A DNA stretch of 64,000 bases from contig NZ_CP016761.1 of NCBI RefSeq assembly GCF_001642935.1, positions 2,170,001 through 2,234,000 on the forward strand. The letters are read 5' to 3'. The position numbers were made by a program, and so were the translations under genes. This document shows positions 1-64,000 of the stretch, in pieces. The notes under the pieces are model-generated. The model was not told the DNA's origin. It saw only the letters and a program-made list of their open reading frames with translations, and did no database searches. The DNA comes from Fictibacillus arsenicus (GTDB lineage: Bacteria; Bacillota; Bacilli; Bacillales; Fictibacillaceae). Numbering within the stretch: the first letter of the stretch is position 1; the number at the start of each line of letters is the position of its first letter.

Positions 1-1137
1 GAATGGGAAACAATCATAAGGAAATCATTCACAAAAGAGAATCAATGTTTTGTGGTCTTAGAAGAAACAGCTTTTTATCCAACGGGTGGCGGGCAGCCTC
101 ACGACACGGGAACGATAAACGGTGTTGAGGTATTAGATGTTTTCACTGATGAAACAGGTGAAGTCGTTCATATGACAGAGAGGATGCCAGAGACCACACA
201 TGCTTTCTGTTCATTAAACTGGAGAAGAAGGTTCGAACACATGCAGCATCATAGCGGACAACATCTATTGTCAGCAGTATGCTACACACTTTATAACGCA
301 AAAACTGTGAGTTTTCACCTTGGCCTAGATTATGCAACGATTGATCTTAATCTAACTGAACTTAACCCTTCACAAATGGAGAAAATAGAACAAACCGCGA
401 ATGAGGAAATATATCGTAATAGAAAAATACATACTTATTATGTAACGAGTGAGGAATTAGCTGAACTGCCTCTCCTAAAAATGCCAAAAGTGACAGAGAA
501 TATTCAAATCGTAGAGATTGAAGGCATAGAGTACAATGCATGTGGCGGAACTCACGTTTTAAGAACCGGCGAGATTGGAATTATCAAGTTAATTAAAGCA
601 GAAAAACAAAAAGGAATGATAAAACTCTATTTCAAATGTGGGTTACGGGCACTTCAAGATTTCAATGAAAGCCACCAAATTTTAGGGAAGATAGCGGCAA
701 AATTTAATACAGGACGTTATGAAGTAATAGGCAGGATTGAAAAGTGGGAAGAAGAAAGGAAGAGGTTGGAATCAGAACTTGCAAAAGTCAAAGAAGAAAA
801 TAATGCTTACGTTGCAAAAGAACTCCTTTTAAAGAAAGAAGAAGATTTTCTTTTTCATGTTTTTGATAACAAGTCGTTTAATGAAATAAAAGAACTTGCC
901 ATTAAAATTGCACAAGAACATAATTTGTTTATTTTATTTGCTGCAACAGAGGAAAACAAAGTGATTCTTGTCCATAATGGAACTGAAAATTTTTCCTGCG
1001 GGAAGTTCTTGAAAGAACATTTAGGATCTTTTAATGGAAAAGGCGGAGGTAATGATAAAACCGCACAAGCAGGGTTTCCATCAAAGGAAGATACAGTGAA
1101 TTTTTTTGAATTTGCTAAACAAGAAATATTCCAATAA
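1..1137 (+). CDS. Alanyl-tRNA editing protein, AlaX-L type (5' end outside window)
   Basis: This protein should hydrolyse mischarged Ser- or Gly-tRNA(Ala) in trans, as free-standing relatives of the AlaRS editing domain do. The reading frame is open from base 1, so the true start lies upstream; a GTG at 52 is internal to the conserved N-terminal barrel (FYPTGGGQP). The zinc-binding HSGQH (HxxxH) motif is near bases 250-264 and the second half of the site, CGGTH, is near 541-555. A charged helical stretch (about 720-850) leads to a C-terminal DHHA1-like region ending in GKGGGNDKTAQAGF, the glycine-rich loop shared with AlaRS. The C-terminal domain and the length (at least 378 residues) identify the long AlaX-L class. 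No aminoacylation domain is visible in the window. A shared terminator follows at once. Confidence 0.9.
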   Translation, partial: EWETIIRKSFTKENQCFVVLEETAFYPTGGGQPHDTGTINGVEVLDVFTDETGEVVHMTERMPETTHAFCSLNWRRRFEHMQHHSGQHLLSAVCYTLYNAKTVSFHLGLDYATIDLNLTELNPSQMEKIEQTANEEIYRNRKIHTYYVTSEELAELPLLKMPKVTENIQIVEIEGIEYNACGGTHVLRTGEIGIIKLIKAEKQKGMIKLYFKCGLRALQDFNESHQILGKIAAKFNTGRYEVIGRIEKWEEERKRLESELAKVKEENNAYVAKELLLKKEEDFLFHVFDNKSFNEIKELAIKIAQEHNLFILFAATEENKVILVHNGTENFSCGKFLKEHLGSFNGKGGGNDKTAQAGFPSKEDTVNFFEFAKQEIFQ

Positions 1138-1153
1138 ATGAATAAAATAAAGA

Positions 1154-1184
1154 GGAGTGCAATCGATCTTATTGCACTCCTTTT
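1154..1184. terminator. Bidirectional intrinsic terminator
   Basis: A perfect 10-bp stem (GGAGTGCAAT / ATTGCACTCC) with a 7-nt loop is followed by TTTT on the + strand and by a T-rich run on the - strand. It sits between the convergent stops of the AlaX-type gene and the permease gene and can serve both. Confidence 0.85.
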
Positions 1185-1188
1185 CTAA

Positions 1189-2592
1189 TCAGATTAAAAA
1201 GATAGCTACAATGGTTGTAACAACTAACCCGATTGTAACAGGCTTCAGATTTCTTCTTGCAAGCTCAAATGGATCTACACCGCAAATTGCAGCCGCCGGA
1301 ATTAATGCCCATGGCACCAAAGTTCCTCCGCCTACCCATATTGCTGCAATCTGCCCTAAGGCAGTTAAAGTTGCAGCACCAGCTCCGATTGCTGTGCCAA
1401 AGATATTGGCAACAGAACCAGCTAAGGAAATACCCGAAAAGCCTGAACCATCAAGTCCAGTAATTGCACCGACTGCTGTTAACGTAACAGCACCAATCTC
1501 TTTACTTAATGGAACGACAGAGGCTAATGCCAATCCGAGATCGTTAACAATACCTTGTGAAGTTTTCGGTAAGAATTCACCTATAATTTTTATGAAACCA
1601 GAGTCACCTAAATAAAAGAAAGCAGCGATGGGTATTACAGGGCCGAAGACTTTGAAACCAAATTGAAAACCGTCAATCATGTAGGAAGTCGTTTTCTCAA
1701 GTCCCTTATTTTTATGGCTGACCATTGTAATCAATAAAAGAATAAAAACAGATGTACCGCCAATTAACGCTGTTGCATCACCGCCCTGAAGCTTTAGGAT
1801 GGACATTGCTGCAACATCAAGTGCGAACATAATGGGGATAAATAGAGCAAAGAATTTTTTTTGACCTTCAGATAAAAGATTCTTTTTTTGTTCAGACGGC
1901 AGTTCTTTTACTGATTCATCTGTCACGCCAGTTGAAGCGGTTAGTTTTCCTGTTTTCATATCCCGTCTTAAAAAATAAAAGGCAGCTACAGTTGTTACTA
2001 ACCCCATAACAAAAACAAGCGGAACGCTGGCACTGATTACCTCGCTTACTGGAAGCCCCGCTGCATCAGCTGTTAGTTTAGGAGCAGCTTGAATGATGAA
2101 ATCACCCGATAAAGCTATTCCGTGCCCAAAAAGGTTCATAGCCATTGCTACTCCAAGTGCAGGCAAACCTACACGGATTGCTACTGGAAGAAGAACTGCA
2201 CCCATGAGCGCAACCGCAGGCGAAGGCCAGAAAAACCACGAGATTATCATCATTAAAATTCCAATGGTCCAATAGGCAAGTGCAGGTGTGCGGATCAGCT
2301 TGGAAAATGGTGAGATCATCACATCGTTAATACCGGTCGTAGTTAAGGTTCTGCTCATTGCAACAATAATAGATATAACAAGTATTGTTGGAAGAAGCTC
2401 TGTAATAGCATAAATGAAACTATTAAATATACTGCTGATCGAACCGCTTAATGAACCAGTTGCTGCGATCGCAATTAAGAAAATACCGACGATACAAATT
2501 AGAGTCGTATCACGTCTTTTTACCATAAAACCAATGATTAAGCCTATAAACACAACATAAATCCAATGCAGCGCTGTTAGTTCAACGCCCAT
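1189..2592 (-). CDS. Polytopic membrane permease, substrate unknown
   Basis: A 467-residue integral membrane protein with about 11-12 hydrophobic segments and only one sizeable hydrophilic loop (around residues 210-245, rich in K, E and S). Glycine/alanine-rich re-entrant-looking segments such as FWPSPAVALMGAVLLP and AGSVANIFGTAIGAG resemble the pore hairpins of ion-transporter superfamily permeases (CitM, DcuC and NhaC type), but I cannot assign it to one family or to a substrate. The ATG at 2592 has a strong GGGGAGG site 8 nt upstream. It is monocistronic: a terminator lies just past its stop and a repeat array lies upstream. Acid or ion transport is inference from fold-like features only. 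Confidence 0.7.
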   Translation of the reverse strand: MGVELTALHWIYVVFIGLIIGFMVKRRDTTLICIVGIFLIAIAATGSLSGSISSIFNSFIYAITELLPTILVISIIVAMSRTLTTTGINDVMISPFSKLIRTPALAYWTIGILMMIISWFFWPSPAVALMGAVLLPVAIRVGLPALGVAMAMNLFGHGIALSGDFIIQAAPKLTADAAGLPVSEVISASVPLVFVMGLVTTVAAFYFLRRDMKTGKLTASTGVTDESVKELPSEQKKNLLSEGQKKFFALFIPIMFALDVAAMSILKLQGGDATALIGGTSVFILLLITMVSHKNKGLEKTTSYMIDGFQFGFKVFGPVIPIAAFFYLGDSGFIKIIGEFLPKTSQGIVNDLGLALASVVPLSKEIGAVTLTAVGAITGLDGSGFSGISLAGSVANIFGTAIGAGAATLTALGQIAAIWVGGGTLVPWALIPAAAICGVDPFELARRNLKPVTIGLVVTTIVAIFLI

Positions 2593-2750
2593 TTAAATAC
2601 CTCCCCTGTGAACGGGTAATTAGCCCTTTCGTAATGTAATACAGAATATGTAAGGAAGGGGAAGTGGTGAGAGCGTTAGAAAGCTTATTAACGATCGAGA
2701 GTGTAGAACGCTGTCAGCAGATTGTCGACTCGTGGATAAATGGTAAAAAT

Positions 2751-2843
2751 TTTTGGATTCAGGGCTGGAATTTTTGGATTCAGACCCAAAATTTTTGGAT
2801 TGGAGCATAAAACTTTTGGATTCAGGCTCTCAACTTCTTGTTT
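2751..2843. repeat. 21-bp-phased TTTTGGATT array
   Basis: TTTTGGATT starts at 2751, 2772, 2793 and 2814, exactly 21 bp apart each time, with a degenerate fifth unit (TTCTTGTTT) at 2835. The 12-nt spacers share little beyond a frequent CAG or CAGG after the core. The array lies between the permease start and the acyltransferase stop. It gives a spurious - strand ORF in which SKN recurs every seven residues, a by-product of the 21-nt period. No known repeat family is recognised. Confidence 0.8.
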
Positions 2844-2845
2844 CA

Positions 2846-3868
2846 TTATTCTTTTAATTCCGATTTAACGATCTGAAGAGATTGATAGGCGTAATACGAG
2901 ATAATAAAAATAAAAAGGGTATAAAATACGTTCCAGATTAAATTCTCTGATAGCAACTGTTTAATGTCTAAATATTTTAATACGTTATTAATCAGGTCCA
3001 AGAAAAACACATGGATAATATAGATACCAAGCGCGTTACCGCCAACTTTTGTAATCCACATTCTTTTGCCAACCTTTCCATTGTTCAGAGCAAAGAAGAA
3101 TAGAAAAGCAGTAACAAGAATCGTTGAGAAAAAGTATTCACCATGGCTGCCATCCAATACTTTGTCTAACAAATATCCTTCCATTACTTGAATAAAGGTA
3201 CAGATTATTGCTAAACCGAGATAGGTTATTCCGCTTATTTTCCTTAGTTTTTTTAAGTGTATGTTAACTGCAAAAACCACCCCTAATGTCGTATAAAACA
3301 AACCAAAGAAGAGAGCATCTCGTGTTGTACTTACAGGAAGGTCTAAGAACATTGTATATGCCTGTCCTAAAAGACCGATCAGGTTTAAAATCAAACTTAG
3401 AACAAACAAAACATTTATTTTTTTATATCTAATGAAAATATAAACAATGATAGTGCTCCAAATTAACGCCGTTAGGAACCACAGCTGATAACCGCTTGTT
3501 CCTTTACCATAATAAAATAAGTTTAATAGCGTAAATTTATCAAAGTATTTATTAAGATTTTCCTTTATATCATTGCCCTTAAGAAGTATCAGCAGAACAT
3601 CATATATGGCATAAAAGATAAACCAGACAAAATAAATCTTCATCAGCTTATCTATATAGCTTTTCAAATGGAAAAATGATGTATCCTTTTGAATCATTTT
3701 CTGTGCAAAGAAATAACCTGAAGCAGCAAAGAAAAAAGGTACAGCGAACCTGGCGATATTATCAATAATAAAATATCCTGTAAAACCATCTAATGGGAAA
3801 ATATGTATTATAACTACTGCAAATATGGCAAAAAACTTAATAAAGTCTATTGAATAAATCCGCTCCAT
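2846..3868 (-). CDS. Acyltransferase 3 family membrane protein
   Basis: A 340-residue protein of the acyltransferase-3 family (OatA/WecH/NodX type), which moves acetyl or other acyl groups across the membrane onto cell-surface sugars. It begins with the family hallmark SIDFIKFFAIFAVVIIHIF, whose histidine in the first membrane helix is the conserved catalytic-type residue, followed by ARFAVPFFFAASGYFF. About ten membrane segments fill the rest, with no extracytoplasmic SGNH domain. The ATG at 3868 has AAGGAGG 7 nt upstream. It stands alone, with no glycan-synthesis genes beside it, so the acceptor cannot be inferred. Confidence 0.85.
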   Translation of the reverse strand: MERIYSIDFIKFFAIFAVVIIHIFPLDGFTGYFIIDNIARFAVPFFFAASGYFFAQKMIQKDTSFFHLKSYIDKLMKIYFVWFIFYAIYDVLLILLKGNDIKENLNKYFDKFTLLNLFYYGKGTSGYQLWFLTALIWSTIIVYIFIRYKKINVLFVLSLILNLIGLLGQAYTMFLDLPVSTTRDALFFGLFYTTLGVVFAVNIHLKKLRKISGITYLGLAIICTFIQVMEGYLLDKVLDGSHGEYFFSTILVTAFLFFFALNNGKVGKRMWITKVGGNALGIYIIHVFFLDLINNVLKYLDIKQLLSENLIWNVFYTLFIFIISYYAYQSLQIVKSELKE

Positions 3869-4011
3869 TTTGTACCTCCTTTACTCTGGACTTTAACATT
3901 ATTCACCAAACCTCATATATTCAAAATCCTTACAGTAAAATAAAATAGTAAGTAGTGACACAATTTAGCAGTTACTGTAAAATTATGACTATCATAAATT
4001 TATAATTCAGA

Positions 4012-4038
4012 AGAGATAACCACTGTTATCTCTTTTCT
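4012..4038 (+). terminator. Terminator-like hairpin in leader of the large membrane protein gene
   Basis: AGAGATAAC and GTTATCTCT form a 9-bp stem with a 4-nt CACT loop followed by TTTCTTTTTC. It stands in a divergent intergenic region, 47 nt before the start codon at 4085, so it does not end any gene visible upstream on the + strand. It could be a leader attenuator or the relic of a lost gene. Confidence 0.6.
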
Positions 4039-4084
4039 TTTTCATTCATACATTCAACAAAGGAGTTATCAAGGGGGATATATA

Positions 4085-7000
4085 ATGGATAAGCCCAGAT
4101 TTATCAGGGATTTAAACGAGCTGAAAAAAGGAGGGTATATTAAAGAAAAAGACTACCTGACAGTAGTGGACGGGTATCACAGATATTCAGATGATCTTAA
4201 AATAAAGGAAACTTTGATAAAGGCTGAACCAATAAAGCAAGAACCGGTTCAGTCAAAACCAGTAAAACCAATCGTTCAGCCAAAGCCTAAAATTGAATTA
4301 ACACCTGAACAGAAAAGGGAAAAAAATATCACTTCATTGATGGCAGCTGGTGTTATTCTCCTTTTATTAGGTGGATTAACACTTGCAACAAGCAATTGGG
4401 AAGTATTCAGTTCACTTACAAAAACGATGCTTGTCGGCGGAATCGCTGTTTTGTTTGGAGGTTTGGGAGCACTGTCTGAAAAAGTGCTGAAGATCAGAAA
4501 AACAGCTTTTACATTTTTTGTTTTGTTTGCTTTATTTATTCCGATTACAATTTTGTCTGGTGGATATTTCGAGTTGTTCGGCAACTGGCTTAGTTTCTAC
4601 GGAGAAGGAAGATATGTTCTAGGTGTACTCACAACCGTTCTATGTGTTCCGGTCTATTTTGGGTTTGGCCGCTATTTTCAGTCAAAACTGTTTAGCTGGA
4701 TTACTTTTATTGCTAGTTCGATAGGGTATGCTTATTTGTTATTAACTCTAGGATTCACAAAGCATGTCTTTTATTTTGCTTACGCACTAGGGAATATCGG
4801 ATATATAGCTTTATATCATGTGAATCGATCAAAAAGACAAGATGTATTCATTAAAACTTTACCAGTCTTTATACAGGCAAACTTGATTCTATCAACTGTT
4901 TTGATTCTTATTTTATTCGATAATCAGCTTTATCAAAGCTTTAATATTATCTTGACTGCCGTTTTATATTTATCAATGAGAATGGTTAATCAGAGAAAAG
5001 AGTACGAACTTTTATTTATTGGATTCATTACGTATGGACTGTTCCAGCTCATACAAAATTCATTTTTAATTGATTACAGTTTATTGCTGGTCGTTCTGAT
5101 CCCTTTAGTTTTACTAATGATTGGCAAGGTTTCAGATAAACAGCTAGCAACTTATTATCAACTAGCAAATGGTGCAATTTCGGTACTGGCATTCTTATTT
5201 ATTACAGTTAACAGTGTCTTGTTATCAGCAGGAGAGGGAAGCATCTGGCTTTTGTTAGGGTATTTAGTTCTTTCTGGGAATTTTATTTATTTAAGCTATC
5301 AAACTTCATTTTTATTCTTTAAATACTTGGCACCGTTTTATGTAATATGTACTTTTATGGAATTGTATCATTTGATGGGAAGCCCTTATAGAGAATACTG
5401 GGCACTAGCGATCGGTATCTCTGCTGCTTTAGCATATGGAGTCGGGCAATTCCTCAAACCGCTGCACAGATCCAGTCTGATCGTTGGAGGCGGATGTTTA
5501 CTTTTAAGTTTTTTATTAACTTCTTTAACAGAACTTTATTTACAGGCAGCTATTATATCCTTGCTTTTGACAAGTTTGGCACTGCGCCATTATTTAATGG
5601 AAAATGAGAAGAAAAGATACTTAGCTTGGCTAACTTCCGTGTTTCTTTTTAGTTCAGTATTCTATACAGGGATGAAATTCTTGCAGGAGCCTAAGCTTTC
5701 TTTATCGATAGGATTAGGGAGCATTGTATTACTTGGTTTATATATTTGGAATAAAAACCATGTAATGTTTTCTGCGGTTTTTATTTCAATGGCAGCTGTT
5801 TCAGCAATTGTTAATTTCATTGTGGCAACGTTTGATGGAAGCTTTACTTGGATTAAATTTTCCTCTTCGCTGCTATTAATAGCAGCATTATGGTTTGCTA
5901 CACAGCATTTTAAAGTAAAAGCTGGTTATGCAGGTATTCAGTTTGGTTTATTCTTAGCATTGTTTTATATAGCAGAGTTAGCCGGATTCTCGTTAACAGA
6001 TAGCAACTCTGCTTATTTGTATATAGGAATAGCTTATCTGCTATTTGTAAGCGGAGAGTACTTTAAACGCTTTGATGCAAGCAGTGAATATCCCATTAAA
6101 ACTGTTTCTCACATTTTCTTAGTGTTAACGATTGGGTTTGCCATTTTGGTATCACAAGATGCATTGCCGTTTACTCTTTTAGCCATTCTATATGGGATGT
6201 ATATGATCCGCACGTTAAAAGAATATGAACTTAGATTTTACTTTTACTCAGGATTAACAATGCTTGCTGTAGCTTTTCATTATTTTATATCCGAATGGCT
6301 TCCGCAGGAAGGACCAGTTATCTTTAGTGTCCTGCTTGCAGGATTATATTTCATTTTGAAACCGCATTGGAAAGACAGAATTGTTATTTATATTGTTCCG
6401 TTTTCACTGCTTTTTCTTGGTGAATATATTATAAGCCGGGGATTAAACCCAACATACTTATTTATACATGCAGGATTGCTTATCGGGTTTATTCATTTCT
6501 ATCAATCTTTGAAAGGCTATTGGAAGTATGCCGCTTCTATCATTCTCGTTTATTTAATAATCGATATAGAAGAACTGTTGATGGTGTACGCGGTTCAACC
6601 AGAAAGCAAAGCATTAATTTGGTTTTCAGCGGGATTACTTACTTCCTTGGCTGGAATGTTCTACAATAAGAAGGTTTTTTCAAAAACGCCTAAGTTTTCT
6701 ATTGATGTGTTCGCAGTATTTGGAGTCATTTATGTATCTGCTGGATTTAATTATTCACAAGGATTCCTGTCAACGGCAGGACTTGCATTGCTCGCGATTC
6801 TATTTTATCTTCACGCAAGACGATTAGGAGAATTCGAAACAGGTAAGAAAATACTGCAAACCATTTCAAGTTTGTTCGTAATATTTTCTTACTATTCTTT
6901 CATCAACCAATTCAAAGTACCTGCAATTGTAAACACTGAACTAAATGTATTGCCTTGGATTCTCTTAAGTTATGTGATAACGAGAAAGACTTGGAAACTA

Positions 7001-7384
7001 TCTGATAAGATGGCAACTTCAGTTCAATACTCTTTGCTTGGCATCATTGCTGCATTACTAATGATTGATGCCATGCAAAGCTATAAAGTAATGGATGCAA
7101 TCATTCTTGGTACACTGTCATTTGTGAGTATTATTTATGGTTTTATATCCAGACAAAAAAGCTATTTCTTTACAGGGATGATTGTTCTGCTATTGAATGT
7201 CTTAATTCAGACGCGTCCTTATTGGGGCAGTATGCCATGGTGGGTGTATTTGCTGTTAACCGGAATATTACTTATTGGTTTTGCTAGTTTCAATGAGTTC
7301 AAGAAGCAGAAAGGGATCGAATCACCTCCGTTAAAAGAAGTTCTCTTAAAGAAATGGAATCAATGGTTTGGAGAATGGAAATAA
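4085..7384 (+). CDS. Very large polytopic membrane protein (DUF2157-like N-terminus)
   Basis: A 1099-residue protein of unknown function. Residues 1-45 are a soluble helical segment (MDKPRFIRDLNELKKGGYI), then a proline/lysine-rich linker with EPIKQEP and QSKPVKP runs to about residue 80. The remainder is an almost unbroken run of some 30 or more hydrophobic helices. This layout (short soluble head, charged linker, many helices) is seen in DUF2157-type Firmicute membrane proteins, but the link is by resemblance only. No catalytic motif or transporter signature is visible. The ATG is preceded by AAGGGGGAT. The MFS gene follows 33 nt later and is probably co-transcribed. A terminator-like hairpin precedes the start. 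Confidence 0.7.
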   Translation: MDKPRFIRDLNELKKGGYIKEKDYLTVVDGYHRYSDDLKIKETLIKAEPIKQEPVQSKPVKPIVQPKPKIELTPEQKREKNITSLMAAGVILLLLGGLTLATSNWEVFSSLTKTMLVGGIAVLFGGLGALSEKVLKIRKTAFTFFVLFALFIPITILSGGYFELFGNWLSFYGEGRYVLGVLTTVLCVPVYFGFGRYFQSKLFSWITFIASSIGYAYLLLTLGFTKHVFYFAYALGNIGYIALYHVNRSKRQDVFIKTLPVFIQANLILSTVLILILFDNQLYQSFNIILTAVLYLSMRMVNQRKEYELLFIGFITYGLFQLIQNSFLIDYSLLLVVLIPLVLLMIGKVSDKQLATYYQLANGAISVLAFLFITVNSVLLSAGEGSIWLLLGYLVLSGNFIYLSYQTSFLFFKYLAPFYVICTFMELYHLMGSPYREYWALAIGISAALAYGVGQFLKPLHRSSLIVGGGCLLLSFLLTSLTELYLQAAIISLLLTSLALRHYLMENEKKRYLAWLTSVFLFSSVFYTGMKFLQEPKLSLSIGLGSIVLLGLYIWNKNHVMFSAVFISMAAVSAIVNFIVATFDGSFTWIKFSSSLLLIAALWFATQHFKVKAGYAGIQFGLFLALFYIAELAGFSLTDSNSAYLYIGIAYLLFVSGEYFKRFDASSEYPIKTVSHIFLVLTIGFAILVSQDALPFTLLAILYGMYMIRTLKEYELRFYFYSGLTMLAVAFHYFISEWLPQEGPVIFSVLLAGLYFILKPHWKDRIVIYIVPFSLLFLGEYIISRGLNPTYLFIHAGLLIGFIHFYQSLKGYWKYAASIILVYLIIDIEELLMVYAVQPESKALIWFSAGLLTSLAGMFYNKKVFSKTPKFSIDVFAVFGVIYVSAGFNYSQGFLSTAGLALLAILFYLHARRLGEFETGKKILQTISSLFVIFSYYSFINQFKVPAIVNTELNVLPWILLSYVITRKTWKLSDKMATSVQYSLLGIIAALLMIDAMQSYKVMDAIILGTLSFVSIIYGFISRQKSYFFTGMIVLLLNVLIQTRPYWGSMPWWVYLLLTGILLIGFASFNEFKKQKGIESPPLKEVLLKKWNQWFGEWK

Positions 7385-7417
7385 TGGATAGTTCAGCTGA
7401 TATTAGGGGGAATTATT

Positions 7418-8668
7418 TTGAGCGGGGATCAGTCAATGCCCAAAATTACAATGGGTATGCTTTTTAGGAACAAAGTTATACGTACAATATTATTTTCAGT
7501 GTTTTTTCTTCAAATCGGCATTTGGGTTCGTAACTACTCCATTCTTTTGTATGTCATTGAAAAAACAAATGAGAATCCAATCGCGGTGTCATTAATATCT
7601 GTTGCAGAATTCGCACCAATCTTTTTATTCTCTTTTATAGGCGGAACATTTGCAGATCGATGGAAACCGAAAAAGACAATGATATGGTGTGACCTGCTAA
7701 GTGCAGTTTCCATTTTCGCCGTGTTGCTTACTCTGTTATTTGGAAGCTGGAAGATCATCTTTTTTGCGACTCTTGTTTCATCTATATTGTCACAGTTCTC
7801 ACAGCCATCGGGAATGAAATTGTTTAAGATACATGTACCAGAAGCGATGGTTCAAATAGGTATGTCCATGTATCAGACTCTATTTGCGGTATTTATGATT
7901 CTTGGACCAATTCTTGGAACGTACATTTATCAGCAGTTTGGTATTAATGCAGCAATAGGTATTATGGGAATAGCTTTTGTTTTATCTGCTGTCATCCTAA
8001 CTTTATTGCCTCCTGATCAAGAGGTAGAAGAGCAAGAGGAGAAATCGTCCATCTGGCATGAAATGAAGGAGGGCTTCAGTTATGTATTAAGCAAACGTAC
8101 CTTAACCCTCCTTGGAGCCTGTTTTGCTTTAGCAGGTCTGGCATTAGGATTAACACAGCCGTTAACCGTATTTTTAGTTACCGAGCAGTTAGGACTCCCT
8201 AAAGAACAGCTTCAATGGCTGATGGCAGCATTCGGAACCGGAATGATTCTCGGCGGAGGCTTAACGATTGGAATAGCAAGTAAAATAAAGCCACAAGTTT
8301 TGTTGTCATTTGGATTAGGGGCAAGTGCTTTAGGATTCTTCATTATGGGAATTTCTACAGAATTCTGGCTGACTCTAACTGCCGAGTTTTTAAGCGGTCT
8401 GTTTATGCCTTGTATCCACATAGGAATAAATACACTTATTTTACAGGGTACTGAACAAAAGTTTATTGGAAGAGTAAATGGCATCTTAAATCCATTATTC
8501 ATGGGTGCAATGGTACTGACAATGTCAATCACGGGATGGCTGAAAGAAACCTTCTCATTAATTGTGATGTTTGAAGGAGCAGCTATTTTGTTTGCATTCG
8601 GAATCTTGACAATGGTTCCTCTTATGAAAAGAAGTCCAATTGTTCAAAATGAGGTGCAAAATTCGTAA
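7418..8668 (+). CDS. MFS transporter (MFS_3/EntS-like exporter)
   Basis: A 416-residue major facilitator with about 12 membrane helices in two halves separated by an acidic loop (EVEEQEEKSS, about residue 205). The loop-2/3 motif GGTFADRWKPKK is the classic MFS motif A. Overall it resembles the MFS_3 group, which includes efflux proteins, but no substrate can be named. The start is the TTG at 7418 because TAGGGGG lies 7 nt upstream; the next ATG, at 7436, has no comparable site. It lies 33 nt after the large membrane protein and ends at a strong terminator, so the two likely form one transcript. Confidence 0.85.
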   Translation: MSGDQSMPKITMGMLFRNKVIRTILFSVFFLQIGIWVRNYSILLYVIEKTNENPIAVSLISVAEFAPIFLFSFIGGTFADRWKPKKTMIWCDLLSAVSIFAVLLTLLFGSWKIIFFATLVSSILSQFSQPSGMKLFKIHVPEAMVQIGMSMYQTLFAVFMILGPILGTYIYQQFGINAAIGIMGIAFVLSAVILTLLPPDQEVEEQEEKSSIWHEMKEGFSYVLSKRTLTLLGACFALAGLALGLTQPLTVFLVTEQLGLPKEQLQWLMAAFGTGMILGGGLTIGIASKIKPQVLLSFGLGASALGFFIMGISTEFWLTLTAEFLSGLFMPCIHIGINTLILQGTEQKFIGRVNGILNPLFMGAMVLTMSITGWLKETFSLIVMFEGAAILFAFGILTMVPLMKRSPIVQNEVQNS

Positions 8669-8672
8669 AAAA

Positions 8673-8707
8673 AGAAAGCTGGAATTCGTTCCAGCTTTCT
8701 TTTTTTG
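8673..8707 (+). terminator. Intrinsic terminator after MFS gene
   Basis: AGAAAGCTGGAA and TTCCAGCTTTCT form a 12-bp stem with a TTCG tetraloop, followed by seven T residues. Confidence 0.93.
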
Positions 8708-8773
8708 AAGGAAATTCCTTTCAAATCAAGAAATACACTTAGATCAGCAGAATAAAGGAGTTGTTTTTTATGT

Positions 8774-9610
8774 GTGGGATTTACTGCTAAATTTGATGAA
8801 AGAGACTTAAAGCTTCCATTGGTATTAGAGAAAATTAATCAAGCAATCTCAACTGACCTGACGGAAGATCCAAATGTACTAGCCTTCTTTTATGGAGGGT
8901 CTGTTGCAAAAGGGAATGTGGATCTATATTCCGATTTAGATCTCCGAATTGTGGTGAAAAATGAACACTTCGAAGAATATAGACGAAACAAAAAGGAAAG
9001 AGCAAAAAGGTGGGGAGAGATTCTTTTTTACGAAGATTTCCCTTGGGCTGCCCATTCAGTTGCTCATTACACTGATTTTGTTAAAGTAGATTCCTTTTAT
9101 TATAAGAAAGATGACTTGAAACCGTCTCTATATTTAAAAGAGGAAACCAAAATTATTTATGATCCTCATAAAATTGTGGAGAAAGTCTTACATGAGTCCA
9201 AAACTTTATCATATCAATTAACAGAAGAGGAGTTTGAGATATGGCGGGGTAAGTTCTTTGCCCATATGCATGAAGTGTATAGAAGGGTAAAGAGAGGAGA
9301 ATTATATTACGCCTTGAGCTCTCTTGATATGCTGCGGTGGTCGATTGCTGCAGGATGGGATATGGAAGCGGACAGAAATCCTAACCAAATGGGAGTCTGG
9401 TCTAAATATGAAGGGAAAAGAAGCGATTTCGATCGCCAACAATTATCCCTTTTGGAAAGCTGGCATAGCGACCGGAATCCCGCTCGGATATTGGCTGTAA
9501 TGGCATTAATCATTCCAGAATTTAAGAGGCTGCATTCAAGTCTTTGTAACAAATTATCGATAGAAGAAAATGCCGCATGGATTGATGAAATTATCAAAAA
9601 GGTCATCTGA
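8774..9610 (+). CDS. Nucleotidyltransferase-fold protein (aminoglycoside/lincosamide NTase-like)
   Basis: A 278-residue protein with a Pol-beta-type nucleotidyltransferase N-terminus: FFYGGSVAKGNVDLYSDLDLRIVV carries the GGS loop and the paired metal-binding aspartates (D-x-D). A helical C-terminal half follows, as in AadE/LinB-like enzymes. It could modify an antibiotic or another small molecule; the substrate is not determinable. The start is the GTG at 8774: AAAGGAG lies 13 nt upstream. A better-spaced ATG at 8770 is out of frame and opens only a six-codon ORF (MCGIYC), so either that ORF is translational noise, or it modulates expression, or a one-base indel changed the start. It is monocistronic, bounded by terminators. 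Confidence 0.8.
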   Translation: MGFTAKFDERDLKLPLVLEKINQAISTDLTEDPNVLAFFYGGSVAKGNVDLYSDLDLRIVVKNEHFEEYRRNKKERAKRWGEILFYEDFPWAAHSVAHYTDFVKVDSFYYKKDDLKPSLYLKEETKIIYDPHKIVEKVLHESKTLSYQLTEEEFEIWRGKFFAHMHEVYRRVKRGELYYALSSLDMLRWSIAAGWDMEADRNPNQMGVWSKYEGKRSDFDRQQLSLLESWHSDRNPARILAVMALIIPEFKRLHSSLCNKLSIEENAAWIDEIIKKVI

Positions 9611-9624
9611 CATACGTATTAAAC

Positions 9625-9660
9625 GGGGATAACGAACAGCGTTATCCTCTTTTTTTATTT
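9625..9660 (+). terminator. Intrinsic terminator after nucleotidyltransferase
   Basis: GGGGATAACG and CGTTATCCTC pair over 10 bp (one G-T) around AACAG, then a run of seven T residues follows. Confidence 0.9.
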
Positions 9661-9717
9661 TGCTCTTTTCTAAAAGATTGTTGTTTTTATTATTTTGCTC
9701 ATCTCCTTCACTGACAA

Positions 9718-9908
9718 GTTGATTGGAGTGGAAGGTTCGAGACTCCTCGAAAATGAAAATCACATTTTCTTCGTGCGATGTAACGCTGTCGAAGCCTTCC
9801 TTGTCCTGCGGGACGAGCGGTCAGGTGAGACCACTCAAAGGCGCAAAGCGGCGAGGGGGCTCACCGCACGCCCCGCGGAAAGCGAAGCAACCTGGAACGG
9901 AAATCACC
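9718..9908 (+). repeat. GC-rich dispersed intergenic repeat, copy A
   Basis: A GC-rich island in AT-rich surroundings, between a terminator and speD. Its core (GGTGAGACC, GGCGCAAAGC, GAGGGGGCTCACCGCACG, CCCCGCGGAAAGCGAAGC, then CCTGGAACGGAAATCA) matches copy B near 22 kb in inverted orientation. The left part (about 9752-9805) looks like an extra insertion within the element. ORFs across it are not credible. Similar GC-rich elements are common between genes in Bacillaceae, from memory; their function is unknown. Confidence 0.75.
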
Positions 9909-10047
9909 TACTTACAAGAGGAACAAAGTTTGCGAAAACTGCCTTTTTATTTTGAGTATTACCATCAACCGTTTTTCAAGTACAGGTTATGGGTATTATA
10001 AAAATATTTACTTCTCAAATTCTTAATACATAAGGGGAATCGATCAT

Positions 10048-10857
10048 ATGACAATTTCACCAGATCAACGTATCACTTTACACGGATTTAATAACCTGAC
10101 AAAGTCATTAAGTTTCAATATGTACGATGTTTGTTTTACAAAAACTCGGGAAGAGCGGGAAGCTTATATAGAATATATTGATGAACAATATAACGCGGAA
10201 AGACTAACAAATATACTTCAGACTGTTTCTGACACCATAGGTGCTCACGTACTGAACGTGGCAAAGCAAGATTATGTTCCTCAAGGGGCCAGTGTTACTC
10301 TCCTTGTCTCTGAAGGCCCAGTCGTTGAGGTACCTACAGATTCATTTGATGATTCTGCAACTGCGATGCCCGAATCAGTAGTTATGCAGCTGGACAAAAG
10401 CCACCTTACAGTCCATACGTATCCAGAGTTCCATCCAGAAGAAGGGATTAGTACATTCAGAGCAGATATTGATGTATCAACTTGTGGTGAAATATCACCT
10501 TTGAAAGCATTAAATCATCTTATCAATTCTTTTGATACCGATATTGTTACGATGGATTACCGGGTACGGGGGTTTACGAGAGACATAAAGGGTCATAAAT
10601 TATTTATTGACCATGACATTAACTCTATACAAAATTATCTTTCTGATGATATTAAAAACATGTACGACATGATAGACACTAATATCTATCAAGAGAACAT
10701 CTTTCATACAAAATGCCGGTTAAAGGAATTTGATTTAAACAATTATCTGTTTGGCTACACCAAAGATACATTGGATTCAAGAAGTGTCGAAGAAATAACA
10801 GATCGCATTAAATCAGAAATGGATGAAATTTTTTACGGAAGAAATATAAAAAAATAA
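10048..10857 (+). CDS. speD: S-adenosylmethionine decarboxylase proenzyme (E. coli-type class)
   Basis: This enzyme decarboxylates S-adenosylmethionine to the aminopropyl donor for spermidine synthesis. It is a proenzyme that cleaves itself to form a pyruvoyl cofactor. The cleavage site is clear: [12 protein letters not shown], with Ser118 as the future pyruvoyl residue. Downstream [13 protein letters not shown] carries the catalytic Cys146. At 269 residues it is the long Gram-negative-like SpeD class, not the short (about 120-130 residue) SpeH form typical of Bacillus subtilis. The ATG has AAGGGG upstream. It is monocistronic, with a GC-rich repeat upstream and a terminator downstream. No spermidine synthase gene lies nearby. 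Confidence 0.92.
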
Positions 10858-10872
10858 TTTGTATGTATAGTT

Positions 10873-10917
10873 AAGGCTCCTGATTTTTTAACAGGGGTTC
10901 TTTTTTTGTCTATGAAC
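10873..10917 (+). terminator. Intrinsic terminator after speD
   Basis: AAGGCTCCTG pairs with CAGGGGTTCTT, with wobble pairs, around an A/T-rich loop and leads into seven T residues. Confidence 0.75.
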
Positions 10918-10992
10918 TTTATGAACAAAAAGCTCATTATGCAGTTAAACTTCTTTTTTAAATATAGCGTGTTAAGATTATAAAAGATTGAA

Positions 10993-11006
10993 TGAAAGCG
11001 CTACCA
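10993..11006 (+). promoter_or_regulatory. Catabolite-responsive element (cre) in tctC leader
   Basis: TGAAAGCGCTACCA fits the Bacillus cre consensus TGWAARCGYTWNCW at every position. It lies 16 nt before the tctC start, between the likely promoter and the ribosome binding site. By established CcpA biology a site here would block transcription when preferred sugars are present. The binding itself is inferred. Confidence 0.85.
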
Positions 11007-11021
11007 AAAAGGAGGATACAT

Positions 11022-12041
11022 ATGAAAAAAGTAAATTGGAAAAATTGGCTCTTAGCAGGATTCCTTATTCCTTCACTAGCAGCATGCAGTACGTCTGGAT
11101 CCAGCGGCAATAGTGCAGGAGATTCAGATTATCCTAAAAAATCTATTACAGTTGTTGCTCCATCTGGTGCTGGAGGCGGCTGGGATTTAACTGCACGCTC
11201 TCTTACAAAGGTACTTGGGGAAACTAAATTGGTTGACCAAACCATGACAGTTGAAAACAAGCCAGGCGGTGGTGGAGCGGTTTATTTAGCTGAATACGCC
11301 ACTCAGCACAAAAAAGATGATTATAAACTTTACGTAAATTCTCCTCCTATCTTGATTAATAATCTTAAGAAAGAAGGAAACAGCCCATATGGCTATAAAA
11401 ACACTACGCCACTAGCTCAACTAACAAAAGATTTTGGAGCGATTGTAGTAAAAGAAGACTCAAAATATAACAGTATAAAAGATCTTATGGATGCAGTAAA
11501 AAAAGATCCAAAATCAGTTACTGCAGCAGGCGGATCTGCACCTGGGTCAATGGACCACTTAGTAGCTGTGCTGCCGGCTTATAAATCTGGAGTTGATCCT
11601 AAAACAGTAAAGTACGTTTCCTATGATGGAGGCGGAGAAGCTATTGCGGCTTTATTAGGCGGAAATGCAGACTACATCGCTACAGATGCTTCAGCAGTAG
11701 GTGAATTTTTAAAAGCAGGAAAAGTTAAAGTTCTTGGTATATCTTCTACCGAGAGATTAAAAGGAGAATTGGCAGAAGTTCCAACTTTTAAAGAAGAAGG
11801 CATTGACGCAGATTTTACGATATGGAGAGGTATCTTCGGTCCGAAAGAAATGTCAGACAGCGCAAAAGATTACTGGGCTAAAACTCTTAAAGACTTGAAT
11901 GATAGCAAAGAGTGGCAAGCAGAGCTTGAACGCAACGGCTGGCAAGCTGAATTTAAAGATGCTGAAGAGTTTGCTTCATTTTTAGAAGAACAGGAAAAAC
12001 AAGTTGAAGATCTATTAAAGTCATTAGGGATGAACAAATAG
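11022..12041 (+). CDS. tctC: Tripartite tricarboxylate transporter substrate-binding lipoprotein
   Basis: The extracytoplasmic solute receptor of a TctCBA-type transporter, which captures citrate or a related di/tricarboxylate. A signal peptide ends in the lipobox LAAC (Cys22), so it is membrane-anchored. The mature protein has the TctC/Bug pattern: SGAGGGWDLTAR near the N-terminus, VENKPGGGG, and AAGGSAPGSMDH. The start is the ATG at 11022, preceded by AAAGGAGG; an upstream in-frame ATG (10992) overlaps the cre site and lacks a ribosome binding site. tctB and tctA follow, separated from it by a strong hairpin that probably keeps tctC mRNA more abundant. Regulation is likely through cre plus the downstream two-component system. 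Confidence 0.92.
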   Translation: MKKVNWKNWLLAGFLIPSLAACSTSGSSGNSAGDSDYPKKSITVVAPSGAGGGWDLTARSLTKVLGETKLVDQTMTVENKPGGGGAVYLAEYATQHKKDDYKLYVNSPPILINNLKKEGNSPYGYKNTTPLAQLTKDFGAIVVKEDSKYNSIKDLMDAVKKDPKSVTAAGGSAPGSMDHLVAVLPAYKSGVDPKTVKYVSYDGGGEAIAALLGGNADYIATDASAVGEFLKAGKVKVLGISSTERLKGELAEVPTFKEEGIDADFTIWRGIFGPKEMSDSAKDYWAKTLKDLNDSKEWQAELERNGWQAEFKDAEEFASFLEEQEKQVEDLLKSLGMNK

Positions 12042-12043
12042 AC

Positions 12044-12079
12044 TACAAATGGAGGAGTAAAAATACTTCTCCATTTGTA
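12044..12079 (+). promoter_or_regulatory. Long stem-loop between tctC and tctB (mRNA stabiliser or attenuator)
   Basis: A 16-bp stem (12044-12059 with 12064-12079, one G-T pair) closed by AAAA. It has no U-tract after it, so it is not a standard terminator. In this position, between a binding-protein gene and its membrane subunits, such a hairpin commonly blocks 3' exonuclease decay and raises tctC levels. That role is inference. Confidence 0.75.
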
Positions 12080-12110
12080 TTAATACTAGTGTGCTAAAGG
12101 AGTCGGGTAC

Positions 12111-12581
12111 ATGATGTCAGGAAGTTTCGACCGATATGCAAGTGTGATTTTTGCTATAATTGGCGCTGCTTTTCTATTTGAAAGCAGGAATATAGCAAAG
12201 AGTGCCTATGGAAGTGAAGTAGGACCAAATGTCTTTCCATTTTTGCTTGGACTCATCCTTATTTTATTAAGTGTAAAGCTATTTCTAGAGTCATTTAAAT
12301 CCGTTCAAAATAAAAACAATGATCGTGAAAAATTAATGATAAAAAGATTTTTAATCATACTGATAGCAAGTATTCTATATGCATCTTTACTTGAAACAAT
12401 CGGTTATTTAATCAGTACATTCGTATTTCTTTTTGTTTCTTTTCAGACGATGGAAAAAGTGGAAAAAGGCGGATGGATTAAAAATGTGCTAATTGCAGGT
12501 GCTTTTTCATTTTGTGTCTATTATTTGTTTGTAGTTGTTTTAAAAGGCTCTTTGCCTGGACTGCCGATATGGTTTAGTTAG
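12111..12581 (+). CDS. tctB: Tripartite tricarboxylate transporter small membrane subunit
   Basis: A 156-residue TctB-family protein with four predicted membrane helices, the small partner of TctA. It begins with a short soluble segment and a helix (YASVIFAIIGAAFLFESRNIA), then the family-typical GPNVFPFLLGLILILLSVKLF. The ATG at 12111 has AAAGGAG 8 nt upstream; a second ATG follows at once. It sits between tctC and tctA, 11 nt from the latter, as in canonical tct operons. No catalytic residues are expected. Confidence 0.9.
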   Translation: MMSGSFDRYASVIFAIIGAAFLFESRNIAKSAYGSEVGPNVFPFLLGLILILLSVKLFLESFKSVQNKNNDREKLMIKRFLIILIASILYASLLETIGYLISTFVFLFVSFQTMEKVEKGGWIKNVLIAGAFSFCVYYLFVVVLKGSLPGLPIWFS

Positions 12582-12592
12582 GAGGAAAAAGT

Positions 12593-14119
12593 ATGGGCGT
12601 GATTGATTTTCTAATGCAAGGGTTTCATACAGCAATACAACCCGGAAACTTATTCTTTGCCTTTATAGGTGTATTGATCGGAACAGCAGTAGGAGTACTT
12701 CCGGGTATCGGTCCAATGAGCGGAGTTGCTCTGCTCATACCTGTAACTGCAACTCTAACTGGCGGGATGGAACCATCAGCTGCCGCTACAAGTTCTATTA
12801 TTCTATTGGCAGGTGTTTATTATGGAGCGATGTATGGAGGTTCTACTACATCCATCTTACTTAATACCCCTGGTGAGTCATCTTCTGTTGTAACTACGCT
12901 CGACGGGTATCAAATGGCAAAACAAGGACGTGCAGGATCAGCGTTGTCGATTGCAGCCATCGGTTCCTTCGCAGCAGGTATTGTCTCAATTATTGGGCTA
13001 GCATTACTTGCAAATCCACTTTCTGAAATGGCATTAAAATTCGGACCTGCAGAGTATTTTTCACTTATGTTGTTAGGACTGGCTGCTGTAAGCGGTCTAG
13101 CAGGCGGTTCAATCACAAAAGCCTGGATGATGACTGTAACTGGACTGCTTCTCGCTACAATTGGTATTGATGCTGTATCTGGTGTTGCGCGTTTCACCTA
13201 TGAAATTCCGGTACTTTTTGGCGGACTTGAATTTTTAACAGTAGCTGTGGGATTGTTTGCTTTAGGCGAAGTCTTCAAAACCATTCTTCATAAAGAAGAT
13301 GACCAAGAAAAAGTTGCGAAAGTCGGGAGAGTAATTCCCTCCAAAACAGATCTTAAAGAGAGTGCAGGACCTATTGCACGCGGATCTATTCTCGGTTTTT
13401 TCATTGGTGTCCTTCCTGGTGCAGGTGCAACATTAGCATCCTTCTTTTCTTACATTGCTGAAAAAAAATTAAGCAAAACTCCCGAAAAGTTTGGGAAAGG
13501 TGCAATTGCTGGAGTTGCAGCGCCAGAGTCTGCGAACAACGCAGCTTCTGGAGGAGCTATGATACCGCTGTTGACACTTGGTATTCCAGGTTCCGGAACC
13601 ACCGCTATCTTAATGGGTGCCCTAATCATGTACAATGTGCAGCCAGGTCCGTTATTATTCAGTGACCATCCTGATGTAGCCTGGGGACTCATCGCAAGTA
13701 TGTTTATAGGAAATTTGATGCTTTTAATTTTAAACATGCCCCTCGTAAAGGTATTTGCAAAGATTATTGAAACACCTCCAAAATATCTGCTGCCCATAAT
13801 TATTGCTATATCTGTTTTCGGAGTTTATGCGGTCCAAGTAACAACCTTTGATCTTTATTTACTGATTGGATTTGGATTAGCGGGTTATTTATTAGCGAAG
13901 AACGATTATCCGCTCGCACCTCTTGTACTTGGTCTTGTTTTAGGACCGATGATTGAGAATAATATGAGACGTGCATTAACTACATCAAATGGAGATTTTA
14001 TAGTTTTTATCGAGAATCCTATCTCAGCTATTTTTCTTGTCTGTGCTGTATTATGGATTTTAGTACCTTTCTTGCTAAAGTTAAAAGGGAAAAATGTAGT
14101 TGTTAATGTAGAAGGATAA
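12593..14119 (+). CDS. tctA: Tripartite tricarboxylate transporter large permease subunit
   Basis: A 508-residue TctA-family permease that forms the ion-coupled translocation path for the tricarboxylate delivered by TctC. It has roughly 12 helices and the glycine-rich family motifs: FAFIGVLIGTAVGVLPGIGP near residue 25, GAMYGGSTTSILLNTPGE near 80, and GFFIGVLPGAGATLASF near 265 (the internal repeat of the first motif). The ATG is preceded by TTAGGAGG. It lies 11 nt after tctB and 64 nt before the histidine kinase gene. Confidence 0.93.
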   Translation: MGVIDFLMQGFHTAIQPGNLFFAFIGVLIGTAVGVLPGIGPMSGVALLIPVTATLTGGMEPSAAATSSIILLAGVYYGAMYGGSTTSILLNTPGESSSVVTTLDGYQMAKQGRAGSALSIAAIGSFAAGIVSIIGLALLANPLSEMALKFGPAEYFSLMLLGLAAVSGLAGGSITKAWMMTVTGLLLATIGIDAVSGVARFTYEIPVLFGGLEFLTVAVGLFALGEVFKTILHKEDDQEKVAKVGRVIPSKTDLKESAGPIARGSILGFFIGVLPGAGATLASFFSYIAEKKLSKTPEKFGKGAIAGVAAPESANNAASGGAMIPLLTLGIPGSGTTAILMGALIMYNVQPGPLLFSDHPDVAWGLIASMFIGNLMLLILNMPLVKVFAKIIETPPKYLLPIIIAISVFGVYAVQVTTFDLYLLIGFGLAGYLLAKNDYPLAPLVLGLVLGPMIENNMRRALTTSNGDFIVFIENPISAIFLVCAVLWILVPFLLKLKGKNVVVNVEG

Positions 14120-14138
14120 AACAAGAGTGAAAGAGAAG

Positions 14139-14166
14139 ACTTTCTAAATCAGGAAAGTTTTTTCTA
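14139..14166 (+). terminator. Weak hairpin between tctA and the kinase gene
   Basis: ACTTTCT and AGGAAAGT form a 7-bp stem with one wobble pair, followed by a T-run. It may partly separate transporter and regulator expression. Confidence 0.5.
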
Positions 14167-14183
14167 TTTTCAGGGGGAAACAA

Positions 14184-15755
14184 ATGAAACTGCAAACAAA
14201 GTTAATGATCATCAGCGGCTCCCTCATCTTTATAGTGGTCGTTATCTTAGCTCTTCTTTTTCAGGTGATGTTTGTAAATACGATAAAAGATCAGATCGGT
14301 CAAAGAGCGCTAAGTGTTGCAAATACGGTAAGCAGCAATCCATTAGTTATAGAAGCATTTGAAGAAGTTGATCCTTCTCAAAGAATACAGCCTTATGCTG
14401 AAGAAATAAGGAAGAAAACAGGCGCACAGTATGTTGTTGTTGGAAATAAGGAAGGAATCCGGTATTCTCATCCTCTTCCTGAACGCATCGGAAAAAAGAT
14501 GGTAGGAGGCGATAATGAATTCGCCTTGTCAGGAGAACCAAGTATTACAGAAGCAACTGGCTCTCTTGGGCCAGCAGTAAGAGGTAAATCTCCCATTATA
14601 AACGATGAGGATAAAATCATTGGACTCGTTTCAGTTGGTTTTTTGACTACTAGTATCAATGAAATTATCTGGCCCTATAAATTAAAAATTTTACTTATTG
14701 GGATATTCACTCTTTCTTTAGGAATTATAGGATCCATATTGATAGCAAAAGGAGTTAAAAAAGCGACACACGGTTTGGAACCAAAAGAAATAGGTTTATT
14801 GTATAAAGAAAAAAGTGCTATTCTCGAAGCCATCAGAGAAGGAGTAATCGCAATCAACCGTGATGGTGATATAACGATGGTTAATCATACAGCATTACAG
14901 ATGCTTGAAAGAGATACAGACGATTTAATAGGGAGCAATATATTAAAAGTTATACCAAACTCTAGACTCTTGGATGTTATATCAAATGGGAGCAGTGAGT
15001 TTGATGAACAAATGAAGCTTGGAAACAGCAATGTTGTAGCAAATCGTGTTCCTATTACGGATGATAGAGGTGATGTAATAGGTGCAGTAGCTACTTTTCG
15101 AAACAAAAACGAACTTTATAGACTTAATGAAGAACTGGCACAAGTTAAAGGATATAGCGAAGGCTTGCGGGCACAAACTCACGAATTTTCAAATAAATTG
15201 TATTTAATCTCAGGATTAATACAATTGGAGTCCTACCAGGAAGCTCTCGATGTTATATCAAAGGAATCAGATGTACATCAGAGCTTTGCTAAGTTCATCA
15301 TGAAACGAATTTCTGATCCTTACATAGGAGGTTTGCTGATTGGGAAGTTTAATCGCTCAATCGAACTCAAAGTACCTTTTTCAATTGATCCATCAAGTAC
15401 GTTTAAAGATATTCCTGAAACAATAGATAGACAATTACTTGTTACGATTATTGGGAATTTGGTGGATAATGCAATGGATGCTGCTGTTAAAAGCAAAGAA
15501 AATGAAAGTGGCGTTAAGATATGCCTTTCGGATATGGGAAATCAATTATTAATCGAGATTGAGGATGACGGAGAAGGAATTCCGCCTTCAATCGCTAATA
15601 AGTTATACCAAAAGGGATTTTCCACAAAAGGGTCTGACCGAGGTTATGGTTTATATTTGGTTCATCAATCTGTGGATCAATTAATTGGGGAGATTTTTTA
15701 TGAAAGAACAAAAGGGAACTCGACCCTTTTTACAGTTATTATCCCGAAAGAATAG
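14184..15755 (+). CDS. CitA/DcuS-family sensor histidine kinase
   Basis: A 523-residue membrane sensor kinase. A first helix (residues 8-30) is followed by an extracytoplasmic PDC/CitA-type sensor domain (about 35-160), a second helix (about 165-190), a cytoplasmic PAS domain (about 210-300), and the kinase core. The phosphoacceptor lies in RAQTHEFSNKLYLI (His333), the HEFxNKL signature of the citrate/C4-dicarboxylate kinase subfamily. The ATP-binding N-box is LVDNAMDAA, followed by DDGEGIP and GYGLYLVHQ. Adjacent tctCBA and the partner regulator suggest it senses the tricarboxylate transported. The ATG has AGGGGG upstream. The regulator gene begins 15 nt after its stop. Confidence 0.92.
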   Translation: MKLQTKLMIISGSLIFIVVVILALLFQVMFVNTIKDQIGQRALSVANTVSSNPLVIEAFEEVDPSQRIQPYAEEIRKKTGAQYVVVGNKEGIRYSHPLPERIGKKMVGGDNEFALSGEPSITEATGSLGPAVRGKSPIINDEDKIIGLVSVGFLTTSINEIIWPYKLKILLIGIFTLSLGIIGSILIAKGVKKATHGLEPKEIGLLYKEKSAILEAIREGVIAINRDGDITMVNHTALQMLERDTDDLIGSNILKVIPNSRLLDVISNGSSEFDEQMKLGNSNVVANRVPITDDRGDVIGAVATFRNKNELYRLNEELAQVKGYSEGLRAQTHEFSNKLYLISGLIQLESYQEALDVISKESDVHQSFAKFIMKRISDPYIGGLLIGKFNRSIELKVPFSIDPSSTFKDIPETIDRQLLVTIIGNLVDNAMDAAVKSKENESGVKICLSDMGNQLLIEIEDDGEGIPPSIANKLYQKGFSTKGSDRGYGLYLVHQSVDQLIGEIFYERTKGNSTLFTVIIPKE

Positions 15756-15770
15756 AGGTTAACAAATATC

Positions 15771-16460
15771 ATGCGTTCATGGGAAATATTTATTGTAGAA
15801 GACGACATCCGTATCGCTGAGATTAACCGTAGATTTGTAGAAAAGATGGATGGTTTTTCCGTATGCGGCATTGCACTTAATGAAGAAGAAGCGAAAGAAC
15901 AAATATCAATCCTTAAACCTGATCTAGTAATTTTAGACATCTATTTTCCAGATATGAATGGATTAGACTTATTACACTGGATTCGGAGCGAATTTCGTGG
16001 AATAGAAGTAATAATGGTAACAGCAGCTACAGAAGCTGAAACATTAAAAAATGCAATAGAAGATGGTATCTTTGACTATATTATAAAGCCTGTTATTTTT
16101 CAAAGATTTAAAGAAACCTTATTAAAATTTCATGAATATAAATTGTCCATTCAGCAAATAGCGGCTTCAAATGAACTAAACCAAAGTATAATAGATTCTA
16201 TCTTAAAAAGGGAAAAGACAGAGAGTGAAACTTCTTACTTACCCAAAGGAATCGATCGAATTACATTAGATAAGGTCATATCAATTCTAACGTGTAATAA
16301 AATCGGCTACACAGCAGAAGACCTCGGTCAGCTGATTGGAGCAAGCCGTACAACCGCTAGAAGGTATTTAGAATACTTAGTCTCAGAACAAAAAGTATCT
16401 GCAGACATTTCATATGGTGGCGTAGGCAGGCCAGAAAGAATCTATAAATATACTAAATAA
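15771..16460 (+). CDS. CitB/DcuR-family response regulator
   Basis: A 229-residue two-component regulator. The receiver domain (1-120) has the acidic pocket at Asp11-Asp12, the phosphoacceptor Asp56 in LVILDIYFPD, and the conserved lysine in DYIIKPV. The C-terminal third (about 160-229) is a helix-turn-helix of the CitT/DcuR type (YTAEDLGQLIGASRTTARRYLEYL). It likely activates tctCBA in response to the kinase encoded directly upstream, as CitST does for a citrate carrier in Bacillus subtilis; the target is inferred from position. Only a weak hairpin (about 16480-16509) follows it before yeeI. Confidence 0.92.
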   Translation: MRSWEIFIVEDDIRIAEINRRFVEKMDGFSVCGIALNEEEAKEQISILKPDLVILDIYFPDMNGLDLLHWIRSEFRGIEVIMVTAATEAETLKNAIEDGIFDYIIKPVIFQRFKETLLKFHEYKLSIQQIAASNELNQSIIDSILKREKTESETSYLPKGIDRITLDKVISILTCNKIGYTAEDLGQLIGASRTTARRYLEYLVSEQKVSADISYGGVGRPERIYKYTK

Positions 16461-16592
16461 ATCAAGTGATTACTTACATAAGCAATTTCTCATTAGAGGG
16501 GTTGCTTTCATTATGTTATAAAACTCGTAACAACTCTTGTGTTTAATGTATAATAACTGTTATAGATTCAAAGTTGAAAGAGAGTGAATAGA

Positions 16593-17312
16593 ATGGGTCG
16601 TAAGTGGAATAACATTAAAGAGAAAAAAGCATCAAAAGACGCGAATACGAGTAGAATTTATGCTAAATTCGGCCGTGAAATTTACGTTGCAGCAAAACAA
16701 GGTGAGCCTGATCCTGAATCAAATCAGTCATTAAAAGTCGTTCTTGAACGAGCAAAAACATACAGTGTTCCTAAAACAATTATTGACCGTGCTATTGAAA
16801 AAGCAAAAGGCGGCTCAGATGAAAACTATGATGAGCTCCGTTATGAAGGCTTCGGTCCAAATGGTTCAATGGTGATTGTGGATACACTCACTAATAATGT
16901 TAATCGCACGGTAGCAGAAGTTCGGTCAGCATTTAATAAAAACGGCGGAAACATGGGAGTTTCCGGTGCTGTGGCTTATATGTTTGATGCAACAGCTGTA
17001 ATTGGACTTGAAGGTAAGACATCTGATGAAGTATTGGAATTATTGTTAGAAGCTGATTTAGATGTACGTGATGTCATTGAAGAAGATGAAGCTGTGATCG
17101 TTTATGCAGAACCTGATCAATTTCATGCTGTCCAAGAGGTTTTTAAGAATGCCGGCATAACAGAATTTTCAGTTGCAGAGCTTACAATGCTTGCACAGAA
17201 CGATTTGACCCTTCCTGAAGACGCACAAGTCCAGTTTGAGAAGCTGATCGACGCTTTAGAAGATCTTGAAGATGTTCAGCAAGTCTATCATAACGTTGAT
17301 TTAGGAGAATAA
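16593..17312 (+). CDS. yeeI: YebC/PmpR-family protein YeeI
   Basis: A 239-residue YebC-family protein. Family members act in the cytoplasm and have been described both as DNA-binding regulators and as factors that help ribosomes through difficult proline stretches. The sequence starts [30 protein letters not shown], which matches the Bacillus YeeI branch, rather than the YrbC branch that starts MAGHSKW. The ATG at 16593 is chosen because AAAGAGAG lies about 9 nt upstream; a GTG at 16584 overlaps that site. A TATAAT sits about 40 nt upstream of the start. It is monocistronic with its own terminator. Confidence 0.92.
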
Positions 17313-17320
17313 TAAGATGG

Positions 17321-17374
17321 AAACTGACTTGAAAGGAAAGAAATATGTCCTTGCAGAGTCAGTTTTTCTTTTTT
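17321..17374 (+). terminator. Intrinsic terminator after yeeI
   Basis: AACTGACT pairs with AGTCAGTT around a loop that itself contains a short AAGGA/TCCTT pairing, then T-rich sequence follows. Confidence 0.75.
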
Positions 17375-17416
17375 GTGGTTAATTAAAAAGGGTGATCCTG
17401 TAAAAGTACTCTGTTT

Positions 17417-17524
17417 TGAGCGAAGAAATTGATTATTGAGCGTATCACATGAATGTTGAGCGGTAAGGGATGTATTCTGAGCGTAGAGGTGTGTGTTCTG
17501 AGCGTAGATAAATTTTTTTGAGCG
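17417..17524. repeat. 20/21-bp-phased TGAGCG array
   Basis: TGAGCG begins at 17417, 17437, 17457, 17478, 17499 and 17519 (steps of 20, 20, 21, 21, 20). All six cores are exact and all but two are preceded by TT; the 14-15 nt between cores vary freely. It fills the gap between the convergent yeeI and bdbC 3' ends. Its phasing resembles the arrays near 2.8 kb and 48.9 kb, but the core differs. It makes spurious - strand ORFs with AQN/AQH periodicity. Confidence 0.85.
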
Positions 17525-17619
17525 AACGTGTAACAAATAAAAGAACACATACCGTAAATAGCTGATTCATCTACTACTTTTATTAAAAAGGCTGTTTCCC
17601 AATCTATGAGAAAAAAGCC

Positions 17620-17652
17620 ATAAAAAACAGCAACCCTTATTTTGGTTGCTGT
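17620..17652 (-). terminator. Terminator overlapping the bdbC stop codon
   Basis: On the - strand, ACAGCAACC and GGTTGCTGT pair over 9 bp around a 7-nt loop and lead into a run of six T residues. The bdbC stop codon lies in the loop. Confidence 0.85.
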
Positions 17653-18044
17653 CTTATAATTAACATACAAATTGTAATGATAACAAAACCCATTAATGCT
17701 AGCAGCGGGATTGTAATAAAGCCAAGCCAGTTAATATATTGTCCCGAACACGGCACCCCTGAAGAACACGTTTCAAAAGCTTTAAGTGCGGGTATTTTTT
17801 GCAGTGCATAATGATAACCAGAAACAAACACCCCAAGGATTGATAACGGCAAAATATAGCGGGTTATTCTAAAATCTTGATGATAAAAAGCAATTCCTAA
17901 CAAAATAACCATTGGGTACATAAGAATCCGCTGATACCAGCAAAACGTGCACGGTACAAATTGGAGTACTTCACTAAAATATAAACTTCCCAGAGATGCA
18001 ATTACAGATGCCATCCAGGCGATCAACAAGGGTTTACTCGTCAC
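17637..18044 (-). CDS. bdbC: Disulfide bond formation protein BdbC (DsbB family)
   Basis: A four-helix membrane thiol oxidoreductase that passes electrons from its partner BdbD to quinone, so that secreted proteins gain disulfide bonds. At 135 residues it has the family length. Both cysteine pairs are present: Cys32-Cys35 in PCTFCWYQR and Cys93-Cys99 in TCSSGVPC. It starts 2 nt after the bdbD stop, so the two are translationally linked and bdbD comes first on the transcript. A terminator overlaps its stop codon. In Bacillus this pair is needed for competence pseudopilin assembly and other disulfide-bearing exported proteins. Confidence 0.93.
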   Translation of the reverse strand: MTSKPLLIAWMASVIASLGSLYFSEVLQFVPCTFCWYQRILMYPMVILLGIAFYHQDFRITRYILPLSILGVFVSGYHYALQKIPALKAFETCSSGVPCSGQYINWLGFITIPLLALMGFVIITICMLIIRQQPK

Positions 18045-18046
18045 CT

Positions 18047-18757
18047 TTATTTACTCTCCTTCGCCGCATCTTCAACCATTTTCTGAAGATCCCCAAATGA
18101 ATTTCCTTCGAATTTTTTACCATTTACGAAAAGGGTAGGTGTTCCTGTTACTCCAAGGTCATTTACAAGCGCCTCATCGGTTTCCACTGCCTTTTCACTC
18201 GCATCATTTTCGAAATTTCCACTGACCTTTTTTACATTCTCATCTGTCGTAACTTCACTCAAAGTTTCATTTAAGAACTTCTCTGTGAAAACGTCTTTCC
18301 GCTCAAGACTTTGATCATCAGGCTGCTTTTCATAAAGCAGTTTATGAAATTTCCAAAAAGTCTCGTTTCCTAACTCTTTATAAACCGTTTCACCAAAAAG
18401 TGCTGATCTTTCTGAATCAACATTAATAAAGGGATAGTTTAAGAAAAAGAATTTAACTTTCCCTGTCTGTATAAGTTCTTTATCAATTAAAGGGAAGAAG
18501 GATTCATTGAAGTTTTTGCAGACAGGACATTTGTAATCTCCAAACTCTATGATATTAACTGGTGCATTTTCATCTCCTAGGTAAGGCTGGTTTTCATAGG
18601 TGATGGCGGATTCCTCAGTATTTTTATTAAAGCTGCCCGTCAACATAAAAACAGCTAGTCCGACTGTAACAATTCCTATAATTATAAAAAGCCAGACATG
18701 AGAATTACTCTTCTTTGATACTTTAACATTTGTATTTTTCTTTTTTTGTTTACCCAT
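18047..18757 (-). CDS. bdbD: Membrane-anchored thiol-disulfide oxidoreductase BdbD
   Basis: A 236-residue DsbA-like protein. A lysine-rich cytoplasmic tail (1-20) precedes one membrane anchor (about 22-42), and an extracytoplasmic thioredoxin-4 domain follows. The active site is Cys77-Pro-Val-Cys80 in FGDYKCPVCKNF; the cis-proline loop is GVTGTPTLFVNGK near residue 205. It oxidises exported proteins directly and is re-oxidised by BdbC, encoded 2 nt downstream. The ATG is preceded by GAGGTGAAC. The two genes form a bicistronic unit. Confidence 0.93.
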   Translation of the reverse strand: MGKQKKKNTNVKVSKKSNSHVWLFIIIGIVTVGLAVFMLTGSFNKNTEESAITYENQPYLGDENAPVNIIEFGDYKCPVCKNFNESFFPLIDKELIQTGKVKFFFLNYPFINVDSERSALFGETVYKELGNETFWKFHKLLYEKQPDDQSLERKDVFTEKFLNETLSEVTTDENVKKVSGNFENDASEKAVETDEALVNDLGVTGTPTLFVNGKKFEGNSFGDLQKMVEDAAKESK

Positions 18758-18945
18758 TGTTCACCTCAAAGTTTGTAGTTTCACTAAATTAAAAGAAGTT
18801 ACTTTTATCGTAAACAATATAGCACATTTATACAATTGAAACGAAAATATATATAGTTTTTACCCCAGAAATATCGGAAAGGAACTTTATTCTATCACAT
18901 AATAATATTGGTAAATAAAACCTGTATCCAAAGAGAAAATTCGGC

Positions 18946-18970
18946 AGTATAATTTTCTAGAAATTATACT
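18946..18970. promoter_or_regulatory. AT-rich inverted repeat upstream of the LPXTA protein gene
   Basis: AGTATAATTT and AAATTATACT are perfect 10-bp arms around TCTAG, 24 nt before the start codon. The left arm contains TATAAT, a possible -10 box, so a dimeric repressor bound here could block the promoter. No U-tract follows. The function is inferred. Confidence 0.6.
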
Positions 18971-18993
18971 ATTATACCTTTGGGGGAACAGGG

Positions 18994-20166
18994 ATGAAAC
19001 ACTTAGTAACACTGCTTTTAGCACTTAGTTTGAGCTTTGGAATTTTACCGATATCAGCTTTTGCTATTGAGCAAAATGATCAAGAGTTTGAAGCGTACTT
19101 AAAAGAGATCGGATGGGAAAAACAAGACTTTATCGATTTCATTGAAAACAAAGAATGGTACTTAGAAGATTTTGAATCCGTTGATGAGCTAGGAATGCCT
19201 CTAACTGAAGACGGAGTACAATCCGTTTTAAAGGATTTTGATTTAAGCCGGGAAGAGCTAAATGATTTACTCGTTGAATGGGGTGACATTGAAGAAGGAC
19301 AAGATGTTCTAGACAGTCCTTACTTTTTATTCAATGAAGATCTTGAAACATCTGTAGATTTTTATTTAAACGGATGGGAAGGAACACCAATTGATGATGA
19401 AAATCTTCAGCAGCTTCTTGAAGAGTACAATCTTGAATCAGTAGAAGCACTTGAAGAACTATTAAAAGAAAATGATGACTCACTTGAAAGCTATGAATAC
19501 ATTGAAGATCTTCAGTGGGCTGTTGATTTTTACATCAATGGCGATGAATATATGGAAGATGAATTTGCAGATTTGTTTACCGAAATTGGTCTGACTGATG
19601 AAGAGATGGAAAAGCTTTTTGTACATCTTGAAACATTAAACTGGGAAGACCCAGCTTTCCTTGACAGCATGATGCTTCTTGGGGAAAGAATGATGGCTTT
19701 TGAAGAGTTTGAAACAGCGGATGAACTCACAGCTGAACAAATTGCGGAGATGCTCGCCATTTTTACAGAAATGAAGCAGCTTTTGCAGATTGAGACAAAA
19801 TATTATCTTGTTGTAGAAGGTGAAAAGCAGCCGATATCTTTAGATACTTTAATGACAATGGATTCAACAAACGGTAATGACCTAGTTATGGATATATATA
19901 ACACGAACGGCGAACTACTTCTTGATCTAGTATTAACAGCTGATATGTTTGGCTCTGAACTTATTCAGGAGACAGGAAAAGACATCCAGGAAGCTGAGAA
20001 AATAGTTACTGAAGCTCCACTGGCGGCTAAACCACCAGTTAAAACGATAAAGGGCGGAGAACTGCCGAAAACTGCTACCAATCATGTTGGGAACACCCTT
20101 GCTGGATTAGCAATTGCTGCCACTGGTATTCTTTTCTTCAGACGTTTTCGTGTTAAAGGAATCTAA
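18994..20166 (+). CDS. Processed acidic surface protein with LPXTA sorting signal
   Basis: A 390-residue secreted, highly acidic protein. A signal peptide (1-24, ending SAFA) is followed by a D/E-rich region with imperfect internal repeats; LETSVDFYLNGWE and LQWAVDFYINGDE mark two units about 55 residues apart. The C-terminus is a sorting signal: LPKTA (357-361), a hydrophobic helix and an RRFRVKGI tail. LPXTA rather than LPXTG is the signal associated with class D sortases in Bacillus, and a sortase gene follows 3 nt later. The pattern matches the processed acidic surface protein family. The ligand or role is unknown; the acidity suggests cation binding, which is inference. Confidence 0.88.
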   Translation: MKHLVTLLLALSLSFGILPISAFAIEQNDQEFEAYLKEIGWEKQDFIDFIENKEWYLEDFESVDELGMPLTEDGVQSVLKDFDLSREELNDLLVEWGDIEEGQDVLDSPYFLFNEDLETSVDFYLNGWEGTPIDDENLQQLLEEYNLESVEALEELLKENDDSLESYEYIEDLQWAVDFYINGDEYMEDEFADLFTEIGLTDEEMEKLFVHLETLNWEDPAFLDSMMLLGERMMAFEEFETADELTAEQIAEMLAIFTEMKQLLQIETKYYLVVEGEKQPISLDTLMTMDSTNGNDLVMDIYNTNGELLLDLVLTADMFGSELIQETGKDIQEAEKIVTEAPLAAKPPVKTIKGGELPKTATNHVGNTLAGLAIAATGILFFRRFRVKGI

Positions 20167-20169
20167 TCA

Positions 20170-20808
20170 ATGAAAGATACAGAACTGAAAAGAAGCAAAC
20201 TTCGGTTCATTCTTCTTACATTCTCTGTTTCATTTATCTTGTTTGGACTATGGTTCAGCACCACGAATGCTTTTAAGTTCGTGAAAGGCTATATGATTTT
20301 TAAAACAGATCAGGAAACAGCAGATGATTATCAATCTAATCCTGCTAATAATGTAAAGAAACAGAAAACAAATGATGCGTTGTATTCTGTACGTCCAAAA
20401 AAGGGTGAAAATATAGGAGAACTGATCATACCTAAGTTAGGAGCGTCACTTCCTATTGTTCACGGAACCGACGAAGAACAACTAGAAAAAGGGGTAGGAC
20501 ACTTTTCAAAAAGCGTTTTGCCAGGTGAAAACGACAATTCTGTATTATCCGGACACCGGGATACAGTATTTCGAAAACTTGGTGAAGTTGGAAAAGGTGA
20601 CATGTTAGTAGTCGAAACGGAAGCGGGAAGATTTACGTACAAAGTGAAGAACGTAAGAATCGTCGACAAAGATGACCGTACCGTAATCGTTCCTAAACCA
20701 CGAGCAACATTAACAGTCTCAACATGTTACCCGTTTGACTATATTGGAGATTCACCTGAGCGGTATATATTGGTCGCTAATTTAATCTCAGAGCAATTGA
20801 ATAAGTAA
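20170..20808 (+). CDS. Class D sortase
   Basis: A 212-residue membrane-anchored transpeptidase that should cleave the LPKTA signal of the neighbouring protein and attach it to the cell wall. One N-terminal helix (about 12-32) anchors it. The catalytic triad is visible: His129 in VLSGHRDT, Cys186 in LTVSTCYPF and Arg198 in SPERYI. The length and the TLTVSTCYPF motif fit the class D group. It begins 3 nt after the substrate gene, and the pair ends in one terminator, so this is a dedicated substrate-enzyme cassette. Confidence 0.92.
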   Translation: MKDTELKRSKLRFILLTFSVSFILFGLWFSTTNAFKFVKGYMIFKTDQETADDYQSNPANNVKKQKTNDALYSVRPKKGENIGELIIPKLGASLPIVHGTDEEQLEKGVGHFSKSVLPGENDNSVLSGHRDTVFRKLGEVGKGDMLVVETEAGRFTYKVKNVRIVDKDDRTVIVPKPRATLTVSTCYPFDYIGDSPERYILVANLISEQLNK

Positions 20809-20817
20809 TAATTTTAA

Positions 20818-20849
20818 GCAGCTGAAGATTACATTCAGCTGTTTTTTTG
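20818..20849 (+). terminator. Intrinsic terminator after the sortase gene
   Basis: CAGCTGAA and TTCAGCTG form an 8-bp stem with a 7-nt loop, then seven T residues. Confidence 0.9.
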
Positions 20850-20980
20850 TGCAATTCTTTAAACTGCTGTTTAACATCCCAATAAAAAAGGTATGTTTAC
20901 AAAATAATGTATGAATGGTCTAAAAATATGCCCGTCTGTTACATACTTAGAATATCAACATGAAAGCCGGTGGTTGTGCA

Positions 20981-21697
20981 ATGAAAAAAAGTTCCGTAAT
21001 TATTGTAATATGTTTAGTAGTTTTATTAGCAGGTGCATTGTTAGTCAAATCTTTTAGTAAAGAAGAAATGGAAGTGACTGCCCTCGGTGACTCGTTAGCA
21101 TATGGGTTAGGTGATACTGAGGATAACGGCTATATTGGGGATGTACAAGAGAGGTATGAGGAAGAAACTGATAAGAGGCTAGTTATGAATGATTACGGCG
21201 TGCCAAACGATACAAGCACCGACTTGCTCAAAAGGTTAAAGAATAAAGAAATTGCTGAGACCGCAAAGAACTCAGACTTTATTTTTATTAACATAGGGAC
21301 AAATGATTTTATAAAAAGTACTGATCGATTAACTAAGTTTGATAAGAAAGAACTTCAAACGAATCAAGAAATTTATAAAGATAATTTAAACCAAATTATT
21401 AAGAAGGTTAAAGAAAAGGACTCAGCCAAAACCATTTATATTTTAGGCATATATAATCCAAAAGTAAAATATGCAGATATGTCAACAGTAAATGAAGCTA
21501 TATTAAATTGGAACCGTTCAACCATCCAAGTTACGAAAGATCATCAAAATGTTGCTTTTATCAGGACTGATGATCTCTTTATTAATAAAAATAAGAAAGA
21601 TTATTTCTCAGATAATCTGCATCCAAATGAAAAAGGTTATGCGCTGATTGGAAAGAGAGTATTCGACACAATCAAAAAGAATTCAAACTATAAATAG
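20981..21697 (+). CDS. SGNH/GDSL-family hydrolase (YpmR-like)
   Basis: A 238-residue extracytoplasmic esterase/lipase-type hydrolase. An N-terminal hydrophobic segment (about 4-24) anchors or exports it. SGNH blocks are in order: the nucleophile serine in ALGDSLAYG (block I), a glycine in DYGVPND (block II), NIGTNDF (block III) and the catalytic DNLHPNEKGY (block V). It resembles YpmR-type Bacillus proteins; the natural ester substrate is unknown. I place the start at the ATG at 20981, which has GGTGG 7 nt upstream, rather than the in-frame ATG at 20960. It is monocistronic. Confidence 0.85.
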   Translation: MKKSSVIIVICLVVLLAGALLVKSFSKEEMEVTALGDSLAYGLGDTEDNGYIGDVQERYEEETDKRLVMNDYGVPNDTSTDLLKRLKNKEIAETAKNSDFIFINIGTNDFIKSTDRLTKFDKKELQTNQEIYKDNLNQIIKKVKEKDSAKTIYILGIYNPKVKYADMSTVNEAILNWNRSTIQVTKDHQNVAFIRTDDLFINKNKKDYFSDNLHPNEKGYALIGKRVFDTIKKNSNYK

Positions 21698-21756
21698 ACA
21701 AATTTAGGGTTTCTTTTTATAAATGTTTGCCGTATAATTTTTGTTAACTTCATAAG

Positions 21757-21942
21757 CTCGTATAATCGCAGGGATATGGCCTGCAAGTTTCTACCAAACC
21801 CCCGTAAATGGGTTTGACTACGAGTGACGCAAACATTTCCTACCATCCTTATCTTGAGGGTGTATTGGGTTATTTCAGTTCCGTTTATTATACCGGAGGA
21901 TTGCTTCACTCATTTAGAGAGAAGCGGTTCTCCGGTTTTTTG
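21757..21942 (+). promoter_or_regulatory. Guanine riboswitch controlling xpt-pbuX
   Basis: The purine aptamer spans 21757-21824, with P1 arms CTCGTA/TACGAG and the invariant blocks TATAATCGCAGGGATATGG, AAGTTTCTACC and CCGTAAA. The discriminating base, in TTTGACTACG, is C, which selects guanine or hypoxanthine rather than adenine. A terminator follows at 21892-21942. GAGTGA at the 3' edge of P1 is complementary to TCACTC (21906-21911) inside the terminator, which supplies the antiterminator switch. A -10-like TATAAT lies at 21733. Ligand binding is therefore predicted to switch xpt-pbuX off. Confidence 0.95.
21892..21942 (+). terminator. Riboswitch terminator ahead of xpt
   Basis: ACCGGAGGATTGCTTC pairs with GAAGCGGTTCTCCGGT around a 13-nt loop and ends in six T residues. 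It is the OFF-state structure of the guanine riboswitch. Confidence 0.9.
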
Positions 21943-21993
21943 TATTTCAAAAATATTCATGACTGTTTCTCTAACTTTGATGTTCTTGAAAGT

Positions 21994-22080
21994 AGTTGAT
22001 TTCCGCTTCAGGATGCTTGCTTTCCGCGGGGCGTGAGGTGAGCCTCCTCAGTGCTTTGCGCCCTTAGGAGTCTCATTTAG
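21994..22080 (-). repeat. GC-rich dispersed intergenic repeat, copy B
   Basis: Read on the - strand, this is the same element as copy A near 9.8 kb: GGCGCAAAGC, GAGGCTCACC, CACGCCCCGCGGAAAGC, then CCTGAAGCGGAAATCAACT. It lies in the xpt leader, between the riboswitch terminator and the ribosome binding site, so it is transcribed whenever xpt is on. Confidence 0.75.
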
Positions 22081-22097
22081 AGAAAAACTATAATTAA

Positions 22098-24019
<1,922 letters not shown>

Positions 24020-24040
24020 TGAATAATTTTGCAGACTATT

Positions 24041-24069
24041 AAACGTTCCTATTACCGGAAACGTTTTTT
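24041..24069 (+). terminator. Intrinsic terminator after pbuX
   Basis: AAACGTTCC and GGAAACGTTT form the stem around a 7-nt loop, followed by six T residues. Confidence 0.85.
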
Positions 24070-24103
24070 ATTGTATTTTAGAAGAAAAACGAAAGGCAGT
24101 CAT

Positions 24104-24328
24104 TTAGACAAATAAAAAAGAGCGGTTATTATCATAGCTGTATCCAGCTGCCGATATCCGCTCTTTATGTTTAATTTGATTTAATTTATCTTTCTTTGTT
24201 TTAGTTTTCTTTGTTGCCATCATTTTGTACATTTCCGAATCAGCGAAAGAGCTTCGATCCGCATTTGGATTACGTTTACCTTCACGGATCATTTTTTCTC
24301 TCATTTTTTTAGCTTTTGTCTTTGCCAT
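24104..24328 (-). CDS. Small basic protein, conserved in Bacillaceae, function unknown
   Basis: A 74-residue, lysine/arginine-rich soluble protein: MAKTKAKKMREKMIREGKRNP, then a central NADRSSFADSEMYKMMATKKTKTKKDK and a C-terminal KHKERISAAG. From memory, similar short proteins with the same MAKTKAKKMREK opening occur across Bacillus, all uncharacterised. The ATG has a textbook AGGAGG 7 nt upstream, which together with the single strong start supports translation. It is monocistronic. The basic charge suggests nucleic-acid association, which is inference. Confidence 0.75.
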   Translation of the reverse strand: MAKTKAKKMREKMIREGKRNPNADRSSFADSEMYKMMATKKTKTKKDKLNQIKHKERISAAGYSYDNNRSFLFV

Positions 24329-24450
24329 CGAAATCCTCCTAATAATAAAATAATTCGACTAAAAAAATCATGACGCTTTAAAGAATAATATACCACATTA
24401 TAATACGTGATTATCGAAGGGATGCAACATATTAATCTAAAAGAATTTAA

Positions 24451-24516
24451 ATGGGTGATAGAGGAGATTATGACAATGATAAAGGTTATGAACCTCCAAA
24501 TACTGATGTTTTTTAG
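24451..24516 (+). CDS. Candidate 21-residue micro-ORF
   Basis: ATG to TAG encodes 21 residues beginning MGDRGDYDNDKGYEPP and ending DVF, very hydrophilic and rich in D, G and Y. The in-frame codon directly before ATG is TAA. A hairpin terminator follows 6-40 nt later. There is no good ribosome binding site (only AAAAGAA). Composition unlike the surrounding AT-rich spacer is the main support. It may be spurious. Confidence 0.3.
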   Translation: MGDRGDYDNDKGYEPPNTDVF

Positions 24517-24521
24517 GATAC

Positions 24522-24560
24522 AAAGGCGTACTTCACTGATATCAGAATACGCCTTTTATG
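24522..24560. terminator. Bidirectional terminator by the GNAT gene
   Basis: AAGGCGTA and TACGCCTT form an 8-bp stem around an 18-nt loop that contains its own CTGAT/ATCAG pairing. TTTTATG follows on the + strand, and an A/T-rich run follows on the - strand beyond the acetyltransferase stop. Confidence 0.65.
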
Positions 24561-24567
24561 TTTTTTG

Positions 24568-25101
24568 TTATTGTTTCTTGTTTCGCAGAACGGTAATAAA
24601 TCCATCTAAAATATCATGACTGACAGAAAATCCTTTGCGTTTATAAAATTCCAGTGCATCATTGTTTCCATTGGATACATAGATAAAGTAATCTTCAATA
24701 TCGTCAAATCGCTTGATCCATTCCATAGACTTATTAAAGAGTTTAGAACCAATTCCATATTGTCTGTAATCTTCTTTAATATAAAATTGTGAGAGACAGG
24801 CTACATTGTCTTTGCTGACAGTAGACATATCAAAGAAAGTGGCGAACTCATTGTCATACGTTTCTTTGGGAGAGATATTGGAATACACATAGGCTACTAT
24901 CTGATCATCATCTTTAACTACTACAGTATAGTTATGAATAGCTTTATTTACTGAAGGAACAAGCCGTGTTTCATAGTTCATGTTATCGAATAATTCCGGT
25001 TTTAAGTATGCTTTCGATTTTTGAAAAACCATGAGTTCATTGCAAAGATCTTTGCAGATTTTGATCTTGTCATCAGGTAGTACTTCATATTTCAGATTCA
25101 A
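24568..25101 (-). CDS. GNAT-family N-acetyltransferase
   Basis: A 177-residue GNAT-fold acetyltransferase; the acceptor is unknown. The acetyl-CoA pyrophosphate loop is the block FYIKEDYRQYGIGSKLFNKSMEWI (Q/RxxGxG/A form), followed by FIYVSNGNNDALEFYKRKGFSV, the typical strand 6-helix 4 region. The start is set at the TTG at 25101, which has AAAGGAG 7 nt upstream. The longer in-frame extension (to 25212) has no such site and would add a hydrophobic segment foreign to the family. It is divergent from the HxlR regulator gene, which may control it. Confidence 0.8.
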   Translation of the reverse strand: MNLKYEVLPDDKIKICKDLCNELMVFQKSKAYLKPELFDNMNYETRLVPSVNKAIHNYTVVVKDDDQIVAYVYSNISPKETYDNEFATFFDMSTVSKDNVACLSQFYIKEDYRQYGIGSKLFNKSMEWIKRFDDIEDYFIYVSNGNNDALEFYKRKGFSVSHDILDGFITVLRNKKQ

Positions 25102-25239
25102 AGCTTTCACTCCTTTATTTTTTATAATTCTCTTACTCATCAACTGGTTACGATATAATTTTATTACAATATAAAATGAAAACAAGTATGCAGTAATTTG
25201 TGAGTAAGTCATTAAAAACTGAGTAAAGGGGGAAAATCC

Positions 25240-25587
25240 ATGAGCAGTGAAGCATCAAAATACGGAAGAAAAGAAGATTGCCCATTAACCTTTGCTCTGA
25301 CCTTAATAGGCAGCAAGTGGCGGCTTCCGATTATTTGGGCATTATATCAAGGCAAAACTCTTCGTTACAACGAACTAAAGCGAAGAGTAGATGGAATCAC
25401 GAATATGGTACTATCTCAGTCTTTAAAAGAAATGGAAAATCAGGGGCTTGTTGTTCGCAAGCAATACATGGAGATTCCGCCACGAGTAGAGTATTCATTA
25501 ACAAAAGCGGGAGAGGACTTGATTCCATCCTTAGAATCCCTGGCAAAATGGGGTAAGGCTATGCAAAATAAAAGAATAGAAGGTTAG
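25240..25587 (+). CDS. HxlR/HTH-type transcriptional regulator
   Basis: A 115-residue winged-helix regulator of the HxlR family. The early cysteine of the family is present in KEDCPLTFALTLIGSKW, and the DNA-reading helix lies in TNMVLSQSLKEMENQGLV, followed by the wing RKQYMEIPPRVEYSLT. Members commonly sense reactive electrophiles or redox state through that N-terminal cysteine. The ATG is preceded by AAAGGGGG. It is divergent from the acetyltransferase gene (138 nt between starts), the usual geometry for a regulator and its target, which is inference here. Confidence 0.9.
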   Translation: MSSEASKYGRKEDCPLTFALTLIGSKWRLPIIWALYQGKTLRYNELKRRVDGITNMVLSQSLKEMENQGLVVRKQYMEIPPRVEYSLTKAGEDLIPSLESLAKWGKAMQNKRIEG

Positions 25588-25595
25588 ATTTTAAT

Positions 25596-25622
25596 AAAGT
25601 CCCTGAAACGGGGACTTTTTTG
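25596..25622 (+). terminator. Intrinsic terminator after the HxlR gene
   Basis: AAAGTCCC and GGGGACTTT pair around a short TGAAAC loop and run into six T residues. Confidence 0.9.
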
Positions 25623-25660
25623 TTTTTATTATGCTTAAAATTCGTGTTACGAACATATGT

Positions 25661-26949
<1,289 letters not shown>

Positions 26950-28209
26950 TTGGCACATTCATCAGTTAACACACAGATATCTCAATCAAGTAAACGGCAT
27001 TATACTACGGTTGTAACAGAATTAAGTCCTTTGCAAAAACCATGGGCTGCACTAGGAATTCTCTCAGCGCTAATATTGTTATACTTTATTGTTAATACAG
27101 CTAATTGGACTCAGGGAATTCTGTTCATTATAGGTATTTTGCTAGGAAATGCATTGCTATATGCTCGTTTTGGCTTTACTTCTGCATTTAGACGGCTAGT
27201 ATCCGTTGGTAATGTTCAAGGACTGCAAGCACATATGGTGATGCTGGCAGTTGCATCTATACTTTTTGCTGTAATTTTAAGTACAGGATTTAGCTTTACG
27301 GGATCAGCACCTGAAGGAAATGTATCACCAGTGGGAATTAGCATACTATTTGGTGCTTTCCTGTTTGGAATCGGCATGCAGCTAGGAAATGGCTGTGCTT
27401 CTGGAACATTGTATTCTTTAGGTGGCGGATCTTCTTCAATGATTCTAACCCTGATTTCTTTTATTGCAGGTTCTGTTATAGGCGCATATCATTTCACATT
27501 CTGGATGGGATTGCCTTCCCTTCCTCCAATCGCATTTAACCAGATACCTGGATTTGGCTATTTGGGTGCATTGGTATTCCAGTTAGCATTGTTTGGTTTA
27601 ATCTATTGGATCACGGTTCAAATTGCTAAAAGGAAAAATCCGCCGATGATGAAACCACTGCCGACAACTGTGGGCTGGAAAAAGGTATTGCGCGGATCAT
27701 GGCCGCTGTTTACGGCAGCAATTGTTTTAGCAGTATTGAATGCAGTAACTTTAGCGGTTAAAGGAAGTCCTTGGGGTATCACTTCAGCATTTGCACTATG
27801 GGGTTCAAAAGCGTTGATGGCAACTGGAGTTGATGTATCAAGCTGGGGTTATTTCGCTGGAAGCAAAGGTGATGCTTTAACAAAAAGTGTTCTTACAGAT
27901 GCAACGAGTGTAATGAACTTTGGAATTATATTAGGAGCTTTTATATCTGCTGCTTTTCAAGGAACATTTAAGCCTGGCAAAATTAAACCAGGAATTGCGG
28001 GAGCTTCTATTATTGGTGGTTTATTGATGGGCTACGGTGCGCGTTTAGCATTTGGCTGCAACATCGGTGCTTACTTCAGCGGAATTGCGTCCTTTAGCCT
28101 TCACGGCTGGGTTTGGGGAATAATGGCGATGGCAGGAACATTCTTAGCCCTATTTATTCGTCCGTTATTTGGATTAAAAAACCCAAAATCAAATGATTCT
28201 GTTTGTTAA
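26950..28209 (+). CDS. YeeE/YedE-family sulfur-compound transporter
   Basis: A 419-residue membrane protein of the YeeE/YedE family; characterised relatives (TsuA) import thiosulfate. It contains the two internally homologous halves with the family's conserved cysteines: GMQLGNGCASGTLYSLGGGS in the first half and RLAFGCNIGAYFSGIASFSLHGW in the second. About 10-12 helices are present. The start is the TTG at 26950, directly after AGGAGG with a 6-nt spacer. Thiosulfate is the likeliest substrate by homology. No TusA-like partner gene adjoins it, although the sulfur-assimilation region begins only 6 kb away. Confidence 0.88.
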   Translation: MAHSSVNTQISQSSKRHYTTVVTELSPLQKPWAALGILSALILLYFIVNTANWTQGILFIIGILLGNALLYARFGFTSAFRRLVSVGNVQGLQAHMVMLAVASILFAVILSTGFSFTGSAPEGNVSPVGISILFGAFLFGIGMQLGNGCASGTLYSLGGGSSSMILTLISFIAGSVIGAYHFTFWMGLPSLPPIAFNQIPGFGYLGALVFQLALFGLIYWITVQIAKRKNPPMMKPLPTTVGWKKVLRGSWPLFTAAIVLAVLNAVTLAVKGSPWGITSAFALWGSKALMATGVDVSSWGYFAGSKGDALTKSVLTDATSVMNFGIILGAFISAAFQGTFKPGKIKPGIAGASIIGGLLMGYGARLAFGCNIGAYFSGIASFSLHGWVWGIMAMAGTFLALFIRPLFGLKNPKSNDSVC

Positions 28210-28213
28210 AAGA

Positions 28214-28258
28214 AAAAGCTAGTGGCTGGATATTTACATCTCCTCACCACTAGCTTTT
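28214..28258. terminator. Bidirectional terminator
   Basis: A perfect 12-bp stem, AAAAGCTAGTGG with CCACTAGCTTTT, surrounds a 21-nt loop. It ends both the transporter gene and, on the - strand, the beta-lactamase-like gene whose stop codon overlaps its right arm. Confidence 0.85.
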
Positions 28259-29084
28259 ATTTATATACCTTACTTAATACAATTGATCTTTCATACAGCA
28301 ATAATCCTAATTCACCCATTATTCGTTTTGGTTCATCTCGATTCGGTACGTTTTTACCAAGTGCGGTAATAGCAAAGGTTTGCCCTGGCAAATAAAACAA
28401 TCCTGCATTATGTTCAACACCTGGTACATAACCTGTTTTATGCGCCATTTCCCAAATCGGAATCGTTCCGATAACACCGTCATTTTCAGGAAGAAGACTT
28501 GGCAGTAAACCATTCATCTTTTGCTGCTTCATAATATCTACCATTTTGCTGCAAACACTCATGGATACGATATTGCCCATAGCTATATTTCTTAGAAAAT
28601 TATTGATTTCCTTTGCTGTTATTAAATTTGATTCATTATGTTTCCTCGATGGTTTAATTTGAAGTTTATGACGAAATTGGGTTGTCTTAAAGCCCCAAAT
28701 TGTCATGTACAGCTGAATGTTCTCAACTCCTATCAAATCGATTAAAAGGTTTGTAGCTGTATTATCACTTTCAATGATCATCAGTACCACAAGATCATGA
28801 ATCGTCCATTCCATACCTGGTGATAAATTCTTCAAAATACCGTCACCTGAAACAATATCTTCTGATCGTATTTGAATTTTATCAGATAATGAACGTTTCC
28901 CTTCAGCCACTTGAGCAAACACCGCTGACATGATGGGTAATTTAATGATGCTAGCCGCATAGAATTCCTCATTCTGATTATGTGAAAACTCTTCTTCTGT
29001 TTCGAAGTGATAAATCGAAACCCCATATACTCCTTTTCCAGAAGAAATCAAATGCAAAAGATCATTCTCTATCAATTTCAGCAT
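28257..29084 (-). CDS. Class A beta-lactamase-like serine hydrolase without signal peptide
   Basis: A 275-residue penicillin-recognising enzyme. All three core motifs are present: SxxK at Ser45-Lys48 (ASIIKLP), SDN at 106-108 (IESDNTA) and KTG at 216-218 (AHKTGYVPG). The omega-loop ExxLN glutamate that deacylates beta-lactams is not clearly present; HNESNLI near residue 149 is the closest. No signal peptide or lipobox precedes the domain, so it looks cytoplasmic or leaderless. It may be an esterase or peptidase rather than a resistance enzyme. The ATG has GAAGGT upstream. Confidence 0.85.
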   Translation of the reverse strand: MLKLIENDLLHLISSGKGVYGVSIYHFETEEEFSHNQNEEFYAASIIKLPIMSAVFAQVAEGKRSLSDKIQIRSEDIVSGDGILKNLSPGMEWTIHDLVVLMIIESDNTATNLLIDLIGVENIQLYMTIWGFKTTQFRHKLQIKPSRKHNESNLITAKEINNFLRNIAMGNIVSMSVCSKMVDIMKQQKMNGLLPSLLPENDGVIGTIPIWEMAHKTGYVPGVEHNAGLFYLPGQTFAITALGKNVPNRDEPKRIMGELGLLLYERSIVLSKVYK

Positions 29085-29225
29085 ATCCGCTTACCTTCTT
29101 TCTTTAATAATGAAATGTGTTTATTTACCTATGATTAAATTACTTAATTCGTCGCATTTACAATGAAAGTTTTTAAAAATAGACTGATAGCGTTAAGTAA
29201 CTTAAGTGGTAAAGGAGCGAAAAAA

Positions 29226-30407
29226 ATGAAAAAGCAAATATGTATAGTCGGAAGCGGTACATCGGGTTTGCAGCTTGCTTACGCACTTAAAGAAGATTTC
29301 GTTGTTACAGTCATTCACGCTAGCTCTGCGGAAAAAATCCGTTCAGGACGTGTCATGTCTACTCAAGTACATTTTGGTACAACACGAGCACGGGAAAGCA
29401 GATTTCATATGCCAAAATGGGATGATAGTAATCCACTGAAGAGTATTCATATCACAATCGGAACTCAAAAATTATTTACAGGGATGTTAAAAGAAGATGC
29501 ATTGTCTGTAGATCAGCGACTTTATTATTCCGCGTGTATGAACGACCTTGAATCAAATGGGGTTACATTTCGTCAGTTTAAATTAACTACTGAGTACTTA
29601 GAGCAGTTAGTAGATGATTATGACCTAGTGATTGACTGTACAGGAAAATCAGGCCCTCTCTTCCCTTTCCCTATTATTAGTGAACTTTCCCCATTTGATA
29701 TGCCCCAGCGAAAATGCATCACTGGCTACTTTTTAGGGATTAAACCTAATGTACCTTTAGGTGTAAATGTAACTGTACTTCCTGAAACCGGTGAAATGTT
29801 TGAAATTCCCGCCGTTACAGAACAAGGCCCTGTCACGATACTATTCATTATGGCTGTGCCAGACAAAGAACTAGATACTTTTAAAGGTGTCAAGGACCAT
29901 ATTGAATTCACTATGCAAATGAAACAATCTGTTCAAAAATTCTTCCCTGAGATATACAGACGAATGAATATAGAGGAATTCGCTTTAACGGATGAGAATG
30001 CCTTCCTTCAAGTTGCAATTAATCCGGAAATTCGAAAGCCTTATCTAACCTTTAATGATAAACTCATTGTTGGATGCGGTGACAGTGTTTTTCTTAATGA
30101 TCCTATCACTGGTCAGGGCTGTAATCTCTCATCTTATTGTGCAGAGCAGTTATATGAAACCCTGATTGATTATAAACATGACAAATGGGATGAAAACCTA
30201 GGTGAAACATATTGGGATCGAACAAAAGAATATGTAAAAGAAGTCACTGAATGGACAAACGCAATGACACAGCCCCTTCCACAGCATGTCGTTCAATTAT
30301 TAATGAATGGTGCAAAGAATCAGGAACAAGCTGATCGTATAGCGGAGTGGTTTGCTGATCCAAAATCAGCTCATGAAGCCTTTTTCCAAAAACAAGGATC
30401 TAATTAA
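29226..30407 (+). CDS. Styrene/indole monooxygenase-like FAD protein (StyA family)
   Basis: A 393-residue flavoprotein related to the epoxidase component of two-component styrene/indole monooxygenases. The FAD-binding Rossmann loop is at the very N-terminus (ICIVGSGTSGLQLAYAL), and the second FAD motif is VGCGDSVFLNDPITGQGCN near residue 296. The middle region fits the StyA substrate-binding domain. The start is the ATG at 29226 with AAAGGAG upstream; an earlier in-frame ATG (29163) lacks one. Such enzymes need reduced FAD from a separate reductase, and no styB-like gene is nearby. The substrate is unknown. Its terminator was hit by the IS pair. Confidence 0.85.
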   Translation: MKKQICIVGSGTSGLQLAYALKEDFVVTVIHASSAEKIRSGRVMSTQVHFGTTRARESRFHMPKWDDSNPLKSIHITIGTQKLFTGMLKEDALSVDQRLYYSACMNDLESNGVTFRQFKLTTEYLEQLVDDYDLVIDCTGKSGPLFPFPIISELSPFDMPQRKCITGYFLGIKPNVPLGVNVTVLPETGEMFEIPAVTEQGPVTILFIMAVPDKELDTFKGVKDHIEFTMQMKQSVQKFFPEIYRRMNIEEFALTDENAFLQVAINPEIRKPYLTFNDKLIVGCGDSVFLNDPITGQGCNLSSYCAEQLYETLIDYKHDKWDENLGETYWDRTKEYVKEVTEWTNAMTQPLPQHVVQLLMNGAKNQEQADRIAEWFADPKSAHEAFFQKQGSN

Positions 30408-30414
30408 ACACAAA

Positions 30415-30437
30415 AAAGCACCCTGTGAAGGTGCTTT
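30415..30437. repeat. Left 23-bp target duplication (terminator hairpin) of the IS pair
   Basis: AAAGCACC-loop-GGTGCTTT, an 8-bp stem with a 7-nt loop. The same 23 bp recur at 33513-33535 on the other side of the IS pair. The A-run to its left survives, but the T-run that should follow on the right was displaced by the insertion. Confidence 0.92.
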
Positions 30438-30449
30438 CAGAACGTAGAC

Positions 30450-30494
30450 AAACCCCATCTCAAATTGATTTGAGATGGGGTTTGTTCATTTTTT
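30450..30494 (+). terminator. Inward-facing terminator at left end of IS copy A
   Basis: A perfect 15-bp stem, AAACCCCATCTCAAA with TTTGAGATGGGGTTT, loop TTGA, then GTTCATTTTTT. It would stop outside transcription entering the element from the left. Confidence 0.85.
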
Positions 30495-30524
30495 CTAGGT
30501 TTTCCAAAGGAATTCTAGCTTAAC

Positions 30525-31268
30525 TTACACTGGACATGGACCTCGCCATGTCCAGTTTGCCAGTTTTTTAAGATTCATGGCAGCGAAAGTAAGCATCGCG
30601 TGCGCGGAAACTTTTTTAAGCCCTCTCAGCTTCGTCCAACGCATACCATGCTTTTCTTTTGCATCAGCGAAGACACGTTCAATCGTTTCTTTTCGCTGTG
30701 CATATATTTTTTTATTCTCCTCCGTATGACGAAGGTGATCGGCTTCCTCCAAGTACTCCTCCCAGATGTGCCGGTGGATCATCTTGATGTGCTGTTTACT
30801 CTGCGTACATTGAGAAAGCAAAGGACACTGTTTGCACTTCAAAGGATTGGAAGCGTATTGACGATAGCCCTCGCGGGTCGTCGTTCTATAGGGTAACGTT
30901 TCGCCTTGCGGACATATGTATTGATCGTAATGTTCATCGTAAACATATTCGTACTTCTTCATGTATCCATCTTTGGTTTTCGGTCGTGTGTAAGGCATTA
31001 CTGGGCGAATTTCCTGGTCCATCAAAAACTTGGCAATCGGCGGTGTTTTATATCCTGCATCTACAGCTAAGGCGTTCGGTTTTCCTACGTTTTCTAACAA
31101 CTGATTTACAAGTGGCTCGAGCATTCTACTGTCATGAACATTGGCTCCGGTGACGAGACTTCCAAGAATAAAACCTCTTGAATCACTGGCGGTGTGAAAA
31201 GAGTACGCAAACAGCTTTTCCCGTTCGTCCTTTACATAGTAGCCACTCTCCGGATCCGTAGTGCTCAC
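30525..31268 (-). CDS. IS1182-type transposase, C-terminal part (orfB), copy A
   Basis: This frame encodes 247 residues from a nominal GTG. The normal product is probably a -1 frameshift fusion with orfA (about 451 residues in total, the usual IS1182 length). It holds the rest of the DDE domain: the second acidic residue in NALAVDAGYKTPP and the distal acidic region RKETIERVFADAKEKHG. A cysteine-rich insertion (ICPQGETL, LKCKQCPLLSQC) is typical of the family. No ribosome binding site precedes the GTG, which favours frameshifting over independent initiation. Confidence 0.85.
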   Translation of the reverse strand: MSTTDPESGYYVKDEREKLFAYSFHTASDSRGFILGSLVTGANVHDSRMLEPLVNQLLENVGKPNALAVDAGYKTPPIAKFLMDQEIRPVMPYTRPKTKDGYMKKYEYVYDEHYDQYICPQGETLPYRTTTREGYRQYASNPLKCKQCPLLSQCTQSKQHIKMIHRHIWEEYLEEADHLRHTEENKKIYAQRKETIERVFADAKEKHGMRWTKLRGLKKVSAHAMLTFAAMNLKKLANWTWRGPCPV

Positions 31269-31303
31269 TTTAACTTCTTTCGTATCTTCTTTTGTTTGAG
31301 GGG

Positions 31304-31879
31304 TTAGTGCTTTTTTCCGTGTGCCTCACGGTCGATATTGATTTCTTCTTCAAGTTTGTTTTGATAGCTGCGCGTTTCCACACGTACTATCTTCTTATCA
31401 AACTTCTTCTTATTGGCATTGGCTTTCACATGCGTGGAATCGATAAAAGCAATAGTGGGATCAACCAGACCATAATTCGTAGCTTCACGTAGAATCCGAT
31501 AGAAGATCTGTTCGAAAAGATCACTATCATGGAAACGACGTGCGTAATTCTTCCCGAACGTTGAAAAATGAGGTATCTTCTCGCTGAAGTCATAGCCTAA
31601 AAACCAACGATAAGCGACATTCGTTTCAATCTCTTTTATCGTTTGGCGCATTGATCGAATACCAAATAAATATTGAAGGAGCACCATTTTGACTAAAACA
31701 ACAGGGTCCACGCTCGGTCTGCCATTATCCAAAGAATATGTATGTTTTACGGCATCATAAATAAAGTCAAAATCCATGACTTGATCAATTTTTCGTACCA
31801 AATGATCCTGAGGTACAAGCTCGTCAAGAGCTGCTAGAGTAACTTGGTGACGTCCTTCAGTAGAATGCTTAGATAACAT
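31304..31879 (-). CDS. IS1182-type transposase, N-terminal part (orfA), copy A
   Basis: 191 residues, starting at the ATG at 31879 with AGGGGAG 8 nt upstream; the first in-frame TTG (31897) overlaps that site. It carries the family's N-terminal domain (DHLVRKIDQVMDF, RPSVDPVVLVKMVLLQYLFGIRSMRQ) and the first catalytic aspartate in IAFIDSTHVKANANKKK. It stops a few codons past the slippery heptamer A-AAA-AAG, from which a -1 shift enters orfB without loss of any family sequence. Confidence 0.87.
   Translation of the reverse strand: MLSKHSTEGRHQVTLAALDELVPQDHLVRKIDQVMDFDFIYDAVKHTYSLDNGRPSVDPVVLVKMVLLQYLFGIRSMRQTIKEIETNVAYRWFLGYDFSEKIPHFSTFGKNYARRFHDSDLFEQIFYRILREATNYGLVDPTIAFIDSTHVKANANKKKFDKKIVRVETRSYQNKLEEEINIDREAHGKKH
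31310..31316 (-). other. Slippery heptamer A-AAA-AAG for -1 frameshift, copy A
   Basis: In the orfA frame the codons read GGA AAA AAG CAC TAA. A slip of one base back at A-AAA-AAG yields KKALTPQTKEDTKEV and runs into orfB. A GAGG 7 nt upstream could act as a stimulatory internal ribosome binding site. Copy B has the same heptamer at 32861-32867. Confidence 0.75.
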
Positions 31880-31921
31880 GTAAATTTCTCCCCTCAAACA
31901 TTATCTAATTTAATTCTACAA

Positions 31922-31960
31922 TAAAAAAAGCTTGTAGACATCTGACTTTGTCTACAAGCT
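31922..31960 (-). terminator. Inward-facing terminator at right end of IS copy A
   Basis: On the - strand AGCTTGTAGACA pairs with TGTCTACAAGCT over 12 bp, followed by seven T residues. The inverted repeat itself forms one arm. It faces into the element, upstream of the transposase gene. Confidence 0.85.
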
Positions 31961-31961
31961 G

Positions 31962-31988
31962 AGAGGTCTCTTCTTATAAGAGACCTCT
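31962..31988. repeat. 27-bp foreign hairpin between the two IS copies
   Basis: AGAGGTCTCT-TCTTATA-AGAGACCTCT: perfect 10-bp arms and a 7-nt loop, exactly filling the space between the two elements. It is unlike the 23-bp hairpin duplicated outside, so it comes from a different insertion site. Confidence 0.9.
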
Positions 31989-32000
31989 CAGAACGTAGAC

Positions 32001-32045
32001 AAACCCCATCTCAAATTGATTTGAGATGGGGTTTGTTCATTTTTT
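32001..32045 (+). terminator. Inward-facing terminator at left end of IS copy B
   Basis: The same 15-bp stem with TTGA loop and T-run as at the left end of copy A. Confidence 0.85.
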
Positions 32046-32075
32046 CTAGGTTTTCCAAAGGAATTCTAGCTTAAC

Positions 32076-32819
32076 TTACACTGGACATGGACCTCGCCAT
32101 GTCCAGTTTGCCAGTTTTTTAAGATTCATGGCAGCGAAAGTAAGCATCGCGTGCGCGGAAACTTTTTTAAGCCCTCTCAGCTTCGTCCAACGCATACCAT
32201 GCTTTTCTTTTGCATCAGCGAAGACACGTTCAATCGTTTCTTTTCGCTGTGCATATATTTTTTTATTCTCCTCCGTATGACGAAGGTGATCGGCTTCCTC
32301 CAAGTACTCCTCCCAGATGTGCCGGTGGATCATCTTGATGTGCTGTTTACTCTGCGTACATTGAGAAAGCAAAGGACACTGTTTGCACTTCAAAGGATTG
32401 GAAGCGTATTGACGATAGCCCTCGCGGGTCGTCGTTCTATAGGGTAACGTTTCGCCTTGCGGACATATGTATTGATCGTAATGTTCATCGTAAACATATT
32501 CGTACTTCTTCATGTATCCATCTTTGGTTTTCGGTCGTGTGTAAGGCATTACTGGGCGAATTTCCTGGTCCATCAAAAACTTGGCAATCGGCGGTGTTTT
32601 ATATCCTGCATCTACAGCTAAGGCGTTCGGTTTTCCTACGTTTTCTAACAACTGATTTACAAGTGGCTCGAGCATTCTACTGTCATGAACATTGGCTCCG
32701 GTGACGAGACTTCCAAGAATAAAACCTCTTGAATCACTGGCGGTGTGAAAAGAGTACGCAAACAGCTTTTCCCGTTCGTCCTTTACATAGTAGCCACTCT
32801 CCGGATCCGTAGTGCTCAC
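32076..32819 (-). CDS. IS1182-type transposase, C-terminal part (orfB), copy B
   Basis: Identical in its 247 residues to orfB of copy A. It keeps the DAGYKTPP block and the RVFADAKEKHG region of the DDE domain and the cysteine-rich insertion. Expression is expected only through the -1 frameshift from orfA at 32861-32867. Confidence 0.85.
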   Translation of the reverse strand: MSTTDPESGYYVKDEREKLFAYSFHTASDSRGFILGSLVTGANVHDSRMLEPLVNQLLENVGKPNALAVDAGYKTPPIAKFLMDQEIRPVMPYTRPKTKDGYMKKYEYVYDEHYDQYICPQGETLPYRTTTREGYRQYASNPLKCKQCPLLSQCTQSKQHIKMIHRHIWEEYLEEADHLRHTEENKKIYAQRKETIERVFADAKEKHGMRWTKLRGLKKVSAHAMLTFAAMNLKKLANWTWRGPCPV

Positions 32820-32854
32820 TTTAACTTCTTTCGTATCTTCTTTTGTTTGAGGGG

Positions 32855-33430
32855 TTAGTGCTTTTTTCCGTGTGCCTCACGGTCGATATTGATTTCTTCT
32901 TCAAGTTTGTTTTGATAGCTGCGCGTTTCCACACGTACTATCTTCTTATCAAACTTCTTCTTATTGGCATTGGCTTTCACATGCGTGGAATCGATAAAAG
33001 CAATAGTGGGATCAACCAGACCATAATTCGTAGCTTCACGTAGAATCCGATAGAAGATCTGTTCGAAAAGATCACTATCATGGAAACGACGTGCGTAATT
33101 CTTCCCGAACGTTGAAAAATGAGGTATCTTCTCGCTGAAGTCATAGCCTAAAAACCAACGATAAGCGACATTCGTTTCAATCTCTTTTATCGTTTGGCGC
33201 ATTGATCGAATACCAAATAAATATTGAAGGAGCACCATTTTGACTAAAACAACAGGGTCCACGCTCGGTCTGCCATTATCCAAAGAATATGTATGTTTTA
33301 CGGCATCATAAATAAAGTCAAAATCCATGACTTGATCAATTTTTCGTACCAAATGATCCTGAGGTACAAGCTCGTCAAGAGCTGCTAGAGTAACTTGGTG
33401 ACGTCCTTCAGTAGAATGCTTAGATAACAT
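32855..33430 (-). CDS. IS1182-type transposase, N-terminal part (orfA), copy B
   Basis: Identical in its 191 residues to orfA of copy A, with the same ATG and AGGGGAG site. The frame break is in exactly the same place in both copies. A disabled element would be unlikely to give two fresh identical copies, so the split is best read as functional. Confidence 0.87.
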   Translation of the reverse strand: MLSKHSTEGRHQVTLAALDELVPQDHLVRKIDQVMDFDFIYDAVKHTYSLDNGRPSVDPVVLVKMVLLQYLFGIRSMRQTIKEIETNVAYRWFLGYDFSEKIPHFSTFGKNYARRFHDSDLFEQIFYRILREATNYGLVDPTIAFIDSTHVKANANKKKFDKKIVRVETRSYQNKLEEEINIDREAHGKKH

Positions 33431-33472
33431 GTAAATTTCTCCCCTCAAACATTATCTAATTTAATTCTACAA

Positions 33473-33511
33473 TAAAAAAAGCTTGTAGACATCTGACTTT
33501 GTCTACAAGCT
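33473..33511 (-). terminator. Right-end terminator of IS copy B, now downstream of metH
   Basis: The same IS-end hairpin with seven T residues on the - strand. It lies about 40 nt past the metH stop and probably replaces the native metH terminator, whose T-run was lost to the insertion. Confidence 0.8.
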
Positions 33512-33512
33512 G

Positions 33513-33535
33513 AAAGCACCCTGTGAAGGTGCTTT
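33513..33535. repeat. Right 23-bp target duplication (terminator hairpin) of the IS pair
   Basis: Identical to 30415-30437. Here the + strand T-run (TTTTTCTTTTT) is kept, but the A-run that served the - strand lies on the other side of the IS pair. Confidence 0.92.
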
Positions 33536-33550
33536 TTCTTTTTATACCTT

Positions 33551-36500
33551 TTAACTTAACACGTTGAAATATCTGGCTTCTGGGTGCGCAAATACTATAG
33601 CAGATACGGAGGCTTCGGGTTCCATCATACAGCCATCTGTTAACTGTATGCCGATATCTTCCGGTTGAATCAGTTTGAATAACTTTTCCTGATCTTCAAG
33701 TTCTGGGCATGCAGGATAGCCAAATGAAAACCGCTGCCCCTGATAGCGTGCTGAAAACCGCTCTCTCATTGTAAAATCAACGGAATCAGGAAATCCCCAG
33801 CGGTCACGCATTTGCTGATGAACGAGCTCTGCGAAACCTTCAGCAGTTTCAAGTGCCAATGCTTGAAGAGCGTGACTCTCTAAAAAACGTCCCTGCTCTT
33901 TCATGTCAGCAGCAAGCTCTCTTATGCCTGTACCCGCAGTTACAGAAAACAAGCCAACATAATCCATTTCCCCGCTATCTATTGACTTAAGGTAATCTGC
34001 TATACAGAGATGTGGCTCTTTGGACTGTCTTGGAAAATCAAATTTCTCAATAATTGTTTGATGATCTACAGGATCGTAAATCAAAACACTGTCTCCATCA
34101 GATTGTGCTGGAAAGAACTGATACATCGCAGAAGGATTTATTAAGTCTTTTTCTTTTGCCTCAGTTAACAACGTATCAACGATTGACTTGATATGAAGTG
34201 TCTTCTCGTCTTTTTCCTCAAGCAATCGTGATATCTTTCCTTTAACGCCAAGGTGATGACCTAAAAGCATCTGTAAATTAATATATGGCTGAATGTGAGA
34301 CAAGGAATAGTTTCTTAAAATATGCCTTTTTGTGTCACTTGGTATAAAAACCGGTGCTTTTTGTGATACGCTTGATCTTAATTTAACAGCCGTTGCAGTT
34401 GCAGTACCTCCATCGGATCGTCCAGAATCTAATACTATCGTTCTCTTTCTTTCACTAAAATCAGCCGCGAGCTTTTCATGATCCTCAGGAGTTTGAAGTT
34501 GATTTGCAAGTGATAAGCCTTCCATTGCATCTTTTGCGTACAGAACCATCCCATCATATTCCTTAGAGATTTTCGTATCGGTAAATTTTCTGGATAAAGC
34601 GGCGCCTCCAACTAAAATCGGTGTGGAAATACTCGCTTCACGCATGTCATTAGCAGTTAAAACCATTTGTTGAGCTGATTTTACCAACAAACCTGACAAC
34701 CCGATAATATCAGGTTTGTTCTTCTTTACAGCCTCAATCAATTCAAGCGGGGCGATTTTAATGCCTAAATCTATAACTTGGAATCCGTTGTTGCTTAATA
34801 TAATGTCTACCAGGTTTTTCCCAATATCATGAACATCACCTTTGACGGTTGCGAGCAATACCTTTCCTTTAGATGATGAATTATCGTTACTCTCCATGTA
34901 TGGTTCTAAAAATGCTACGGACGCTTTCATTACTTCTGCACTTTGAAGAACTTCAGCAACGATAAGCTGATTTTCGTTAAATAATCTTCCTACTTCTTTC
35001 ATGCCATCCATGAGCGGTCCGTTTATAATTTTTAGAGGTGCAGAGTATTGCTTTAATGCCAATTCTAAATCGGGAATTAACCCTTCCTTAGTTCCTTCTA
35101 AAATGTAGTATTGCAGCCGCTCTTCTAACGTCATGTCAGGTAGCTTCGATTTCGTTTCTTTCTTTTTCCCTCGATAAAATTCAGTAAAGATTGCCAATGC
35201 CTCATCAGTTGTTTTAAATAACAGGTTTTCCGCCATATCGATCTCGTCTTTAGAAATAAAAGCAAATCGTTCTAGTTTCTCTGTGTTTACAATCGCATAA
35301 TCTAGTCCCGCTTGTGTGCAGTGGTAGAGATATACGGCATTTAATACTTCCCGACCCACAGGTGGAAGTCCAAATGACACGTTGCTCACACCGAGAATCG
35401 TGAGACATTGAGGAAAACTCTCTTTAATCAGCCGGATTCCATCAACCGTTGCATTTGCTGAACCGATATACTGTTCGTCACCAGTTCCTACAGGAAAAAC
35501 GAGGGGGTCAAATATGATATCCGAAGGTGAGACTTTATATTTTTCCACCAAAAGCTGATACGACTTTGTTGCAATTTCAAGCTTTCGTTCTGCTGAAACA
35601 CCCATTCCTTTTTCATCGATGGTTCCTACTACAACTGCGGCTCCATACTTATGCAGAAGCGGAATCACTTTTTCAAATCGTTCTTCTCCGTCTTCAAGGT
35701 TAATAGAATTAATGATAGCTTTACCTTGTGAATATTTTAAAGCTAGCTCAATAACATCTTCATCAGTTGAGTCGATTACGAAAGGAATCTTTACCTTCTT
35801 AACTGCTTCTTTCATGAACTCTTCCATGTCATTTCGTTCATCTCTGTCTGGATCTGCTAAGCATACATCCAGTACATGTGCACCGCCTTTTACTTGAGCC
35901 CTTGCGATTTCAGCGGCTTCCTCAAACTTCTTCTCTGCAATAAGCCTCTTAAACTTTCTTGAGCCAATGACATTCGTACGCTCACCGACCATGATCGGCC
36001 TTAAAGTTGGGTCATCATAAATGAAAGGTTCAATTCCTGAGACCATATGCGTTTCATTCGTTTGAATCGATCGTGGTGAATAATTCTTCATTACTTTTGC
36101 TAATGCTTCTATATGTTTAGGCGTTGTTCCGCAGCAGCCTCCAACAATATTAAGCCAACCTTTTTCTGCAAATCCCGACAATTTAGCTGCTAAACTTTCG
36201 GGAGTCTCATGATAATTTCCTTCTTCATCCGGCAGCCCTGCATTCGGGTAACAGCTGACTGCAGATGTTGATAGATCTGAAAGTGAGCGGATATGGTCTT
36301 GCATAAATTCAGGTCCAGTTGCACAGTTTAAGCCAACTGCTAACGGATTCATGTGTTTTAATGAAATATAAAACGCTTCAATCGATTGACCAGCTAATGT
36401 TGTTCCCATCGGTTCGATGGTTCCTGATACCATGAGGGGAATTCTTTTTCCAGTTTGCTCAATCGCTTGTTTGATTCCTAAAAAACCTGCTTTTACATTA

Positions 36501-37003
36501 AGCATATCTTGACTTGTTTCTAATAGGAGCAGATCTGCACCGCCGTCGATCAGTCCTCTTGCTTGTTCTGCATAAGCTTCCTTTAACGCATCAAATGTCG
36601 TACCGCCAGTAACGCTTAATGTTTTCGTTGTTGGCCCCATAGATCCCGCAACAAAACGCGGCCATTTTTCGGAAGAAACTGCATCAGCTGCTTTTCTCGC
36701 AATTTCCGCTCCTAACTTATTAATCTCATAAGCTCGTACGCCAAGATCATACTCGTCTAAAACAAGATTAGTTCCCCCAAAGGTATTCGTTTCAATGATA
36801 TCTGCGCCAGCTTGCAGATACGTTAAGTGAATGGATTCAATAACATCTGGTGCTGTTACATTTAAATATTCATTACACCCGTCATATTCCTCGCCGCCAA
36901 AATCTTCTGCTGTGAGCTTTGCTTCTTGAAGCATCGTCCCCATTGCGCCATCCATAATTAATATTCTCTTTTTCAGCTGACCTTCTATTGATGTCTTAGG
37001 CAT
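33551..37003 (-). CDS. metH: Cobalamin-dependent methionine synthase
   Basis: Transfers the methyl group of 5-methyltetrahydrofolate to homocysteine through methylcobalamin. All four modules are present in 1150 residues: the homocysteine domain (1-305) with zinc ligands Cys227, Cys290 and Cys291 (VGGCCGTTP); the pterin domain (about 335-600; [14 protein letters not shown]); the cap and B12 domain (about 620-850) with DVHDIG at 723-728, whose His725 binds cobalt; and the reactivation domain with [11 protein letters not shown] near the C-terminus. The start overlaps the end of yitJ by 8 nt, so the two share the SAM riboswitch transcript. Its native terminator was split by the IS insertion. Confidence 0.96.
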
Positions 37004-38846
37004 TTTGCGACCTCCTTGCTAACAGGGATGGATGATTCATTCGTGCATATTTGGCTAACTCAACAGTTAGTTCATAACGCATAAATGGAGTGATGAGATA
37101 AATACCATTAAAAAGATCCATAGCTGTATCCAAAAGTGACTTTGCTATATTTAAGCCTTCAACGCTTGCTTGTTTAGGACTTTCTTTAAATTTCCCCATT
37201 TGTTCACGTACAGAGTCAGATAATTTTATCCCTGGCACTTCATGATGAAGAAATTCAGCATTTTGCGAACTCGTTAATGGCATTATTCCTATATAGATCG
37301 GTTTATCAATGTGTTTGGTGGCTTCATAGGTTTCAATTAGCTTTTCCTCTGAAAAAATAGGCTGACTTATAAAATAGTCTGCACCGTATTCAATCTTCTT
37401 TTCTAAACGTTCAACAGCTTTATCAATTAACCTGATATTTGGATTAAAAGCTGCTCCTACACTAAAAGAAGTTTTTTCTCCTAGTTCTTTTCCTGATAAT
37501 GATAATCCTTGATTAAACTGCTTAATGAGTTTGATCAGTTCGAATGAAGTGACATCATAAACAGATGATGCACCAGGAAAATCACCGACACTTGCTGGAT
37601 CTCCAGTTACAGCTAATATTTCACGTATTCCTTGTGTATGAAGACCCATTAAGTGTGATTGAAGTCCGATTAAATTCCGGTCGCGGCACGTAATATGAAC
37701 GAGCGGCCGAAGATTTAATTCTGACTGAACAATCGATCCTAATGCTGAGTTGCATATTCGTGGAGATGCAAGAGAATTATCAGCCAGTGTCAGAGCATCG
37801 ATTCCCGCTTCTTTTAAAGCCTTCGCACCCTCCATAAATCCAGACGTATCAAGCTTGCGAGGCGGGTCCAATTCAACAATGATGGATTGTTTCTTCTTTA
37901 CTTCTTCACAAAGCGGAACATACATAGACTTTGAAGCAGACTGAATTACAATATCTCTTTGTCTTTGTTTTACTTCTTTTTCTTTTACAGGCTGCAGGTT
38001 CTTAAGTTCATTCGAAAAAGCACGTATGTGTTCAGGTGTTGTACCGCAGCAGCCTCCTAGAACACTGACACCTTGCTCTCTGAACAGATGAGCACATTCT
38101 TTAAAATACTCAGCATCACTCTCATATTGGAACTTTCCATCTGAATATGAAGGCAGTGAGGCATTCGGAAACGCAGATATAAATGCTTTTTTAGGAATCG
38201 GTACTTCCTCAAGTGTCTTCAGCATGTGATAAGGACCTAACCGGCAATTTAATCCCACTACATCCGCACCGATTTCCTCAAGACGCAACAGAGCTTCTGA
38301 AATTGGGGTTCGGTCTTGCAGAAAACCTATTTCCTGAAGGGAAACTTGAGCAATCATTGGAAGAGACGTTTCTTTTCTAGCAATTTCTAATACGGTTTCG
38401 AGTTCTTGCAGATCGTAATACGTTTCCAGCTGTATACCGTCTACGTTTTCCATGAGTAAACAATAGAGCTGTTCACGAAAACTGCGTTTAATTTCATCAA
38501 GCGAAATACTGTTTGGTTTAATGCCGCGGATTCCGCCAATGGTTCCTACAACATATTCGTTTTTGGCAGCTCTTCTCGCAATTTGAACAGCTGCTTTGTT
38601 GATTTCTTTTACCTGATCTTGGAGGCCATAACGTTCTAGCTTTGAATAGTTGGCTGCATACGTATTTGTTTGAATGATGTCAGCGCCAGCATTTAGATAA
38701 GCCCGGTGAATATTATAGATTTGTTCCGGTTGCGAAAGATTTAATTCTTCGTAACAAAAATCCGAGCCGTATGAATACAGAAGCGTACCCATAGCACCGT
38801 CGCCGATTAAAATTTTGTTATGTTTTAAATCAGTTACTAAGCTCAT
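36996..38846 (-). CDS. yitJ: Bifunctional homocysteine S-methyltransferase / methylenetetrahydrofolate reductase (YitJ-like)
   Basis: A 616-residue fusion. Residues 1-290 are a homocysteine S-methyltransferase domain with zinc cysteines in VGLNCRLGP and [12 protein letters not shown]. The C-terminal half (about 320-600) is a methylenetetrahydrofolate reductase barrel ([26 protein letters not shown], and FISQPIF). The reductase makes the 5-methyl-THF that MetH consumes. The ATG has AAGGAGG upstream. It is the first gene after a SAM-I riboswitch and overlaps metH by 8 nt; high SAM should therefore switch both off. Confidence 0.94.
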
Positions 38847-38865
38847 GTCAGCCTCCTTATATAAA

Positions 38866-39023
38866 ATAAAAAGCCTTCTAGAAAGAAGACTTTTTTCAGC
38901 GTTTGGTCTTCTTATCTTTACAAGTCATTATGTGGACTCGCAGGAATTAGCACCTTTTCAGCTTTACGCTGCTGGTTGCTGAGGTTTCATAGGGCCGCTC
39001 CCTCAACCTCTCTTGATAAGGGT
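38866..39023 (-). promoter_or_regulatory. SAM-I riboswitch upstream of yitJ-metH
   Basis: On the - strand the S-box blocks are in order: AACCCTTATCAAGAGAGG, GGAGCGGCCCTATGAAACC, GCAACCAGC and AAGGTGCTAATTCC. The expression platform is clear: AAAAAGTCTTCT/AGAAGGCTTTTT (12 bp, loop TTCT) is the terminator, and AGAAGAC with GTCTTCT is the competing antiterminator. SAM binding should terminate transcription. Confidence 0.96.
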
Positions 39024-39046
39024 TTTATTCAATTATGGTTACTTAA

Positions 39047-39661
39047 CTAGGTTACGAACTTTTTGTTCAACAATGTCTTTTTATATCCGTAACGTTTGTT
39101 CACATCGTGTAAAAAGACAGGATCTGTGAGTTCCGTCAATAAAGCTTTCCTTTTTATTTTCGGAATTTCATTCTTAATGATTGTTCTGCATTCAAACAAA
39201 AACTCCAAATAAGATTCATAGTCTTTACTGTACATTTGCTGAAGTTCTTTTTTTATTAAGATAGACAAGCTGGGACTAGCCCCAGAGGTTGAAACTGAGA
39301 GTACTAGTTTACCTCTTCTGACAACGCTTGGAATGATAAAATTGCCTAATTGTGTCTGGTCTGCTACATTAATAAGCTGGTTCTCATTCACTTTATTAGC
39401 AATCTCAGCATTCACTTCGTTTAAATTAGTCGCTGCGACAATAAGAAAGGCTTTCTCGAAATCGTTACTCTTAACCTCTCTAGAAATCCAAGTGAGTTTA
39501 CTTTGTTCATGTAATTCCTGAATCTCTTTAACTGCATCAATACTAATGACAGTTATTATTGCTTTTTCTTTCAGCAGATCTCTTATTTTTCGGTAAGCAA
39601 CAGGACCGCCTCCTGCTACAACAACTTCTTTACCGGATAGGTCTACGTGTATAGGGTACAT
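39047..39661 (-). CDS. sirC: Precorrin-2 dehydrogenase (SirC-like)
   Basis: Oxidises precorrin-2 to sirohydrochlorin with NAD in siroheme synthesis. The 204-residue protein opens with MYPIHVDLSGKEVVVAGGGPVAYRKI, the dinucleotide-binding loop of the Met8p/CysG-B family, and carries IPSVVRRGKLVLSVSTSGASP near residue 120. The start is the ATG at 39661; the GTG 12 nt upstream lies within its ribosome binding site (GTGAGG). It is the last gene of the cysH operon. No stand-alone terminator is seen before the next riboswitch leader, which begins 24 nt on, so read-through into yitJ is possible. Confidence 0.9.
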   Translation of the reverse strand: MYPIHVDLSGKEVVVAGGGPVAYRKIRDLLKEKAIITVISIDAVKEIQELHEQSKLTWISREVKSNDFEKAFLIVAATNLNEVNAEIANKVNENQLINVADQTQLGNFIIPSVVRRGKLVLSVSTSGASPSLSILIKKELQQMYSKDYESYLEFLFECRTIIKNEIPKIKRKALLTELTDPVFLHDVNKRYGYKKTLLNKKFVT

Positions 39662-39676
39662 AATATACCTCACTTT

Positions 39677-40429
39677 TTAAAATATTGCAAATTCTTTTGT
39701 TTGAAGTGTCTCATTTATCCGAGTCAGTAATACCTCTTTTAATATAGGATGAAAGCCAAGCGTCTCGCATAGGATTATTTCTTGTTGTGAATGTTCCACA
39801 TATCGTTTTATTGTAAGCTTCATTCCATTTATTAATAGACCTGAAAACAAGAGATAAGGAACAACAATTACTTGATCGTATGTTTGTTTACTGTTCCATA
39901 ATACTTCTTCAAAACTTGGAGATGAACCGGTTAGAAAACAGGCTTGAATACTAGGTATGCCATAATGTTGCTGAAGATTAAATGCAATTTTCTCTAAATC
40001 CCGCTTTACATCTCGATCTCTGCTTCCTCTTCCAACCAATAAAAGGTGTGAGTTCTTACTTACACTAGAAACTCGTTTTGTGATTTTTTCCCACAATAAA
40101 TGAGAAGTGGCTTCGTGTACGCCGAATGCGCGGCCATACTTAACTTCAATTTGAGGATATTGGATTTGCAATTGTCGCAGTTCTTTTGGAATGTCTATCT
40201 TTACATGATTAGCCGTCAATAAAAACACAGGAACAACATAGATGCTCGTAGCACCTTTTTGTATGCATGTTATAAAACCTTGCGGGATGGACGGTGCAGC
40301 AAGTTCTAAAAAACAGACCTCTTTGATTGGAACATCAACTGAAGCCATGCATTGCTTTACGAATTCTTCTGCTTCGATCCGGCCTTTTTGCAGCCGAGTA
40401 CCATGACAGACAAAAAGCAAAGCATTCAT
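39677..40429 (-). CDS. sirB: Sirohydrochlorin ferrochelatase (SirB/CbiX-like)
   Basis: Inserts iron into sirohydrochlorin to make siroheme, the cofactor of the sulfite reductase in the same operon. The 250-residue protein has the CbiX N-terminal pattern MNALLFVCHGTRLQKGR, with the metal-binding histidine, and a second half repeat near LLLVGRGSRDRD. VVPYLLFSGLL near residue 190 is also typical. Its ATG follows the cobA stop codon with no gap. A cobalt chelatase role cannot be excluded from the sequence, but context favours iron. Confidence 0.91.
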   Translation of the reverse strand: MNALLFVCHGTRLQKGRIEAEEFVKQCMASVDVPIKEVCFLELAAPSIPQGFITCIQKGATSIYVVPVFLLTANHVKIDIPKELRQLQIQYPQIEVKYGRAFGVHEATSHLLWEKITKRVSSVSKNSHLLLVGRGSRDRDVKRDLEKIAFNLQQHYGIPSIQACFLTGSSPSFEEVLWNSKQTYDQVIVVPYLLFSGLLINGMKLTIKRYVEHSQQEIILCETLGFHPILKEVLLTRINETLQTKEFAIF

Positions 40430-41215
40430 CTAAAACGCCTCACTGATGGCTGCAAGTTTTATAGGTTCTTCATGCAGCTGTTCAAACCACTTAAGTTCGT
40501 CACGGAGTCGCACCACTTCTCCAACAACGATCATGCTCGGATTTTCAATTCTTTCACGCAATACAATATCTTCAATGGTTTCTAATGTTCCTGTTACGGT
40601 TCTCTGATTTTCTAACGATCCCCATTGGACTAGTGCCACCGGAGTGTCTTTGTTTTTCCCGTGTTTTGTCAGCTGTTCACAGATATAGGGAAGGTTACCT
40701 ACACCCATGTAGATCGCTAATGTATCAATTCCTTTTGCTAAACTGTCCCATTTCAACTCTTCTTCTTCACCCTTTTTCCTGTGACCAGTAACAATCGCGT
40801 AACTTGAAGAGATGTTTCGATGTGTGACTGGAATACCAGCATATGCAGGTGCTGCAATTCCTGATGTGATGCCAGGTACTACTTCAAATTCTATACGGCT
40901 TTTTGAAAGTGTTTCTGCTTCCTCTCCGCCTCTTCCGAAGACGAATGGATCGCCGCCTTTAAGACGGGTTACTGTTTTGCCTTTTTGAGCGTGCTTTACT
41001 AAAAAGCTGTTGATTGTTTCTTGTTTCATGGAATGGTAGTTTGGCAGTTTGCCGCAATAGATAAGATCACACTCTGGTTTTGCATGAGCTAAAAGTTCCT
41101 TATTCACTAATCGGTCATATAAAATCACGTCTGCTTCCTGTATGCAGCGCAAGCCTTTTACAGTAATTAACCCTGGATCACCTGGGCCGGCTCCGACAAG
41201 ATAAACTTTTCCCAT
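40430..41215 (-). CDS. cobA: Uroporphyrinogen-III C-methyltransferase
   Basis: Methylates uroporphyrinogen III twice with SAM to give precorrin-2, the entry to siroheme. The 261-residue SUMT has VYLVGAGPGDPGLITVKG at the N-terminus, ADVILYDRLV, and RLKGGDPFVFGRGGEEA near residue 80. Several consecutive ATG codons occur; the third (41215) has the best spacing (8 nt) from AAGGAG. Because it uses SAM, its control by the upstream SAM riboswitch makes biochemical sense. It is followed directly by sirB. Confidence 0.94.
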   Translation of the reverse strand: MGKVYLVGAGPGDPGLITVKGLRCIQEADVILYDRLVNKELLAHAKPECDLIYCGKLPNYHSMKQETINSFLVKHAQKGKTVTRLKGGDPFVFGRGGEEAETLSKSRIEFEVVPGITSGIAAPAYAGIPVTHRNISSSYAIVTGHRKKGEEEELKWDSLAKGIDTLAIYMGVGNLPYICEQLTKHGKNKDTPVALVQWGSLENQRTVTGTLETIEDIVLRERIENPSMIVVGEVVRLRDELKWFEQLHEEPIKLAAISEAF

Positions 41216-41227
41216 CATCATCACTCC

Positions 41228-41449
41228 TTAAGGATTTAGTATGGTTTCCCTTTCATATAGTACAAATCCATTGCCACTGCGGATTTTTTTCTTTTCGTAG
41301 AGTGAAATCTCCTCAACATCTGGCTGTTTTAAAAAATACTTTTCAAGTTCAACATCTACTAGCTGAAATGCCTGTTCATCTGTTGAAGCGGCTATTACAA
41401 CAGGAATAACTTCTGATTTTAAGCTCACTTCAAACCGATATAAATACAT
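41228..41449 (-). CDS. DUF3906-family small protein
   Basis: A 73-residue soluble protein beginning MYLYRFEVSLKSEVIPVV and containing QAFQLVDVELEKYFL and EISLYEKKKIRSG. This pattern fits the uncharacterised DUF3906 family of Bacillales. It has a strong AAAGGAGG site and lies between the sulfite reductase and cobA genes, 12 nt from cobA. The constant sulfur/siroheme setting suggests an accessory role in sulfite reductase or siroheme handling, but this is guilt by association. No cofactor-binding cysteines are present. Confidence 0.82.
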   Translation of the reverse strand: MYLYRFEVSLKSEVIPVVIAASTDEQAFQLVDVELEKYFLKQPDVEEISLYEKKKIRSGNGFVLYERETILNP

Positions 41450-41463
41450 AGGAAGACCTCCTT

Positions 41464-43092
41464 TTACGAAACTTTTTCTTCTAATTGCTCTGAGATTTGA
41501 TCTAGCTCTATTTGAAGAGGTTCAAGACCCACCCTGTTGATATAATCGAAAAAAGTTTCTAGCGGAAGCTTCGTTTCTTTAAAGTGGTCCAGAAAACGAA
41601 CTAGTACTTCATCAAGAAGATCAGCATGAAACTTTCCCTTCAGCTTTTCATTAAACTTTCCTCCATCATCAAGTGTTCCGCCAACGTAAATCTCAAAGGC
41701 TTGCACCATCTTTTTCTCTTTCGTTTTTAACAGTACGCCTTGCAGACCGATATCTGCGATTTGACGCTGTCCGCAAGAGTTAGGACAGCCGACCATATGA
41801 ATCCTTATCGGTACGTCAAGTGTAATTCTCTGATCCAGGCTTTCAGCGATTCGGCTCATTCTTTCTTTCGTTTCAACCAGTGCTAAATTGCAATATTCAA
41901 TACCCGTGCAGGAAACAGAATGCCCTATAAAAGAAAGAGGCTGTGTCGTGATTCGTTTAAAGATATCTTCTTGCAGCAGCGATTCAACGTTTTGATGTTT
42001 CACGTTAGGAATAATTAAGTTTTGAGAATTTACCGTTCGGATCTCACCGTTTCCGTATAACTTTGCTATTTCTGCAAGCTTCAGTACTTCATCCGCATCT
42101 AATCGTCCGACTGGCACATTAAAGCCAATATAGCTTAATCCTTCTTGCTTTTGAGGATGAACACCATAGAAATATCCGCCGTTCCAGCCTTGAAGTGCAT
42201 CTCTGCCTTTAGAAGGAAGCTGTCCTGTATATTCTAAGAGTTTCTCTTTGAATTTTTCTGGTCCCCAGTCTGCCATTAAAAATTTAAGTCGCGCGAGGTG
42301 GCGTTTATCCCTATAGCCGTAATCACGGAAAATGGTAGTAATCGCAATAGCCACTTCTTTTACCTGATGCGGTTCTATAAAGACATCAAGCGGCTGCGCT
42401 AAGAACGGCCTCGATGATAAACCACCGCCAATCTTAATATGAAAACCAGGAATCTCTTTATCATCAACTTCTTTATAAGCCGGAGTAAAAGCTACACAAT
42501 TTATCTCCGCATGCGCACTGTTGTTCACATTAGAACTGATGGACATTTTATATTTTCTCGGCAGATTAGAAAAATCTTCATTGTGCTGAAAGAATTCATA
42601 CACTTCTTTTACAATCTCTGATGTATCAAATAGTTCATGAGGATCTATCCCGGCAATCGGATTCCCCATAATATTTCTCGTAATATCACCGCATGCCCCT
42701 GCACTTGACAGCCCAACCTCTTCTAAACGTTTAAATATATCCGGGATTTGTTCAATGGTCAGCCAATGAAACTGAATAGCTTGTCGTGTCGTGATATCAA
42801 ACACGCCTCTTCCATAATCTTTGCATATGTGAGCAAGAGCTTTTACTTGTTCGTAGCTTAAAATGCCAGATGGTACATTGACCCTCATCATGAAGTATCC
42901 ATCTTCTTTCGGTCGCTGTAAGTACAGACCTGCCCACTTAAAATTGTCCCACTCTTCTTTCGGTATAGAGGCGAATCCTTTTTTTGAGTAATGAGGGATA
43001 TCCTCAAATATTTTTAATCCGTCTTTTACGAGCTTCTTTTGTTCTGTTTTATTGAGCTTAGGATTATCAGCCCACGCTTTTTCATATGCCAT
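41464..43092 (-). CDS. Ferredoxin-type sulfite (nitrite/sulfite) reductase
   Basis: Reduces sulfite to sulfide with six electrons. The 542-residue protein contains the duplicated nitrite/sulfite reductase half domains and the coupled siroheme-[4Fe-4S] ligands: SCTGIEYCNLA (C-x5-C) and GCPNSCGQ (C-x3-C) near residues 400 and 440. The single-subunit ferredoxin-type form differs from the CysI/CysJ enzyme of Bacillus subtilis. Sulfite rather than nitrite is assigned from its operon, which makes sulfite (Sat, CysC, CysH) and siroheme (CobA, SirB, SirC). It lies 14 nt from both neighbours. Confidence 0.92.
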   Translation of the reverse strand: MAYEKAWADNPKLNKTEQKKLVKDGLKIFEDIPHYSKKGFASIPKEEWDNFKWAGLYLQRPKEDGYFMMRVNVPSGILSYEQVKALAHICKDYGRGVFDITTRQAIQFHWLTIEQIPDIFKRLEEVGLSSAGACGDITRNIMGNPIAGIDPHELFDTSEIVKEVYEFFQHNEDFSNLPRKYKMSISSNVNNSAHAEINCVAFTPAYKEVDDKEIPGFHIKIGGGLSSRPFLAQPLDVFIEPHQVKEVAIAITTIFRDYGYRDKRHLARLKFLMADWGPEKFKEKLLEYTGQLPSKGRDALQGWNGGYFYGVHPQKQEGLSYIGFNVPVGRLDADEVLKLAEIAKLYGNGEIRTVNSQNLIIPNVKHQNVESLLQEDIFKRITTQPLSFIGHSVSCTGIEYCNLALVETKERMSRIAESLDQRITLDVPIRIHMVGCPNSCGQRQIADIGLQGVLLKTKEKKMVQAFEIYVGGTLDDGGKFNEKLKGKFHADLLDEVLVRFLDHFKETKLPLETFFDYINRVGLEPLQIELDQISEQLEEKVS

Positions 43093-43106
43093 ATTATCAG
43101 TCCCTT

Positions 43107-43706
43107 TTATATGAGTTTTTTCTCTTGCAAATAAGTCAAAATTGCATCTACACTCTCAGATACATTCTTTTCATTTGTTTTAACAGTAAGAGCAGAAGAC
43201 ACCGGTTCCTCGTAGGGAGAATCGATTCCAGTGAAATCAGGAATCTCTCCTTTGCGAGCTTTGCTGTACAGTCCTTTCGGGTCCCGTTTTTCACATTCTT
43301 CGATCGGGCATGAAACAAAGATCTCGATAAATTCTTCTTCCGAAACGATCTCTTTTGCTTTTTCACGGTCTTGTAAAAATGGTGAGATGAATGCTGTCAG
43401 CACCACTGTGCCGTTATCAACAAAAAGCTTTGATACTTCAGAAATTCTGCGGATGTTCTCCGTTCTGTCTTCGTCAGAAAAAGATAAGTCCTTGTTCAAT
43501 CCATTTCGGATGTTGTCACCATCCAGCACATAGTTACGGATGTTTCGCTTATATAACTCTTTAGCGAGTGCATTTGCAATGGTGGACTTTCCTGATCCGG
43601 ACAATCCTGTAAACCAAAGGACAAAGCTTGAATGGTGGTTTTGCTTTCGCCGGTCTTCTTTTGTAATGGAACTATCGTGCCAGACGGTATTGTGCTGTGT
43701 GCTCAT
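43107..43706 (-). CDS. cysC: Adenylylsulfate kinase
   Basis: Phosphorylates APS to PAPS. The 199-residue enzyme has the P-loop [16 protein letters not shown] near residue 35, the DGDNIRNGL block, and [18 protein letters not shown]. The start is the ATG at 43706, which has AAAGGAG 7 nt upstream; it lies inside the end of sat (35-nt overlap, different frame). A longer in-frame extension to 43736 lacks a site. It sits between sat and the sulfite reductase gene. Confidence 0.94.
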
Positions 43707-44868
43707 TTGTATCTCCTTTAAGTTGGTTTTCTTCATGTCGTCTTAATCCATTGATCAACACTTCAACGACTTCCTTCCGGCTGAATGTACTTGGAGGCAA
43801 TTCCCCATTTCTTAGAAGTTCTCTTACTTTCGTTCCAGATAAAATCACATGATGTTCACTGGAATGCGGACACGTTTTAGAAGAAGCCATGGTCTCACAT
43901 TTTGTGCAATAGAAGCTGTGTTCAAAGAAGAGTGTGGTGATACCGATCTCATCGGCGGTAAACTGTGAAAAGATCTCCTGAGCTTCATACGTCCCGTAAT
44001 AACTGCCTACACCAGCATGATCACGGCCAACAATAAAATGTGTGCAGCCATAGTTCTTTCTCACAAGTGCGTGAAAAATGGCTTCGCGCGGTCCGGCATA
44101 GCGCATCGCTGCAGGAAATACAGCAAGGAATACACGGTCACTCGGATAATAGTTTTTAAGAAGTACGTGATAGCTTTCCATACGTACATCTGCAGGTATA
44201 TCATCAGACTTCGTTTCGCCGACTAGCGGGTTTAGAAAGAGCCCATCAACCGTCTCGAGCGCTGTTTTTTGAATATATTCGTGCGCACGGTGCACTGGAT
44301 TTCTCGTTTGAAAACCAACTACTGTTTTCCACCCTAAACTGCTAAACTTTTTTCTAGTTTCATTTGGATCTAGGTGGTAGTTCTTAAAAGATTTTTTTTC
44401 AGGCCGTTTAACGAGCGTGATGTCCCCGCCCACATAAACTGTCGGCCGCTCAAGCAGCTTATTTACGCCTGGATGTTCTATGTCAGAAGTTTTATAGACT
44501 TTCTCTGCTTCAATATGCTTATCTGGGAAATAGATATCACCAACCTGCAAGATCCCGTATGTCTCGCCATCACACACGAGCCGAACATCTTCTCCTGTAC
44601 TAAGAGATTGTGCGGTTTCATGAGTCACTGGCAATGTAATCGGGAGACTCCAAACAGTTCCATCACTCAGCCTGATACGATCTACGACAGATTGATAGTC
44701 TGCTTGATTTAAAAACCCGGTTAATGGGCTGTATGCTCCGATGGCTATTAATTCAAGGTCACTAAGTGCTGTTGCATCAAGCTCAATTTCTTTTTGTATG
44801 TGCTTATACGGTGTATCCGGTCTAAAACGATTAATTAATGTTCCTCCGTGTGCATGTAAAGTTGCCAT
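43672..44868 (-). CDS. sat: Sulfate adenylyltransferase (ATP sulfurylase)
   Basis: Activates sulfate with ATP to APS. The 398-residue protein is the single-subunit, bacterial homo-oligomer type: the PUA-like N-terminus contains [14 protein letters not shown], the active-site motif is [11 protein letters not shown] near residue 190, and the second is [10 protein letters not shown] near 285. A zinc-like [15 protein letters not shown] cluster lies near residue 320. The last 11 codons overlap the cysC start by 35 nt, which adds a short tail beyond the usual C-terminus and links translation of the two. Confidence 0.95.
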
Positions 44869-44892
44869 ATTGTTTCTCTCCTCCTATTTTTC

Positions 44893-45597
44893 TTAGCCTT
44901 CATGAAGACCACATTCTAATTTCCCAGTTCCTGACCAACGGCCGGAACGGAGATCCTCTGGGTCAATAGCGGCTTTAGTGCAAGGTTTACAGCCGATACT
45001 TGGATACCCATTATCGTGAAGTGTGTTATAAGGCAGATTATGTTTATGGACGTATCGCCATATGTCTATCAACGTCCAGTGAATGAGCGGACAAATCTTA
45101 ATACTGCGGAAACGCTCATCTTTGTTAATAAACTGCGTTTTTTTCCTCGTAGGTGACTGTTCACGGCGCAATCCTGAAAGCCAGGCTTTTACACCGTTGA
45201 GCTCTTCTTCTAAAGGAATTATTTTTCTAATGCTGCAGCACTGATTTGAATTTACCTTCCAAAGCTCTTTACCATGTTTAATTGCTTGTTCCTCAAGTGT
45301 TACAGCTGGTTTTTTAAGCTTAATTCTCAGCCACGGATACCTTTTCTTTGCAGCATTAATCACCTCATATGTTTCCTGAAAATGCAGCTGTGTATCTAAA
45401 AAAACTACTTGAGCATCTGGTTTGACTTGAGAAACAAGATCCACTAAAACACTTCCTTCGATTCCAAAGCTGCACGCATATACGAGATCGTCGTCATACA
45501 TTTCATACGCCCATTTCAGGACATCTAATGCACCTTTCTCAAGGTTGTCACTATTAAACTCTTGAATGTTGTTATCCCATGTTTCATAGGTGAGCAA
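44893..45597 (-). CDS. cysH: Phosphoadenylyl-/adenylyl-sulfate reductase
   Basis: Reduces PAPS or APS to sulfite with thioredoxin electrons. The 234-residue enzyme has the nucleotide-binding [12 protein letters not shown] motif, the C-terminal catalytic ECGLHEG, and the cysteine pairs NQCCSIRK and GCKPCTKA that bind a [4Fe-4S] cluster. The cluster form is typical of APS-using and dual-specificity Bacillus CysH. The start is the TTG at 45597 with GAAGGAGG 7 nt upstream; the longer frame to 45663 crosses a terminator hairpin. It is the first large gene of the assimilation operon. Confidence 0.94.
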
Positions 45598-45633
45598 TTT
45601 TTTACCTCCTTCATGAAAAACAAATAGACCAAC

Positions 45634-45684
45634 AAAAAGCGGCTTTAACGTTTTAAGGGACATGCCCTTTACGTTAAAACCGCC
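45634..45684 (-). terminator. Attenuator hairpin between yezD and cysH
   Basis: On the - strand GCGGTTTTAACGT pairs with ACGTTAAAGCCGC (13 bp, one wobble), enclosing a second AAGGG/CCCTT stem, and ends in TTTTT. A full terminator inside the operon would release a short riboswitch-yezD RNA and let only part of transcription reach cysH. Confidence 0.8.
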
Positions 45685-45703
45685 TCTAGTTTTCTAGTCA
45701 GCG

Positions 45704-45847
45704 CTATTTAATTCGTACCTTCTCGTTTTTTTCGAGTTGAATCACTTTTCCATCTTGCACGATTAAAGTTACGGATCCAAATTTGATGTTGCTCAGCATT
45801 TTCTGAAGCTGAGGAAGAAAATCGTTTTCACTCTTTTCGTTCGCCAC
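45704..45847 (-). CDS. yezD: YezD-family small protein (DUF2292)
   Basis: A 47-residue protein from a GTG at 45847 with GGGAGG 8 nt upstream. It opens MANEKSENDFLPQLQKML and ends in SVTLIVQDGKVIQLEKNEK, the typical DUF2292/YezD core (a small beta-hairpin-like unit). YezD proteins are repeatedly found beside cys and sulfur genes in Bacillales; their role is unknown. It lies between SAM riboswitch 2 and cysH, separated from cysH by a strong hairpin, so it can be expressed as a separate short message under SAM control. Confidence 0.85.
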   Translation of the reverse strand: MANEKSENDFLPQLQKMLSNIKFGSVTLIVQDGKVIQLEKNEKVRIK

Positions 45848-45886
45848 TCCACTGGCCTCCCTTTTTTACAAAATATCTCTAATAAA

Positions 45887-46041
45887 ACAAAAAACCTTCC
45901 CATTTCGGAAAGATAGTGGAGGTAAACGTATTACCTTATCTTCCAAAATGTAAAAACATTCTGCTGGAGTTAGCACCTTACGAATCGCAGGTTGCCGGGT
46001 TTCATCGGGCCAGTTCCCTTCACCACTCTGGATAAGAGTTT
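45887..46041 (-). promoter_or_regulatory. SAM-I riboswitch upstream of yezD-cysH operon
   Basis: The - strand shows AACTCTTATCCAGAG, GGGAACTGGCCCGATGAAACC, GGCAACCTGCG and AAGGTGCTAACTCC (S-box blocks). The platform has an antiterminator (GGAAGATA with TATCTTTCC) and an overlapping terminator (ATCTTTCC with GGGAAGGT, then six T residues). SAM should repress sulfate assimilation and siroheme synthesis. Confidence 0.95.
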
Positions 46042-46052
46042 AATTTTTAAAA

Positions 46053-46080
46053 ATCATATCACATCTGAAACGGATATCAA
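46053..46080 (-). promoter_or_regulatory. Promoter for SAM riboswitch 2
   Basis: On the - strand, TTGATA and TATGAT are separated by 16 bp, about 12 nt before the first riboswitch helix. This fits a sigma-A promoter. Confidence 0.7.
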
Positions 46081-46129
46081 GCCCTAATTTTTTTATTTCT
46101 TGTTTTTTCTGAAAAAATTAAACCTGCAG

Positions 46130-46159
46130 TTGACAATTTGTCTTCCTGGAACATATAGT
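46130..46159 (+). promoter_or_regulatory. Promoter for the TauE/SafE gene
   Basis: A consensus TTGACA at 46130-46135 and TATAGT at 46154-46159, with an 18-bp spacer, diverge from the riboswitch 2 promoter. Confidence 0.7.
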
Positions 46160-46203
46160 AATAACTAAAATTTCATCCGAATTTGCTGATCGGAAAAACC
46201 GAA

Positions 46204-46237
46204 GGCTCTTAACATGACTTGTTAAGGGCCTTTTTAT
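46204..46237 (+). terminator. Leader terminator upstream of the TauE/SafE gene
   Basis: GGCTCTTAAC and GTTAAGGGCC form a 10-bp stem (one wobble) with T5-A-T4 after it, ending 16 nt before the start codon. Because it lies between promoter and gene, it is an attenuator; the upstream leader contains CCGA/TCGG pairings that could form an alternative fold. The ligand is unknown. Confidence 0.75.
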
Positions 46238-46253
46238 TTTGAGGAGGAATTTG

Positions 46254-47165
46254 ATGAAAAAGTTAATAGTTCTAGCGCTTATTGGACTTATGGCACAGCT
46301 GATCGACGGCTCACTCGGAATGGCATATGGGGTTACTTCGACTTCCCTGCTCTTGGTAGCGGGGATTGCGCCCGCAGCAGCATCTGCCTCTGTCCACCTT
46401 GCTGAAGTTGTGACAACAGCAGCATCCGGAGTTTCCCATATTAAGTTTGGAAACGTTGATAAGCAGGTGGTTCTCCGCTTAATTCTGCCGGGTTCGATCG
46501 GTGCATTTTTAGGCGCTTGTTTTTTAAGCAGCCTTCCAGGAGATATTGTGAAACCATATGTTTCTCTATTTCTTATTATTCTTGGAATCTATATTTTGTT
46601 TCGTTTTCTCTATAAACTTGGAGAAAGAAAGACGGCACCCTCTGAAAACTCTTTTTCAAAAAAACAGCTAATGCCCCTTGGCTTACTTGCTGGATTTCTA
46701 GATGCGACAGGTGGTGGTGGATGGGGTCCTGTAACAACTCCTGTCCTTATGGCAAAAGATATGAAAACTAGAAAAGTTATAGGTTCCGTTGATACGAGTG
46801 AATTTGCTGTAGCCGTTTCAGCTTCTGCTGGATTCTTTATTGCTCTTGGATGGGAGCAAGTTGAATGGCTCTGGGTTGGTGCCCTCATGGCAGGCGGTAT
46901 CGTTGCAGCTCCGATTGCTGCATGGCTCGTCCGAATAATTCCCTCACACATTTTAGGGGTCTTAGTTGGTGGGCTGATTATCGTAACTAATGTTAGGACT
47001 CTGTTTTTGACCATTGGTTTGTCATCTCATGTTATGTTTGCCATTTATTTTGTTCTTGCGGCATTTTGGGCTGTAGGTATCATCTATACAGTAAAAAGCT
47101 TTCCGAAAAAAAGTAATGACGAAAATAAAAATCCGAAATTTTTGAAAAATTCAGTTGACTATTGA
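46254..47165 (+). CDS. TauE/SafE-family sulfite/organosulfonate exporter
   Basis: A 303-residue membrane protein with about eight helices. Two half repeats are seen: LAQLIDGSLGMAYGVTSTSLL at the start, and PLGLLAGFLDATGGGGWGPVTTPVL near residue 135, the family-defining glycine-rich motif. Relatives export sulfite or sulfonates. The ATG at 46254 has GAGGAGG upstream. It lies between two SAM-riboswitch operons for sulfate reduction and homocysteine synthesis, so removal of excess sulfite, or movement of another sulfur anion, is plausible. Control is by its own leader terminator. Confidence 0.88.
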   Translation: MKKLIVLALIGLMAQLIDGSLGMAYGVTSTSLLLVAGIAPAAASASVHLAEVVTTAASGVSHIKFGNVDKQVVLRLILPGSIGAFLGACFLSSLPGDIVKPYVSLFLIILGIYILFRFLYKLGERKTAPSENSFSKKQLMPLGLLAGFLDATGGGGWGPVTTPVLMAKDMKTRKVIGSVDTSEFAVAVSASAGFFIALGWEQVEWLWVGALMAGGIVAAPIAAWLVRIIPSHILGVLVGGLIIVTNVRTLFLTIGLSSHVMFAIYFVLAAFWAVGIIYTVKSFPKKSNDENKNPKFLKNSVDY

Positions 47166-47183
47166 TTATTAGCTATGTATTAT
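47155..47183 (+). promoter_or_regulatory. Promoter for SAM riboswitch 3, overlapping the TauE stop
   Basis: TTGACT (47155-47160) and TATTAT (47178-47183) with a 17-bp spacer. The -35 box lies within the last codons of the exporter gene. Confidence 0.7.
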
Positions 47184-47202
47184 AGTCTTTAATTCAATAT
47201 TC

Positions 47203-47362
47203 AATCTTCTTATCCAGAGAGGCGGAGGGACTGACCCTATGAAGCCCGGCAACCAGCAGAAATGCATGGTGCTAATTTCAGCAGAACAGCTAACGTTCTG
47301 AAAGATGAGACTTCGATCGTGTGATATCATCGGGACCTCTTCTTTTGGAAGAGGTCTTTTTT
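47203..47362 (+). promoter_or_regulatory. SAM-I riboswitch upstream of O-acetylhomoserine sulfhydrylase gene
   Basis: The S-box blocks are TCTTATCCAGAGAGGCGGAGG, GACTGACCCTATGAAGCCC, GGCAACCAGC and TGGTGCTAATTTCAGC, with the closing helix at GATGAGA (47304-47310). The terminator GACCTCTTC/GAAGAGGTC with six T residues (47334-47362) completes it. SAM should switch off homocysteine synthesis. Confidence 0.95.
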
Positions 47363-47474
47363 GCACTATCAGAAAGTATAACTTGTTTGCACGATGATTT
47401 TCGACTTCGCAACAAGTTAAGGTCGATCGTATAAGTGCAACTAAAGCTGACTCGAAAGGATTGGCGTCAGCCAA
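47361..47474 (+). other. Unexplained structured leader after SAM riboswitch 3
   Basis: Nested pairings TTGCACT/AGTGCAA (47361-47367 with 47434-47440) and AACTTGTT/AACAAGTT (47380-47387 with 47411-47418) form a long arm. Next, GCTGAC/GTCAGC (47446 with 47466) competes with TTGGC/GCCAA (47461-47474). About 80 nt remain before the start codon. It resembles dispersed structured repeats of Bacillus intergenic DNA, from memory; it is not a second riboswitch class I can name. Confidence 0.55.
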
Positions 47475-47532
47475 GTTTTCTTTACTGGATAAGTTGAATC
47501 TGAAATTCATATTGGATAACAAAAAAATTTAA

Positions 47533-48861
<1,329 letters not shown>

Positions 48862-48869
48862 AAACAACG

Positions 48870-48900
48870 AAACTCAGAGCATAATTGCTCTGAGTTTTAT
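48870..48900 (+). terminator. Intrinsic terminator after metY
   Basis: AAACTCAGAGCA pairs with TGCTCTGAGTTT around TAAT, ending in TTTTATTT. Confidence 0.88.
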
Positions 48901-48922
48901 TTATGTAAAAAATTGTTAAATA

Positions 48923-49040
48923 ATGTGATGAAGTCCATTTTTTTATGTAATGAGATGGGATTTTTATATGATTAGTCAAAAAAATTATGTGATGAAATGG
49001 AGAAATTATGTGATAATTCGTTTTTGGCTAAATAATCGCA
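48923..49040. repeat. 21/22-bp-phased ATGTGATG array
   Basis: ATGTGATG-like cores start at 48923, 48945 (ATGTAATG), 48966 (ATATGATT), 48987 and 49008 (ATGTGATA), spaced 22, 21, 21 and 21 bp, with a degenerate unit near 49030. It fills the space between the metY terminator and the LysR gene's 3' end. The period matches the arrays near 2.8 and 17.4 kb, but the core is different. Confidence 0.7.
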
Positions 49041-49058
49041 TGATTCTTAGTTAAAGAA

Positions 49059-49940
49059 TCATGTAATATTTTCGTTTAACCATAAGGTGGATGCTGCTAT
49101 AAACTTTTCGGCAGCTGGCGAAAGATTTTTAAAGGATATCGAACCTATACCAATGGAAGAAATAGCTCGTTCACCTGAAAGAGGGATTTTTTTCACACAG
49201 TCAGGCAGATTATGTAAAGCGATTTCTGGCAGGATGGCTACGCCCAGCGAGTTTTTAACCATTGAGATAATTGCCTGCTCATCATCTAAACGAAAAGCAA
49301 TTTCAGGAGAATGTTTATTTGGTTTAAAAATGTTATGTATGATTTTAAGGGTAGATTTTTGAAGTATCAGCTTCTCATTCTTCAGTGCATTTGGCTTTAT
49401 AGATTTTTCTGCACCAAGATGGTGGTTTTCCGGCACAACACAGCAAAATGTTTCGCGCTTTAAATGGAGAACCTCTAAATCTGCAGCAGGCAGCATTAAA
49501 AACCCGAAATCTATAATCCCCTGAGCTATCCATAGAGAGATCTCTTCCTGTTTCCCTTCCACAACTTCTACTTTTATATGCGGATATTGATCCATGAATT
49601 TTTTCAATATTCCTGGAAGCCATTTAACTGAAATAGATGAAAAGGTCCCTATTCTGACAGTCCCAATTTCTAGTCCTCTTATTTCCCCAGCCTCCTGAAG
49701 CATTTTTTTGCTTAGTGTCAGGATATCCCTAATATACAACAACATTCTTTCACCATTCACTGTTAGCCTGATGCCTGCTTTATTACGTGTTAATAACGAA
49801 AAACCCAGCTCTTTTTCCAAGCTGGCAATGGCATGACTTACCCCAGATTGGGATATATTTAATGCTTCACTTGCTTTTGTTAAGCTGCCAAGTTCTACTA
49901 CTGTATGAAATATTTCATATTTGCCAATCGACAAATTCAT
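49059..49940 (-). CDS. LysR-family transcriptional regulator
   Basis: A 293-residue LysR regulator. The winged helix-turn-helix is at residues 1-62 (ELGSLTKASEALNISQSGVSHAIASLEKELGFSLLTR), followed by a linker helix and the two-lobed effector domain beginning near GTVRIGTFSSISVKWLPGIL. The effector is unknown; the neighbouring sulfur genes make a sulfur or amino-acid metabolite possible, but nothing in the sequence proves this. It is transcribed toward metY and away from the LVIVD gene. A TTAGTTTTACTC-rich AT spacer precedes the ATG. Confidence 0.9.
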   Translation of the reverse strand: MNLSIGKYEIFHTVVELGSLTKASEALNISQSGVSHAIASLEKELGFSLLTRNKAGIRLTVNGERMLLYIRDILTLSKKMLQEAGEIRGLEIGTVRIGTFSSISVKWLPGILKKFMDQYPHIKVEVVEGKQEEISLWIAQGIIDFGFLMLPAADLEVLHLKRETFCCVVPENHHLGAEKSIKPNALKNEKLILQKSTLKIIHNIFKPNKHSPEIAFRLDDEQAIISMVKNSLGVAILPEIALHNLPDCVKKIPLSGERAISSIGIGSISFKNLSPAAEKFIAASTLWLNENIT

Positions 49941-50071
49941 CCCTCTTTATATTAGTTTTACTCATAATATAACATATATAATGAATGGTTTTCATCATTT
50001 TACGACATTAAAAGATGAATTTCGCCTTTTTGTACATTCGCATCTAAGTTATTGCACCCTTTTTCTCCACA

Positions 50072-50122
50072 AAAAAACACCTCTTATGCTAGTTTAACTA
50101 TACGGCATAAAAGGTGTTTTTT
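50072..50122. terminator. Bidirectional terminator after the LVIVD-repeat gene
   Basis: AAAAAACACCTCTTATGC pairs with GCATAAAAGGTGTTTTTT around a 15-nt loop, giving A- and T-runs on both sides. On the - strand it ends the LVIVD-repeat gene 50 nt past its stop. Confidence 0.85.
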
Positions 50123-50172
50123 CTTAAGGTGAGTCTATTGTATGAAGCGGTTTTTTCTTTTTCGAATAACCT

Positions 50173-51537
50173 CTATTCTTCCCCATCCGTTTGCTGAAGT
50201 ACTTTTAAACCTGTACCCATATCTGATGCGTATACATAGTCACCAGCTACATCCACACCCCAGATATTTGATCTTTCAGGAATATACTTCCCGATTTCTA
50301 CAGGATTGCTAGGGTCTGAGATATCTACAGAGCGGACGCCTCCACCATAGTGGGAAAGGTAAAGTGTATTCCCCTGCACCTTAGGATCATGAACCGTATT
50401 AGCAAAAGTCAAACCATACTGAACATCATCCACGAGTTCTGTTCTGAATTCACTTAAAAGGTTAGGTTTTGTTTTGTCTTTAATATCGAAAATACGTGTA
50501 TATCCATAGGCTTGCTCATAGCCTTCTTTCGTTGGATTATAAACTTCACGTGTTTCAATCAGTACGTTGCCCCCTTTAGCAAGAGCTGCTGAGTGAGCAG
50601 AACCTTGCTGGTTTGATGAAAACTCTGTTCTGCCTAGGAAAGTTGGATTTTCCGGATCGTTGATATCTAGAATAATCGTTCCTAAATCCCAGAATGATAG
50701 ATAGGCAGTTGTTCCGTTTACGTCAGCCATCGTGCTGTGGTTAAAAACGGCTCTGTTCTTGCCATGCTTATCCGTCCAATTATATCCGTCAAAGTCCTCT
50801 GGCACTTCAGGCAATGAACGAGGGTCAAACTGATAGAGAGTTTGAGGTTCTGCTGGGTTGCTTACATCAACGAGCTGGAAGTCTTTTTCTTCACCATGCG
50901 TGTAATAATCTGCGTATGGATTAGCTGTCAGTACAAGCGGCCTTCCATTTTGAACCGTTAAATATAGCTCATGTGTCCCTCTTACTTTTTTATCGAGCGC
51001 CCAAAACCCTAACTTTTTGGGCTGATAAGGATTAGTTACATCATATAGAAGGAACCCCCCTATAGAATCAGGATTATGGGTATCCAGCTGCTGAACGCTG
51101 ACTACTGCTAGGTCGCCTTTAAATTGTTTAGTATTAACACGTTTTACGATTACTTTTTCCTGCCATGTACCTGGGATATCATCTGCAAAAGCTGCGACTT
51201 CTTTTGGGTTAGCTGGGTCTTTTAAATCCCATACACGTACCCCGCCTTCACCGCCGCCTTTTGTATGGGTTCCTGTATAAGCAAAGCTTTTATGTACATA
51301 TACATCAGCAGTGCTATTCAGTTTTCCGTCTTTTTCCTGAATTTGAACAGCCGCTACTTCTTTCCAATTAAAACTCTCAGATCCTTCAATGGTAGATTCA
51401 ATAGCTTCATATCCTGGGCCGGTTCCCTTTTCGATGATGTCTGACCCTAATTCATCATGTGCTAGAACAAGAGATCCTAGACTTCCTAAAGTTAGAGCTG
51501 TTGCTAGACCAACGCTTAATACAAATTTTCTGTTCAT
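50173..51537 (-). CDS. Secreted LVIVD-repeat beta-propeller-like protein
   Basis: A 454-residue exported protein. The signal peptide (about 1-26, LATALTLGSLGSLVLAHD) is followed by LVIVD-type repeats, seen as DVSNPAEPQTLYQF, DINDPENPTFLGR, DIKDKTKPNLLSEF and DISDPSNPVEIGKY. Such repeats fold into a beta-propeller; some surface proteins of this class are adhesins or enzymes of unknown activity. No sorting signal or membrane anchor follows. The start is the ATG at 51537 with GGAGGT upstream; an upstream TTG overlaps that site. It is monocistronic. Confidence 0.85.
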   Translation of the reverse strand: MNRKFVLSVGLATALTLGSLGSLVLAHDELGSDIIEKGTGPGYEAIESTIEGSESFNWKEVAAVQIQEKDGKLNSTADVYVHKSFAYTGTHTKGGGEGGVRVWDLKDPANPKEVAAFADDIPGTWQEKVIVKRVNTKQFKGDLAVVSVQQLDTHNPDSIGGFLLYDVTNPYQPKKLGFWALDKKVRGTHELYLTVQNGRPLVLTANPYADYYTHGEEKDFQLVDVSNPAEPQTLYQFDPRSLPEVPEDFDGYNWTDKHGKNRAVFNHSTMADVNGTTAYLSFWDLGTIILDINDPENPTFLGRTEFSSNQQGSAHSAALAKGGNVLIETREVYNPTKEGYEQAYGYTRIFDIKDKTKPNLLSEFRTELVDDVQYGLTFANTVHDPKVQGNTLYLSHYGGGVRSVDISDPSNPVEIGKYIPERSNIWGVDVAGDYVYASDMGTGLKVLQQTDGEE

Positions 51538-51690
51538 ATGTACCTCCAATTGTTTAGTGCGTTTCTATGTAAATTATTTCAAAATTACAAAAATAAACAT
51601 AGAGTCAAAGGAAGCAATTACCAATTCACATTTTCTATTGAAAATAAGCAGAAAGATTTAGTTCTATCTTTTTTGTGGATGCTATTCGGA

Positions 51691-52308
51691 CTAAAAATTT
51701 CCATCAAGCATAATTAAAAGAAGATACACAGCTATTAACCAAATAATGATGGCCGATCCTTTATTGATAAGGTTTTGAACGTAACCAGATGAGTCTGTTT
51801 TCCCTACTATTCTCCCAGTCAATGCAAGACCTATAAACCAAATCCAAGACACCGAAATACAAGACAAGGTGAAAACTAGTTTATCCCATCCAGAATAAGC
51901 TATAGAACTTGTTCCGATCACACCAATCGTATCTAAAATAGCATGAGGGTTTAACAATGAAACAGTAGCAGCAAACATGATCTGCTTTTTGGGTGTCATA
52001 CATGGTGTCGAAGCTTGTGTATGGGTTTTGCTAGACCAAATGGACCACCCCATATACAATAAAAATAGAATACCAGCTGCCATAACTCCTAGTTTAAGAG
52101 CATGTATTGTGGATACTAGCGCAGAAATACCTGAAACAGCTAGAATGATCAATAAAGTATCACACATTCCTGCGGTTACAACCGCTGGTAAACTTCGCAA
52201 TATGTTTGGCTGCTGTGCCCCCTGATTAAAAATAAAAACATTCTGTACGCCTAACGGCAATATCAGCCCAAATGCTAAAATAATTCCGTGCAGCAAGGCA
52301 TTATCCAA
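51691..52308 (-). CDS. LysE/ArgO-family amino-acid exporter
   Basis: A 205-residue membrane protein with six predicted helices. The N-terminus LLHGIILAFGLILPLGVQNVFIFNQGA is the LysE/ArgO signature (PLGVQN). Members export lysine, arginine or other amino acids. The start is the TTG at 52308, which has AAGGAG 10 nt upstream. It is divergent from a ribbon-helix-helix-like gene (38 nt between starts), a plausible regulator. The substrate is not determinable from the sequence. Confidence 0.88.
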   Translation of the reverse strand: MDNALLHGIILAFGLILPLGVQNVFIFNQGAQQPNILRSLPAVVTAGMCDTLLIILAVSGISALVSTIHALKLGVMAAGILFLLYMGWSIWSSKTHTQASTPCMTPKKQIMFAATVSLLNPHAILDTIGVIGTSSIAYSGWDKLVFTLSCISVSWIWFIGLALTGRIVGKTDSSGYVQNLINKGSAIIIWLIAVYLLLIMLDGNF

Positions 52309-52346
52309 ATCAAATCAACTCCTTACACTCAAATGGAGGTTAAAAA

Positions 52347-52523
52347 ATGTATTCAAGTCAAATACGATCAAAAAATCATGACCGGAAAAATGTGAACACT
52401 ACACTTAGTCAGTCCCTTTATAAAGAGATTAAGCTACTAGCCAAAAAGCTGGATCGCCCAGCAAATGAACTGATCGAAGAAGGTATGGTCCATGTACTGA
52501 ATCAGTATACAAAAAACAAATAA
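52347..52523 (+). CDS. Small ribbon-helix-helix-like protein
   Basis: A 58-residue ORF from an ATG with GGAGGT 7 nt upstream. The segment NVNTTLSQSLYKEIKLLAKKLDRPANELIEEGMVHVL has the strand-helix-helix pattern of CopG/Arc-type DNA-binding proteins (a short beta strand NVNTTLS, then two amphipathic helices). It is divergent from the exporter gene and has its own terminator. It may repress that gene or itself; this is inference from geometry. Confidence 0.75.
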   Translation: MYSSQIRSKNHDRKNVNTTLSQSLYKEIKLLAKKLDRPANELIEEGMVHVLNQYTKNK

Positions 52524-52534
52524 ACCCTCGTCAG

Positions 52535-52563
52535 CGCTCAGATTATATTCTGAGCGTTTTATT
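52535..52563 (+). terminator. Intrinsic terminator after the small RHH gene
   Basis: CGCTCAGA and TCTGAGCG pair over 8 bp around a 6-nt loop, then TTTTATTTT. Confidence 0.88.
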
Positions 52564-52650
52564 TTCACTTTTCAATAAGTCTTAATTTTAAACAAATTGG
52601 ACAAAAAGATTAATAGAGATTTACCCAGTCTGTAATGGATGTGATATTTT

Positions 52651-53358
52651 TTGAACCCGTATGTTGAAGTAATTATGAGATCAATCATCGCCTTCACTTC
52701 TCTTTTTGTGGCTGCAAGAATTCTTGGAAAGCAAACAGTTTCCAGGATGACTATTTTTGATTTCATTGCGGTTGTTACGCTTGGTTCGGTTACGGCAAAC
52801 CTTGCATTCGCCATGGAAATTGAAACCCGTTTTATTTTTATCGTCTTTACGATTTTTGTGTTCCTTATCTATCTGTCTGCTTTTATTTCATTAAAAAGCG
52901 AAAAAGCCCGAAAACTAGTCGCGGGGGACCCTACTGTTGTAATCGAAAACGGAAAAATACTTGAACACAATATGAAAAAAATGCGTTATACGCTGGATTA
53001 TTTAAATCAACAGCTCCGCCAAAAAGACATATTCTCGATTGATGAAGTGCAGTATGCTCTTGTTGAGAATAATGGCTTACTCTCTGTTAAGAAAAAAGAA
53101 CAGCACTTAAACGTTACTCGAAAAGACTTGAATATCTATAAATCTGAAATAAAACTGCCCGTGGAACTCATTATGGATGGTGAAATTTTAAAGGATAATC
53201 TGACAGAAAATAATATCTCTTTGGTCTGGCTTCATGAGGAATTAAAATTACGTAAACTCACTGTTGGAGAAGTTGTATATGCTCTGCTCACCAGCAGCAA
53301 TAAGCTTTACATAGATACTCATGACGACGATTTACAGTTCCCTTTAGATGTAGAGTAA
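52651..53358 (+). CDS. DUF421/YetF-family membrane protein
   Basis: A 235-residue protein of the YetF-like DUF421 family, function unknown. Three N-terminal helices (SIIAFTSLFVAARILGKQTVS, FDFIAVVTLGSVTANLAFA, FIFIVFTIFVFLIYLSAFI) precede a cytoplasmic domain with the repeated-looking blocks GDPTVVIENGKILEHNMKK and IKLPVELIMDGEILKDNL, each followed by LxWLxxELR-like helices. The start is the TTG at 52651, though its ribosome binding site is weak and the ATG at 52675 is possible. A shared terminator follows. Some relatives are linked to spore or envelope stress, but not here from sequence. Confidence 0.85.
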   Translation: MNPYVEVIMRSIIAFTSLFVAARILGKQTVSRMTIFDFIAVVTLGSVTANLAFAMEIETRFIFIVFTIFVFLIYLSAFISLKSEKARKLVAGDPTVVIENGKILEHNMKKMRYTLDYLNQQLRQKDIFSIDEVQYALVENNGLLSVKKKEQHLNVTRKDLNIYKSEIKLPVELIMDGEILKDNLTENNISLVWLHEELKLRKLTVGEVVYALLTSSNKLYIDTHDDDLQFPLDVE

Positions 53359-53384
53359 GTAGAGAAACAAAAAGGAAAATACAC

Positions 53385-53414
53385 AAAAAGAGACTTTATT
53401 ACAAGTCTCTTTAT
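53385..53414. terminator. Bidirectional terminator between DUF421 gene and msrA
   Basis: AAAGAGACT and AGTCTCTTT form a 9-bp stem with an 8-nt loop between the convergent genes, with A- and T-rich flanks. Confidence 0.8.
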
Positions 53415-53448
53415 AAAAGTTAACATAATATAATTATAGTAAATAAGT

Positions 53449-53979
53449 TTACTTCCTTTCCCAATTTTCATTAATAAACGTATCTCTTCCAGAAGTCTCA
53501 CGTTCTTCCTTATATGCGTATGGATTCTTTTTATAGAAATCCTGATGATACTCTTCTGCCCTATAAAAATCACTTGCAGCCAAGATCTCTGTTACGATTG
53601 GTTTTTTAAACCTTCCACTCTCTTCAAGGTTCTTACGTGATTCCTCAGCTAGCTCTTTTTGTTCCTCGGTGTGATAGAAGATTGCGGTACGATACTGGCT
53701 GCCGCGGTCAATAAACTGCCCCTCATCATCTGTCGGATCAATTTGCGGCCAATATAAATCTAATAATTTTTGATAAGGGAAAACCGCTGGATCAAACGTG
53801 ATCTGTACAGCTTCACGGTGCCCTGTTTCACCTGTTTTTATTTGTTCATAAGTCGGATTCTCCACTTGTCCACCTGTATAACCAGATACGATGCCATGGA
53901 TGCCAGGCAGTTCATCAAATGGTTTAACCATACACCAAAAACAACCGCCAGCAAATGTTGCGAGTTCTTTATTGCTCAA
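53449..53979 (-). CDS. msrA: Peptide methionine-S-sulfoxide reductase
   Basis: Repairs oxidised methionine (S-sulfoxide) in proteins. The 176-residue protein has the catalytic GGCFWCM at the N-terminus (nucleophile Cys13), then GIVSGYTGGQVENPTYEQIKTGETGHREAVQ and QIDPTDDEGQFIDRGSQYRTAIFY, all family-typical. There is no fused MsrB domain, and no msrB gene adjoins it. The start is the TTG at 53979 with AGGAGG upstream. It is monocistronic in the window. Confidence 0.95.
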   Translation of the reverse strand: MSNKELATFAGGCFWCMVKPFDELPGIHGIVSGYTGGQVENPTYEQIKTGETGHREAVQITFDPAVFPYQKLLDLYWPQIDPTDDEGQFIDRGSQYRTAIFYHTEEQKELAEESRKNLEESGRFKKPIVTEILAASDFYRAEEYHQDFYKKNPYAYKEERETSGRDTFINENWERK

Positions 53980-54127
53980 AGTACATTCCTCCTAGAAAAA
54001 CTTTAACTGTTAAAGAGATTTTAACGTTATTTTATTAAAAATAACAGTGTTTCACCTTTAATGGTTCATAGGATAACCATTTCCACTCATACACTGTAAC
54101 CACTACAGATAAAGCGCGGTGGTCGAT

Positions 54128-55960
54128 ATGGACATGCGGAGATTAGAAAAAGAAATTTTCAGACGATGCAATGAATTGCTTTCCTTGCAGAAACCTGACG
54201 GAACATGGCGTTTTTGTTTTGAAAATTCATTAATTACAGATGCTTACATGCTAATTTTATTCAGAAGCATTGAACATAGAAATGAGAAATTAATCAAGCA
54301 GATTACCGACCGTATTCTTTCACAGCAATCAGAAGATGGATTATGGCGAGTCTACCCTGATGAGGAACCAGCTAACCTTTCCGCTACGATACAAGCCTAT
54401 ACCGCACTTCTCTATTCCCAGTATTTTAAATCAAATGATAACAAGCTTCAAACCGCAAAACAATTTATTATTCAAAATGGCGGATTAAAGGAAGCGGATC
54501 TCCTGACCAAAGTTTTTCTTGCGATGAATGGATTATACGAGTGGCCAGACGTTCCCATCGATCCCGCTATCCTTTTTTCCCTGCCAATGACTGCTCCTAT
54601 AAATCAGTATGACATCAGCAGCTATGGAAGAGCTCATTTTGCGCCAGTTTTATTGATGGTTGATGAAAAAAAGAAACTTACATCTAAATACACACCAGAT
54701 CTCTCAGATCTTTATATTGGCGAAAATGAAGGTTCTCACTTAGAGGAATGGGTAAACTTGTTTTCTCTCTTAAACATTAGAGAATCCTATCTCCATTTTA
54801 AAAAAGAGAAAATTCTTTCTTATATTCAAAATCACATTGAACCCGATGGGACTCTGTTAAGTTATAGCATGACGACGATCTTTATGATTTATGGTCTCTT
54901 GACTTCCGGATATCAACGTAATTCAACTGTCATCCAAAATGCGTTGAGCGGCTTAATGAAAATGTTTTGTGAAGCAGATGGAACTTTGCATCTCCAAAAC
55001 TCGCCTTCAACTACTTGGGACACATCTCTAATTTTATATACTTTATTGGAAGCGGGAGTTCCAATTAATAATCCTTCCATTATTAAAGGAGCACAGTTTC
55101 TTCTGACACAGCAACACACGAAATACGGGGATTGGTCTGTTCATAATCCTAATGCTGTTCCAGGAGGCTGGGGATTCTCAATTGGAAACACCATTCATCC
55201 AGACATTGATGATACGCAAGCAGCACTGCGAACGATAGCCCATTTTTATCAAACCAATTCATTTTACCAAACTAGTTATGATCGAGGTCTAAACTGGTTA
55301 TTATCTATGCAAAATGAGGATGGCGGCTGGGCAGCTTTTGAGAAAAACACGAACCGCTATTTGATTGGAAATCTTCCTATTAAACATGCGAAAGATGCTC
55401 TTATAGATCCTTCAACACCTGATTTAACAGGAAGAACACTAGAGTTTTTAGGGAAGTTCCATGGATTAAAGCATAATCAGCCTTCTGTTAAAAAAGGGGT
55501 GAATTGGTTATGGGAAAACCAGGAACAAGACGGCTCCTGGTATGGCCGCTGGGGAGTTTGTTACCTATATGGAACATGGGCTGCAATTACAGGTTTGATA
55601 GCATGCGGCATTAGTCCGCAAAATAAGAGAATTCAAAAGGCAAAACAATGGCTGTTAAGTATTCAAAATGCAAATGGCGGCTGGGGAGAATCGTGTGAAA
55701 GTGACAAAAAGAGAAGTTTTGTGGACTTAAAGGAAAGTAATCCTTCTCAAACAGCATGGGCTTTAAATGCGCTGACTGTAATATCTGATCATCCAACAAC
55801 TGAAATGGAACGAGCAGCTGAATGGCTGATGAATCATAAAAAGACCGACTACCCAACGGGAGCCGGTCTTCCTGAAGCTTTTTATATTCGGTATCATAGT
55901 TATGATAAAATATGGCCATTATTAGGGTTGGTCAATTATTATAAAAAATTTGTAAGATAA
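54128..55960 (+). CDS. sqhC: Squalene-hopene / sporulene-type cyclase
   Basis: A 610-residue class II triterpene cyclase. The protonating motif DIDDTQ is at about residues 359-364, and QW repeats (QxxxGxW-like) recur: QKPDGTWRF, QNEDGGWAAF, QEQDGSWYGRWG and QNANGGWGES. In Bacillus the physiological substrate is tetraprenyl-beta-curcumene, giving sporulenes that protect spores; hopene synthesis is the alternative. No signal peptide: the enzyme is monotopic. The start is the ATG at 54128 with GGTGG 6 nt upstream. It ends 18 nt from the convergent mqo stop. Confidence 0.92.
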   Translation: MDMRRLEKEIFRRCNELLSLQKPDGTWRFCFENSLITDAYMLILFRSIEHRNEKLIKQITDRILSQQSEDGLWRVYPDEEPANLSATIQAYTALLYSQYFKSNDNKLQTAKQFIIQNGGLKEADLLTKVFLAMNGLYEWPDVPIDPAILFSLPMTAPINQYDISSYGRAHFAPVLLMVDEKKKLTSKYTPDLSDLYIGENEGSHLEEWVNLFSLLNIRESYLHFKKEKILSYIQNHIEPDGTLLSYSMTTIFMIYGLLTSGYQRNSTVIQNALSGLMKMFCEADGTLHLQNSPSTTWDTSLILYTLLEAGVPINNPSIIKGAQFLLTQQHTKYGDWSVHNPNAVPGGWGFSIGNTIHPDIDDTQAALRTIAHFYQTNSFYQTSYDRGLNWLLSMQNEDGGWAAFEKNTNRYLIGNLPIKHAKDALIDPSTPDLTGRTLEFLGKFHGLKHNQPSVKKGVNWLWENQEQDGSWYGRWGVCYLYGTWAAITGLIACGISPQNKRIQKAKQWLLSIQNANGGWGESCESDKKRSFVDLKESNPSQTAWALNALTVISDHPTTEMERAAEWLMNHKKTDYPTGAGLPEAFYIRYHSYDKIWPLLGLVNYYKKFVR

Positions 55961-55978
55961 GCCATTGTTTCCAATGCA

Positions 55979-57481
55979 TTAACTATAAACTAGTTTGTCT
56001 TTTTCACTAAGACCTAGCGTCTCAGCAATTGAGGTGTGAATCTTTTGGAAAAGCTCTGGGTTTTCCACCAAAGACACGCCATAAGAAGGTATCATCTCTT
56101 TTATTTTCGGTTCCCACTCGTTTATATGCTGCGGGAAGCATTTTTCTAATACCTCAAGCATAACGTGAACGGCGGTAGAAGCACCTGGCGACGCACCGAG
56201 CAATGCAGCTATAGAGCCATCAGCGGCACTTACAACTTCTGTTCCAAATTGAAGTGTTCCTTTACCAGCCTCAGTATCTTTAATAACTTGCACACGCTGT
56301 CCTGCTACTACGATATCCCAATCCTCGCTTTTGGCATTGGGAATAAACTCGCGCAGCTCTTCCATTCGTTTTTCATTCGACAATAGTACTTGTTGAATCA
56401 AGTATTTTGTCAATGCCATCTCTTTCGCACCTGCTGCGAGCATTGTAAGAAGATTATTTGGTTTTACGGAACCAATCAGATCAAAATTCGAACCTGTTTT
56501 TAAGAACTTTGGTGAAAAGCCGGCAAACGGTCCGAAAAGCAAAGATTTTTTGTTATCAATATATCTTGTATCAAGATGCGGAACAGACATAGGAGGTGCA
56601 CCAACCTTAGCCTTGCCGTATACCTTTGCATGATGCTGATCTACAACTTCTGGATTGTTACATACTAAAAACAGACCGCTTACTGGGAATCCTCCAATAT
56701 GTTTTGATTCAGGAATACCCGTTTTTTGAAGTATTGGCAGGCTTGCACCGCCAGCCCCGATAAAGACGAATTTTGCACTGTGGTATTCGATTTCACCACT
56801 ATCCATATTGTGTACTTTTACTTCCCACGAGCCGTCGCTGGTACGATTAATATTTTTAACACTATGCTTGTAGTTGACTTCAACGCTCTCACTCTTTAAG
56901 TGGTCAAACAACATGCGAGTTAATGCACCAAAGTTGACATCTGTACCAGAGTCAATTTTTGTTGCAGCTATCGGTTCATTTAAATTACGGCCTTCCATGA
57001 TAAGCGGGAACCATTCGATTAATTTTTCAGTGTCCTCGGAAAATTGCATTCCTTGAAACAAGGGATTATTTGAAAGCGCTTTAAAACGCTTTTTCAAAAA
57101 TTCTATATTTTGTTCCCCTTGTACCAAACTTATATGCGGTAATGGCATAATAAAGTCTTGTGGATTCCGAATAAGGTTGCTGTTTACAAGGTAAGACCAA
57201 AACTGCATTGAAAGCTGAAACTGTTCGTTAATTTTTATAGCCTTGCTAACATCTATAGTTCCGTCCGGTTTTTCGCTTGTATAGTTAAGCTCGCAAAGTG
57301 CAGCATGGCCAGTACCTGCATTGTTCCATTCGTTCGAGCTTTCTTCTCCTGCTTTTGCAAGTTTTTCAAATACTTTGATTTCCCATTCAGGTGCTAATTC
57401 TTTCAATAAGGATCCTAAAGTCGCGCTCATGACTCCGGCACCAATTAAGATAACGTCTGTTTTTTTCTGTACGCTGCTCAT
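55979..57481 (-). CDS. mqo: Malate:quinone oxidoreductase
   Basis: A 500-residue FAD-dependent membrane-associated enzyme that oxidises malate to oxaloacetate and passes electrons to quinone, bypassing NAD-malate dehydrogenase. The FAD loop is [17 protein letters not shown] at the N-terminus; [22 protein letters not shown] and [21 protein letters not shown] are hallmark blocks. The ATG has AAGGAAGG upstream. It faces sqhC, with 18 nt between stops and no evident terminator. Confidence 0.95.
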
Positions 57482-57893
57482 GATAACCTTCCTTATAACC
57501 TATATTTGCTAAAACGATTTAACGCTCTGCTTATTGTTACAAAATTCGAGGCGCCACTTTGGAAGGACACCTTTGCTAAATTCATTTATCTAATACTCTT
57601 ATAATAATTATTGAATAAAATTTCTACCCTTTCTGATAATTATAAACTATTTGAAACTAGTATAAAAGAGTGAAATCGTTCACAATGCTCTTGAGATAGA
57701 CACAAACCAATCCCTAAACTTAGAATTATCAATGATTAAAGGCTTTAACTGACGGTTAACTTCAATCTCATTACCAAGAAAATCACACGGTTCCCTAAAT
57801 TATTCTTATAGTTTCATTCATTTTTTAACAGAGATGATTCATTTATTTAGAGATAATAACAACACAAAAAAGCACCTGCCCAATATCATTGAA
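57482..57893. other. Non-coding spacer upstream of mqo
   Basis: About 410 bp with no credible ORF, RNA gene or repeat that I can recognise. It should contain the mqo promoter (read leftward); I could not pick a clear -35/-10 pair. Confidence 0.5.
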
Positions 57894-57930
57894 ATAAAAA
57901 AATCGTCTAGGAATCCCTAGACGATTTTCT
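57894..57930. terminator. Bidirectional terminator after the PfpI-type gene
   Basis: AATCGTCTAGG and CCTAGACGATT form an 11-bp stem with a 4-nt loop, flanked by A-runs on the left (T on the - strand) and T-runs on the right. It lies 22 nt beyond the gene's stop. Confidence 0.9.
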
Positions 57931-57951
57931 ATATTGTTTAATGTTAACACT

Positions 57952-58467
57952 TTATTTTTCTAATACTTTCAATGACTCTCTAATAAATGCTGGAATGTCA
58001 TCCGGTTGACGGCTTGTAACTAAATTCCCCCCACAAACCACAACCTCTTCATCCTTCACAGTTGCTCCTGCATTCTTCAAGTCAACGTGGATTGATTTGT
58101 AGCCAGTAATGTTTCTGCCTTGTAATACTTCTGCAGAGATCAGCAATTGTGGACCATGACAGATTGCTAAGACAGGTTTGCCTTCATCTGCAAAGTGCTT
58201 CGTGAACGTTACGAACTTGTCATCGCCTCTTAAAATGTCAGGTGAGAATCCTCCAGGGATGAAAAGTGCGTCAAAGTCTTCAGGGGAAACTTCACCGATA
58301 GAAGCGTTAGTCGTTACCTGTGCTTCTTTTTGCTTCCCTTCTAAGGTTGCTCCCGTTTCTGAACCGATTACAATTACCTCGTGTCCAGCTTCTCTAAACG
58401 CCTTCGCTGGCTCGGTATATTCCACATCTTCAAACATATTTGCTAATACCGTTGCAATTCTAGCCAT
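57952..58467 (-). CDS. DJ-1/PfpI-family protein (YfkM-like general stress type)
   Basis: A 171-residue PfpI-family protein. The nucleophile elbow is VLAICHGPQLL, with Cys103 and His104, and the family's acidic residue is in FEDVEYTEP near residue 15. FIPGGFSPDILRGD is also typical. Members include intracellular proteases, deglycases and general stress proteins such as Bacillus YfkM. The actual activity cannot be told from sequence. It is monocistronic with its own terminator. Confidence 0.88.
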   Translation of the reverse strand: MARIATVLANMFEDVEYTEPAKAFREAGHEVIVIGSETGATLEGKQKEAQVTTNASIGEVSPEDFDALFIPGGFSPDILRGDDKFVTFTKHFADEGKPVLAICHGPQLLISAEVLQGRNITGYKSIHVDLKNAGATVKDEEVVVCGGNLVTSRQPDDIPAFIRESLKVLEK

Positions 58468-58550
58468 TTCTCAACCACTCCTCTTTTTGTGTATACAATT
58501 GTTGTATTACCATCGAGGAAGGAAATTAAACCCTTTTTTATGTTAGGGCT

Positions 58551-59057
58551 TTAAAATATTGCAACAATATAGATATGTATCATCAAAACTGCAGCTATTA
58601 AACTTATAATCGTTGCGATGTTATTCTCCGTCTTCGTTCCTGTTTTTGTATACAGAGGAAAACGGAATCGAAAAGGCAGCGGGTAAAATAGCTGAACCCC
58701 TCTGGAAGTTGCTGCGTCCAAAATGATATGGCTGATCACCCCTGCAGCTAATCCCATACTTAAACTCCCTTCATACGTCCAGTCGATCCAGTTTGGGAGC
58801 ATCATCACTAATAGAATCATAACCCAGCTATGTGTGATTGTTCGATGCCCGAATGTTTTAGAAATGGTTTTTGATAGAAAACTTGTCTTTTTTCCAAGAT
58901 AAGATCCTGGATGGCATAAGTCAGGGAGCAGGCTTCCCAAAACGGCAGCACCAAAAAAGGTAAGTTCATGATGTAGTGTATCTGGCGGGAGGTCTGTAGC
59001 AGTCTTATAAAGTGCAGCTGCCGCAACTCCGCCTAGCAAATGTGTATTGCTTTTCAT
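58551..59057 (-). CDS. YdjM-like membrane-bound hydrolase (DUF457)
   Basis: A 168-residue membrane protein of the DUF457/YdjM family, annotated as putative metal-dependent hydrolases. The metal-ligand-type motifs are MKSNTHLLGG at the N-terminus, GSLLPDLCHPGSYLGKK near residue 40, and TFGHRTITHSW near residue 68. About four helices are seen. In other bacteria some members are SOS-induced, but I see no LexA box upstream here. It lies 70 nt upstream of the parC 3' end and is transcribed in the same direction. Confidence 0.82.
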   Translation of the reverse strand: MKSNTHLLGGVAAAALYKTATDLPPDTLHHELTFFGAAVLGSLLPDLCHPGSYLGKKTSFLSKTISKTFGHRTITHSWVMILLVMMLPNWIDWTYEGSLSMGLAAGVISHIILDAATSRGVQLFYPLPFRFRFPLYTKTGTKTENNIATIISLIAAVLMIHIYIVAIF

Positions 59058-59105
59058 TATGTATCTCTCTTTTCTCTAAGTTGCTATAAGATATCTGATA
59101 GAAAG

Positions 59106-59136
59106 AAGAAAAAGAGCAGCAAGAATGCTACTCTTT
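59106..59136 (-). terminator. Terminator overlapping the parC stop codon
   Basis: On the - strand AAAGAGTAGCA pairs with TGCTGCTCTTT around TTCT, with two mismatched or wobble positions, followed by TTTTCTTC. The parC stop is within the first arm. Confidence 0.75.
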
Positions 59137-61572
59137 TGAACTATCTGTTGAAACCAAAGACTTTAGTCTTGTAATTTCACCTGTTTCACCTGTATCAACT
59201 ACAAAGGAGCCGTTATTGTATCTGTCGGCAGATTTAAAGTTTTCAGATGAAATTGTTTCTTGCTTACCGCTCGCTGTTTCAAGAACAAATTGTTTCTCTT
59301 CATCAGTAACAAGTTTCATGCCTACAATTCGATGAGGATTAGATTTTAATTCTCTTACCATCACAAGTCCTCGTTTTGCACGGGACGTTTTATCAAACTC
59401 TGTGATCTTCATTTTTTTCATTGCCCCGCGCTGAGTTGCAACGAGAACCTGAGCGGTTTCAGGATTTTCCGGGAGTGCAAACCCGCTTACTAAGTGGTCT
59501 CCAGCTTTTAAGTTGATACCTTTAACCCCTGCAGCACGCTGGCCTACAAGACTGATTTCTTCTTCATGGAACCATAACCCATATCCGAAATGTGTTGCGA
59601 TAAACACATCTTGATTTCCGTTAGTTAAAGACACATCAACAACTTCATCTTCGCCTTTTAGTTTAACTGCCATCAATGTACGGTTATATCGTGTTGCTTT
59701 GTATTGGCTAAGCTCTGTTTTCTTAGCCATTCCTTGTTTCGTAAAGAAGATGAGGAATTGGTCTTCCTTAAATTCTTTTACAGGGAATGCTTTGATCAGC
59801 TTCTCATCCTTATCTAAACCAACGATACTTGCAAGATGCTGCCCCATGTCTTTCCAGCGGATTTCTGGCATCTCATAGACTGGAAGGTAAATATAGTTTC
59901 CTTTATTCGTAAACATGAGCATCGTATCTGTCGTGTTCAGCTGAGATACAAGCAAGAGTGAATCCGTATCCTTCATTCCTGGCGGCTCACCGTTAGAAGC
60001 ACTGTAAGAACGAACGCTTGAACGTTTGATATAGCCGTCTTCTGTTACCATTACCATAACATCTTCAGAAGGGATCATTACTTCCATATCGATCTTGATT
60101 TCCTGAATCTCAGCCTCAATCTGTGTACGGCGAGGATCAGCGAATTTCTTTTTCACATCGGAAAGTTCTTTTTTAATAACACTGTATAACTTCTTGTCGC
60201 TATCTAAAATTGAACGAAGATATGCAATCTTCTTTTCGAGTTCTTCTGCTTCATTCTTAAGTGTTGTAATATCTGTATTCGTTAAACGGTATAACTGCAA
60301 CGTAACGATTGCCTCAGCTTGTGCTTCGGTAAACTGAAACTTCTCGATAATGTTGTCTTTTGCATTTCGCTTATCTTTTGATGCACGGATTGTCTCGATT
60401 ACTTCATCTAAAATCGAAATTGCTTTAATTAAACCTTCCACGATATGTGAACGTTCTTCAGCTTTTCGAAGATCATACTTCGTTCGTCGTGTTACCACTT
60501 CGATCTGATGCTGAATGTATGCGTTCAATATAGCTTTTAGGCCCATTAATTTTGGTGTCTTGTTATGAATTGCTACCATGTTGTAGTTATACGAAACTTG
60601 CAGATCAGTATTTTTAAAGAAGTAATTCAATACCCCTTCTGCATTACCATCTTTGCGAAGTTCAATAACGATTCTTAAGCCAGTACGGTCTGTCTCATCA
60701 CGGATTTCAGCGATACCGTCTACCTTTTTATCTAACCGAAGTTCGTCCATACGCTTTACAAGGTTCGCTTTGTTCACTTCAAAAGGAACTTCAGTGATGA
60801 CAATCTGCTGACGTCCGCCCTTTAAGCTCTCAATTTCGGTTTTGGCACGAATAATGAAGCGGCCCTTACCTGTTTCAAAAGCCTTCTTGATGCCATCTAT
60901 ACCTTGAACGATTCCGCCAGTCGGGAAATCAGGTCCTTTAATAACGGTCATAAGTTCATCGAGTGAAACATCGGGCTTATCGATTTGCATTGTAACTGCG
61001 TCTATAACTTCCTCAAGGTGGTGCGGCGGGATTTCAGTCGCATAACCCGCTGAAATACCCGTTGACCCGTTTACAAGCAAATTTGGATACATAGAAGGCA
61101 GCACGATCGGCTCTTCTGTCGTATCATCAAAGTTAGGCGCGAATTCAACGGTTTCTTTATCGATATCTCTTAATAGTTCAGAGGCAATTGCAGAAAGCCT
61201 TGCTTCTGTATAACGCATTGCAGCTGCCGGGTCTCCATCGATACTACCGTTGTTTCCGTGCATCTGGATCAGAACGTTTCTAACTTTCCAGTCCTGACTC
61301 ATACGTACCATCGCTTCATAAACGGAAGAATCACCATGCGGGTGATAGTTACCGATTACGTTTCCGACTGTCTTAGCCGATTTTCTGTATGGTTTTTCGT
61401 TTGTGTTTCCTTCCGCGTACATCGCATATAAAATACGGCGCTGTACGGGCTTTAATCCATCTCTTGCATCAGGTAATGCACGCTCCTGAATAATGTATTT
61501 ACTATACCTTCCGAAGCGGTCGCCGATTACGTCTTCTAACGGCAGCTCTCTAAATTTCTCAAGCAGTGACAA
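59128..61572 (-). CDS. parC: DNA topoisomerase IV subunit A
   Basis: The DNA-cleaving subunit of topoisomerase IV, which unlinks replicated chromosomes. The catalytic tyrosine is Tyr121 in AAMRYTEARLS. The quinolone-determining region reads HPHGDSSVYEAMVRMSQDW, with Ser82 and Glu86 equivalent to Ser80 and Glu84 of S. aureus GrlA, the susceptible residues. The C-terminal beta-pinwheel is present (blades such as GYGLWFHEEEISLVGQRAAGVKG). At 814 residues it has the usual length. The start is the TTG at 61572 with GAGGAGGT 7 nt upstream. It lies 13 nt after parE, in one operon. Confidence 0.96.
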   Translation of the reverse strand: MSLLEKFRELPLEDVIGDRFGRYSKYIIQERALPDARDGLKPVQRRILYAMYAEGNTNEKPYRKSAKTVGNVIGNYHPHGDSSVYEAMVRMSQDWKVRNVLIQMHGNNGSIDGDPAAAMRYTEARLSAIASELLRDIDKETVEFAPNFDDTTEEPIVLPSMYPNLLVNGSTGISAGYATEIPPHHLEEVIDAVTMQIDKPDVSLDELMTVIKGPDFPTGGIVQGIDGIKKAFETGKGRFIIRAKTEIESLKGGRQQIVITEVPFEVNKANLVKRMDELRLDKKVDGIAEIRDETDRTGLRIVIELRKDGNAEGVLNYFFKNTDLQVSYNYNMVAIHNKTPKLMGLKAILNAYIQHQIEVVTRRTKYDLRKAEERSHIVEGLIKAISILDEVIETIRASKDKRNAKDNIIEKFQFTEAQAEAIVTLQLYRLTNTDITTLKNEAEELEKKIAYLRSILDSDKKLYSVIKKELSDVKKKFADPRRTQIEAEIQEIKIDMEVMIPSEDVMVMVTEDGYIKRSSVRSYSASNGEPPGMKDTDSLLLVSQLNTTDTMLMFTNKGNYIYLPVYEMPEIRWKDMGQHLASIVGLDKDEKLIKAFPVKEFKEDQFLIFFTKQGMAKKTELSQYKATRYNRTLMAVKLKGEDEVVDVSLTNGNQDVFIATHFGYGLWFHEEEISLVGQRAAGVKGINLKAGDHLVSGFALPENPETAQVLVATQRGAMKKMKITEFDKTSRAKRGLVMVRELKSNPHRIVGMKLVTDEEKQFVLETASGKQETISSENFKSADRYNNGSFVVDTGETGEITRLKSLVSTDSSKE

Positions 61573-61585
61573 TCTTTAAACCTCC

Positions 61586-63544
61586 TCAGAATGCAGACAA
61601 GTTCTCGTTATCTAGTATGTTCGTTTCTTCGTTTAAGCCAAACGCCACATGTTCTTCAATCCATTTACGGCGTGGTTCAACTTTGTCTCCCATAAGGACG
61701 GAGACGCGTTTTTCGGCTCTTGCTGCGTCATCAATACGAACTCGGATCAGCGTTCGTGTGTCAGGATCCATCGTTGTTTCCCATAGCTGATCAGCATTCA
61801 TCTCTCCAAGTCCCTTATAACGCTGGATGATGTAGCCTTTACCAACTTTTTTTTGTGCTTCTTTCAATTCATCTTCATCCCATGCATATTCGATAACTTC
61901 TTTTTTACCCGTTCCCTTGCTCACTTTATAAAGAGGAGGTAATGCAATGAATACTTTCCCTTCTTCGAGAAGCGGCTTCATGTAACGGTAGAAAAACGTT
62001 AGAAGCAATACTTGAATATGTGCACCATCTGTATCGGCATCGGTCATGATAATGATTTTGTCGTAGTTTACATCTTTCAACGTAAAATCAGAACCAACTC
62101 CAGCTCCGATCGCATGTATGATTGTGTTGATTTCTTCGTTCTTAAATATATCTGCAAGCTTTGCTTTTTCCGTGTTGATTACTTTACCACGAAGCGGCAA
62201 AATGGCTTGGAATTTTCGGTCTCGTCCTTGTTTTGCAGAACCGCCTGCAGAGTCACCCTCTACTAAGTACAGTTCGTTGCGTTCAGGATTTTTAGAAGTT
62301 GCAGGAGTTAACTTCCCGCTCAGCATAGAATCCTTACGTTTGTTCTTTTTCCCGTTACGAGCATCCTCACGTGCTTTGCGTGCTGCTTCACGAGCTTGAG
62401 CCGCTTTAATACTTTTACGGATAAGCATTTCACTAATTGCAGGATTCTCCTCAAGGAAATAAGCGAGCTTTCCGGCAACCACTGCATCTACTGCAGATCG
62501 TGCTTCACTCGTACCTAATTTGCTCTTTGTTTGGCCTTCGAACTGAAGAAATTCTTCTGGGATACGGACAGAAACAACAGCTGTTAACCCTTCTCGGATA
62601 TCAGAGCCGTCTAAGTTCTTATCTTTTTCTTTTAACAGGTTCGTTTTACGTGCGTACTCGTTGATGCTTCGAGTTATCGCTGTCTTTGCGCCTGACTCAT
62701 GTGTTCCGCCGTCTTTTGTGCGAACGTTGTTAACGAATGACAGAACGTTTTCTGCATAACCGTCATTGTATTGAAATGCAAAATCTACCTCGATCTCATT
62801 TTGCATTCCTTCAAAGCTAACGACATTATGAAGTGTATCTTTATCTTCGTTCAAATATTGCACGAATGCTTCCAGTCCTGTTTCGAACTGAAATTCTTCT
62901 TTTTCTCCATTTCGCGCATCTTCAAGAACGATTTTGATTCCTTTTAAAAGAAAAGCCGCTTCTCTAAGACGTTCGCTTAGTGTTTCGTAATTATAGTTAA
63001 TCGTCGAAAACATCGTACGGTCTGGTTTGAAATGAACGGTCGTCCCTGTTTTGCGGGTATTACCTACTACTTCAAGTGTCGTAACAGGCTTTCCGCCATC
63101 TTCAAAACGCTGACGATATGTTTTACCGTCACGGTAGATCGTTACTTCAAGCCATTCTGAAAGTGCGTTTACTACAGATGCACCTACACCATGAAGTCCT
63201 CCAGATGTTTTGTACCCGCCTTGTCCGAACTTACCGCCGGCATGCAAAACAGTAAAGATGATCTCAGGCGTCGGTTTTCCAAGCTTATGCATTCCTGTAG
63301 GCATTCCACGGCCATCATCTGACACAGAAATACTGTTATCTTTATGAATCTTCACATGTATGTAATCACCGAATCCGCCTAATGCTTCGTCAACGGCGTT
63401 ATCTACAATTTCATATACGAGGTGATGCAAACCTCTGGCATCCGTGCTGCCGATATACATACCAGGGCGCTTTCGAACGGCTTCTAACCCTTCGAGCACC
63501 TGTATGGCATCATCGTTGTAGTCAAATAATGATTTACTTGCCAA
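61586..63544 (-). CDS. parE: DNA topoisomerase IV subunit B
   Basis: The ATPase subunit of topoisomerase IV. The GHKL ATP site is seen in YEIVDNAVDEALGG, SVSDDGRGMP and SGGLHGVGASVVNALSE. The toprim domain follows (LYLVEGDSAGGSAKQGRDRKFQAILPLRGKVINTEKA and IIMTDADTDGAHI). The 652-residue length and the start MASKSLFDYND match ParE, not GyrB. The start is the TTG at 63544 with AAAGGAG 10 nt upstream. A LexA-like site and a TATGAT -10 box lie upstream. Confidence 0.96.
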   Translation of the reverse strand: MASKSLFDYNDDAIQVLEGLEAVRKRPGMYIGSTDARGLHHLVYEIVDNAVDEALGGFGDYIHVKIHKDNSISVSDDGRGMPTGMHKLGKPTPEIIFTVLHAGGKFGQGGYKTSGGLHGVGASVVNALSEWLEVTIYRDGKTYRQRFEDGGKPVTTLEVVGNTRKTGTTVHFKPDRTMFSTINYNYETLSERLREAAFLLKGIKIVLEDARNGEKEEFQFETGLEAFVQYLNEDKDTLHNVVSFEGMQNEIEVDFAFQYNDGYAENVLSFVNNVRTKDGGTHESGAKTAITRSINEYARKTNLLKEKDKNLDGSDIREGLTAVVSVRIPEEFLQFEGQTKSKLGTSEARSAVDAVVAGKLAYFLEENPAISEMLIRKSIKAAQAREAARKAREDARNGKKNKRKDSMLSGKLTPATSKNPERNELYLVEGDSAGGSAKQGRDRKFQAILPLRGKVINTEKAKLADIFKNEEINTIIHAIGAGVGSDFTLKDVNYDKIIIMTDADTDGAHIQVLLLTFFYRYMKPLLEEGKVFIALPPLYKVSKGTGKKEVIEYAWDEDELKEAQKKVGKGYIIQRYKGLGEMNADQLWETTMDPDTRTLIRVRIDDAARAEKRVSVLMGDKVEPRRKWIEEHVAFGLNEETNILDNENLSAF

Positions 63545-63579
63545 AATGTGTTGCTCCTTTCACGAACTGCAGTACTTCT

Positions 63580-63600
63580 ATCATAGCAGAACGTTTGTTT
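63580..63600 (-). promoter_or_regulatory. parE promoter region with a LexA(DinR)-like box
   Basis: The - strand has TATGAT (63580-63585) as a -10 box. Overlapping it on the upstream side, GAACGTTTGTTT (+ strand 63589-63600) matches the Bacillus LexA box GAAC-N4-GTTC at all but one position. From memory, parEC is in the B. subtilis SOS regulon. The one mismatch leaves this tentative. Confidence 0.45.
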
Positions 63601-63715
63601 CTATACTACCTCTGTCCTTATATTCTCCTCTTATTTCTCGGTTAAAGAACAAAAACCTTTAGTTCAAAAGAGTTTCTTTTTTAGTTCTTTAAATAGAGGA
63701 TAAAAACAAGCATGG

Positions 63716-63744
63716 GAAAACCACCCGTATATGGCGGGTGGTTC
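63716..63744 (-). terminator. Terminator after the CoA-binding protein gene
   Basis: AACCACCCG and CGGGTGGTT form a 9-bp GC-rich stem around 7 nt; TTTTCCC follows on the - strand. Confidence 0.85.
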
Positions 63745-63748
63745 ATTA

Positions 63749-64000
63749 CTACCGTATCATAGCATGTTCCACTTTAATGCACTTATCCATAATATAAGGA
63801 ATCGTCGCACTTTGCAAAATCTCTTCTGCTTCGGCACTGTATAAACCGAGCTGAGCCCAGAAGAAACCAGCATTAATATTTGCTGCCGATCGAGCAACTT
63901 CAGGCAGGTGCTCACTTCTTCTGAACACATTGACGATATCTACATGTCCTTCAATATCTTCAAGCTTCGCATAAGCTTTCTGTCCCAAAACTTCTGTGAC
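63749..64000 (-). CDS. CoA-binding (YccU-like) protein, 5' end outside window
   Basis: The C-terminal 83 residues of a small CoA-binding-domain protein. The visible part (KAYAKLEDIEGHVDIVNVFRRSEHLPEVA, then AGFFWAQLGLYSAEAEEI and DKCIKVEH) matches the YccU/YumC-neighbour type of single-domain CoA-binding proteins related to succinyl-CoA synthetase. The frame is open to base 64000, so the start lies beyond the edge; the TTG at 63988 is internal. Its terminator is at 63716-63744. The exact function is unknown. It is transcribed in the same direction as parE. Confidence 0.85.
   Translation of the reverse strand, partial: VTEVLGQKAYAKLEDIEGHVDIVNVFRRSEHLPEVARSAANINAGFFWAQLGLYSAEAEEILQSATIPYIMDKCIKVEHAMIR

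Follow-up and report, generated by a model that had tools for sequence, protein, structure and literature searches.

A dispersed TGAGCG array element of Fictibacillus within a class of intergenic arrays that share a 20-21-bp step

Described intergenic repeats and the TGAGCG array

CRISPR arrays combine repeats longer than about 20 bp with unique spacers, and plasmid iterons follow one another at about two helical turns. The BOX elements of pneumococcus and the bcr1 elements of Bacillus cereus are dispersed between genes in many copies, each of modular build and about 150 bp long, and we know of no phased 6-bp cores in either. REP sequences and BIMEs are associated with gyrase binding and with proposed roles in supercoiling and termination. 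In the excerpt available from PMC3733652, the REPs of enterobacteria are many short extragenic copies of palindromes of 20-40 bp; similarly, the available part of PMC4980987 presents plasmid iterons as several direct repeats whose core is specific to one binding protein, and the excerpted survey of prokaryotic satellites in PMC6749651 gives 18 of 119 bacterial species as exceeding 4 per Mb.

The stretch analysed here, 64,000 nucleotides of Fictibacillus arsenicus DNA (the window), contains six exact TGAGCG cores on the + strand (17417..17524), which start at 17417, 17437, 17457, 17478, 17499 and 17519 and follow one another at 20, 20, 21, 21 and 20 bp, exactly as the original prediction had stated. 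A set of 60 dinucleotide-preserving shuffles of the window produced no 6-mer with at least four copies at 19-23 bp and, in total, 24 cases with three copies at this spacing; the real window had two places of the four-copy kind, the TGAGCG array and another at 2.75 kb. The objection raised beforehand, that shuffled sequence might give such arrays as often, failed, as these shuffles gave none. As had also been noted, the array lies between two gene 3' ends, that of an upstream + strand gene (16584..17312), whose translation we take to be YebC/PmpR-like, and that of a convergent - strand gene (17637..18044), presumably BdbC-like. The yebC-like gene is followed by an intrinsic terminator (17320..17376, +; stem AACTGACT/AGTCAGTT and then a T-run), which was identified by eye and is absent from the output of a terminator scan that took loops of 3-8 only; then come the array and a terminator-like stem with T-run of the bdbC-like gene (17610..17652, -; stem at 17627-17652 on the + strand from the scan, T-run on the - strand by eye).

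The predicted extent of 17417..17524 holds for the cores; the element itself is longer, since the adjoining positions 17525-17555 belong to it too. Copy alignments and module pattern counts revealed that TGAGCG boxes at 20 or 21 bp are followed by a conserved 3' end module of 31 bp (17525..17555 on the + strand in the window), with the consensus AACGTGTAAYARATAAAAGAACACGTACCGT. The module contains a dyad (17526..17550, positions by eye) with the left half ACGTGT at 17526-17531 and the right half ACACAT at 17545-17550, the latter one base off the usual ACACGT. The window array belongs to a dispersed element of Fictibacillus, about 150 bp long and here called F1, of which it is a single copy; F1 consists of six TT-TGAGCG-WA sites and this dyad end module.

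A DNA search of the array's own genome listed 40 matches, every one of those scored. A 30-base module pattern with up to three mismatches was found 51 times in this source genome (G000) and its reversed control not once, and TGAGCG-N12-18-TGAGCG occurred 151 times, a few of them in non-F1 arrays, against 7 for the reversed control. The strict module pattern was present in 16 of the 18 genomes of the genus. Among named genomes, the four-core TGAGCG pattern marked at least 118 loci, and the 18 of these that also carry the module were all (18/18) from Fictibacillus. F1 represents a new family of dispersed repeats.

Exactly six cores were counted in 27 of 42 copies in the source genome, with fewer in 15 and more in none; when 19 copies from genome G014 were included, the 61 copies comprised 27 and 12 with six cores, one with seven and 21 with fewer. 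The step between adjacent exact cores was 20 bp in 106 cases and 21 bp in 57, and the allowed steps of 19 and 22 bp did not occur. The unit motif is approximately TT-TGAGCG-WA, farther bases being weakly biased, and about 6-10 bp per unit are conserved. The spacers had been called unrelated, which is only partly right, because a subset of copies has common spacers in the same order; they are not wholly free. The claim that the array is not CRISPR stands, given this short conservation and spacers that are inherited and drift between species.

Five F1 copies lie within about 18 kb, among genes that appear metabolic from their translation starts, and no recombinase and no rep gene was recognised among the translation starts read in this stretch. 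In addition, a second dispersed repeat (GAGACTCC...CGGTGAGCC...GCGGAAAGCGAGC) was seen beside F1 copies or occupying that gap in a different species (L158 and L160; upstream of the source-genome copies L151, L153 and L277).

By description, F1 is similar to BOX and bcr1, as it is modular, intergenic, about 150 bp long and present in many copies. With REPs and BIMEs, for which roles in supercoiling and termination have been proposed, the arrays share the many short extragenic copies; however, REPs are palindromes of 20-40 bp, whereas the array cores are short, asymmetric and direct and are locked at 20-21 bp. As the one dyad of F1 is in its module, F1 was not assigned to REP/BIME. Chi-site and DnaA-box readings of the cores were weighed by eye only.

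A class of arrays with one phase and many cores

The original prediction of a genome-wide class, fixed in phase and differing in core by locus, was borne out by a scan presupposing neither core nor spacing and by a one-mismatch scan. The former looked for an exact 6-mer present at least four times at a spacing of d to d+1, with d from 8 to 60, in 400 kb of the source genome, 400 kb of a relative (G006) and the window. At 20-21 bp it found 21, 20 and 2 loci, respectively, these counts taking in a few loci in called coding sequence and, in G006, one long array listed twice. The overlapping bins of 19-20 and 21-22 bp held 5 and 6 loci in the source genome, 4 and 13 in G006, and 0 and 1 in the window. 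The remaining bins between 8 and 60 bp, which served as controls for spacing, were empty in the source genome and the window and held one locus each at 17, 18, 39, 40, 59 and 60 bp in G006, four of these six being multiples of the period. With one mismatch allowed, the loci at 20-21 bp rose to 37, 44 and 3, against 0-6, 0-7 and 0-2 at spacings outside 19-21 bp.

Over 88 arrays, picked at 20-21 bp with steps of 19-22 bp allowed, 283 of 291 adjacent exact cores were 20-21 bp apart and the other 8 were at 19 or 22 bp. The cores of the class include TGAGCG, TGCGTG, CATAGA, TTTTGGATT, ACCGAACAAA, CACATAAA, TCATAAA and TTTCACGAGA. In the autocorrelation of intergenic DNA, lag 21 (z 3.3) was second to lag 3 (z 3.5); as lag 21 is raised in coding DNA too, this measure was of little help. 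F1 is one family of this wider phase-locked class, in which a common 20-21-bp step is combined with many cores.

Two further arrays, which had been placed at 2.75 and 48.9 kb of the window, are both real. The former, from the exact scan, has the core TTTTGGATT at 21 bp on the + strand (2732..2830) and belongs to family F3; the latter (48916..49050, limits approximate, no strand assigned), with the core TTATGTGAT at about 20-21 bp, belongs to family F5 and is weaker, as one mismatch was needed to find it. At about 194.9 kb of G006:C1 (L200), about 12 nearly identical GATTTACGAGCG units of 20 bp form a VNTR-like array.

Considerable variation was observed among other genomes. Exact 20-21-bp arrays numbered 4, 4 and 9 per 100 kb in G007, G015 and G011, respectively, and the arrays printed for G007 and G015 have cores other than TGAGCG. 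As G017, placed in the same genus, had no exact 20-21-bp array in 100 kb, the class is not essential. Two exact arrays were found in 64 kb of G018, which represents another genus of the same family. Seven genomes from other families of the order had no exact array: G022, G024, G027 and G029 (100 kb each) gave 3, 1, 1 and 2 arrays with one mismatch, and G021, G023 and G028 (82-100 kb each) gave 0, 1 and 0; 50 kb of E. coli had none, exact or with one mismatch. At loci chosen for a TGAGCG array, other-core arrays of the same phase were observed in Sporosarcina (4 in 148 kb) and Tenuibacillus (1 in 8 kb). TGAGCG arrays occur in many Bacillales and also in other phyla, where, among the matches listed, they come closer to plain satellites. 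In Bacillus niameyensis (L065), a chain of 90 TGAGCG boxes with a 20-bp step constitutes a true satellite, in contrast to F1.

Location and change at orthologous sites

The arrays favour gaps between convergent genes. Enrichment at 3' ends, which had been put forward as a check, was found in both genomes scanned: 3'-3' gaps, which make up 29 of 183 gaps in the source genome and 36 of 204 in G006, held 17 of 32 and 18 of 36 intergenic arrays (one G006 array listed twice), a preference with p of about 1e-6 and 1e-5 relative to gap counts, on crude gene calls and leaving out arrays in called coding sequence or at an edge (5 of 37 and 8 of 44). One array in each genome was in a 5'-5' gap. Between two divergent genes that appear EamA-like from their translations, both species carry six ATTAGGTCTA units with a step of about 21 bp (G000:C1 about 3710007 and G006:C1 about 328501); this array differs from the others in its position at 5' ends and resembles an operator cluster.

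Array presence varies between species at many sites. The yebC-bdbC site, readable in 16 of 18 genomes, has F1 in four and short gaps in nine; G016 has a GCGATT array at 21 bp instead, G011 a decayed one (by eye) and G001 another repeat. Between the source genome and G006, 104 of 208 gaps were paired, 13 of them with an array of at least four exact cores on at least one side, and alignment of 11 of these 13 revealed absence, differences in unit number, another family in place, good conservation (locus 96) and, at two sites, a different core. At locus 209 the module is kept, and all six of the G006 units, with one mismatch allowed, show TGCGTG instead of TGAGCG. At locus 281 the module is likewise kept, and five of the six G006 units contain TGCGTG, the core next to the module still being TGAGCG; G014 has TGCGTG in five of six there too. 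Since the spacers differ as well at these two sites, recombination may have swapped in another array, with no core-by-core alteration.

The 22 orthologous F1 pairs from G000, G014 and G006 allowed cores and spacers to be compared. Six pairs were set aside, and in the 16 whose two sides agreed in core and each had six units, 20 of 569 core positions differed (3.5%), against 252 of 1142 spacer positions (22.1%) and 22 of 493 module positions (4.5%), after 21 mixed or gapped columns had been dropped. The contrast (Fisher p 1.5e-27) comes from pairs that share genomes and are not fully independent, and the location of cores with up to two mismatches leans towards core conservation, but hardly sixfold. 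Thus, cores and module are held while the spacers drift, and this conservation lends indirect support to the earlier suggestion that a putative protein binds the array on the same DNA face.

Slipped-strand growth had been offered as the alternative, and slippage does also occur: whole-unit differences between species, by gain or loss, were seen in L138/L280 and at locus 305, and by eye G011 has 42-bp higher-order units. Such observations would be expected if the arrays were neutral minisatellites that grow by slippage with a mechanical preference for two helical turns and have no function. However, slippage copies whole units, whereas at orthologous sites the cores stay and the spacers drift; hardly any other period between 8 and 60 bp appeared in the exact scan, and in F1 a constant module usually follows six units. 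We consider neutral minisatellites improbable. F1 itself was not classed as a minisatellite or VNTR, as its spacers differ while its cores match and six units are found in 27 of 42 copies. With the prokaryotic satellites of the PMC6749651 excerpt the arrays share the tandem and mostly short form; satellites, in contrast, repeat the whole unit, and here the core alone is repeated, with 32 and 36 such intergenic loci in 400 kb when one mismatch is allowed.

As direct repeats about two helical turns apart, the arrays are also similar to iterons, which have a core-specific protein, and the phase of F1 fits that comparison; F1, however, is dispersed in the chromosome behind genes, with no rep gene recognised in the one F1-rich stretch and no plasmid or phage match for the copies searched. 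Chromosomal decoys for plasmid or phage replication initiators, that is, iteron mimics with cores shifting in an arms race, would account for direct repeats of similar spacing and for cores that vary between species and between orthologous sites. We nevertheless judge them highly improbable, as one F1 copy was unmatched in plasmids or phages and the F3 array in plasmids, where Fictibacillus is probably thinly sampled, and exact module and F3 patterns were absent from IMG/VR. A bare four-core TGAGCG array was present in three IMG/VR contigs (L256, L257 and L258).

Replication polarity and a putative boundary role

With dnaA at 4.04 Mb and a GC skew that changes sign at about 28-32 kb of the window, the replication terminus was taken as 2.20 Mb, and the skew flip at 28000-32000 indicates that the window spans the likely terminus. 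A search of the window for a dif site of the B. subtilis type, with up to three mismatches allowed, gave none. Relative to this terminus, 43 of 51 F1 copies are oriented with the fork: 13 of 15 in convergent gaps, 4 of 4 in fork-opposed tandem gaps, 15 of 20 in fork-wise tandem gaps and 3 of 3 in gaps called divergent, nine having no context. Pooling all 51 copies gave no difference from a gene bias assumed to be 75% (p 0.15), and the polarity stands out only where gene direction cannot explain it, in the convergent and fork-opposed tandem gaps taken together (17 of 19 fork-wise, p 0.0007). Similarly, 9 of 10 F3 arrays, picked by hand, were fork-wise; F2 had no fork polarity (4 of 9).

This polarity bears on the proposal that arrays act as RNA, in the form of a sponge, a terminator or a processing signal. 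Being behind genes, the arrays could be reached by read-through; however, in the gaps that separate the two, the polarity of F1 tracks the fork and not the gene, and the window array is beyond a terminator identified by eye. In addition, the window copy folds no better than shuffles (z -0.75 and 0.48), the sole Rfam match in its vicinity scores 19.7 bits, far short of the family's cut-off of 58, and no double change was found in the dyad among 85 modules, six of them out of register. Structured RNA was rejected on the absence of dyad covariation and on Rfam and folding of the window copy, and we find a role as RNA barely credible. The ordinary folding of the window copy and the lack of double changes make double-stranded DNA the likelier substrate.

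F1 might instead be a non-autonomous mobile element whose cores are transposase sites and whose dyad is an end signal, inserted as single-stranded DNA at the fork and accumulating behind terminators, where it does no harm. We regard this as rather unlikely, although 51 module copies dispersed in one genome, the presence of F1 at the yebC-bdbC site in just four of 16 readable genomes and the fork-wise direction of 43 of 51 copies, among them 13 of the 15 in convergent gaps and all 4 in fork-opposed tandem gaps, speak for it. In the available part of PMC6006769, the lagging-strand template is given as the target of two members of the IS200/IS605 family, IS608 and ISDra2, and the fork polarity of F1 fits such targeting. 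Against mobility, cores kept while spacers drift at orthologous sites would be unexpected of dead insertions, the single Y1 transposase gene found, at 3.685 Mb, is separated by about 21 kb from the closest F1 copy listed, no terminal inverted repeat was seen by eye, one closely viewed empty/filled pair (locus 197) had no clear target duplication, single-strand folding of the window copy is weak, and the common phase of the other families is left unexplained. An IS200/IS605- or RAYT-mobilised element was likewise not recognised, as the Y1 gene is unlinked and the window copy folds no better than shuffles, although the fork polarity would fit. The dispersal together with the fork polarity suggests that F1 copies spread, perhaps through single-stranded DNA at forks, which is compatible with a boundary role; selection on the cores could also serve mobility instead of a role in the host.

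On balance, and with moderate confidence, we favour the reading that the two-turn arrays and the dyad module are same-face sites of a putative, fast-evolving DNA-binding protein system that marks the ends of transcription units. The two-turn spacing, the conserved short cores, the drifting spacers and the ordinary folding are consistent with an oligomerising protein that attaches to one face of double-stranded DNA at each core, and the placement between terminators suggests a boundary role. We propose that a sequence-specific putative protein, probably from a related family of differing specificities, binds each core; the two-turn step would set the bound subunits on one face of the DNA, where contact between them could build a short nucleoprotein filament that the end module would close at one end. 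Between the terminators of neighbouring, often convergent genes, such a filament would most likely be a transcription-unit boundary, which would stop read-through or fix local DNA topology. The original prediction did not include the end module, the dispersal of the element, its polarity relative to replication or the switching of cores.

More tentatively, Fictibacillus and some other Bacillales may have hundreds of phase-locked putative docking arrays at transcription-unit ends, with fast-evolving protein specificities, different cores at the same site in sister species and, for F1, orientation by replication, which would amount to a chromatin-like boundary system not described before. Among the titles and abstract openings listed from an open-licence library, none described such arrays or a counterpart of a class with one phase and many cores, which is weak evidence of novelty.

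Mobile arrays would constitute a transposon family of an unusual kind, polarised by the fork and lacking a visible transposase. Bound arrays would instead provide dense specific protein sites at bacterial gene ends, set by a two-turn ruler, with cores that differ in concert between species. They would then offer a testable case of co-evolution of a bacterial DNA-binding protein with hundreds of sites, as well as a new handle on the separation of convergent genes, replication and DNA topology.
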